The position numbers and the translations under genes are program-made. DNA of 33,356 nt. Source: Clostridia bacterium (GTDB lineage Bacteria; Bacillota; Clostridia; Oscillospirales; CAG-272). Shown piece after piece: positions 1 through 33,356 of this stretch. The stretch covers positions 1 through 33,356 of the forward strand of contig JAGBBQ010000071.1 in assembly GCA_017938425.1 (NCBI GenBank). The letters run 5' to 3'. Numbering within the stretch: the stretch's first letter is position 1; every line of letters begins with the position of its first letter. The notes beneath the pieces are model-generated. The model did not search any database. It was not told the DNA's origin and saw only the letters and a program-made list of their open reading frames with translations.

Positions 1-45
1 CTTACGCCTCGGCGAGCCCGAGGCCAAGATCAGCTCTTTTTTCAT
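1..45 (-). CDS. maf: Maf-family nucleotide pyrophosphatase, N-terminal fragment
   Basis: Only the first 15 codons lie in the window; the rest is beyond the left edge. They read MKKELILASGSPRRK, which is the characteristic N-terminus of Maf/YhdE proteins (the S-G-S-P-R-R phosphate-binding motif). Members of this family are cytoplasmic nucleoside triphosphate pyrophosphatases that remove modified or non-canonical nucleotides; some also affect septum formation. The ATG overlaps the stop of the upstream U32 gene in an ATGA arrangement, so the two are very likely translationally coupled and share its promoter. The assignment rests on a short but highly diagnostic motif. The downstream catalytic Asp and the full length cannot be checked here. 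Confidence 0.8.
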   Translation of the reverse strand, partial: MKKELILASGSPRRK

Positions 46-2177
46 CTGTATTTCTTTCTGTAGGTCTTTTGATTTTGGTTCGTCCTTGGCGCTCCCTTCG
101 GCAAGGGTCCGGCGGGCGCACGGCGCGCGGGCGGCAGAGGAGTCTTCTCCGCAGCACCGTACATCTGCGCCTCGCTCACGCCGATGCGCCGCACCTGTCC
201 TGCGAGCGGTGCGCCCGCGCGGTAGGCTGCAAGGATCGCACGGATCTCTGCCGCGCTCTCGGTCGAGAAGATAAAGTGACGGTGGGTGAGCCCGAAGCGC
301 GCAAGCTCCGCCCCCTTATCTCCCATATAGGTGGGGAGCGAATTGAAGATCAGATTGCGATGCTCGTATTCGCGCATCACGGGAAAGCGCATCCCGCGAC
401 GGTCGGTAAATGCGAAGCTGCCGCAGGCGGCGCAGGACGCATTCTCTCTGACGAAGCAGCGCTCGGTCAGCATCAGCGGTGCGCGCCCGTAAGCAAGCAC
501 ACCGCCGACCGAGGCGGCACGCGGCGCAGTCAATTCAAGCGAGGCGAGCGTATATTCCGCTCCCATATCCGCAAGATACGCGGCGGCGTAGGGGTTATAG
601 GCGTTCATACGGAAGTCGCCGATCGGCTTGAGCCCCGCCTCACGGCAGAGCGCGAAGTGCGAAAGGTTGGAGATCAGGGCGTATCTCGCCCCCTTCTCTG
701 CCGCGCGCCCGAGCGCTTCCCTGACGGCAGGCATTTCCCTTTCCATAATGACGGGCGGCAGCGCAACGCCGTTCTCGCCCGGAAGATCCTTATAGTAAAG
801 AAGCGGAACGAAGCGGATATCAAAGGCCGCCCTCTCCTCGGCGGTCAGCGAATACAGCACCGAGGGCTCGTAAAAGACCGCGGTGGTCATCGGCCGCCTT
901 TTCTCGGTGCGTGGCGGCGCGATCGGCCGCGCGGAGGGCAGCTCCCTGCCCGTGCTCTCCATTGCCTCGGCCGCGCGGCGGCGCAGGGCGTTCAGCTGTG
1001 CCACGGAGAGATGGATCCCCTCCTCCATCGAAAGCGAAAGGTCTGCCTCGGAAAGCGAAAGGAAGGTGCTTCCCATTTTACAAAGCCGCTCCTTGACCGC
1101 CGCCGCGGAAGGCGGTGCGCTCAGCGCGGGTGCGGGCGTGTCGCCGTACACCGTGACGCGCTTATGCGGCGCGATCAGGGTAAGACCTGCGGGTCTGCCG
1201 AGCGAAAGCGACGCCTCCGCTCGCACGGGAACGCGCGCGGGCAGAAATTCCCTGCTCTGCAAAAAGCGGCTCTCGGCCTTCTGTGCCTCGGAGCGCACGC
1301 CGATCATACCGCCGAGGCGGCCGGTGAAATATCCGTCGGTAAAGCCGCCGCGTGAGAAGAGGGCGGCAAGCGCGCGCTCCTCGGCATCCGTCGCACCGCG
1401 GCGCTCGTCGATCAGACGGCGGTAAATGCTTGTCACACCGTATACGTAATCGGGGCTCTTCATACGCCCCTCGATCTTTAAGGATGCCACGCCGCTGTCG
1501 ATCAGCGCGGGGATATGGCGTGCAAGCGAAAGGTCCTTTAAGGAAAGCGGATACGCGCCGCTGCCGTACGGCAGGCGGCAGGGCTGGGCACATTCGCCGC
1601 GGTTACCGCTCCGTCCGCCGACAAGCGAGGAGAAGAGGCATTGCCCCGAATGGCAAACGCAGAGCGCGCCGTGCAAAAACGCCTCGATCTCTAAGGGCGA
1701 ATTTTCGACCAGGCTGCGAAGATCCGCAAGCGAGCATTCCCGCGCCACGACCGCGCGCGTAAGGCCGAGCGCTGCGGCAGCCGCGACGCCCTCGCTGTTA
1801 TGCAGCCCCATCTGCGTGGAGGCGTGCAGCTCCATTTCGGGCAGATGCTCCCGCAGCAGAGCGATACCGCCGAGATCGGTGACGATCAGGGCGTCCACCC
1901 CCATCGCATACAGGGAGCGGCAATAGGCGAGCCAATCGGGCAGCTCGCGCTCGTAAACGAGCGTATTGACCGTGACGTACAGACGAACGCCGTGCAGATG
2001 GCAATACGCCACCGCGCGAGAAAGCGCCGCCTCATCGAAGTTTTTGGCAAAGGCGCGCGCACCGAAGGACTTACCGCCAAGGTACACGGCGTCCGCGCCG
2101 CCTGCCACCGCAGCGTATAGCGCCTCCTGCGAGCCGGCAGGTGCCAAAAGCTCGACACGCTCCGATCCTCTTCTCAT
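42..2177 (-). CDS. Peptidase U32 family protein (RlhA/YhbU-type, DUF3656-like C-terminus)
   Basis: A 711-residue protein beginning RVELLAPAGS, the usual start of U32 proteins. The family signature E-x-F-x-x-G-[AS]-x-C followed by G-x-C-x-x-S is visible at residues 165-183 (EAFLHGALC...GQCLFSS), followed by the conserved GNRGECAQPCR segment with further cysteines. Characterised U32 proteins such as RlhA and TrhP are RNA hydroxylation factors, probably iron-sulfur dependent; others were first described as collagenases. At about 700 residues this matches the long class with a C-terminal DUF3656-like domain, so an RNA-modifying role is more likely than proteolysis, but that is inference. The start is supported by AAAGGAG about 8 bases upstream. 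It has its own strong promoter and leads into maf with a 4-base overlap. Confidence 0.88.
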   Translation of the reverse strand: MRRGSERVELLAPAGSQEALYAAVAGGADAVYLGGKSFGARAFAKNFDEAALSRAVAYCHLHGVRLYVTVNTLVYERELPDWLAYCRSLYAMGVDALIVTDLGGIALLREHLPEMELHASTQMGLHNSEGVAAAAALGLTRAVVARECSLADLRSLVENSPLEIEAFLHGALCVCHSGQCLFSSLVGGRSGNRGECAQPCRLPYGSGAYPLSLKDLSLARHIPALIDSGVASLKIEGRMKSPDYVYGVTSIYRRLIDERRGATDAEERALAALFSRGGFTDGYFTGRLGGMIGVRSEAQKAESRFLQSREFLPARVPVRAEASLSLGRPAGLTLIAPHKRVTVYGDTPAPALSAPPSAAAVKERLCKMGSTFLSLSEADLSLSMEEGIHLSVAQLNALRRRAAEAMESTGRELPSARPIAPPRTEKRRPMTTAVFYEPSVLYSLTAEERAAFDIRFVPLLYYKDLPGENGVALPPVIMEREMPAVREALGRAAEKGARYALISNLSHFALCREAGLKPIGDFRMNAYNPYAAAYLADMGAEYTLASLELTAPRAASVGGVLAYGRAPLMLTERCFVRENASCAACGSFAFTDRRGMRFPVMREYEHRNLIFNSLPTYMGDKGAELARFGLTHRHFIFSTESAAEIRAILAAYRAGAPLAGQVRRIGVSEAQMYGAAEKTPLPPARRAPAGPLPKGAPRTNQNQKTYRKKYR

Positions 2178-2237
2178 ACACGCACTCCTTTCCCGTTCGC
2201 CTCCGCATATGCAGGGCGCGTTTTTTCTGTTATAATA

Positions 2238-2266
2238 ATTATATAAAACTTTTCTCCGCTTGTCAA
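2238..2266 (-). promoter_or_regulatory. Sigma-A promoter of the U32-maf operon
   Basis: On the minus strand TTGACA (2261-2266) is followed after exactly 17 bases by TATAAT (2238-2243). Both hexamers match the consensus perfectly. It lies about 60 bases upstream of the U32 start codon. Confidence 0.85.
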
Positions 2267-2331
2267 GAGCGCGGCGTTTTCATTTTTTCCCTCACCGCAT
2301 CCGATCCGATGCGCATCGGGAGCGAAAACAA

Positions 2332-2371
2332 AAAAATCGGGTGTGCCGGCAAAACGGCAGACCCGATTTTT
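2332..2371 (-). terminator. Rho-independent terminator after the VTT/PlsC gene
   Basis: An 11-base arm (AAAAATCGGGT, 2332-2342) pairs perfectly with 2361-2371, and inside it TGCCG pairs with CGGCA. On the minus strand the stem runs into its own T-rich arm. It sits 26 bases past the stop of the gene ending at 2397 and just before the U32 promoter. The A-rich other arm could let it work in both directions. Confidence 0.85.
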
Positions 2372-2396
2372 GCAAATTTGTAAAGGATTATTTACT

Positions 2397-4337
2397 TCAA
2401 ACGGTTTCTTCGCTTTTTGCGATCTGCTGCTCGAGCTTTTCAAGATCGGCATGCAGCTTTGCCGCGCGGACGCTTCTCTCGCGGAGAATATCCCAGAGCA
2501 TCGACCATTTTGCGCACACGGTCCGATCCTCGGGATAGAAGAAATGCAGCTCCTTTCCGACGTAGAACTGGAAATGCTTTCCTTCCGTATAGATCAGAGC
2601 CTGCAGCTCCGCAGGCGTCTTTTCGTAGCGAACCTCCTTACCGTCCTCGGTGCCCTCGTAGACGATGCCGCTCTCGTCGAAGCGGCAAACGCCGCTGCCC
2701 CGCTCGGTCATCACGCCGCGGCGCTTATCGAAGCAATGCACGCTCACCTTTTGCTTAAAGTGATAGTCCTTCAGCGTGCCGAGATACTCCATCTGCTCGG
2801 CGTGCAGATCCGAGATGGTCTTTCCGTCCGAGAGGTAGCTCGAGTCAAACACGCGCTCGTGGCCGCAGACGGTGCAGCGCAGGCGGTTCTTCTTGGTCTC
2901 GCCCGCAAACTCCGCGCCGCACATCGGGCAGCGGAACAGAAGCCTCTCCAGCCCCTCGACGTTGGCACGGCGGTCAGGCTTCCTCAGCGAAATATAACGG
3001 CGGCACTCGTCATAGGAGAGCGCGGCCTCGATCTTGGCTCCGAGCACCTCGTCGCTCATCACGGCAAGCTCCTCGGCGCTGATGATCTTATGCAGATGGA
3101 TGTCCACGGGCGTCTTACGCAGACCGATGCCCCATTTGGGCTTACAGAAATAGCCGCCGACGGTATGATATTCATACACGTCCATCCCCATATGGCGGAC
3201 GAGCGACACCGTATCTCCCACCATCGGGAAGCTGGTGCCCGCCGCAGAAAGCCTTCCCTCGGGGAAAAGCACCACGGAGCAGCCCTCGCGCTTCGCCGCC
3301 ATCAGCTTCTTGGCGGTCTCAAGATCGGGATGGAAAAGGCGCTTGGGAATGCAGCCGAGATGCGCCATCAGCCAGCGCACGATGTGCGCCTCAAAATAGA
3401 AGCGGTTCACGACGAAGGTGAGCCTTCTCGGGTACATCGCCTTTGCGGCAAAATAGAAATCAAAGAAGCAGGTATGGCTTCCGAGGATCAGCACGGGGCG
3501 ACCCTTCGGCGGCGCCTCACAGCTCTTTCTGCTGATCCGCACGTACAGAGAAGCAAAGAGCGTCACGAACGGAACGACCAGATGGTACAGGAAGGGATTG
3601 GGGCGCTCCATGGCGTGCTCATCATAAAACTCGTGCTTGATCCAGCCGCCGAGCAGAAGGCAAACGATGGCAAGCACGAAGGCGATCAGAAGGAAGATCG
3701 CGATCATCGTAAAGCGCGAGGAGAATACGCCGAGGAAGTGATAGATATAGCTTCCGAGAAGGTAGGAGCAAAGCGCGGTCGGCAGCATACCCATCATACA
3801 GGTAAGGATGAAGCGGCGGTAGGAAATATTCTTGTTCGCGCCGTAATAGGCGATCGCGCCGAAGGGGATCAGCGGCATCACGAAAAGAAGGCACATCGCC
3901 GCCATCGTGGCGTGCTTTTCCTTCATTCGGCTCTCTGCCCTCTCCACGCGCGTCACACGCCGCTCGAGCATCACCGAGCGCCAATGCAGCTGCCTTACCA
4001 GAAGGAACACGAGGCTCGCGCCCACCAGCGATGCAAAATACATCAGCGGGATCGCGATATAGATCGGCAGGATCACGCCCGCGGGGATCATCACGATCTC
4101 GGGCGGTATAAAGGCCAGCGGCAGCGAGAGCATCTGTAAAAGGAAAAGGAACGGAATGCTCACGGCGCGGTTTGCGCGAAGGTATTCCTTTGCCTCCTCG
4201 AACCGTCCCGTTTCCTCAAGACGCAAAATCTCTGCCACCGTGCCCGAAACCGCTATGTATATAAAAATGATGCATACGGCAACCAGCGCGAGCAGAGCGA
4301 TCTCCAACGCACGAAATATCTTTTGCTTTGTCGTCAT
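2397..4337 (-). CDS. VTT-domain / PlsC acyltransferase / zinc-ribbon fusion membrane protein
   Basis: A 646-residue protein with three recognisable parts. Residues about 10-230 hold an N-terminal membrane helix and a VTT (DedA/TMEM64-like) integral membrane domain, with the FVMPLIPFGAIAYYGAN segment near 152-168. Residues about 255-430 are a PlsC-type lysophosphatidic acid acyltransferase domain with the catalytic HxxxxD motif (HTCFFD, 288-293) and the glycerol-phosphate-binding FPEGRLS (358-364). Residues 470-491 form a CxxC...CxxC zinc ribbon (C470, C473, C488, C491), followed by about 150 residues without a recognised fold. VTT proteins are linked to lipid scrambling or flipping and PlsC makes phosphatidic acid, so a phospholipid synthesis or remodelling role at the cytoplasmic membrane is inferred. 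The start has GGAG 9 bases upstream. It is monocistronic by its promoter and terminator. Confidence 0.85.
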   Translation of the reverse strand: MTTKQKIFRALEIALLALVAVCIIFIYIAVSGTVAEILRLEETGRFEEAKEYLRANRAVSIPFLFLLQMLSLPLAFIPPEIVMIPAGVILPIYIAIPLMYFASLVGASLVFLLVRQLHWRSVMLERRVTRVERAESRMKEKHATMAAMCLLFVMPLIPFGAIAYYGANKNISYRRFILTCMMGMLPTALCSYLLGSYIYHFLGVFSSRFTMIAIFLLIAFVLAIVCLLLGGWIKHEFYDEHAMERPNPFLYHLVVPFVTLFASLYVRISRKSCEAPPKGRPVLILGSHTCFFDFYFAAKAMYPRRLTFVVNRFYFEAHIVRWLMAHLGCIPKRLFHPDLETAKKLMAAKREGCSVVLFPEGRLSAAGTSFPMVGDTVSLVRHMGMDVYEYHTVGGYFCKPKWGIGLRKTPVDIHLHKIISAEELAVMSDEVLGAKIEAALSYDECRRYISLRKPDRRANVEGLERLLFRCPMCGAEFAGETKKNRLRCTVCGHERVFDSSYLSDGKTISDLHAEQMEYLGTLKDYHFKQKVSVHCFDKRRGVMTERGSGVCRFDESGIVYEGTEDGKEVRYEKTPAELQALIYTEGKHFQFYVGKELHFFYPEDRTVCAKWSMLWDILRERSVRAAKLHADLEKLEQQIAKSEETV

Positions 4338-4378
4338 AATCTTATCTCCGGATCCCGAAGGAGTATTATTTAAGGAGT

Positions 4379-4407
4379 ATTATAACACAAAACGAAGGAA
4401 AATGCAA
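4379..4407 (-). promoter_or_regulatory. Promoter of the VTT/PlsC gene
   Basis: Minus-strand TTGCAT (4402-4407), a 17-base spacer and TATAAT (4379-4384). It lies about 40 bases upstream of the start codon at 4337. Confidence 0.7.
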
Positions 4408-4497
4408 GACAAAAGCAAAGAATTGCTTGCGTATGGGCACAAGAAACGAAAAAGATACACAAGAAAACCGCACCGTCTTTGTGGCGTTTATACGAAA

Positions 4498-5274
4498 TTA
4501 TTTGCGCTGCGCGCGTCGGTCGATCGCACGCGTGCCAACGGCGCAGAGCGCGAAGATCGTGGTGCCCGCAAGCGTTACGAGCGCAACGCGCAGCCACGGC
4601 ACGGACGAAAGGCCGCTCAGGGCAAGCTCGCCCGAGATCTGCAGCGCCGCACAGATCGCGATAACGTCGTACACCGCGGCGGCAAGAAGAAATACGCTGC
4701 CCGCAAGGAACAGGGCAAACGCCGCCGAGGAGAAGTCCATTGCCTCGGAAATATAGAAGAGCACGAGAAGCAAAATCAGCGTTTCGGGCACCATATAGGT
4801 CGCGTTATAAGCAAAGGAGCCCGCCAGCACCGCCGAGGTGGGGATCGTGAGCCCCGCCCAGACCGTCGCACCCGAGATCACGTGGCAGATATAGCGAAGG
4901 ACCGACGCGAGCGCCGCGCCCGAGAGCAGCGCCGTGCTCTGGCGCATACCGCTTCTGCGGAAAACACCGCCGAGGCCGAGCATCGCGTAGGCGATCACGT
5001 AGTCGAGCAGGATGACGGCAAGCACCGAGGCAAAGCCGGTCACGTAAGAAAGCGTGCGCAGGCCGAGCAGCTGCTGGATCGCGCCGTATACCGTGCCTGC
5101 GGCAAGGCCGTATTTTGCACCGTGGCGGTAAGAGATCAGCACGATCGGGAGCATCGAGGCAAAGGTGACCGAGCCGCCCGCGGGCAGCTCCGCGAGCTTC
5201 AGCATACTGAGCACCGTGGCAAGCGCGATCATAACGGCACTCTCGACGAGCGCTAAGGTCTTTTTGTTTTTCAT
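4498..5274 (-). CDS. thiT: Thiamine ECF transporter S component ThiT, with extra C-terminal membrane segments
   Basis: A 258-residue, very hydrophobic protein. The region around residues 1-185 matches ThiT, the thiamine-binding S component of energy-coupling-factor transporters. Visible family features are the N-terminal MKNKKTLALVESAVMIAL, the GLAAGTVYGAIQ segment and RYICHVISGATVWAG. ThiT pairs with the shared EcfA/A'/T module, which is not in this window. Characterised ThiT proteins are close to 190-200 residues; here about 60-70 more residues with two further predicted helices follow. The start at 5274 is chosen because GGAGG lies 9 bases upstream; an in-frame extension further upstream would run into the leader hairpin. 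Expression is under a TPP riboswitch, which independently supports thiamine specificity. Confidence 0.9.
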   Translation of the reverse strand: MKNKKTLALVESAVMIALATVLSMLKLAELPAGGSVTFASMLPIVLISYRHGAKYGLAAGTVYGAIQQLLGLRTLSYVTGFASVLAVILLDYVIAYAMLGLGGVFRRSGMRQSTALLSGAALASVLRYICHVISGATVWAGLTIPTSAVLAGSFAYNATYMVPETLILLLVLFYISEAMDFSSAAFALFLAGSVFLLAAAVYDVIAICAALQISGELALSGLSSVPWLRVALVTLAGTTIFALCAVGTRAIDRRAQRK

Positions 5275-5294
5275 AGAGAAACGCCTCCGAAATA

Positions 5295-5331
5295 GAATTC
5301 GCCACACAGAAAATATCCGTGTGGCGAGTTC
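5295..5331 (-). promoter_or_regulatory. Expression-platform hairpin between TPP riboswitch and thiT RBS
   Basis: GAACTCGCCACAC on the minus strand pairs with GTGTGGCGAATTC around a loop of about 10 bases, giving a long near-perfect stem. It lies directly between the riboswitch aptamer and the GGAGG of thiT. No T-run follows, so it is not a typical intrinsic terminator. It may act in translation control or RNA stability. Confidence 0.65.
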
Positions 5332-5420
5332 TAAAAGCATCTTCCTACGACGGCATTATCCGTATCAGGTATAAGGGTTTGGAAGCCTCCATCTCAGCCT
5401 TGCGGCACCCCTGATATTCT
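5332..5420 (-). promoter_or_regulatory. TPP riboswitch (thi box)
   Basis: The minus strand reads the thi-box conserved blocks in order: GGGGTGCC, GGCTGAGAT, ACCCTT, ACCTGAT, CGGATAATGCCG and CGTAGGAAG. These cover the TPP-pyrimidine-binding CTGAGA region and the ACCTGA/GGATAATGC/GTAGG core. The closing P1 helix can form between ATC near 5417 and GAT near 5339. It controls thiT, so thiamine pyrophosphate should switch transporter expression off. Recognition is by conserved primary sequence and is near certain; the exact ends are approximate. Confidence 0.95.
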
Positions 5421-5440
5421 TCTGTTGATAGCGTATGGAC

Positions 5441-5470
5441 AGTATAACACCGCAGGCAGCATTTTGTCAA
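5441..5470 (-). promoter_or_regulatory. Promoter of the riboswitch-thiT transcript
   Basis: Minus-strand TTGACA (5465-5470), an 18-base spacer and TATACT (5441-5446). It is placed immediately upstream of the TPP aptamer, in the gap after thiamine pyrophosphokinase. Confidence 0.75.
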
Positions 5471-5510
5471 GAGAAAATCAAAAAATTTTCTGCCGTTCCC
5501 TTTTGCCCCG

Positions 5511-6161
5511 TCAGCTTTTTTTGTTTTCTCTCTCGGGTGCCGAAAGCACGCAAAGGATCGCGCCGCGCTTGACCGAAACGGTTACGCTCTCGCCGAGAGC
5601 GGTGTTGGAGACGCCGAGAGGAAAATCGTTTTGAAGGCTTCCCTCCGTAAGCGTATACGCGGTGCCCGCGATCGTGACCCCCTCGCATACGGGCGAGAGA
5701 GCAAACACGCCGAGCGGCTGCCCCGGCACGGTCACAAGCATCTGCGCGCCGTCCGAAAAGGCAACCATACGCACACCCTCTCCAACGAGAGCGGCGATCC
5801 TGCCCTCGCTTGCGATGCGATACAGGAGCTGCATATTTGCGACCGTGTGGTCCGCGCGGCCGCCAAGGCCGCCGTATATCTCAAAGCGCGTATAGCCGCG
5901 CTTTACGCCCTCAAGATAGGCGAGATAGGTATCGGTCTCATCCTTCCTGACAGGAAAGCGGACGAGGGGGATATCCGCGGGCGGCGGCACCGCAAGCGAA
6001 TCGAGATCTCCGACCAGCAGTGACGGCGCTCTTCCCTCGCGAAGGCAGGTGAGAAGCCCGCCGTCCACGGCGATGAGAAGATCCCCGTCTCCAAGCGCGG
6101 GAAGCGGACCGCTCTCGCCTGCGCCCACGAGGTAACAGATCTTTTCCTTCATATCCTTCAC
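5511..6161 (-). CDS. thiN: Thiamine pyrophosphokinase
   Basis: A 216-residue enzyme that transfers pyrophosphate from ATP to thiamine, giving the cofactor TPP in the cytoplasm. Family motifs seen are AVDGG near residue 33, VGDLDS near 51, KDETDTYLAY near 73 and GGRADHTVANMQLL near 100, the usual TPK catalytic and ATP-binding elements; the length is also typical. The frame opens with GTG at 6161, four bases after the upstream stop. An ATG at 6152 is an alternative start with a GGGG-type site 8-11 bases before it, so the true N-terminus may be three residues shorter. It precedes the riboswitch-controlled thiT, giving a thiamine salvage pair: uptake then pyrophosphorylation. Confidence 0.92.
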   Translation of the reverse strand: MKDMKEKICYLVGAGESGPLPALGDGDLLIAVDGGLLTCLREGRAPSLLVGDLDSLAVPPPADIPLVRFPVRKDETDTYLAYLEGVKRGYTRFEIYGGLGGRADHTVANMQLLYRIASEGRIAALVGEGVRMVAFSDGAQMLVTVPGQPLGVFALSPVCEGVTIAGTAYTLTEGSLQNDFPLGVSNTALGESVTVSVKRGAILCVLSAPERENKKS

Positions 6162-6165
6162 CCCG

Positions 6166-7422
6166 TCAGGCCTTCAGCATCTCTTCCAGCGCGGTCATCA
6201 CGCCGAGCTTGCCGTATTCATAAGTAAGACCGCCCTGCATATACGCGGTATAGGGGGGCGTGAGCGGCCCGTCGCAGGAGAGCTCGTTGGTCGCGCCCGT
6301 GACGAAGGTGCCCGCCGCCATGATCTCCTCGTGCGGATAGCCGGGCATCTCGCCGGGCTCGGGCACGCAGTACGCCTCGACGGGAGAGCCCATCTGGATG
6401 CCGCGGCAGAAGCGGATCAGATTTTCGGGGGTATTGAGATCGATGGTCTGCACGATGTCGGTACGGATCTCGTCGTAGCGCGGAGAGACCGAGGAAAAGC
6501 CCGCAAGCTCCAGGATGCGCGCGGCAAACGCCATCGACTTCAGCGTGGAGCAAACGGCGGCAGGCGCCATAAAGAAGCCCTTGTAGAAGGAGGCAAGCTG
6601 ATTGAAGTTCGCGCCGAGGCTCTTGCCGACGCAGGGCGCGGAAAAGCGCTCCGAAATATCCTCGATCACGTCGCGGCGGCCAACGCAGTACGCACCGCTG
6701 ACAGCAAAGCCCGCGCCGAGATTTTTCATCATCGAGCCGACGAATACGTCCGCGCCGACCTCGGTGGGCTCGCGGTCCTCACAGAATTCGCCGTAGCAGT
6801 TATCCACCATAACGACCGTCTCGGGGGATACGCGCTTGATCAGGGCGATCACGCGCTCGATCTTATCCATCGTAAGGCTCTTTCTCTGCGAATAGCCGCG
6901 GCTCCTCTGAATGGCGGCCACGCGCACGGGGCTCTCGGAGAGCCTCTTTTCGATCGCGGCATAATCAAAATCGTTCTCCACGAGGTCGATCTCCTCATAA
7001 AGCACGCCGCAGGCGATCAGAGAGTTTCGGCTCTCCCCCGCCGTGCCGATCACCGACCGAAGCGTATCGTAGGGCTCGCCCGAGATATAAAGCAGGGTCT
7101 GCCCGTGCTTCAGAAGCCCGCCGAGCGTAACGGCGAGGGCGTGTGTGCCCGACATCAGCTGCGGGCGCACGAGCGCATCCTCCGCGCCGAAAACGCGTGC
7201 GTAAAGCGCCTCGAGCTTATCTCTTCCGTCATCGGTATAGCCATAGCCCGTCACCTCGAGAAAATCCGTGGTGGAAACGCGGAGATCGCGGAAGGCGGCC
7301 AGCACCTTCGCGGAGCATTTCATACAGTTTTGCTCAAGTTTTGCAAATACTTCTTTACAATCTGCTTCCGCTCTCGCGGCAAGATCGATCACTTTCTGAC
7401 TAAAATCGTGTCCCGTATACAT
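6166..7422 (-). CDS. Methionine gamma-lyase family PLP enzyme (YnbB / 'aluminium resistance' family)
   Basis: About 418 residues, matching the Met_gamma_lyase (PF06838) group of fold-type I PLP enzymes, common in Firmicutes and often misnamed aluminium resistance proteins. The PLP-binding lysine is in SMMKNLGAG (K233), the aspartate that contacts the PLP ring nitrogen in VMVDNCYGEF (D207), and RPQLMSGTHA near residue 90 is the family's substrate/cofactor loop. The reaction is probably alpha,gamma-elimination on a sulfur amino acid or a related cystathionine-lyase reaction; the physiological substrate is not settled. ATG at 7422 is preferred over an overlapping GTG at 7434 because GTGAGG lies 6-7 bases before it. 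It is tightly packed between the HAD gene and thiN. Confidence 0.85.
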   Translation of the reverse strand: MYTGHDFSQKVIDLAARAEADCKEVFAKLEQNCMKCSAKVLAAFRDLRVSTTDFLEVTGYGYTDDGRDKLEALYARVFGAEDALVRPQLMSGTHALAVTLGGLLKHGQTLLYISGEPYDTLRSVIGTAGESRNSLIACGVLYEEIDLVENDFDYAAIEKRLSESPVRVAAIQRSRGYSQRKSLTMDKIERVIALIKRVSPETVVMVDNCYGEFCEDREPTEVGADVFVGSMMKNLGAGFAVSGAYCVGRRDVIEDISERFSAPCVGKSLGANFNQLASFYKGFFMAPAAVCSTLKSMAFAARILELAGFSSVSPRYDEIRTDIVQTIDLNTPENLIRFCRGIQMGSPVEAYCVPEPGEMPGYPHEEIMAAGTFVTGATNELSCDGPLTPPYTAYMQGGLTYEYGKLGVMTALEEMLKA

Positions 7423-7430
7423 TTTTATCC

Positions 7431-8117
7431 TCACATCTTTTCAAGCACGCCGATCAGCGCATCCAGCGAAGCGATCTCGGCATCGGGCTGTATCTCGCTT
7501 TTGTTTTCCTTGCGGCTCGGGTTGAACCATACCGTTCGTATCCCCGCGGTGATGCCGCCCTTTATGTCCGAGGTCAGGCTATCGCCGACGATGACCGCCT
7601 CGTCTTTTGAAAATCCCTCGATCGCCGCAAAGCAGGCATCGAAATACTCGCGCGAGGGCTTATTGTAGCCCACCTCCTCGGAGACGAAGCGCGCCGCAAA
7701 ATACTTCCCGATCCCGGCGGACGCCACGCGCCCCGCCTGCACGGCGGCAATGCCGTTGGTGGCAAGATAGAGCGCATACTTTTTTTCATAAAGCGCCGCG
7801 AGCAGCGCCTCTGCCCCCGGCAAAAAATAATGCCCCTGCGCAAGATTTCTCTCATATACCTCGTGCACCCCGGACACCGCCTCGTGCCCGATCGCCTCAA
7901 GGAAGCGCTCGAAGCGCAGCGAGCGCAGTCTTGTGCGCGTGATCTCCCCGCGCTCCAGCGCCTCCCAGCAGCCCTTGTTGATCTTACTGTAGAGCGCCTT
8001 GTTCTCCTCCGTCACGGGGATCGAAAAGGCGCGGAGGGTCTTCTCGATCGCGACCTGTTCCGCCTCATGAAAATCCAGAATGGTATCGTCAAGATCCAAA
8101 AATACGTGCTTGATCAT
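7431..8117 (-). CDS. HAD-superfamily hydrolase (YjjG-like nucleotidase group)
   Basis: A 228-residue HAD phosphatase with all four motifs. Motif I is FLDLDDTILDF (nucleophile D8, general acid D10), motif II lies in LATNGI, motif III is the lysine of YNKPSREYF, and motif IV is VGDSLTSDIKGG. A helical C1-type cap follows motif I. LDDTILDF and the overall pattern are closest to the YjjG/YfnB type, which dephosphorylates nucleotides including non-canonical pyrimidine nucleotides; exact specificity is inferred. The start at 8117 has AAGGA about 8 bases upstream; the frame is open further upstream but without a comparable site. Its stop overlaps the start region of the PLP enzyme, indicating one operon. 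Confidence 0.87.
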   Translation of the reverse strand: MIKHVFLDLDDTILDFHEAEQVAIEKTLRAFSIPVTEENKALYSKINKGCWEALERGEITRTRLRSLRFERFLEAIGHEAVSGVHEVYERNLAQGHYFLPGAEALLAALYEKKYALYLATNGIAAVQAGRVASAGIGKYFAARFVSEEVGYNKPSREYFDACFAAIEGFSKDEAVIVGDSLTSDIKGGITAGIRTVWFNPSRKENKSEIQPDAEIASLDALIGVLEKM

Positions 8118-8144
8118 TTTTTCCGTCCTTTTTTTCAAAGTAGA

Positions 8145-8167
8145 GCCGCCGCATCGGCTGCGACGGC
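8145..8167. other. GC-rich hairpin between metallophosphoesterase and HAD genes
   Basis: GCCGCCGCA (8145-8153) pairs with TGCGACGGC (8159-8167) with one mismatch around a 5-base loop. A T-run (TTTTTT) follows only on the plus strand, whereas the neighbouring genes run on the minus strand. It is therefore probably a processing or stability element rather than their terminator. Confidence 0.5.
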
Positions 8168-8175
8168 TTGCTTTT

Positions 8176-9330
8176 TTATATCTCGGCCTCTCTGTTCTCC
8201 AGAGCGGCAAGTGCCACGCGGAAGGCCTTTGCGCCCGTCAGCCTCTGCTCCTCGTCCTCGGAGCGAAGCAGAGGAAGCAGCTTGCGGTAGACCTCGCCCG
8301 CGGCGTTCATATCCTTCTCGAAATGCTCTGCGCCGTAAAGCGGCATCGTCTTATCCACGAGATCAAAATAATACAGACCGAAGGCATCGCACTCCAGGTT
8401 CTTCGGCACGAAAAAGCGCGGCGGAATGCTTCCGACCAGCTGCACGCGCAGCGCCGTTTCCATCCCGTATCTCTTCTCGGAGATCAGCCCCGTGATGCGG
8501 TTGATGATCTCGTTTCCGTTATCCACGCCGGTGATATCGATCGTCTCGGTCACGAACCTCTGCCTGCCGAAGGAAAGCTTCTTGACGTCGATGGAAAGCT
8601 CGCCGTCGTGATAATCCACGACGATGAGGTTGGCGCCGCCGACGCCCGTATCCTCAAAGCCCGTGCATTCCAGCGCGCCGCAATAGCTGTAGATGATCGA
8701 ATCCCCGATCTTCATAAAATCGCTCGCCTCGTGGCGCGAGCCGAGCGCGTAGTAATCCGCGCCGAACTTCTTCAGCTCGTTTTCGGAGAGCGGGCACTCG
8801 CTCGACTCAATGCTGCCGCCGAGATCGCCGTAGCCGCAGACAAGGTTGATGCGCGACGCATCGTCCACCATCTTTTCATAAAGCGGGCTCTCGGTCATCT
8901 TCTCGTTCATAAACGCCCAGCCGTAGACCGTGACGTTGAACTGCTCGAAGTCAAAGCGGGAGAGCGTGTCCTTCGAAAACACGTAAACGTTCGAGGGAAG
9001 GCGGCCCGAGGTATAGATCGGGTTGTTCTCGTAAAAGTCGGACTTACCGGGAGAGATGATAAAAACGGTATCCGAGCAATTGCGGAATTCGCGGATCAGG
9101 ACCTCCGCCGTCGTATTGGTTGCATACTGATTGTCAAAAAGATCGCCGCTGATCAGCACGACGTTGACACCGCGGTCACGCACGTACTGCATCATGCGCA
9201 TAAAAGAGGAGCGCAGCTCTCTGCGACGCTCGTCACATTTCTCCGCCGTCAGTCCCACCGTGGGCGTGTCCAGATGGATGTCCGAGCAATGAAGAAATCT
9301 GAGATGCGTATTCTTACCGGTTTCGCTCAT
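8176..9330 (-). CDS. Divergent metallophosphoesterase (SbcD/YhaO-like fold), metal motifs partly lost
   Basis: A 384-residue protein of the calcineurin-like phosphoesterase superfamily, most like SbcD/YhaO DNA-repair nuclease subunits by its opening LRFLHCSDIHLD. Motif I (D17-x-H19) and motif II (SGDLFD, residues 61-66) are intact. At the place of motif III (GNHD) it reads PGKSD (94-98), the later H-G position reads VCGYG (C165), and the GHxH position reads LGSRHE (only H200 kept). Several metal ligands and the catalytic histidine thus appear to be missing. It may be catalytically dead, regulatory, or a clade with altered metal binding. No SbcC/YhaN ATPase gene is adjacent. The ATG at 9330 has AGGAG 5 bases upstream. 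It heads the minus-strand operon running toward thiN. Confidence 0.75.
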   Translation of the reverse strand: MSETGKNTHLRFLHCSDIHLDTPTVGLTAEKCDERRRELRSSFMRMMQYVRDRGVNVVLISGDLFDNQYATNTTAEVLIREFRNCSDTVFIISPGKSDFYENNPIYTSGRLPSNVYVFSKDTLSRFDFEQFNVTVYGWAFMNEKMTESPLYEKMVDDASRINLVCGYGDLGGSIESSECPLSENELKKFGADYYALGSRHEASDFMKIGDSIIYSYCGALECTGFEDTGVGGANLIVVDYHDGELSIDVKKLSFGRQRFVTETIDITGVDNGNEIINRITGLISEKRYGMETALRVQLVGSIPPRFFVPKNLECDAFGLYYFDLVDKTMPLYGAEHFEKDMNAAGEVYRKLLPLLRSEDEEQRLTGAKAFRVALAALENREAEI

Positions 9331-9383
9331 ATCTACTCCTTTTTTTCGGGGCGTTTGCCGAAAAATTATTTCTTTACCTATAT

Positions 9384-9412
9384 AGTATAGCATTTACAGA
9401 CGCGATTTGCAA
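9384..9412 (-). promoter_or_regulatory. Promoter of the metallophosphoesterase-HAD-PLP-thiN operon
   Basis: Minus-strand TTGCAA (9407-9412), a 17-base spacer and TATACT (9384-9389), about 50 bases before the start codon. It is back to back with the methyltransferase promoter. Confidence 0.65.
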
Positions 9413-9442
9413 TATTTTTATCAAAAAAACTTGCAAAATGTA

Positions 9443-9471
9443 TTGCAAGGCAGAAAAAAATGTGTTAAAAT
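9443..9471 (+). promoter_or_regulatory. Promoter of the DNA methyltransferase gene
   Basis: TTGCAA (9443-9448), a 17-base spacer and TAAAAT (9466-9471), about 40 bases before the ATG at 9512. Three TTGCAA-type hexamers occur between 9407 and 9448. Confidence 0.6.
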
Positions 9472-9511
9472 AGGGTTACAAAAAACAAGGCAGAATTCCG
9501 GAGGTATCGAT

Positions 9512-11023
9512 ATGCTGAACTTAGCGTGCAGAAATACGGCGAAGCTCGTGCGAGCCAAGGTCGGGAGCGAAAACGTGCGTCTCGGCCGTCTGTTCACGAA
9601 AAAGGACACCGCGCGGCGCATGGCGGCGATGTTCGCACTGAACGAAGAGAGCAACGCCTGCACCGTCCTCGATCCCGGCGCCGGCACGGGCATTCTCGCT
9701 GCGGCTCTGATCGAGCGCATCTGCAAGGAGGCGCCGAGGTGCAAGCAGATCTTCCTCACCTGCTACGAAAATGAGCCCGACTTCCTTCCTATGCTGAAGG
9801 ACAACCTGGAGCGCATCCGCAAGAAGTGCCGCCACGACTACGACGTGCGCCTCTTCGTCACCGTATACGAGGAGAATTATATCACCGAATCGAGGGAGCA
9901 TTACACCGTGCATTTCTTCGAGCGCGTGGAGGATACCTTCGACTACATCATCTGCAATCCCCCGAGCCTGCTTTATGAAAAGGGCTCGGAGGAAGCAGAC
10001 GCCATCGGCGGCATCAGCACCGTGAAGGCGCACAGCGCCCTCATCTTCGCCGAAACGGCGAAGCGCCACCTGGACGTTGGCGGCCAGCTCGTGATCGTGA
10101 TGCCGACCACGGTCGCCTCCGCGACCGAGCAGCGCCCCTTCCGCCTCTCTCTCTTCGGCGCAATGCCGCCCTTCGCCGTGCATCTTTTCATCGGCAAGCA
10201 GAAGAACGAGCGCCGCGCCGTCCCCCTTAAGAAGGAATGCATTCTGGCAATGAGAAAGGGAGACGCGCCCGAGACCGTGCAGGTCTACGCCTCGGCTGAC
10301 CACGGCGCGCATACGACCGCTCTGCCCCCGCTCGGCTACGACTTTATCGTGGACAAGGACGGCAGAGGGCTGACGCTGCCGAAGAGCGTGGAGGACGCCA
10401 ATATCGTGCGTTATATCTCGGACTTCCCCGAGACGCTCGACAGCCTTGGGCTGAAGATGCGCACGGGTCTTGTGCTGGATAACCGCTCGGGCGGTATGCT
10501 CTTCAACGATCCCGTGAAGGGGACCATCCCTCTCATCCGCCCCGCGGCGATCGAGGGCGGCTTCGTGCATTTTCCTGCCGCGGTGCCCAAGCAGTACATT
10601 GCGCCCGTTTCGAAAACGCTCTTCCAGCCGAACAAAAATCTGATCCTGATCAAGCGCGTGCCCGCCAAGCGCGACGAGCGCTTCGTGAACTGCGGCGTGT
10701 ATCTCTCCTCTCGCCTGCCCACCTACCGCTTTATCAGCACCCACAACAAGCTCAACTTCATTGATACGAAGGAAAAGGGCGGAGAGATCTGCGCAAGACT
10801 GCTCTACGGCCTCTTCGCGCTTCTCAACTCCACGATCTACGACCGCTATATCTCCATCGTCTCAAAATCCAAGCAGATCAACGCCAAGGAATTTGCGGAT
10901 CTGCCGCTTCCTCCTCGCAATATCATCGAGAATATGGGCATGCGGCTCCTCGAGCTCCGCGCCACGGATGTGCGCACTTGCGACTCAATTGTAAATCCTA
11001 CTTTACATATCAAGGAAAGATAA
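9512..11023 (+). CDS. Class I SAM-dependent DNA methyltransferase (N6-adenine type, Eco57I/TaqI-like), orphan
   Basis: A 503-residue protein with the gamma-class adenine methyltransferase layout. GRLFTKKDTARRMAAMF (residues 25-41) resembles the motif X region, LDPGAGTGILAAAL (53-66) is the SAM-binding motif I, and FDYIICNPPS (143-152) is the catalytic motif IV, NPPS where NPPY is most common. The C-terminal third resembles a TaqI-type target recognition domain (FISTHNKLNFI...LYGLFALLNSTIYDRYISIVSKSKQINAKEF is spread over residues about 410-460). The expected product is N6-methyladenine in DNA at an unknown site. No restriction endonuclease lies next to it. The start is supported by GGAGG 8 bases upstream; a longer in-frame extension lacks one. 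An AraC gene follows after 24 bases, possibly cotranscribed. Confidence 0.83.
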   Translation: MLNLACRNTAKLVRAKVGSENVRLGRLFTKKDTARRMAAMFALNEESNACTVLDPGAGTGILAAALIERICKEAPRCKQIFLTCYENEPDFLPMLKDNLERIRKKCRHDYDVRLFVTVYEENYITESREHYTVHFFERVEDTFDYIICNPPSLLYEKGSEEADAIGGISTVKAHSALIFAETAKRHLDVGGQLVIVMPTTVASATEQRPFRLSLFGAMPPFAVHLFIGKQKNERRAVPLKKECILAMRKGDAPETVQVYASADHGAHTTALPPLGYDFIVDKDGRGLTLPKSVEDANIVRYISDFPETLDSLGLKMRTGLVLDNRSGGMLFNDPVKGTIPLIRPAAIEGGFVHFPAAVPKQYIAPVSKTLFQPNKNLILIKRVPAKRDERFVNCGVYLSSRLPTYRFISTHNKLNFIDTKEKGGEICARLLYGLFALLNSTIYDRYISIVSKSKQINAKEFADLPLPPRNIIENMGMRLLELRATDVRTCDSIVNPTLHIKER

Positions 11024-11047
11024 CCGATTTTCCAAAAGGAGTGCCCT

Positions 11048-11947
11048 ATGGTTACCCCGATCCGCTTGGACGATATTTTTTACTCCTCCCACACGCTTTC
11101 GATCGAAAATACGGATCTCACCGTCACGCTGGATAACGGCTTGAGAGACAATAAGGTAGAGAAGGCAAGCCTGCACAGCCACCCGGTCTTCGAGCTGCAG
11201 GCCGTATTGCATGCGGATATGATGCTCGACCTCGCGGGGCGAGAGAGCATCCGCCTTTGCGAGCACGACCTCTGCCTGATTCCGCCCGACACCTATCACG
11301 GCGTCCGACCGCTTTCGGACACCGAGCGGATCACCCTGCGCTTCTCCTGCGAGAGGAACGCCGCCGAGGGGTGCGCGGATCTCTACCGCCGCTTTCACGG
11401 TCTGACGGAGGTGACCGTGCTGCGAAGCGCCAGGGAGTTCATCCCTCTGCTGCTTTCCATCCGCGCGGAGATCCTCTCGCCGCGGACGGCGGGTGACGCG
11501 CTGATGCGCGCTTATCTCACCGAGCTTTTCGTGCATCTCTTCCGCGCGCTCAACAGCGTCAGCGAGACGCCGAGCGCCAATCCCCTCTCCGAGAGTGACG
11601 ATGAGAACGCGCGCTATAACAAGATCGAGCTTCTGATGCAGTGGCGCATGGCAGAGATCTTCCGTGAGCAGGACCTTGCCGAGGTGCTCGGTCTTTCGGT
11701 CAGACAGACCAGCCGCGTGATGCAGCGCATCTTCGGAATGAGCTTTCGCAAAAAGCTTTTGGAGATACGGATGCACAGAGCCGCCGAGCTCCTTCTCACG
11801 ACGGACGGCGCGGTAGATCAGATCGGCGCCGCCGTCGGCTATACCTCTCCCTCGGGCTTCCACGTTGCCTTTTGCAAGGCGTTCGGCTGCACGCCGGGCG
11901 AGTATCGGGAGAGCAATACCGCAAGCAACTTTAAAAGTCGGACATAA
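11048..11947 (+). CDS. AraC-family transcriptional regulator, likely controller of the glycan operon
   Basis: A 299-residue regulator. The N-terminal part (about 1-190) has a cupin-type sensor pattern (SLHSHPVFELQAVLHADM...CLIPPDTYHGV), typical of sugar-responsive AraC proteins. The C-terminal 100 residues hold the two helix-turn-helix units: AEVLGLSVRQTSRVMQRIFG and the second unit with IGAAVGYTSPSGFHVAFCKAFGCTPGEY, the classic AraC signature. The start has AAAGGAG about 8 bases upstream. It sits 24 bases after the methyltransferase and directly upstream of the promoter of the six-gene glycan operon, which it probably activates. The inducer is unknown but should be a sugar or glycan fragment. 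The exact binding site is not known. Confidence 0.9.
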   Translation: MVTPIRLDDIFYSSHTLSIENTDLTVTLDNGLRDNKVEKASLHSHPVFELQAVLHADMMLDLAGRESIRLCEHDLCLIPPDTYHGVRPLSDTERITLRFSCERNAAEGCADLYRRFHGLTEVTVLRSAREFIPLLLSIRAEILSPRTAGDALMRAYLTELFVHLFRALNSVSETPSANPLSESDDENARYNKIELLMQWRMAEIFREQDLAEVLGLSVRQTSRVMQRIFGMSFRKKLLEIRMHRAAELLLTTDGAVDQIGAAVGYTSPSGFHVAFCKAFGCTPGEYRESNTASNFKSRT

Positions 11948-11974
11948 ATTTCAAAAAAACGGCCGAAATGAGTG

Positions 11975-12003
11975 TTGTTTTTTTCGATAGGCTTCGTTAT
12001 AAT
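11975..12003 (+). promoter_or_regulatory. Promoter of the glycan/peptidase operon
   Basis: TTGTTT (11975-11980), a 17-base spacer and a perfect TATAAT (11998-12003), about 43 bases upstream of the first operon start codon at 12046. The weaker -35 box fits an activator-dependent promoter. Confidence 0.75.
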
Positions 12004-12022
12004 AATATCGTATACGGTATTA
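12003..12022. promoter_or_regulatory. 20-bp near-perfect palindrome, candidate operator
   Basis: TAATATCGTATACGGTATTA is symmetric around GTATAC with a single mismatched pair. It starts on the last base of the -10 box and covers the expected transcription start. A bound protein here should repress. The GTATAC centre is like many GntR-type operators, while AraC proteins usually bind direct repeats, so a second regulator outside this window is possible. Confidence 0.55.
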
Positions 12023-12045
12023 CAAAAAAATGATTCGAGGTCACT

Positions 12046-12744
12046 ATGAAAAAAGCAATCGAAATTCTCACTTCGCGCCGTTTTTTGCTTATCCTGACGG
12101 CGATCGGAATCACCGCCACCTACTGCATCTTTCCTTCCCCCTTTTATCTCGTGCTTCCGCTTTACATCTCTCTCTTCGTCGGTATGCTGACCTCGAAGGC
12201 GAGCCGCTACAGCTTTCTGATCGGGGGACTGAACTCTATTCTCTACACGATCACCTACATATCCTTCGGCACCTATATGCAGGCCTTCTACGCCTTCTTC
12301 TTCTCCTGCCTGATGCAGATCGCGACCTTCTTCACTTGGTCGAAGCGCGCGTATAAGGACTCCACGGTCTTTCGCCGTATGACGAAGAAAATGTATCTCG
12401 GCATCGGGGTCGGCTTTGCGCTCTGCTATGCCGCAGCCATCTTCGTTTTGACGCTGCTCGGCTCGAAATTCATTTATCTTGACACCTTCACCTCGCTGCT
12501 CAGCATCCTCGTGACGGTGATGCACCTCTGCTCCTTCCGCGAGGCACCGTTCGTTCACGCGGCAAGCTCGCTGATCGGCCTTTCTCTCTCGGTCGCGCTC
12601 GTAGCGGAGGATCCCTCCCGCTGGCCCTTCCTGATCAGCGGCATTTACGGCGCGATCTGCGTTTGGAGAAGCATTTTCGCTATCTGGAAACTCTATAAGG
12701 AGCAGCAGGCGGCAGCGTCCTCCAAGGAAACGGCCGCCGTTTGA
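12046..12744 (+). CDS. PnuC-like small-molecule transporter (membrane protein)
   Basis: A 232-residue integral membrane protein with about seven hydrophobic segments. The arrangement resembles PnuC/SWEET-like vitamin transporters: a mid-protein segment ending FFTWSKRAYKDS, then LDTFTSLLSILVTVMHLCSFRE where PnuC proteins have their conserved LD-x-L-S-T-V-L-S-x-x-A-Q helix, then a final helix with WRSIFAIW. PnuC proteins move nicotinamide riboside or other nucleosides and vitamins by facilitated diffusion. Similarity is moderate and the ligand cannot be named; in this operon it may carry a sugar-derived compound. The start has GAGG 6 bases upstream. It is the first gene of the operon and the only transporter candidate in it. 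Confidence 0.55.
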   Translation: MKKAIEILTSRRFLLILTAIGITATYCIFPSPFYLVLPLYISLFVGMLTSKASRYSFLIGGLNSILYTITYISFGTYMQAFYAFFFSCLMQIATFFTWSKRAYKDSTVFRRMTKKMYLGIGVGFALCYAAAIFVLTLLGSKFIYLDTFTSLLSILVTVMHLCSFREAPFVHAASSLIGLSLSVALVAEDPSRWPFLISGIYGAICVWRSIFAIWKLYKEQQAAASSKETAAV

Positions 12745-12774
12745 TACCATTCACATATAAAGGAAAAGATCGCT

Positions 12775-14316
12775 ATGCTGAACATAAAAAACCGAAGAGA
12801 ATGTTTTTTTGACGATTTTCTGATCGACACCGAGAAAACCACCGCAAAAAGGATTTTGCATCATCCCGTGAAGCGCGAGCGCGTGCTTTTGCACGATGCG
12901 CCCTGGGAGGGCGACGGATGCACCTATCATCATATCTTTTTTGATCCCCGCTGGCACGGCGTGAAGGGGGATTATCCCAACGGAACCTACCGCATGTACT
13001 ATCTTGGCTACCACGGTGGCGAATTCTGCGAATTTTGGAACAAGGATCAGCTCGAGGGCGGCTTTCGCATCTGCTATGCGGAGAGCGGCGACGGCATTCA
13101 TTTTGAGAAGCCCGATCTTGGCATCTGCACCTACGGCGGCAGTACGCACAACAATCTGATCCTCGACAAAACCATTCATCCCGAATCCTGCCAGCTCTAC
13201 GTTTTCTACGACGAAAACCCCGATTGCCCCGAAAGCGAGCGCTACAAGGGCATCACCGCGTGGGATCTGCCCAAGGTGCCGGGGAAAAGAAACGAATTCC
13301 GCCTTTTCACGATGCTTTCCGCCGACGGCATTCATTTCCGCTTCGGCGAAATGATCACGAACAAGGGATACTTTGACTCGCTGAACATTATGATGTGGGA
13401 CGCGGAGGAAAAGCTTTACCGTCTCTACGCGCGCGGCATGCGCATCAAGGGTATGAGCGCAGAGGAAAGCGCAAGCCTCGGATGGGATGCCATCGGCGGA
13501 AAAATCGCGGATCCCTCGGTGAAGGCGTATCGCGAGGTATTCTATTTTGAATCCCGCGACTACAAGACCTGGAGCGATCCCGTCTGCCTCTCCTACGGTG
13601 ATGAGGACGAATACCACATGTACACCAACGGCATCAGCCGTTATGTCCGCGCGCCGCATATCTATATCGGCTTTCCCACGCGCTACAACGAGCGCACCGA
13701 ATGGACAAAAAGCTATGACGCGCTTTGCGGCAAGGAAAAGAGATGGAAGCGCTATCAATCCGCAAACCCAAGATCCGGCCTTGCCGTGACGGACTGCGGC
13801 TTTATGACCTCGCGTGACGGACTGCATTTCAACCGCTTCAAGGCCGCATTTATGCGCCCCGGCCCCGAGCATCCAAACGGCTGGCTCTACGGCGATTGCT
13901 ATCCCACGCCCATTCCGATGATTACGAAATCACAGATCCCGGGAGCGGACGACGAGCTTTCCTTCTATTCTGCGGATGGGCATTGCCTCGGCAACCCGGC
14001 TGCGCTTTATCGCTACGCGATCCGCATGGACGGCTTTGCTTCCCTGCACGCAGAGGAGGAGGAAACGGTGGTAACGAAGCCCTTCATTTACGAGGGCGAG
14101 AGCCTCTGCGCCAATATCTCCACCTCGGCGTTCGGGCATCTTTACTTCACTCTGACCTGCGAGGGCGAGAGTGCACAGAGCTGCGAGATCTTTGGTGACA
14201 GCATCGATAAGCGCATTCCTTTTCCTGACGACGCCGTGAAGAGATTTTCCGGAAAAGAGGTCGTTTTGCAAATAAAGCTTTACGATGCGGATATTTATTC
14301 TATCATATTCAGATAA
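12775..14316 (+). CDS. Five-bladed beta-propeller glycoside hydrolase-like protein
   Basis: A 513-residue soluble protein. The opening RECFFDDFLID and repeated blocks such as CYAESGDGIHFEKPD, LSADGIHFRFGE and MTSRDGLHFNRF show the S-x-D-G-x-x-F blade pattern of GH32/GH43/GH62-like five-bladed propellers; the FFDDFLID N-terminus is shared with a large uncharacterised group of such proteins. A C-terminal beta-sandwich of about 100 residues follows (from about 410). The enzyme class is inferred; catalytic acids could not be assigned safely. No signal peptide is seen, so it should act in the cytoplasm. RBS AAAGGA precedes the ATG. It is the second gene of the operon, 30 bases after the membrane protein and 18 before the first sialidase-like gene. 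Confidence 0.65.
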   Translation: MLNIKNRRECFFDDFLIDTEKTTAKRILHHPVKRERVLLHDAPWEGDGCTYHHIFFDPRWHGVKGDYPNGTYRMYYLGYHGGEFCEFWNKDQLEGGFRICYAESGDGIHFEKPDLGICTYGGSTHNNLILDKTIHPESCQLYVFYDENPDCPESERYKGITAWDLPKVPGKRNEFRLFTMLSADGIHFRFGEMITNKGYFDSLNIMMWDAEEKLYRLYARGMRIKGMSAEESASLGWDAIGGKIADPSVKAYREVFYFESRDYKTWSDPVCLSYGDEDEYHMYTNGISRYVRAPHIYIGFPTRYNERTEWTKSYDALCGKEKRWKRYQSANPRSGLAVTDCGFMTSRDGLHFNRFKAAFMRPGPEHPNGWLYGDCYPTPIPMITKSQIPGADDELSFYSADGHCLGNPAALYRYAIRMDGFASLHAEEEETVVTKPFIYEGESLCANISTSAFGHLYFTLTCEGESAQSCEIFGDSIDKRIPFPDDAVKRFSGKEVVLQIKLYDADIYSIIFR

Positions 14317-14334
14317 TTTTCAAGGAGTGATCTT

Positions 14335-15441
14335 ATGAAAATCATTGGAAAAAGAGTGCACGCGATCCCGCCGACAAGGCAGAACCCCCGCAGCGGCGAG
14401 GGGGACTTCATCCGTCTGCCCGACGGCAGAATTATGTATGCCTATTCCGATTATTACACCGAAGGGCCGAGCGATCACGCCCCCTCTCGGATCAGCGCCG
14501 TCTTCTCCTCCGACGAGGGAGAGAGCTTCGGCGGCCACCGCGTTCTGATCCCGCCGCGCGCGGATATCGTCAACCGTATGTGCGTGACCCTGATGCCGAT
14601 GCAAAACGGCGAGATCGGTATGTTTTACGGCGAGAAGTATCTCTCTGCCGAGGGGCAGGTCTATATGCGGCTGATGCTGACGAGAACGGGGGACGGCGAG
14701 CACTTCTCCTCCCCGATCTGCTGTACACCCGACACCAGGTACAACGTATTTGAGAACGCGCGCGTGATCCGCCTCTCCACGGGGCGCATCCTTATCCCCT
14801 CGAATCTTCACCCCTACGGCGAGGATGGCAGCCTTTGCAGCCGGGGCACTGCGGAGTTCTTCTATTCCGACGATGACGGGATGACCTTCCATAGAGGTGC
14901 GCGCACGGAATGCCCCTGCGAAAATCTCTCGACCGGCCTGCAGGAGACCGGCGTCTTGGAGATCGAGGGCGGCCGCGTGCTTGCCTTCTCGCGCACGAGC
15001 GGTGCCTGCCAATACATCTCGCTTTCCGAGGACGGCGGCGAGAGCTTCTCGGCGCCTCTTCCCTCCCCCTACTTCACCTCGCCGACCTCGCTTTTGCATA
15101 TGCGCCATATGCCCGACGGGCGCACGCTGGCCGTATGGAATCCCGTACCGCCCACGCCCGTAACGAAGGATGACCCGAAGCGCTCGGGCTGCTGGGCGCG
15201 CACGCCGCTTGCCTGCGCCGTCGCGGACGGCATGGGTGAGAAATTTCTCGGCGACGTATTCGGCGTACCTGCCAAGGTGTTTATTCTTGAGGACGATCCG
15301 ACCGAGTGCTTCTGCTACCCCGCGGTATTCTTCGGCAAGGATTATTTCCTCTGCGCGTATTATCACTCCTACGGCTCGGGCTTTCCGCTCTCCGCAAGCG
15401 TAATAAAAAAAATCGACCTCTCCGAGCTGGAGGAGGCCTAA
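14335..15441 (+). CDS. Sialidase-superfamily protein (Asp-box propeller), paralogue A
   Basis: A 368-residue six-bladed-propeller protein of the sialidase/neuraminidase superfamily (BNR_2-like). Asp-box motifs S-x-D-x-G-x-x-F are visible at residues 58-65 (SSDEGESF), 117-124 (RTGDGEHF), 178-185 (SDDDGMTF) and 231-238 (SEDGGESF). GDFIRLPDGRI near 23 resembles the F-R-I-P arginine region, and LQETGVLEIEGGRVLAFSR near 202 resembles the glutamate/arginine strand of exo-sialidases. It lacks a signal peptide and wall anchor, so it would cleave imported glycans inside the cell. Sialic acid is not proven as substrate; related propellers act on other sugars. RBS AAGGAG lies 8 bases upstream. A close paralogue follows after 20 bases. 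Confidence 0.75.
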   Translation: MKIIGKRVHAIPPTRQNPRSGEGDFIRLPDGRIMYAYSDYYTEGPSDHAPSRISAVFSSDEGESFGGHRVLIPPRADIVNRMCVTLMPMQNGEIGMFYGEKYLSAEGQVYMRLMLTRTGDGEHFSSPICCTPDTRYNVFENARVIRLSTGRILIPSNLHPYGEDGSLCSRGTAEFFYSDDDGMTFHRGARTECPCENLSTGLQETGVLEIEGGRVLAFSRTSGACQYISLSEDGGESFSAPLPSPYFTSPTSLLHMRHMPDGRTLAVWNPVPPTPVTKDDPKRSGCWARTPLACAVADGMGEKFLGDVFGVPAKVFILEDDPTECFCYPAVFFGKDYFLCAYYHSYGSGFPLSASVIKKIDLSELEEA

Positions 15442-15461
15442 ACAAGAGGAGACACGAAACG

Positions 15462-16559
15462 ATGAAGGTTATAGGAAGACGGGTGCACGCCATCGTGCCC
15501 AACGAGCAAAATGCCCGAAATGGCGGCGGCGACTTTATTCGCCTGCCGGACGGCAGAATTATGTTCGCCTACTCAGATCATTATACGGGCAACAATCACG
15601 ATCATTCGCCCGCGCGCATCAGCGCGATCTTTTCCTCGGACGAGGGCGAAAGCTTTGGTGACTACCGCGTGGTGATCCCCTCGGACGAGCGCGTCGTCAA
15701 CCGAATGTTCGGCTTTTTCCTTCCCTTACAAAACGGAGAGATCGGCCTATTCTACGGGGAAAAATTTATGAATGCGGAAGGAAGGATCTGCATGCACACG
15801 ATGCTGACGAGAACGAAGGACGGAGAGCATTTCTCCGAGCCGATCGACTGCACGCCGGATGCAAAATACGCGGTGATCAACAACGCACGCGCGATCCGCC
15901 TTTCCTCGGGGCGCATTTTGATCCCCACGAACGATCATCCCCACGATGAAGACGGAAATCCGCGCCTTCGCGGCAGCTTTGAGCTTTATTATTCCGACGA
16001 CGACGGCAAAAGCTTTAAAAAATCCTGCCGCATTGACAATCCTCTGAAAAACGATCCTGCCGGCCTACAGGAAACCGGCGTGATCGAGATCGAGGGCGGC
16101 AGGGTGCTGGCCTACTCGCGTACCTACGCAGGCTCGCAGTTCATCTGCGTTTCCGAGGACGGCGGCGAGAGCTTTTCCACTCCCGAGCCCTCTCCCTTCT
16201 TCACCTCCCCCTGCTCACCCATGCACATGCGCCATCTCGCGGATGGAAGAACGGTTGCCGTTTGGAATCCGCTTCCTCCAACGCCCCTGAAGGACTACTC
16301 CTTTATGAGCTGTGGCGAGCGCTCCCCGCTTGCTCTTGCCGTTGTGAACGGCAAGGGAGGCGAATTTCTCGGCCCCTACTTCTTCAGCGCGAAGGCCAAG
16401 GTCTTTCTTCTTGAGGATGATCCGAAGGAGGTCTATTGCTATCCTGCCGTGTTTGAGGGAGAGGACTACCTCCTCTGCTCCTATTTTCATTCCTACGGAA
16501 CCGGCTTTCCGCTTTCCGCCACCGTGATCAAAAAGGTGATGCTCTCGGAAATCGAGTGA
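15462..16559 (+). CDS. Sialidase-superfamily protein (Asp-box propeller), paralogue B
   Basis: A 365-residue protein colinear from end to end with its upstream neighbour: both start MK-[IV]-IG-[KR]-RVHAI, share the GDFIRLPDGRIM block, the SSDEGESFG and SEDGGESFS Asp-boxes and the FPLSA-[ST]-VIKK end. The pair arose by tandem duplication. The same six-bladed sialidase fold and cytoplasmic location are inferred. Differences cluster in loops (for example NNHDHSP against GPSDHAP, and NPLKNDPAGLQE against CPCENLSTGLQE), suggesting different linkage or substituent preference. The ATG at 15462 is chosen because AGAGGAG lies about 10 bases upstream; an open extension into the previous gene has no such site. 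Confidence 0.77.
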   Translation: MKVIGRRVHAIVPNEQNARNGGGDFIRLPDGRIMFAYSDHYTGNNHDHSPARISAIFSSDEGESFGDYRVVIPSDERVVNRMFGFFLPLQNGEIGLFYGEKFMNAEGRICMHTMLTRTKDGEHFSEPIDCTPDAKYAVINNARAIRLSSGRILIPTNDHPHDEDGNPRLRGSFELYYSDDDGKSFKKSCRIDNPLKNDPAGLQETGVIEIEGGRVLAYSRTYAGSQFICVSEDGGESFSTPEPSPFFTSPCSPMHMRHLADGRTVAVWNPLPPTPLKDYSFMSCGERSPLALAVVNGKGGEFLGPYFFSAKAKVFLLEDDPKEVYCYPAVFEGEDYLLCSYFHSYGTGFPLSATVIKKVMLSEIE

Positions 16560-16593
16560 CCGAATTTTGAGCGATTTTGGAAAGGATACGGCT

Positions 16594-17559
16594 ATGAGTA
16601 AATTAAGCGGAATCGAACAAGGGCTCGAAATCGACGCCGCAGAGCAGACCGAAAACGGCGTGCGCACGCCGTATAACAAGGCGCATTTTGAATCCATCGG
16701 CGTAACCCGCGTTTGGGAAAAATACGACGGTGCTCTCTCCTTCGGAGAGGGACAGGTGCTCGCCATCGTGGATGACGGATGCAATCTTTCCGTTCCCGAA
16801 TGGCAGACCGTGCATCCCTGGGGACCGAAGGTGGTTGCCTCCTGGAACGTATACGAGGAAAATAACGATCCCTCGCACGTGCCGCCCGGCTACCACGGCA
16901 CGACCGTGGGCTACCCCTCCTCTCTTTGCTACAATGGACTTTGCGGCATCGCCTTCCGCAACCAAACCCTACCGATCCGCGCCTGCACGATCGTGCATTT
17001 GCCGAAGATCGAGGGCGAGGACGCAACGCTTGCAAAGGCGCTGGACTACGTAGCGGAGCACGCCGCCGAATACAATATCACCGCCGTCAATCTTTCCGCG
17101 TTGGATGACGTGCCGCACACCGAGCCCGTGCCCACCGTGCTGGATGCATCGCTTGCGCGCCTGCGAGAGATGAACATTTGGGTGAGCGCCCCCTGCGGCA
17201 ACCTTCAGCACACGTACGGAATCTCCTGGCCCGCTTGCCAGGAAAACTGCTACGCGATCGGCTCTGTGAAGGACGAGAAGGTCTACAATGACCGATACAA
17301 CAACACCGATCTTCTGGTGCACGCCGACTTCACCTCCTCCTCGAATGCCTACGCCGCCGCAAGCTTTATGATCTGGCGCGAGGCCGTGGAAAAAACGGGC
17401 TTCCCTTGGAAGGACTACGGCAAAACCATGCCCGAGGCCGCGATGGCAATGTTCAAGCAGACCGGCAAGGAATATACCGACGAGGTAACGGGGCTTTCCT
17501 TCAAGGCGCTGGATCTCGAAAAGGTGATCGACCTTATTATGGAAAGCAAGGGAAAATAA
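16594..17559 (+). CDS. Subtilisin-family (S8) serine peptidase-like protein, cytoplasmic
   Basis: A 321-residue protein with the S8 catalytic order Asp-His-Ser. The aspartate is in LAIVDDGCN (D60), the histidine in YHGTTVGY (H101, equal to HGTxVAG), the oxyanion asparagine in PCGN (N203) and the serine in ADFTSSSNAYAAASF (S249 or S250, where GTSMAxP is usual). There is no signal peptide and no propeptide, so it would act inside the cell as made. The serine block departs from the family consensus, so activity is likely but not certain. The start at 16594 has AAAGGA about 8 bases upstream. Its place between sialidase-like and hexosaminidase-like genes points to glycopeptide breakdown or processing of an operon partner. 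Confidence 0.75.
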   Translation: MSKLSGIEQGLEIDAAEQTENGVRTPYNKAHFESIGVTRVWEKYDGALSFGEGQVLAIVDDGCNLSVPEWQTVHPWGPKVVASWNVYEENNDPSHVPPGYHGTTVGYPSSLCYNGLCGIAFRNQTLPIRACTIVHLPKIEGEDATLAKALDYVAEHAAEYNITAVNLSALDDVPHTEPVPTVLDASLARLREMNIWVSAPCGNLQHTYGISWPACQENCYAIGSVKDEKVYNDRYNNTDLLVHADFTSSSNAYAAASFMIWREAVEKTGFPWKDYGKTMPEAAMAMFKQTGKEYTDEVTGLSFKALDLEKVIDLIMESKGK

Positions 17560-17581
17560 AAGGCGACTTCTAAAGCCTTTT
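17558..17581 (+). other. Small intra-operon hairpin after the S8 gene
   Basis: AAAAGGC (17558-17564) pairs with GCCTTTT (17575-17581) around a 10-base loop, beginning inside the stop codon. The 62-base gap here is the longest in the operon. It may be a weak attenuator or RNA-processing site. Confidence 0.4.
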
Positions 17582-17621
17582 AAACTTAAATAAGCAAGTA
17601 AATCACGAAAGGATGCCCCTT

Positions 17622-19604
17622 ATGAATTTGTATACGAATTTTAAAGACAGTTATGTAAAGCTTTCGCAACAAACGAGCGTACTGTTGGATAAAAGCACCG
17701 TGATCGAAAGCAAAAACCCCGTGATCCTCAAAACGCTTTCGCCGCTGCTTGTTGGCGAAAAATGCGGTGCGGCCGCCGCGATCCGCTTTCTCCCCTTTGA
17801 CGAAAATGCAAGGCAGAGGGTGGTTGCCGCCTTTGGCGAGGTGCTCGAGGAGACAGAGGACGCCTATCTTCTCGAGGTAAAGCCCGAGAGCATCTGCGTG
17901 TACGCGGCGGGCGAGCGCGGATACCTCTACGGTGCATGCACGCTGTATTCGCACTATCGCGATGGCATCGGCGAGGGCTGTATTTACAACGTCCCCTGCG
18001 TACCGTTCCGCGCGGTGAAAATGTATCTGCCCGCGGAGGAAAAGCTGGATGAGTTTTACTATATGCTGGATATGTTTATGCATTACGGCTACAATGCGCT
18101 CGTTCTGGAGCTCGGCGGTGCAATGGAATACAAAAAGCATCCCGAGATCAACGAATTCTGGGTAAATTACTGCAAGGAATTCGAGGAATACAGCGGAAAA
18201 ACGAAAAAATTCCAGTTTTCACAGTACTGGGGCAAAAACTCCATTCATATTGAAAACGGCGGCGGAAAATATCTTTCGCAAAGCACCGTCAAGGAGATCT
18301 GTACCTATGCGCGCGCGCACGGTCTTGAGCCGATCCCCGAGGTTCCGTGCCTTTCCCACTCGGATTACCTGATCGCGGGGCGAAAGGATATCGCGGAGAT
18401 CCCCGACGATCCCGCTCCCGACACCTACTGCCCCTCCAATCCCAAGACCTACGAGCTCCTTTTCGACGTATTCGACGAGGTGATCGAGGTTTTCCGCCCC
18501 AAGGTAATGCACATCGGACACGACGAGTATTACGTCAGCTGCGTTTGCCCGCGCTGCAAGGGCAAGCGTGCGGCAGAGGTTTTTGCCGAAGATATCACGA
18601 AGATCCACGACTATCTTGCCAAGCAAGGCATTCGCACGATGCTATGGTCGGAAAAGCTGCTCAACGCTTATAACACCGCCTGGCATCCCGCCGGCGGCGC
18701 GTATCTGACGCGTCTTTTCCACGATACGGATGACAAGGTCACCTTCAAGGGCAAGGATTATACCGTCAAGCGTCTGGATATTCTCTCCCACGCCCAAACC
18801 GCGATGCTCCCTCCCGACGCCAAGTTTTTCACCACGGAGGAGACCTATCCGGCCATCCGCATGATCCCGAGCGACGTGATCGCGATGAACTGGTATTGGT
18901 CTTATTATCCGCTGGGAGATCGCGACTATCATTACAACCATATTCCTATGGTATACGGAAACTTCCAGGGACAGCTCTTCTCCGATTGGAGCAGCCGCGT
19001 GGTTGCGGGCGCAAAGGGCTTTGCCGTTTCCAGCTGGGGTGCATCCGACTTCAAGCAAATGCAAAGAGGCAGGCGCCTGGCCGACGTCGTATATGCATCG
19101 CGCATGGCGTGGAGCAAGGAATACGACGATAAAAAGATCGGTACGGAGATCACACGCACTGCCGCCTCTCTTTTTGATTACAGATTCCGCGACGCGCTTG
19201 CGGGCTCGCACATCGATATCCTTCACACGACGGATCTCTTGATCCCGCACGGGTACTTCGGCTGCGGCGACTTTCTTATGGACGATATGTTCCGCCTCGG
19301 ATATTATCACATTTTCTACAAGGACGGAACCGACGAAAAGGTGGAAATTCTTTGGGGCGAAAACATCGGCCCTGCCACCGTCAAAAGCGCAAGCGGAGAG
19401 AGCGGCTTTGAGGACGACGGGCGCCCCGCCGATTTCAATTACTGCATGGAAACCATCTTCACCTGCGACTTTGAGGACAAGGATGACGGAAGATACTATC
19501 GCTTCGTGATCCCGACGAAAAAGCCCGTGGAGCAAGTGAAGCCCGAGCTTTTCTCAAAATACGAGGATAACGTGGTGATCAGCCGCATTACGGTCAAAAA
19601 TTAA
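17622..19604 (+). CDS. GH20 beta-N-acetylhexosaminidase-like protein
   Basis: A 660-residue protein. Residues about 1-125 match the GH20 N-terminal alpha/beta domain (YLLEVKPESICVYAAGERGYLYGACTL). The TIM barrel follows with the catalytic Asp-Glu pair in VMHIGHDEYY (D301, E302), where GH20 enzymes use substrate-assisted catalysis on terminal GlcNAc or GalNAc. The barrel includes SSWGASDF near 475, the usual tryptophan region, and about 120 C-terminal residues are of unclear fold. A CVCPRCKG cysteine cluster (C307, C309, C312) just after the catalytic pair is unusual and might hold a metal. No signal peptide is present. ATG 17622 is preferred over 17613 because AAAGGA lies 8 bases before it. 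It is the last gene of the operon. Confidence 0.85.
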   Translation: MNLYTNFKDSYVKLSQQTSVLLDKSTVIESKNPVILKTLSPLLVGEKCGAAAAIRFLPFDENARQRVVAAFGEVLEETEDAYLLEVKPESICVYAAGERGYLYGACTLYSHYRDGIGEGCIYNVPCVPFRAVKMYLPAEEKLDEFYYMLDMFMHYGYNALVLELGGAMEYKKHPEINEFWVNYCKEFEEYSGKTKKFQFSQYWGKNSIHIENGGGKYLSQSTVKEICTYARAHGLEPIPEVPCLSHSDYLIAGRKDIAEIPDDPAPDTYCPSNPKTYELLFDVFDEVIEVFRPKVMHIGHDEYYVSCVCPRCKGKRAAEVFAEDITKIHDYLAKQGIRTMLWSEKLLNAYNTAWHPAGGAYLTRLFHDTDDKVTFKGKDYTVKRLDILSHAQTAMLPPDAKFFTTEETYPAIRMIPSDVIAMNWYWSYYPLGDRDYHYNHIPMVYGNFQGQLFSDWSSRVVAGAKGFAVSSWGASDFKQMQRGRRLADVVYASRMAWSKEYDDKKIGTEITRTAASLFDYRFRDALAGSHIDILHTTDLLIPHGYFGCGDFLMDDMFRLGYYHIFYKDGTDEKVEILWGENIGPATVKSASGESGFEDDGRPADFNYCMETIFTCDFEDKDDGRYYRFVIPTKKPVEQVKPELFSKYEDNVVISRITVKN

Positions 19605-19650
19605 ATTCGGCAAGACCGAAGGGGGCTGTCGGATTTAGGCAAAAGCAAAT

Positions 19651-19714
19651 AAAAACCACTTCGGAGGCATGGTTCAAAACGGTGTCTCTGTCGTGGTTTT
19701 TATGCGATTTTTTT
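19651..19714 (+). terminator. Candidate terminator of the glycan operon
   Basis: AAAAACCAC (19651-19659) pairs with GTGGTTTTT (19693-19701) around a 33-base loop. ATGCGA and seven T residues follow. It lies 47 bases after the GH20 stop. Confidence 0.55.
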
Positions 19715-19764
19715 ACATTCCGATCTGCGTTTGTATTACGGGTATTCCGCGGCTTAATATTATA

Positions 19765-19811
19765 GGGGCTGCCTTAAACGCTCTCGCTTGGCGTTTAAGG
19801 CAGCCCCTTTT
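19765..19811 (+). terminator. Strong hairpin terminator between convergent GH20 operon and apbE
   Basis: A perfect 17-base inverted repeat (19765-19781 with 19791-19807; arms begin GGGGCTGCC) around a 9-base loop is followed by TTTT. It is placed between converging transcripts and can fold in both RNAs. The rest of 19812-19899 holds no recognisable gene. Confidence 0.8.
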
Positions 19812-19899
19812 GAAAGCCGTCCGTTCGGGTATGCGCCCTTTTAAGGCCCGCGTTCTTCAAGCCCGACTTACCGCGAAGGCAAAGCCGCGGCGCGGAGCA

Positions 19900-20925
19900 T
19901 CAGACAGGCGTAAGATCGGGCGTTTTGAAAACCTGCCCGTCTGCGGTGATCCAAACGGCCTCATAGCCCGCAAGGCTCTCTATGAGGGCCTCGCCCTCGG
20001 CGCGGTCCATCACGAAGAGCGCGGTGCTGAGCGCGTCGCACAGACCGCTGTCCTTGCCCCATACGGAGACCGAAACGAAGCGGTCAGATGGCTTCGCGGT
20101 CTCGGGATCGATCAGATGATGGTAGCGCTTGCCATCGATCTCAAAATAGCGGAAATAGCTGCCCGAGGTGACCAAGGAATTATCATTCAAGGGCAAAAGC
20201 AACACATAGCTGCCGAGCGCATCGGCATTCGGATCATGGATACCCGATGTAAAGGGCTCTCCGTCCTCTCTGCATCCGATCACGCGAAGATTGCCGCCAA
20301 AATTCAGAACAAAGCCATTGGTCACGCCGCTTCGCTTCACATACTCCGATACGCGCTCCGCGGCGTAGCCCTTACCGAACGCACCAACGTCCAGCGAAGC
20401 CTTCGGATCGTCTATATATGCTGTCAGTCCTTCTTCATCCAGAACAAGGCTTTCAATTGAAATATGCTTTTTCGCCTCAGCGAGTGCCTGCTCCGTGGGA
20501 AGTGCCGCAGCACCCTCGTCGGCATTCGCCCTCGCATCGTTCCAAAGAGATGTGACAGCACCCATCATGATATTCATGTGACCGCCCGTCAATTCATACA
20601 GCTCCTTGCCCCGAGCGAGAAAATCAAACAGACGCCGATCGATCTTCACGGGCACGCCCGTACCTCTCGCCTTATTGACCGTGCAGAGGTTATTTACCCC
20701 CGCATACTCATGATAGATATCAAAGAGCTTGTGATAATCCGATATCTCCTTTTCCGCCCCCGCGGTGACCGTCTCAAAGTCCTCGCGTGCAAGGCTCGTG
20801 GCAGAGAGCGTGATCACGGTATCAAAATATTGATAGTAGGTCACCTCTCTCTCTCGCGCACAAGACACGAGACAGGACAGAGAAACAGACAAAAGCAGGA
20901 GCAACGCCCCGATCCTTTTGCGCAT
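19900..20925 (-). CDS. apbE: FAD:protein FMN transferase, lipoprotein (ApbE family)
   Basis: A 341-residue ApbE protein. The N-terminus has a basic stretch, a hydrophobic core and a lipobox (LVSC, C21 of SCLVSCAR), so it is exported and lipid-anchored on the outer face of the membrane. Family motifs are YYQYFDTVITLSA near 30, LDVGAFGKGYAAERV near 185 (the D-x-G-x-x-x-K-G-Y FAD-binding segment), LNFGGNLRVIG near 213 and LCDALSTALFVM near 306 with the magnesium-binding D-A-x-x-T/S. ApbE attaches FMN from FAD to a threonine of target flavoproteins such as Rnf/Nqr or FMN-binding-domain proteins, none of which is in this window. RBS AAGGAAAA lies 10 bases upstream. It follows the PFOR gene, separated by a terminator. 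Confidence 0.92.
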   Translation of the reverse strand: MRKRIGALLLLLSVSLSCLVSCAREREVTYYQYFDTVITLSATSLAREDFETVTAGAEKEISDYHKLFDIYHEYAGVNNLCTVNKARGTGVPVKIDRRLFDFLARGKELYELTGGHMNIMMGAVTSLWNDARANADEGAAALPTEQALAEAKKHISIESLVLDEEGLTAYIDDPKASLDVGAFGKGYAAERVSEYVKRSGVTNGFVLNFGGNLRVIGCREDGEPFTSGIHDPNADALGSYVLLLPLNDNSLVTSGSYFRYFEIDGKRYHHLIDPETAKPSDRFVSVSVWGKDSGLCDALSTALFVMDRAEGEALIESLAGYEAVWITADGQVFKTPDLTPV

Positions 20926-20961
20926 ATGGAAATTTTCCTTTACAAATCTTAGGTTTTTAAA

Positions 20962-20986
20962 GGGCTGCCGTTATTCGCGGCAGCCC
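20962..20986 (-). terminator. Terminator after pyruvate:ferredoxin oxidoreductase
   Basis: GGGCTGCCG (20962-20970) pairs perfectly with CGGCAGCCC (20978-20986) around a 7-base loop. TTTAAAAA follows on the minus strand and CATTTTTT on the plus strand. It lies 21 bases after the stop. Partial readthrough could feed apbE, which has no clear promoter of its own. Confidence 0.75.
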
Positions 20987-21007
20987 CATTTTTTCTCCTA
21001 AGAGAAA

Positions 21008-24000
21008 TTAATTGTTGTAGAATTCTACGAGATGAACGAGCTTATCGTACTTCGCCTTAGCGGTTGCCTCTGCCTTCTCGAACAGCTCCTTTGCTCTCTC
21101 GGGGAACTGCTGTGCCAGACGAGTGTAACGCGCCTCGCCGCCGATGAAGTCCTGATAGTTGCCGGTAGGCTCCTTGGAATCGAGCGAGAAGGGATTCTTG
21201 CCCTCTGCCTTCAGGGCGGGATTGAAGCGGAACATATGCCAGTAGCCGGTCTCGACCGCCTTCTTCATCTCAGCCTGGCAGTTAGCCATACCGCCCTTGA
21301 TGGAGTGCATCTCGCAGGGAGCGTAGCCGATGATGAGCGAGGGTCCGGGATATGCCTCAGCCTCGGCAATTGCCTTCAGGGTCTGGTTCATATCTGCGCC
21401 CATAGCGATCTGTGCAACGTATACGTAGCCGTAGGACATTGCAATCTCTGCAAGGTTCTTCTTGCCGATCGCCTTACCTGCAGCGGCGAACTGTGCGACC
21501 TGACCGATGTTGGATGCCTTGGAAGCCTGTCCGCCGGTGTTGGAGTAAACCTCGGTATCGAATACCATTACGTTTACGTCCTCGCCGGATGCAAGCACGT
21601 GGTCCAGACCGCCGAAGCCGATATCGTATGCCCAACCGTCACCGCCGAAGATCCAAACGGCCTTCTTGGAGAGGTACTGCTTCTCGGCAAGGATCTTGGG
21701 AGCCGTGGGGCAGCCTGCAGCGGCAGCCTTCTCAAGCTCTGCGATAAGAGCCTTCGTGGGAGCGGCGTTTGCATTGCCGTTATCCTTGGTTGCAAGGAAG
21801 CTCTCGGCAGCGGCCTTGAACTCGGCGGAAGCCTTGTCGGACGCCATCATTTCCTCAACCATAGCGATGAGTCTCTCACGGATGGTCTTCTGACCGAGGT
21901 ACATACCGAGACCGTGCTCTGCGTTATCCTCGAAGAGGGAGTTTGCCCAAGCGGGACCGCGGCCGCTCTCCTTGTTTACGGTGTAAGGCGTTGCGGGAGC
22001 GGAGCCACCCCAGATGGAGGAGCAGCCGGTCGCGTTGGAGATATACATTCTCTCACCGAAGAGCTGGGTGATAAGACGGGCGTAGGAGGTCTCTGCACAG
22101 CCTGCGCAGGAGCCGGAGTACTCAAGCAGGGGCTGCTTGAACTGGCTGCCCTTTACGGTCACGTTGATCAGCTCGGGCTTCTCGGAAACCTTCGCAACCG
22201 CGTAATCGTATGCTGCCTGCTGATCGAGCTGGGTAGCGATGGGCTTCATCTCAAGCGCGGGTGCCTTGCCGGTCTTCGCAGCGTTTGCGGTAACGGGGCA
22301 GGCCTTCACGCAAAGGGTACATCCCATACAGTCAAGAGGCGAAACCGCCATCATGAACTTGTACTCGGTCTTTGCAACGGGCTTATCGGTGAACTTGGAA
22401 ACTGCGGGTGCTGCCTCTGCCTCTGCCGCGGTCATAGCGAACGGACGGATGCAGGCGTGAGGACATACGAACGCGCAGTTGTTACACTGGATACAGGTCT
22501 CGGGATTCCACTGAGGAACGGAAACGGCAACGCCGCGCTTCTCGTATGCTGCGGAGCCCTGGGGGAAGGTACCGTCTGCGTACTTCGCAAAGGTGCTTAC
22601 CGTCAGGCTGTCACCCTGCATTCTGCCAACGGGAACCACGATGTCGTTTACAAACTCAACGAGAGATGCTCTGGTACCGGTAGCCTTCGCTACGGGTGCG
22701 GTCTCGCCTGCGTTTGCCCAAGCCGCGGGAACGTCAACGGCGGTAAGTGCGTCCTTACCTGCGTCGATCGCCGCATAGTTGAGGTCAACGATCGCCTGGC
22801 CCTTCTTGATATAGGACTTGTATGCTGCCTTCTTCATATACTCAAGAGCCTCTTCAATGGGAAGAATGCCTGCAAGCGAGAAGAATGCGGACTGAAGAAC
22901 GGTGTTCTTTACCTTTGCGTTACCAAGGTCGATCGCGAGCTTGGTCGCGTTGATGATATAGAACTTGATGTTGTTCTTCGCGATATAGGTCTTGACCGAT
23001 GCGGGAAGATGCTTGTCCAGCTCCTCTACGCTCCAGGGGCAGTCGAGAAGGAAGGTACCGCCGGGCTTCACGTCGGAGATCATATCGTACTTATTAAGGT
23101 ATGCGTTGTTGTGGCAAGCAACGAAGTCAGCCTTATTGATATAGTAAGAGGACTTGATGGGGCTATCACCGAAGCGCAGGTGCGAGATGGTGATACCGGA
23201 GGTCTTCTTGGAGTCATACTGGAAGTATGCCTGGATGAACTTATCGGTGTGGTCACCGATGATCTTGATGGAGTTCTTGTTTGCACCGACCGTACCGTCG
23301 CCGCCGAGACCCCAGAACTTGCACTGGATCATATCCTGCGGAGCGGTGTCGGGCGCAGCCTTCTCGGTGAGGGAGTGACCGGTGAGGTCATCCACGATAC
23401 CAATGGTGAAGTGGTTCTTCTGCTCGCCTGCCATATTCTCGTAGATCGCGAAGACGGAAGCGGGGATGGTATCCTTCGAGCCGAGACCGTAACGGCCGCC
23501 GAGAACCTTCACGCCGCATCTGCCAACCTCGTTGAGCGCTGCGATAACGTCAAGGTAAAGGGGCTCGCCAAGAGAGCCGGGCTCCTTGGTTCTGTCAAGC
23601 ACGGAGATGACCTTTGCGGTTGCGGGAATTGCCTCGGCAAGCTTCTCTGCAACGAAGGGTCTGTAAAGACGGACCTTAACGAGACCGACCTTCTCGCCCT
23701 TGGCAAGCAGGTAGTCGATAACCTCCTCGGCTACGTCACAAACGGAGCCCATAGCAACGATCACGCGATCTGCATCGGGCGCACCGTAGTAGTTGAAGAG
23801 CTTATAATCGGTGCCGAGCTTCTCGTTGACCTTGCCCATATACTCCTCAACGATCGCGGGAAGCGCATCGTAGTAGGGGTTGCAGGCCTCTCTGTGCTGG
23901 AAGAAGATATCACCGTTCTCTGCCGAGCCGCGGAGCATAGGCGTGGACTCGGGGTTGAGAGATCTGTCACGGAATGCCTTAACGGAATCCCAGTCAACCA

Positions 24001-24604
24001 TCTCGGCAAGATCCTTATAATCCCAGGCAGCAACCTTGGTGATCTCGTGAGAGGTACGGAAGCCGTCGAAGAAGTTAAGGAAAGGAACTCTGCCCTTGAT
24101 GGTAGCAAGGTGAGCGACAGCACCGAGGTCCATAACCTCCTGGCCGTTGCTCTCCGCCATCATAGCAAAGCCGGTCTGACGGCAGGCATATACGTCGGAA
24201 TGGTCACCGAAAATGTTCAGCGCGTGGGAGGCTACGCATCTTGCGGATACGTGGATCACGCAAGGAAGCAGCTCGCCTGCGATCTTGTACATATTGGGGA
24301 TCATAAGAAGAAGACCCTGAGAGGCGGTGTAGGTGGTGGTCATCGCACCGGCTGCAAGAGAGCCGTGAACCGCACCTGCGGCACCTGCCTCGGACTGCAT
24401 CTCAACGACCTTAACGTTCGTGCCGAACACGTTCTTTGCGGGCTCGCCGAAGATGTTCTTGTTGGAAGCAGACCAGGTGTCTGTAACCTCAGCCATATTG
24501 GACGAGGGGGTGATGGGGTAGATAGCAGCAACTTCCGTAAACGCATACGAAACGTGCGCAGCGGCGGTGTTACCATCCATAGAAATTTTCTTTCTTTCTA
24601 CCAT
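21008..24604 (-). CDS. nifJ: Pyruvate:ferredoxin (flavodoxin) oxidoreductase, single chain
   Basis: A roughly 1198-residue homodimeric-type PFOR, which oxidises pyruvate and CoA to acetyl-CoA and CO2 and reduces ferredoxin, the central step of clostridial fermentation. Domains in order: the N-terminal domain with AIYPITPSSNMAE near 25, domains II/III, a two-cluster ferredoxin insert (CIQCNNCAFVCPHAC near 700 and CMGCTLCVKACPV near 755), the cysteine pair CAGCAE near 830 that with later cysteines binds the proximal cluster, and the TPP-binding GDGWAYDIGFGG near 985 with NTGGQASKAS. The length is normal. The start is set at 24604 because GGAGG lies 7 bases before it; an ATG five codons upstream overlaps that site. 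Its TPP cofactor is supplied by the thiT/thiN genes of this window. Confidence 0.96.
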   Translation of the reverse strand: MVERKKISMDGNTAAAHVSYAFTEVAAIYPITPSSNMAEVTDTWSASNKNIFGEPAKNVFGTNVKVVEMQSEAGAAGAVHGSLAAGAMTTTYTASQGLLLMIPNMYKIAGELLPCVIHVSARCVASHALNIFGDHSDVYACRQTGFAMMAESNGQEVMDLGAVAHLATIKGRVPFLNFFDGFRTSHEITKVAAWDYKDLAEMVDWDSVKAFRDRSLNPESTPMLRGSAENGDIFFQHREACNPYYDALPAIVEEYMGKVNEKLGTDYKLFNYYGAPDADRVIVAMGSVCDVAEEVIDYLLAKGEKVGLVKVRLYRPFVAEKLAEAIPATAKVISVLDRTKEPGSLGEPLYLDVIAALNEVGRCGVKVLGGRYGLGSKDTIPASVFAIYENMAGEQKNHFTIGIVDDLTGHSLTEKAAPDTAPQDMIQCKFWGLGGDGTVGANKNSIKIIGDHTDKFIQAYFQYDSKKTSGITISHLRFGDSPIKSSYYINKADFVACHNNAYLNKYDMISDVKPGGTFLLDCPWSVEELDKHLPASVKTYIAKNNIKFYIINATKLAIDLGNAKVKNTVLQSAFFSLAGILPIEEALEYMKKAAYKSYIKKGQAIVDLNYAAIDAGKDALTAVDVPAAWANAGETAPVAKATGTRASLVEFVNDIVVPVGRMQGDSLTVSTFAKYADGTFPQGSAAYEKRGVAVSVPQWNPETCIQCNNCAFVCPHACIRPFAMTAAEAEAAPAVSKFTDKPVAKTEYKFMMAVSPLDCMGCTLCVKACPVTANAAKTGKAPALEMKPIATQLDQQAAYDYAVAKVSEKPELINVTVKGSQFKQPLLEYSGSCAGCAETSYARLITQLFGERMYISNATGCSSIWGGSAPATPYTVNKESGRGPAWANSLFEDNAEHGLGMYLGQKTIRERLIAMVEEMMASDKASAEFKAAAESFLATKDNGNANAAPTKALIAELEKAAAAGCPTAPKILAEKQYLSKKAVWIFGGDGWAYDIGFGGLDHVLASGEDVNVMVFDTEVYSNTGGQASKASNIGQVAQFAAAGKAIGKKNLAEIAMSYGYVYVAQIAMGADMNQTLKAIAEAEAYPGPSLIIGYAPCEMHSIKGGMANCQAEMKKAVETGYWHMFRFNPALKAEGKNPFSLDSKEPTGNYQDFIGGEARYTRLAQQFPERAKELFEKAEATAKAKYDKLVHLVEFYNN

Positions 24605-24671
24605 TGGTTTTTCCTCCATATATAAATTTTATTATAAACATATAACGCGGCGTGCGTACACACCATCGGTT

Positions 24672-24700
24672 ATTATAACACAAAATAACTAAAAAGTAAA
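24672..24700 (-). promoter_or_regulatory. Promoter of the pyruvate:ferredoxin oxidoreductase gene
   Basis: Minus-strand TTTACT (24695-24700), a 17-base spacer and TATAAT (24672-24677). The transcript has a leader of about 60 bases containing AT-rich sequence. Confidence 0.65.
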
Positions 24701-24823
24701 GAGAAAGCGGAAATTTTCGTTAATATTTTAATAATTTTAGCCTTTTTCACAAACCGCGGCGAAAAAAAACACCTGCCGATGTGTCATTTTTGGAATTTCG
24801 GAAGCAAAGTACGCCTTTTTGAC

Positions 24824-24852
24824 TTGACAAAGCGGGCGGGCGGTTGTATAAT
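24824..24852 (+). promoter_or_regulatory. Promoter of trpS
   Basis: A perfect TTGACA (24824-24829), a 17-base spacer and a perfect TATAAT (24847-24852). The leader is only about 35 bases, too short for a T-box. Confidence 0.88.
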
Positions 24853-24890
24853 AATATGATGAAAACATACACGCGAAAGGACCTTTCTTT

Positions 24891-25886
24891 ATGAACGGCG
24901 ATAAGAAAACCGTCTTCTCCGGGGTGCAGCCCTCGGGAAACCTCACCATCGGAAACTATCTCGGCGCGATCAAAAACTTCACGCGCTTCTCGGATGAATA
25001 CAAGACCTTCTACTGCGTAGTGGATATGCACGCCATCACCGTGCGCCAGGTGCCCGCGGAGCTTCGCCGCCGCACCTACGAGACCCTCGCTCTCTATATG
25101 GCGTGCGGCCTGGATGAGAAGAAGAACACCCTCTTCGTGCAGTCGCACGTGCCCGCGCACGCAGAGCTCGGCTGGATCCTCGATTGCTATACGATGTTCG
25201 GCGAGCTTTCCCGTATGACACAGTTTAAGGATAAAAGCGCAAAAAATGCACAGAATATCAATGCGGGTCTCTTCACCTACCCCACGCTGATGGCGGCGGA
25301 TATCCTCCTCTATCAGACCGATCTCGTGCCCGTCGGCATCGATCAGAAGCAGCACCTGGAGCTTGCGCGCGATATCGCAATGCGCTTCAACCAGCTCTAC
25401 AGCGATACCTTCACCGTGCCCGAGGGCTATATCCCGACCGATACGATGAAGATCATGTCCCTCGCCGCTCCCACGCAGAAGATGTCCAAGTCCGACGAGA
25501 ACGCAAACGCCGTGGTCTATATCCTTGACTCCAAGGACGATATGATCCGCAAGTTCAAGAAGGCGGTGACCGACTCGGAGGCAGAGGTGCGCTACGCGCC
25601 CGGCAAGGACGGCGTCAACAACCTGATGACCATCTACCGCGCCTTCACCGGCAAATCCTTCGAGGAGATCGAAAGAGAATTTGCAGGCAAGGGCTACGGT
25701 GACTTCAAGCTCGCCGTCGGCGAGGCCTGTGCTGACGGTCTCGCGCCCGTGCGCGCGGAGTTTGACCGTCTGATGGCGGACAAGGCATTCCTTGAATCCG
25801 TGATGAAAAACGGAGCGGAGGAAGCCGCGTATTACGCAAGAAAAACGATGTCGAAGGTCAGAAGAAAGATCGGTTTTGTAAACTAA
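24891..25886 (+). CDS. trpS: Tryptophanyl-tRNA synthetase
   Basis: A 331-residue class I aminoacyl-tRNA synthetase that charges tRNA-Trp. The HIGH-equivalent is in SGNLTIGNYLG (residues 15-25) and the KMSKS loop is KMSKSDEN (197-204). GDKKTVFSGVQPSG at the start, VDMHAIT near 44, and DLVPVGIDQKQHLELARDIA near 144 (tryptophan and dimer-interface region) are typical of bacterial TrpRS. The length is normal. RBS AAAGGA lies about 9 bases before the ATG. The gene is monocistronic with a perfect promoter and a hairpin terminator, and is divergent from the PFOR gene. Confidence 0.97.
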   Translation: MNGDKKTVFSGVQPSGNLTIGNYLGAIKNFTRFSDEYKTFYCVVDMHAITVRQVPAELRRRTYETLALYMACGLDEKKNTLFVQSHVPAHAELGWILDCYTMFGELSRMTQFKDKSAKNAQNINAGLFTYPTLMAADILLYQTDLVPVGIDQKQHLELARDIAMRFNQLYSDTFTVPEGYIPTDTMKIMSLAAPTQKMSKSDENANAVVYILDSKDDMIRKFKKAVTDSEAEVRYAPGKDGVNNLMTIYRAFTGKSFEEIEREFAGKGYGDFKLAVGEACADGLAPVRAEFDRLMADKAFLESVMKNGAEEAAYYARKTMSKVRRKIGFVN

Positions 25887-25909
25887 TTTTTACATATTAG
25901 AGAAAGACA

Positions 25910-25952
25910 GTGGAAGAGAAGCCCCGAGGCGCCCCTCTTCCACTTATTTTTT
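25910..25952 (+). terminator. Terminator of trpS, ending against the next start codon
   Basis: GTGGAAGAG (25910-25918) pairs perfectly with CTCTTCCAC (25935-25943). TTATTTTTT follows, and the very next base begins the ATG of the following gene. Confidence 0.85.
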
Positions 25953-26870
25953 ATGAAGCCGATCATCTGTTTTTTATTCACCTTTTTACTCTCTCTGTTT
26001 CTGATGCCGCGTGCCAGGCGCGCAGGGCTTTTGCTCGGTGCGCTCGATACGCCCGACGGCGGCCGCCACCGCCACAAGGGACCGACGGTGCGCTTTGGCG
26101 GCGCGGGAATATTCGCCGCCTTCCTTCTTTCCCTATGGCTCTTTTACCGCCCTCTTGACGCCGTTGGTGCGGCACTGCTCTCGGGCGGCGGCATCATCTT
26201 CTTCTGCGGTGTGCTGGACGACGTGCGCGGTCTGAGCCCGAAAACGAAGCTGATCTTCCAGGCCGCGGCGGCGATCACGGCGCTTGCCGTTTTGTCCGTG
26301 CCGCGCGAGATCTCCTTTCTCTCGCTCTCGCTGCCGCTTCCCACCCTTGCGGGCTACGGCTACGGCATCTATCGCTTTATGCTCTATATGAACGGCGTGA
26401 ACTTCACCGACGGCATCGACGGTCTCTGCGCGGCGGGCTCGCTCGTCGCTCTCTTCGGCTTCGGCACGGTGCTTGCCTTTCATGGCGAGAGCGGTGCGCT
26501 CGCCGCCTTTCTTCTGCTCTTTTCCCTGCTCGGCTTTCTTCCCTACAACCTTCCCCCCGCAGGGCTCTTTATGGGTGACTCGGGCGCGCAGCTGCTCGGC
26601 TTTTCGCTCGCCGTGCTTGCCATGACGCCGATCGGCGGCAGGATCCGCACCGAATGCGCCCTTTTTCTCGCGCTTCCCGCGCTGGATACCTTCGTTTCGG
26701 TCACGCGCCGCCTTTTGCAGGGAAAAAGCCCCTTCCGTGCGGATCGCGGCCATCTCCATCACATGCTGATCGAGGCGGGGCTTTCGCCGAAGGGGGCTTT
26801 GAAAATATTGGTTTTCTTTTCGATGGCGATGACGGCGCTCGGGATGATACTTCTCTTACCCCTCGGATGA
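25953..26870 (+). CDS. MraY/WecA-family undecaprenyl-phosphate sugar-1-phosphate transferase (TagO/WecA-type)
   Basis: A 305-residue polytopic membrane enzyme that transfers a sugar-1-phosphate, usually GlcNAc-1-P, from a UDP-sugar to undecaprenyl phosphate, the first step of teichoic acid or other wall polymer synthesis. Motifs: DTPDGGRHRHKGPTVRFGG near 32, GVLDDVRGLSPK with the Mg-binding DD (89-90), MNGVNFTDGIDGL (146-158), FMGDSGA (206-212) and the WecA-type RADRGHLHH (262-270). The HLHH motif favours WecA/TagO over MraY. There is no ribosome binding site before the ATG, which directly abuts the trpS terminator T-run. The first hydrophobic segment argues against starting at the next ATG (26004). 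It overlaps the convergent DUF1576 gene by 15 bases. Confidence 0.9.
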   Translation: MKPIICFLFTFLLSLFLMPRARRAGLLLGALDTPDGGRHRHKGPTVRFGGAGIFAAFLLSLWLFYRPLDAVGAALLSGGGIIFFCGVLDDVRGLSPKTKLIFQAAAAITALAVLSVPREISFLSLSLPLPTLAGYGYGIYRFMLYMNGVNFTDGIDGLCAAGSLVALFGFGTVLAFHGESGALAAFLLLFSLLGFLPYNLPPAGLFMGDSGAQLLGFSLAVLAMTPIGGRIRTECALFLALPALDTFVSVTRRLLQGKSPFRADRGHLHHMLIEAGLSPKGALKILVFFSMAMTALGMILLLPLG

Positions 26871-28286
26871 GGGTGCGTGCGCCGCATCGTCACGGTATTT
26901 CGGCTTGATATGATAGAAGTCGAGCAGGCAGATGAGGATCAGCGCGGTAAGCCCCGCGGTGAAGCCGCCGTTATACAGCACGAAGCCGCCGTGCATCTCG
27001 TCGGTCACGGTGCAGATGGTCGCGCCGAGGAAGCCTGCCAGCGTACCGAAGCGCTTTCCGTATTTCCCTGCAAAGGGGCAAAGGCCGGTGGCGAAGGCAA
27101 AGCCGTTCACGTAGCTTTGCGTGCCGAGCGTCCAGGCGACGGGGCGGCCGAGCGCCACGCAGGCGAGAGAGCAGACCGCGAAGAGCGAGAAATAGCCGAG
27201 CGCGATCGGCGCGATATTGCGCACGTGCTGTCCGTCCGCCGAGAAGGAGAGCGCCGCGAAAACGACACCGACCGTCGGCCCCGTGAAGCATGCCGCGGCG
27301 GGCAGACCGGGGATCAGGAGCGGCAGCGCGAACACCGCGTTCAGATACACGAGCAGCGAAAGCCCGTACACGCCGAAATTGACGAAGCAGAGCGGCACGC
27401 CGTAAAGATGGTAGAAATCCGTTCCCCTTCCGCTGGAGCGAAGCAGGGCGCGGTAGCCGCGAAGGCTTTTTTTGTTTAGCAAAAAGCCGACGAGGAGCGT
27501 GAGCGCGAACAGGAGGAAAAGGCAGCCCTCGGCAAAAAGTCCTTCGGAGGAAAGCAAGGACGGCGTTTCCATCCCCGCGGTGACCGAGGGCGCGGGCTCG
27601 GAAATACCGAGGCTCGGGTAAAGGAAGGAATACAGAAACAGACCGAGAAGGCCGAGCGCGAGCCCTGCCTTATACATATTGTAGCCACGGTGCATCGCCG
27701 AGGTTCCCGGCAGGACGGCGGGCGCAAAGAAGCCGGAGAATACCGTAAGCAGGATCGAAAGCACAAGGCCGATCACCGAAAAGCCGAGCGCATCGCGGTC
27801 GGGCAAGGGATAGGCAAAAAGAAGATCGCTGACAAAGGGCGCCAGCGCCGTGCAGAAGAGCATCAGATGCCCGTTCTCCGAGATGGGACAGCGGCGCACG
27901 AGGCAATGCAGAAGCACGCCGAGCATCGGGAGCCAGAGATTCAGAAAGTTGAGGCCGTAAAAGCCGTGCGCCACCACGAGAAGATAAGCGGCAAACGCCG
28001 TTGCGTTCACAGGCATGCGGGAAAGATGGATCACTGCGTTGGCAATAAGGCCGCACACGCCGACGTTGAAGAAGGTGACTGCGATGCCCGAAAGCGCGAA
28101 ATAATTCGTCACGAGGCGGCTCGGTGCAAGAAGCATCCGCCAAAGCGAGGGAAAGAAATCCCCCTCACGCAGCATCAGCGCCGCAAGTGCCGCGCACACA
28201 AGAAAGTATACACTCAGAAAAAACATAAAACACAGCATACGGACGTCATCTTTCGTCCGCACCGCCATATTCCGACCGTTTTGCAT
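26856..28286 (-). CDS. DUF1576 family membrane protein
   Basis: A 476-residue protein with about 12 hydrophobic segments and two related halves, matching DUF1576 proteins of Firmicutes. Diagnostic stretches are LVTNYFALSGIAVTFFNVGV near 58 and, in the second half, GTDFYHLYGVPLCFVNFGVYG, FTGPTVGVVFAALSF and EMHGGFVLYNGGFTAG. The function of the family is unknown; the symmetric architecture suggests a transporter. The ATG at 28286 has GGAG about 9-10 bases upstream, with a further ATG six codons in. The C-terminus ends in a soluble tail (YHIKPKYRDD). It converges on the WecA-type gene with overlapping 3' ends and has its own promoter. Confidence 0.85.
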   Translation of the reverse strand: MQNGRNMAVRTKDDVRMLCFMFFLSVYFLVCAALAALMLREGDFFPSLWRMLLAPSRLVTNYFALSGIAVTFFNVGVCGLIANAVIHLSRMPVNATAFAAYLLVVAHGFYGLNFLNLWLPMLGVLLHCLVRRCPISENGHLMLFCTALAPFVSDLLFAYPLPDRDALGFSVIGLVLSILLTVFSGFFAPAVLPGTSAMHRGYNMYKAGLALGLLGLFLYSFLYPSLGISEPAPSVTAGMETPSLLSSEGLFAEGCLFLLFALTLLVGFLLNKKSLRGYRALLRSSGRGTDFYHLYGVPLCFVNFGVYGLSLLVYLNAVFALPLLIPGLPAAACFTGPTVGVVFAALSFSADGQHVRNIAPIALGYFSLFAVCSLACVALGRPVAWTLGTQSYVNGFAFATGLCPFAGKYGKRFGTLAGFLGATICTVTDEMHGGFVLYNGGFTAGLTALILICLLDFYHIKPKYRDDAAHAPSSEG

Positions 28287-28316
28287 TTTTTTCTCTCCGT
28301 TTTTGTTATCCCTTAC

Positions 28317-28345
28317 ATTTTACTCTATTATGACGGAAAAATCAA
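28317..28345 (-). promoter_or_regulatory. Promoter of the DUF1576 gene
   Basis: Minus-strand TTGATT (28340-28345), a 17-base spacer and TAAAAT (28317-28322), about 30 bases upstream of the ATG. Confidence 0.55.
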
Positions 28346-28429
28346 GAGGCAAAGGAAGTTTTCCCTCGAAGCGCGGCGGATCGTGAAGAAATCATCCGAA
28401 AAAAATTCTTCCATTTTTTATAAAACCTC

Positions 28430-28458
28430 TTGACAAATGCTTTTTAATTTGCTATAAT
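28430..28458 (+). promoter_or_regulatory. Promoter of tRNA-Thr
   Basis: Perfect TTGACA (28430-28435), a 17-base spacer and perfect TATAAT (28453-28458), 27 bases before the mature tRNA 5' end. Confidence 0.88.
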
Positions 28459-28485
28459 ACAGAATGTCCGCGATGGACATTGGTT

Positions 28486-28561
28486 GCTGCTATGGCTCAG
28501 TTGGTAGAGCACATCCTTGGTAAGGATGAGGTCCCCAGTTCGAATCTGGGTAGCAGCTCCA
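28486..28561 (+). tRNA. tRNA-Thr (anticodon GGT)
   Basis: A complete 76-base cloverleaf. The acceptor stem GCTGCTA pairs with TAGCAGC, the D stem is GCTC/GAGC with AGTTGGTA loop, the anticodon stem is CATCC/GGATG with loop TTGGTAA (anticodon GGT), and the T arm is CCCAG/CTGGG with TTCGAAT. The discriminator base is T, and CCA is encoded. It is transcribed alone from a consensus promoter and ended by the hairpin at 28571. Confidence 0.97.
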
Positions 28562-28570
28562 AACAAAAAA

Positions 28571-28594
28571 CGCACCCAAAAGGGTGCGTTTTTT
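28571..28594 (+). terminator. Terminator of tRNA-Thr
   Basis: CGCACCC (28571-28577) and GGGTGCG (28582-28588) with an AAAA loop, followed by six T residues. The arms are identical to those of the terminator at 28927. Confidence 0.9.
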
Positions 28595-28663
28595 GTTTGA
28601 ACCGCTATCTGCGATTCGCACCGGGTTTTTGCGCTCCTGCGCAAAATCCAGTTTGCAGTCGCC

Positions 28664-28732
28664 GCGCAGAGCGCGTCGAGCTCGCTCGTAAGCGGCAAGC
28701 GTGCGCCTACTCGCCATAGGCGAGAAACTGGG
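28664..28732. repeat. 69-bp perfect direct repeat, copy 1
   Basis: Begins GCGCAGAGCGCGTCGAGCTC and ends CGAGAAACTGGG. It is identical to 28854-28922, exactly 190 bases away. It contains the palindrome CGAGCTCG and a hairpin CTCGCC-ATA-GGCGAG. No coding capacity is supported. Upstream, 28606-28663 holds only a TTTTGCGC/GCGCAAAA hairpin. Confidence 0.95.
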
Positions 28733-28747
28733 TAGCAAGAGATTATA

Positions 28748-28853
28748 CACTCGCTTTGCGAGTGATGATATGCGCTTGCTTTTGCAAGCGATGATATACA
28801 AGGCTTTGCCTTGATGATATGCACGCCTATGGCGTGATTGATGCGGAGCATCA
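28748..28853. repeat. Array of five mini-hairpins with an ATGATAT linker
   Basis: Five consecutive stems lie at 28748-28764 (CACTCGC/GCGAGTG), 28773-28790 (CGCTTGC/GCAAGCG), 28799-28813 (CAAGGC/GCCTTG), 28822-28836 (CACGCC/GGCGTG) and 28839-28853 (TGATGC/GCATCA). Loops are 3-4 bases, mostly TTT or TAT. The first three are each followed by ATGATAT, the fourth by the degenerate ATTGATG. Stem sequences differ while geometry and linker are kept. Confidence 0.9.
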
Positions 28854-28922
28854 GCGCAGAGCGCGTCGAGCTCGCTCGTAAGCGGCAAGCGTGCGCCTAC
28901 TCGCCATAGGCGAGAAACTGGG
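28854..28922. repeat. 69-bp perfect direct repeat, copy 2
   Basis: Identical base for base to 28664-28732. It directly follows the last mini-hairpin and runs to within four bases of the terminator at 28927. Confidence 0.95.
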
Positions 28923-28926
28923 AAAA

Positions 28927-28951
28927 CGCACCCAATTGGGTGCGTTTTTTT
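28927..28951 (-). terminator. Bidirectional terminator of the glycyl radical enzyme operon
   Basis: The 18-base perfect palindrome CGCACCCAATTGGGTGCG (28927-28944) has AAAA on its left and seven T residues on its right. It lies 16 bases past the activase stop on the minus strand. Confidence 0.85.
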
Positions 28952-28966
28952 GTTTTCAACCGCCGA

Positions 28967-29803
28967 TCAATCCTCTTTCGCGCCGTTCACGGCAGGAAGG
29001 CCGAAGCTCTTGAACACCGCCACCGCACGCTCCACGTCCTCCAGCAAGGTTTCCTCCGAGGGCAAATGACAAGGCATTTCCAGCGCCTCATAGCGCGATG
29101 CGGCAAAACTGTGATACTGCAATACCTTTATTTTTTCGATCCCCTTCAGCCCAAGAAGAAATTCTGCGATTTTCTCGCACTCGCCGTCATTATACCCCTT
29201 CACAAGCGGATAGCGAATTTCCACCCTGCATCCCCGCTCGCAAAGAAAGGACAGGTTCTCTAAAATCCGCGCATTTCCCTTTCCCGTGCATCGCAGGTGC
29301 ACCGCCTCGTCCATCGCCTTAACATCATATAAAAACTTCTCCGTGTAGGGGATCAAATTTTCCAGCACCTCGCGCTTGGCGTGCCCGCAGGTATCGATAT
29401 AAACACCGATGCCGCGATCGAACAGCGCCTTTGCAAGTGCGACGGCAAATTCAGGCTGAGCCAGGCATTCTCCGCCCGAAAGCGTTACACCGCCCTTTTC
29501 ACCGAAAAACGGAGCATCGGCGCTCAAAAGCGCCGCAAGCGCCTCGGCCTCATACTCCATGCCGTATACCCAAAGCGCACCCGTGGGACAACGCTCTGCC
29601 GCTTCGGCACTTTGCTCGCCACGGCAAGCACCGCAGGAGATGCATTTTCCTTTGAAATACGCAACCTGCCTCTCAAACGAAAGGCTTTCCGGATTGTGGC
29701 ACCACAAGCAGCGAAGCGGGCATCCTTTAAAAAACACCGTGGTTCTCAGCCCCTCGCCGTCGTGAATCTCCATGCGCTTGATTCCCGAAATCCTTCCCTT
29801 CAT
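28967..29803 (-). CDS. Glycyl radical enzyme activase (radical SAM)
   Basis: A 278-residue radical SAM protein of the PflA family, which installs the glycyl radical on its partner enzyme using SAM and a [4Fe-4S] cluster. The cluster-binding CxxxCxxC is in GCPLRCLWCHNPES (C28, C32, C35). The SAM-binding GGE is in VTLSGGECLAQPEF near 107. A single auxiliary four-cysteine set follows (C54, C57, C60, C72 in CISCGAC...CPTGA), whereas many non-PFL activases have two such clusters. Its ATG overlaps the stop of the partner enzyme gene (ATGA), so the two are translationally coupled and act as a pair. Anaerobic expression is expected. Confidence 0.93.
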   Translation of the reverse strand: MKGRISGIKRMEIHDGEGLRTTVFFKGCPLRCLWCHNPESLSFERQVAYFKGKCISCGACRGEQSAEAAERCPTGALWVYGMEYEAEALAALLSADAPFFGEKGGVTLSGGECLAQPEFAVALAKALFDRGIGVYIDTCGHAKREVLENLIPYTEKFLYDVKAMDEAVHLRCTGKGNARILENLSFLCERGCRVEIRYPLVKGYNDGECEKIAEFLLGLKGIEKIKVLQYHSFAASRYEALEMPCHLPSEETLLEDVERAVAVFKSFGLPAVNGAKED

Positions 29804-31854
29804 CGCGTCGACCTTTCTATAAACTCCATCTGTTCTTTTTCACTCAGCAAGGTATAGCGCACGTTCCAGCCGCAAAGTCTGACCTGCAGATTCGGATATT
29901 TTTCGGGATGCTTCCTTGCATCCATCAAGGTTTCGGTATCCAACACGTTATAATGAACGGCAAAGCCGCCCAGCGAAAAATACCCCTCCAGGCTTGAAAC
30001 CAAAGCACGAATGCCGTTCTCTCCCCGAACCGCCGAGGAATGCAAATCAATATCCGCGATCGCGCCGTTCGGCACTCTCGTTGCATCTATGCTTGCCACG
30101 GAAAGAAGATGTGGCGTTGCGCCCTCGCGGTCACAGCCGAAGCTTGCGCCGGTGTTTTGAGAAATCGGCTCGCCCAAGCATCTGCCATCCGCCGAAGCGG
30201 CGGTTTTTTCGCCGAACGCCCATCTCCAATTGATAGAAAACAGGCCGAGGCGCCATTTGCCGCCCTTGGCATTCGGCTTACAACGAACGGAATCTGAAAG
30301 AACGTCTACGATCCGTTTTGCGATCGCATCGGTGCGAGCATCCCCCATACCGTACTTCGGATATTTATTTTTAATCAGCAGTCTGAAATGCTCCTCGTTT
30401 TCCCAATTGGACTTCAAGATTTCAACAAAACGCGCAAGGCTGACCGTTCGATCCTCAAATACCGCTTTTCGAATCGCGGCAAGCGAGTCCGCCGCGGTCG
30501 CAAGTCCAAGCGCATTCAGCGAAGAGCTATTATATTTCGCGGTATAATCGCAGTACAAATCTCCCGCCTTCTCCAGCGCAGAGCAATAGGTCGCGGAAAG
30601 AATCGGAGCGGAATGAATTTTGGCATACTCCGCTTCAAAAAGATCCGTGAGCTCCATAGCACAGCCGCAAAGATACGAAAGCTGGCGGCAAAACTCCTCA
30701 AAAAGTGCCTCATAGCTATCAAGGCATCCGTTATTTTCCAGGCCGAGAAGCTCTCCCGTCAGCATATCGCGGCCACCGTTCAGCGCAAGCTCAAGCGCCT
30801 TGGGGACATTCACCCTTGCATTGCAGGAGCAGGTCAATTCTTCATCGCCGCCGCATTCATAGCATCCAACGATATGATAGCGAGCCGCATCTCTGTGCGT
30901 AACCCCTTGCCCCTCCAGGGCGCTGATCACGCATCGATCCGACATAAAAACGATGCTGTTATTTCCGGAGCGGATATATCGGAAGGCCGCCTCCACAAAA
31001 TCGTGCGGCGTTTTTTCATTCCATAACAGATGGAGCTTGACATTCTGCGTTTGCGCAGAGCCGTAGGCGTGCAAAAAAGCATACGAAAGCGCATTCGTCA
31101 GATCCACGCCGTTTTCATCCGATCCGCCGAGCGCAAACGGGATGTTTGCCACAGCCTTCAGGCGATCGATCTCCGCGATATAGTCCGCGATTAGAAGATC
31201 CGCATCTGCTTTATCCGCTTTTTCATAAAAAGGATAAAACAAGCCGTCCGGGCGGCCCAGCGTTCGCAAAACCGTTCCGTCAAAATATTGCTGGAGCACG
31301 TAATAAACGATGGAGGTCTGCATCGCCTCAAAAAGATTCGACGGCGCATGCTCGCAAAGTTCTCTCAGCCCGCGCGCCATCTCCTGCTTGCCTGCCGCAA
31401 GAGCCACGTCCGCCGCACGGCGCATAAAGCGAAGCGCCGCATCATAAACCCGCAAAAGGTTATCATAAAATGCTTCTGTTCCTTCGTCGGCACGGGCGGC
31501 ATACTCTGAGATCCGATTTCTGAGGCCGAAAATACCGAGAGAAATCACGCTCTCCCAGCCGGCGCTGGTATGCCCGAAATCGCAAGCACCCGTGTATGCC
31601 AAAGACTTGCTGTTTTGATATAGCTTACTTGCGCAAATCGGCGCATGCACCTCGTCCTGTCTTCCATACATGACCCGGCTTGCAATATTTCCGTGATCGG
31701 GCACGGCAAAAAAACGGTTTTCCTTCGGAATCGTCAGCTCGCACCGATCGAGCATTCTTTCAATTCTTTCACAATCCAAGCGCAAAACGTGATCGCTTGC
31801 CATCTTACCGTACTGATGGATATAATCTAAAATTTCTTCTTCCAAAAAAGGCAT
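29800..31854 (-). CDS. Glycyl radical enzyme of unknown substrate (PFL-like)
   Basis: A 684-residue glycyl radical enzyme. The glycyl radical loop near the C-terminus is QVRLCGWNVRYTLLS, with G662 as radical site and a cysteine just before it. The active-site loop has VGCYECGGDEE with C331 as thiyl radical residue and E333 in the G-C-x-E arrangement used by dehydratases and C-X lyases rather than the double cysteine of pyruvate formate-lyase. FGHTSAGWESVISLGIFGL (residues 93-111) matches the conserved G-H-T block. It is 100 or more residues shorter than PFL, CutC or glycerol dehydratase. Substrate and reaction are unknown. RBS GAAGGGAAG lies upstream of the ATG. It forms an operon with its activase and is divergent from an AraC regulator. 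Confidence 0.88.
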   Translation of the reverse strand: MPFLEEEILDYIHQYGKMASDHVLRLDCERIERMLDRCELTIPKENRFFAVPDHGNIASRVMYGRQDEVHAPICASKLYQNSKSLAYTGACDFGHTSAGWESVISLGIFGLRNRISEYAARADEGTEAFYDNLLRVYDAALRFMRRAADVALAAGKQEMARGLRELCEHAPSNLFEAMQTSIVYYVLQQYFDGTVLRTLGRPDGLFYPFYEKADKADADLLIADYIAEIDRLKAVANIPFALGGSDENGVDLTNALSYAFLHAYGSAQTQNVKLHLLWNEKTPHDFVEAAFRYIRSGNNSIVFMSDRCVISALEGQGVTHRDAARYHIVGCYECGGDEELTCSCNARVNVPKALELALNGGRDMLTGELLGLENNGCLDSYEALFEEFCRQLSYLCGCAMELTDLFEAEYAKIHSAPILSATYCSALEKAGDLYCDYTAKYNSSSLNALGLATAADSLAAIRKAVFEDRTVSLARFVEILKSNWENEEHFRLLIKNKYPKYGMGDARTDAIAKRIVDVLSDSVRCKPNAKGGKWRLGLFSINWRWAFGEKTAASADGRCLGEPISQNTGASFGCDREGATPHLLSVASIDATRVPNGAIADIDLHSSAVRGENGIRALVSSLEGYFSLGGFAVHYNVLDTETLMDARKHPEKYPNLQVRLCGWNVRYTLLSEKEQMEFIERSTR

Positions 31855-31876
31855 ACGTTCACTTCCCTTCGCGCTT

Positions 31877-31905
31877 ATTATATCATCAGGCGAAAACGCT
31901 GTAAA
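31877..31905 (-). promoter_or_regulatory. Promoter of the glycyl radical enzyme operon
   Basis: Minus-strand TTTACA (31900-31905), a 17-base spacer and TATAAT (31877-31882), about 23 bases before the start codon. A perfect 10-base palindrome TTATCGATAA lies at 31912-31921, just upstream of the -35 box. Confidence 0.75.
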
Positions 31906-31956
31906 TATGAATTATCGATAAAATTGCACTTTTCGAAACAAAATACAATTTTTTTG

Positions 31957-31985
31957 TTGATTTCCAAGAGAAAATATGATAAAAT
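31957..31985 (+). promoter_or_regulatory. Promoter of the divergent AraC gene
   Basis: TTGATT (31957-31962), a 17-base spacer and TAAAAT (31980-31985), with GGAGG and the ATG following within 25 bases. Confidence 0.65.
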
Positions 31986-32004
31986 CAAAACGGAGGTGCA
32001 GATT

Positions 32005-32808
32005 ATGGAGAAAAATGATATTTTACAAAAATCGCTCGTCATAAAGAATATAATCGCCGTCATCAAGGGACACAATCCAAACTGCCGCAAGCTTCTTAAG
32101 CGCGTTGGCAGGCATAGCGATGCCTTCGTTTATATTCTTTCGGGCAGCTGCGCCTATCACTTTGACGACGGCGTTACCTTCACCGTGCAGGCAGGCGACG
32201 TGTTCTACCTTCCGTACCAATCGGTATACACGATGTATATTTACGACGCGAACTATAAATTCATCTTTTGCGACTTCGAATTTTCAGATCCGAGCGTAAA
32301 AAAAGCCGCCGTCTACACCGCGGAAAACGCAGAGCATATGGACGGTCTTTTCGCCAATCTTTTAAACTGCTATCAAATCGGTTCGATTGCATCACGCGCC
32401 GAATGCATGTCTGTCTTATATCGCATTTACAGCCTGCTTTTTAAGTGCACGGAGCAAGGCGCACCCGCCAATAATCAAAACGACCGCATCAGCGCCGCCA
32501 AGCGCTATATCGACGAACATTACAGCGAGGTCTCTCTCAGCATCGCATCCCTTGCCGAGCAAGCAGGCATCAGCGAGGTATATTTCAGGAAGCTCTTTCA
32601 TGAAAAATACCATATTTCTCCCGTCAAATACCTCATCACGGCGCGGCTGAGCAATGCAAAAAAGCTGATGCGATACGCCTTTCTTTCCATCGAGGATTGC
32701 GCGCTCCAAAGCGGATTTTCTTCTGCACAGTATTTTTGCCGCGCCTTTAAAAAAGAGCTTGGGATCTCCCCCGGAGAATATAAAAAAAGCATCTATGAAA
32801 AGCGCTGA
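32005..32808 (+). CDS. AraC-family regulator, likely controller of the glycyl radical enzyme operon
   Basis: A 267-residue regulator. The N-terminal half (about 20-100) is a cupin sensor (YILSGSCAYHFDDGVTFTVQAGDVFYLP is spread over residues 42-69). The C-terminal 100 residues contain two helix-turn-helix units, IASLAEQAGISEVYFRKLFH and LSIEDCALQSGFSSAQYF, followed by FCRAFKKELGISPGEYKKS, the AraC/XylS signature. The ATG at 32005 has GGAGG 8 bases upstream; an in-frame ATG at 31924 lies before the promoter and is rejected. Divergent orientation and a shared 150-base spacer make it the probable activator of the neighbouring glycyl radical enzyme operon, sensing that enzyme's substrate. Its target site is unknown. 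Confidence 0.92.
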   Translation: MEKNDILQKSLVIKNIIAVIKGHNPNCRKLLKRVGRHSDAFVYILSGSCAYHFDDGVTFTVQAGDVFYLPYQSVYTMYIYDANYKFIFCDFEFSDPSVKKAAVYTAENAEHMDGLFANLLNCYQIGSIASRAECMSVLYRIYSLLFKCTEQGAPANNQNDRISAAKRYIDEHYSEVSLSIASLAEQAGISEVYFRKLFHEKYHISPVKYLITARLSNAKKLMRYAFLSIEDCALQSGFSSAQYFCRAFKKELGISPGEYKKSIYEKR

Positions 32809-32822
32809 TGCAAGCATTAAGA

Positions 32823-32862
32823 AAAATCCATCGCAGACACATTTCGATCCGCGATGGATTTT
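32823..32862. terminator. Bidirectional terminator between AraC and the right-edge gene
   Basis: AAAATCCATCGC (32823-32834) pairs perfectly with GCGATGGATTTT (32851-32862). T-rich sequence follows on both strands. It separates two convergent genes. Confidence 0.85.
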
Positions 32863-32869
32863 CTTTATT

Positions 32870-33356
32870 TTAAAACTCCACCAAAATGACAGTGTTGTTC
32901 TTGATTTCCTTGATTACGGGCGACCAGGAGAGCATTCGATCATCGTCAAGAAGATACCATCTTGCATCCGAGAGATCCGCACCCTCGATCTCAAGGGGCT
33001 TATCCTCGCCGGAAATGTTGGAGATCATCAAGGCATTTTTCTTTTCGTTGGTTGCGCAAACAGCGTAAACGCCTGCATCCGCGCCCTCCAGCGCCACCTG
33101 CGTGCCAAGCTTATACAGAGAGGCGAAGGCGGCGAAGGTATAATAAGCAGGCGAGAGCTTCGGGAAAGCAAGCGCGGGCAGGAACAAGGCGGAATAGGTG
33201 CTTCCGTCCAAGCGCGCATCATAGATCATCAGCATATCCACAGCGGTATTTTGCGTTCCCAGCATGATTGCCGCAACGTCTGCCGCGTGAACGGCCTTAT
33301 CACGATCCGCGCGAGAGGGAGGATTCCACTCGTTGATATGCGTTTCCACGTGGCCA
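32870..33356 (-). CDS. C-terminal fragment of a putative clan GH-A glycoside hydrolase (GH39-like)
   Basis: The gene enters from beyond the right edge; its last 161 residues are visible and in frame to the window end, with no internal start needed. The fragment opens GHVETHINEWNPP. The H-I-N-E-W-N pattern resembles the beta-7 strand of GH39/GH51-type TIM barrels, where H-I-T-E-[FW]-N carries the nucleophile glutamate. It is followed by helices (AADVAAIMLGTQNTAVDMLM) and a final strand-rich segment (VYAVCATNEKKNALMISNIS) like the C-terminal beta-sandwich of those enzymes. The family is tentative and the catalytic acid/base lies outside the window. Beta-xylosidase, iduronidase or another activity cannot be told apart. 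Confidence 0.55.
   Translation of the reverse strand, partial: GHVETHINEWNPPSRADRDKAVHAADVAAIMLGTQNTAVDMLMIYDARLDGSTYSALFLPALAFPKLSPAYYTFAAFASLYKLGTQVALEGADAGVYAVCATNEKKNALMISNISGEDKPLEIEGADLSDARWYLLDDDRMLSWSPVIKEIKNNTVILVEF

Follow-up and report, generated by a model that had tools for sequence, protein, structure and literature searches.

A PnuC-like gene beside putative cytoplasmic sugar-cleaving enzymes in a Clostridia bacterium: a candidate import-and-cleave cassette

Introduction

Why does a gene of the Pnu transporter family stand at the head of a run of putative glycan-active enzymes? The question is raised by a Clostridia bacterium (GenBank assembly GCA_017938425.1, contig JAGBBQ010000071.1), in which a stretch of 33,356 nucleotides, hereafter the window, was analyzed. 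The bacteria concerned are gut bacteria with relatives in ruminants. The Pnu family (PF04973) includes PnuC (nicotinamide riboside), PnuT (thiamine), PnuX (riboflavin) and PnuN (deoxynucleosides). Substrates reported for Pnu proteins, in the accessible text of the source, are vitamins and nucleosides (PMC7749635). An original prediction, made from the DNA letters and their open reading frames, had read the run as an intracellular pathway for an imported oligosaccharide or glycopeptide, or for an internally made glycan.

Organization of the locus

Open reading frame calls place six co-directional genes at positions 12046-19604, with intergenic gaps of 30, 18, 20, 34 and 53 nt (taking ATG 15462 as the start of BNR2 and ATG 16594 as that of the S8-like gene; Table 1), and the tight packing originally described is thus borne out. 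An AraC regulator gene lies 98 nt upstream of the run and is part of the same unit. It has a counterpart in the same place in locus L132 (51% identical), and in 8 of 24 loci of the clade termed type A below an AraC-like gene adjoins either the PnuC-like gene or the partner of that gene. Scans for promoters and terminators returned numbers close to chance (7 versus 5.3, 12 versus 10.9).

The conserved core of the locus consists of the AraC regulator, the PnuC-like protein, P513 and a sialidase-fold protein, and its order is kept between genomes G000 and G063. BNR2, the S8-like gene and the GH20 gene are an extension that was not found at the corresponding locus of the nearest relative. Scattering of the genes in relatives had been named as evidence against a common pathway; the core genes stay together, whereas the protease and GH20 genes do not.

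Table 1. Genes of the locus, with positions in the window and best family matches
Gene product	Position	Strand	Family match
AraC1, AraC-family regulator	11048..11947	+	HTH_18 78.2 bits (Pfam)
PnuC-like transporter, type A clade	12046..12744	+	PF04973 53.5 bits (cut-off 27.3)
P513, inferred five-bladed propeller plus C-terminal beta-sandwich, putative hydrolase or phosphorylase	12775..14316	+	no Pfam match
BNR1, sialidase-fold protein	14335..15441	+	BNR_2 61.2 bits (Pfam cut-off 31.4)
BNR2, sialidase-fold protein, tandem paralogue of BNR1	15462..16559	+	BNR_2 64.9 bits (Pfam cut-off 31.4)
S8 subtilisin-like orphan	16594..17559	+	Pfam S8 (PF00082) 18.0 bits (below cut-off 21.8)
GH20-like enzyme	17613..19604	+	PF00728 55.9 bits (cut-off 22.3)

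The type A clade of Pnu proteins

The PnuC-like membrane protein proposed at the outset is indeed a member of the Pnu family, scoring well above the family cut-off (Table 1), with a profile match at E 4e-23 to the solved transporter of nicotinamide riboside, PnuC (4qtn). In the tree its clade, type A, is split from a control Pnu clade with support of 100/100. Type A proteins share family and length with the known Pnu transporters, and residues Q, F, W and D of 4qtn are kept in 24/24 sequences, with E mostly kept. In contrast, N, Y and W of the last helix and an earlier W, all present in 20/20 control sequences, are mostly lost, being found in 0, 1, 3 and 3 of the 24 type A sequences, respectively. 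With an E limit of 1, the NCBIfam PnuC equivalog model (TIGR01528) did not match the window protein, and the type A relative L016 scores 29.2 bits, below the cut-off of 42.45. A plasmid search with the PnuC-like protein returned no match. In the window and in 10 other type A loci, Rfam models for NAD, TPP and FMN riboswitches gave no match next to the PnuC-like gene; this absence is uninformative, because no riboswitch was found beside the Pnu gene in 12 control loci either.

Pairing of type A genes with P513 and BNR_2 genes

In 12 of the 24 distinct type A loci, the gene directly adjoining in the same orientation encodes P513 or a BNR_2 protein (the window, L132, L134, L135, L138, L141, L142, L145, L016, L225, L292 and L294). 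In one other locus (L296) the P513 gene is divergent and lies beyond an AraC gene, and 11 loci (e.g. L133, L137, L139 and L146) have neither partner alongside. Leaving out L225, which was found through P513, the pairing stands at 11/23, and at 10/23 when only matches to our own P513 and BNR profiles are counted. The latter recount was made because our BNR profile, which may miss others as well, missed the BNR_2 gene of L294, spotted by eye and confirmed by Pfam. The control set, drawn from the genus's other Pnu clade, comprised 20 of the 21 best among 37 lower-scoring places, one that was already in the collection being left out. The same profiles found nothing in these 20 loci (225 kb), nor did Pfam detect BNR_2 in one neighbor each of 17 of them. 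Fisher p values range from 0.0003 to 0.002 depending on the counting, with loci taken as independent and genome kinship uncorrected; also, both profiles derive partly from proteins of type A loci and are therefore biased toward detection there.

Paired genes overlap by 4-7 nt in L132, L225, L142 and L145, the order PnuC-P513-BNR recurs in L225 (33, 45 and 34% identity, respectively), and the paired loci are scattered across the type A tree. The bare argument that any carbohydrate enzyme occurs as a neighbor was dropped, because 2 of 17 scanned control neighbors, a GH20C and a GH78 enzyme, qualify too.

Since the PnuC-like gene adjoins putative intracellular sugar-cutting enzymes, the Pnu family may also carry sugars. 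We tentatively suggest, somewhat short of even confidence, that the type A clade represents Pnu proteins turned glycoside facilitators, encoded together with two putative cytoplasmic propeller enzyme families, P513 and the A4 BNR family (neither with a specific Pfam or NCBIfam name), and that uptake is driven by cleavage in the cytoplasm, without ABC, PTS or symport. The foremost alternative, though an unlikely one, is that type A proteins are ordinary vitamin or nucleoside transporters riding in sugar operons, the substrates of the enzymes entering through other transporters. Family membership, the strong match to 4qtn, the residues held in common with it and the named Pnu substrates, vitamins or nucleosides in the accessible portions of the literature, are what such a transporter would present, yet the loss of the four other residues, the unmatched or sub-threshold PnuC equivalog and the recurrent overlap with P513 and BNR genes speak against it. 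The lack of riboswitches would point the same way but for the equal lack in the control loci.

Improbable, and slightly more so, is that metabolic genes with no common function came to lie side by side by chance in a genome rich in carbohydrate enzymes. GH20 alone accounts for 19 matching pieces in this genome (some genes being in two pieces), 75 of 79 P513 loci have no type A gene, and BNR homologues often occur without one. Against chance stand the core gene order, which G000 and G063 share and which recurs in L225 at 33-45% identity, and the empty search of the control loci with the same profiles.

Sialidase-fold proteins and P513

Both sialidase-fold proteins anticipated from the sequence exceed the BNR_2 cut-off (Table 1). 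BNR1 is 64% identical to BNR2 and 79% identical to the L132 copy, and the closest solved matches of the family profile are 9eob (7.5e-19) and 8axs (1.5e-17). Residues R19, D47, E204, R220, R287 and Y327 of BNR2 are invariant in 22 sequences; the last four line up with positions of the active site in the sialidase 9eob. The GH33 site comprises an Arg triad, a Tyr/Glu pair and an Asp, and we tentatively assign R19 and D47, by GH33 spacing and not by alignment, to its first Arg and its Asp. The conserved Arg/Glu/Tyr set suggests a substrate sugar with a carboxylate, possibly a uronic acid or an ulosonic acid such as a sialic acid. The neighbors of BNR genes at other loci are mixed and do not single out a substrate.

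Family GH181 is defined, in the available parts of the two sources, by a Gln (Q350) replacing the Tyr nucleophile and by a CBM-like domain (PMC10067855, PMC12018670). BNR1 and BNR2 have in common with the GH181 enzyme Amuc_1547 and with GH33 sialidases the BNR propeller and the Glu and two Arg positions. Unlike Amuc_1547, with its Gln350, they carry a Tyr, invariant in the 22 sequences, and their 365-368 residues are covered by the propeller profile, leaving no space for a CBM-like domain. They also differ from the GH181 and GH33 enzymes in having no visible signal peptide, and are themselves putative enzymes.

Even with E values of up to 10 allowed, Pfam gave no match to P513, a protein of 513 residues, and hence none to GH130, GH32 or GH43; among NCBIfam models it matched mannobiose phosphorylase alone (E 0.08; 12.2 bits versus a cut-off of 450). 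Its profile gave weak matches to GH130 and GH32 structures (best E 0.0008, over about 60-80 residues). The five-bladed propeller first proposed for P513 is thus plausible, through this weak likeness to the GH130 and GH32 propeller enzymes, but it has no Pfam family behind it. Comparison of the P513 and BNR profiles revealed no likeness. Relatives of P513 occur in Clostridia, Paenibacillus, Lentisphaerae, Planctomycetes, Verrucomicrobia and others.

Cellular location and fate of the products

Judged by hydrophobicity, none of the five soluble proteins has a strongly hydrophobic N-terminal stretch (the highest mean over 15 residues is 0.81, whereas the adjoining ApbE protein reaches 2.45), in agreement with the claim that they lack visible signal peptides. 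Nor, by the same measure, do corrected starts bring hidden ones to light: in-frame upstream extensions of the soluble genes add no hydrophobic stretch, with the exception of a 57-codon extension of BNR2 that overlaps the end of BNR1 and reaches a mean of 1.43, with arginines inside. Among 62 P513 relatives examined, an export-type hydrophobic N-terminus occurs in 13 (from Lentisphaerae, Planctomycetes and others) and in none of the clostridial ones.

Enzymes without visible signal peptides could instead trim an internal glycan in the cytoplasm, with a Pnu/SWEET-type facilitator releasing the sugar. SWEETs are described, in the passages available, as bidirectional facilitators, but the window unit contains no glycosyltransferase or biosynthetic gene, and the export-type N-termini of the non-clostridial P513 relatives fit foraging. 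AraC regulators are also more typical of inducible uptake, and we consider turnover or export of an internal glycan as improbable as the chance run.

The absence of sugar catabolism genes, part of the earlier reading, holds for the window, where no nanA/E/K, nagA/B, ABC or SSS genes were found among the 20 of 24 called genes scanned. In this the locus differs from nan/nag catabolic loci, which carry such genes, although it likewise has sialidase-fold and hexosaminidase-like genes. The claim cannot be extended to the organism: in the same assembly (68.6% complete), contig C45 encodes a NanA-type lyase (NF003164, 356.5 bits, above the cut-off of 281; TIGR00683, 316.9 bits, below the cut-off of 382) and contig C51 a NagB-like protein (PF01182, 56.8 bits, above the cut-off of 27 and below the NCBIfam NagB cut-offs). 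The argument from missing nan and nag genes therefore fails genome-wide.

The GH20-like and S8-like genes

The GH20-like enzyme is well supported, both by its Pfam score (Table 1) and by an Asp-Glu pair, its HDE motif aligning with LDE of the solved GH20 enzyme 9fyl. The gene is one of an expanded paralogue family in its own genome, which includes three tandem copies on C13 (63-70% identity).

The subtilisin-like assignment is tentative. The Asp, His and oxyanion Asn align with those of S8 peptidases, the Ser being placed by eye only, but the Pfam score is below the cut-off (Table 1), and a T7SS mycosin model of NCBIfam gave 29.4 bits, far below its own. A search with the S8 family found nothing in the genome at E 0.001, and the protein, searched against 59 relatives and against 69 members of the genus (G063 included), had no match other than itself; generic weak matches occur in 5 of 391 class genomes besides its own, and phage and plasmid searches returned generic S8 matches only. 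The glycopeptide substrate formerly proposed, with the S8 protein trimming the peptide and the glycosidases the glycan, is very improbable and was rejected as the main reading: the S8 gene does lie within the run, with gaps of 34 and 53 nt on either side and with Asp, His and Asn in register, but it is an orphan without close relatives in the genomes searched, the nearest relative lacks it at this locus as it lacks BNR2 and GH20 there, the core exists without it, and a scan of 20 of the 24 window genes turned up no peptide transporter.

Proposed mechanism

Gene order, conserved pairing, gene overlaps, residue patterns and the lack of visible signal peptides are features of the data. On these we base a small inducible import-and-cleave cassette, in which a type A protein admits a small glycoside and cytoplasmic cleavage draws it through, a proposal to which we give even odds. 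The AraC protein would sense the sugar or its product and turn the operon on. The PnuC-like protein would allow inward diffusion of a glycoside of mono- to trisaccharide size, which P513 and the sialidase-fold enzymes would cleave in the cytoplasm; cleavage would keep the internal concentration low and thus drive uptake, and the products would pass to catabolic enzymes encoded elsewhere. Glycoside transport, its direction and driving force, the substrate and all catalytic activities are inferred. In vitamin-type Pnu transporters, phosphorylation is considered to drive uptake in the same manner. The part of the original prediction that places the processing of an imported sugar inside the cell agrees with this cassette, given that the enzymes show no visible signal peptides and that the clade is repeatedly coupled to the same enzyme families in other genomes.

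A precedent for sugar transport may lie in the SWEET proteins, to whose fold that of Pnu proteins is argued, in the accessible text, to be related (PMC7162841), and SemiSWEET genes are reported, in the part of the source available, within carbohydrate operons (PMC5972207). The likeness is one of fold, by published argument, whereas by sequence type A belongs to the Pnu family. Among the titles and opening lines of abstracts listed from the literature covered, to which most subscription papers and all preprints did not belong, none proposed a Pnu protein for sugars.

Pnu proteins carry the annotation of vitamin or nucleoside transporters. Should the type A clade as a whole carry sugars, a nutrient transporter would be going under the wrong name in gut genomes, and a functional test case would be at hand for the kinship proposed between Pnu and SWEET proteins. 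New glycoside-active families may be represented by the paired enzymes, foremost P513, whose relatives span at least five bacterial groups and for which Pfam has no model.

Organization of the cassette and its counterpart in the nearest relative

The six-gene cassette lies on contig C57 of a 2.1 Mb assembly that is 68.6% complete and comprises 132 contigs, and its genes are separated by 18-53 nt. In agreement with the original prediction of soluble products lacking visible signal peptides, an N-terminal hydrophobicity check detected a strongly hydrophobic N-terminus in none of the five. Reading the soluble genes further upstream in frame gains only a Leu/Arg-rich stretch before BNR2, overlapping BNR1 (the two sialidase-fold proteins).

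Features of the window and of other contigs, with coordinates
Feature	Location	Strand	Remarks
TPP riboswitch (RF00059)	window, 5325-5422	-	72.6 bits; before ThiT-type thiamine transporter; thiamin pyrophosphokinase adjacent; region 4498-6161
AraC regulator	window, 11048-11947	+	first gene, followed by PnuC-like, P513, BNR1, BNR2, S8-like, GH20
GH20	window, ends 19604	+	last gene of the + strand run
ApbE	window, after GH20	-	opposite strand
Short PFL-like glycyl radical enzyme	window, 28967-31854	-	684 aa; neighbour resembles its activase
Fragment	window, 32870-33355	-	relatives in L140 and L057 are GH39 by Pfam
Three tandem GH20 paralogues (L048)	own genome C13, 32998-39424		63-70% identity to window GH20; RecO, GTPase/KH, YbeY genes nearby
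Third BNR homologue (L151)	own genome C43, 76-4248		3 nt from 1013-aa protein, GH38 mannosidase-like by eye; AraC-like gene too
NagA-like protein, by eye (L306)	own genome C51, 8494-9666		near NagB-like gene
Four consecutive reading frames	L017, 6612-13058		524-527 aa, directly beside P513 gene; one is GH3 (single frame scanned)

In G063, the nearest relative with the locus, a copy of the locus occupies the same chromosomal place, between genes for a phosphoesterase (91%) and a methyltransferase (88%). This copy (L132) encodes AraC (51% identity to the window), the PnuC-like protein (85%), the 513-aa putative propeller protein P513 (82%) and one BNR protein; BNR2, S8 and GH20 are missing from it, and opposite-strand genes come after BNR. 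BNR1 shares 79% identity with the G063 copy and 64% with BNR2, so the BNR1/BNR2 duplication probably predates the split from G063, and loss in that genome would be as possible as gain in the window genome.

A distinct clade of Pnu proteins

A profile of the PnuC-like protein, built from 17 homologues, was searched against 69 genus genomes and recovered genes of its clade (type A) in 15 of them, at 258-316 bits. A further 37 genus places scored 23-65 bits, a few lying within much longer reading frames that may not encode Pnu proteins. Type A also turned up in two genomes outside the genus, on contig L225, and in six of the 391 class genomes other than that of the window (one of the six, L292, is the same contig as L228 to judge by length and content), giving 24 distinct loci. 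A tree was built from these, 20 control loci drawn from the 21 best of the lower-scoring places, and the segment of 4qtn, a solved nicotinamide riboside transporter; the two clades stand apart with 100/100 support, and 4qtn, with a long branch, groups with the controls.

Within the aligned part of 4qtn (segment numbering), W173, N197, Y200 and W205 are each kept in 20/20 control sequences vs 3, 0, 1 and 3 of 24 in type A, whereas Q76, D137 and E157 are kept in 24, 24 and 22 of 24 type A sequences vs 0/20 controls. Each clade therefore retains its own portion of the 4qtn residues. Type A may plausibly have switched substrate, but nicotinamide riboside need not be what the control clade transports either.

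Neighbours of type A genes

The immediate co-directional neighbour is P513 or a BNR_2 protein in 12 of the 24 type A loci (11/23 if L225, a locus that came to light through P513, is set aside). P513 is divergent in L296, beyond the AraC gene, and neither was seen in 11 loci. The P513 and BNR profiles had no match in the 20 control loci. As the BNR profile failed on the BNR_2 protein of L294, the comparison was redone in two ways. Counting profile hits only, 10/23 type A vs 0/20 control loci are paired (p 0.0007); when Pfam was applied to a single neighbour in each of 17 of the 20 control loci, the result was 11/23 vs 0/17 (p 0.0008). These figures overstate certainty, since the loci are related to one another and some of the sequences behind the profiles came from type A loci. 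The genes overlap by 4-7 nt in four pairs (L132, L225, L142, L145).

P513 may precede or follow PnuC, BNR may stand alone, or both may occur, and paired loci turn up in separate parts of the type A tree, which argues against descent of the pairing from one copied locus. Other carbohydrate-related genes lie near type A genes, namely GH39 (L140), a SASA esterase (L136), a CBM-bearing protein (L144), GH20C behind the BNR of L134, GH3 (L293) and GH127 (L295); this looser association counts for less, because carbohydrate enzymes (one GH20C, one GH78) also make up 2 of the 17 control neighbours scanned. PFL-like genes also occur in three type A loci (L137, L140, L296), and the fragment at the window's end has relatives in L140, L143 and L146.

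Predicted enzymes of the cassette

Residues R19, D47, N141, E204, R220, R287 and Y327 are invariant among 22 sequences of the BNR family (A4); R19 and D47 are putatively the first Arg and the Asp, an assignment made from their spacing under GH33 numbering. Against solved structures the A4 profile matched 74 distinct sequences at E up to 0.001, the best being 9eob and the GH181 sialidase Amuc_1547; Glu218, Arg234 and Arg305 of Amuc_1547 (numbering derived here) align with E204, R220 and R287. Y327 aligns with Gln350 of Amuc_1547, where 9eob has Tyr; because A4 keeps the Tyr that GH181 lacks, the family looks more GH33-like in this respect. Elsewhere, BNR homologues adjoin genes that by eye resemble a GPH-type sugar symporter (L118), which hints that other transporters can serve the enzyme, and a glucuronate isomerase (L124), which hints at uronic acids as candidate substrates.

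P513 has no Pfam match, and its profile reaches GH130 and GH32 only at E about 0.001. Its relatives (79 loci kept out of 509 confirmed stretches) come from Clostridia, Paenibacillus, Lentisphaerae, Planctomycetes, Verrucomicrobia and others; an export-type N-terminus is seen in 13 of the 62 inspected, all of them non-clostridial. One Lentisphaeria MAG carries several P513 genes, some in tandem (L216, L220, L222, L223), accompanied in L223 by GH20-like and BNR-like genes.

GH20 retains its Asp-Glu pair, and relatives are common, with matches, many weak, in 33 of 59 genomes; its own genome holds 19 matching pieces, including the tandem copies on C13. The S8-like protein falls short of the Pfam cut-off; of the S8 site, the residues that align are Asp, His and Asn, the Ser position being set by eye. 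Its gene matched only itself among 59 relatives and among 69 genus members, and among 391 class members found, besides itself, generic weak matches in five genomes. We regard it as an unexplained passenger of the cassette.

Proposed mechanism and substrate

Reported Pnu substrates include nicotinamide riboside, thiamine and riboflavin, with deoxynucleosides as a proposal; SemiSWEET genes are reported within carbohydrate operons (PMC5972207). Among the titles and abstracts listed in our literature searches on Pnu and NMN transporters, none proposed a Pnu protein as a carrier of sugars. Thiamine uptake in the window genome is already served by its own transporter, given the ThiT-type gene with its riboswitch and pyrophosphokinase.

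The title of Jaehme 2018 describes PnuT as a facilitator, and uptake of this type needs an internal sink. For vitamin-type Pnu transport the sink is a kinase; in the cassette, cleavage by P513 and BNR, both predicted activities, would take its place. No ABC, PTS or symporter genes were found in the cassette, as would be expected if this mechanism holds and cleavage drives uptake. The presence of carboxylate-type Arg residues suggests an acidic sugar as substrate, and the organism could use sialic acid, since a NanA-type lyase is encoded in its genome on C45, a contig separate from the cassette.
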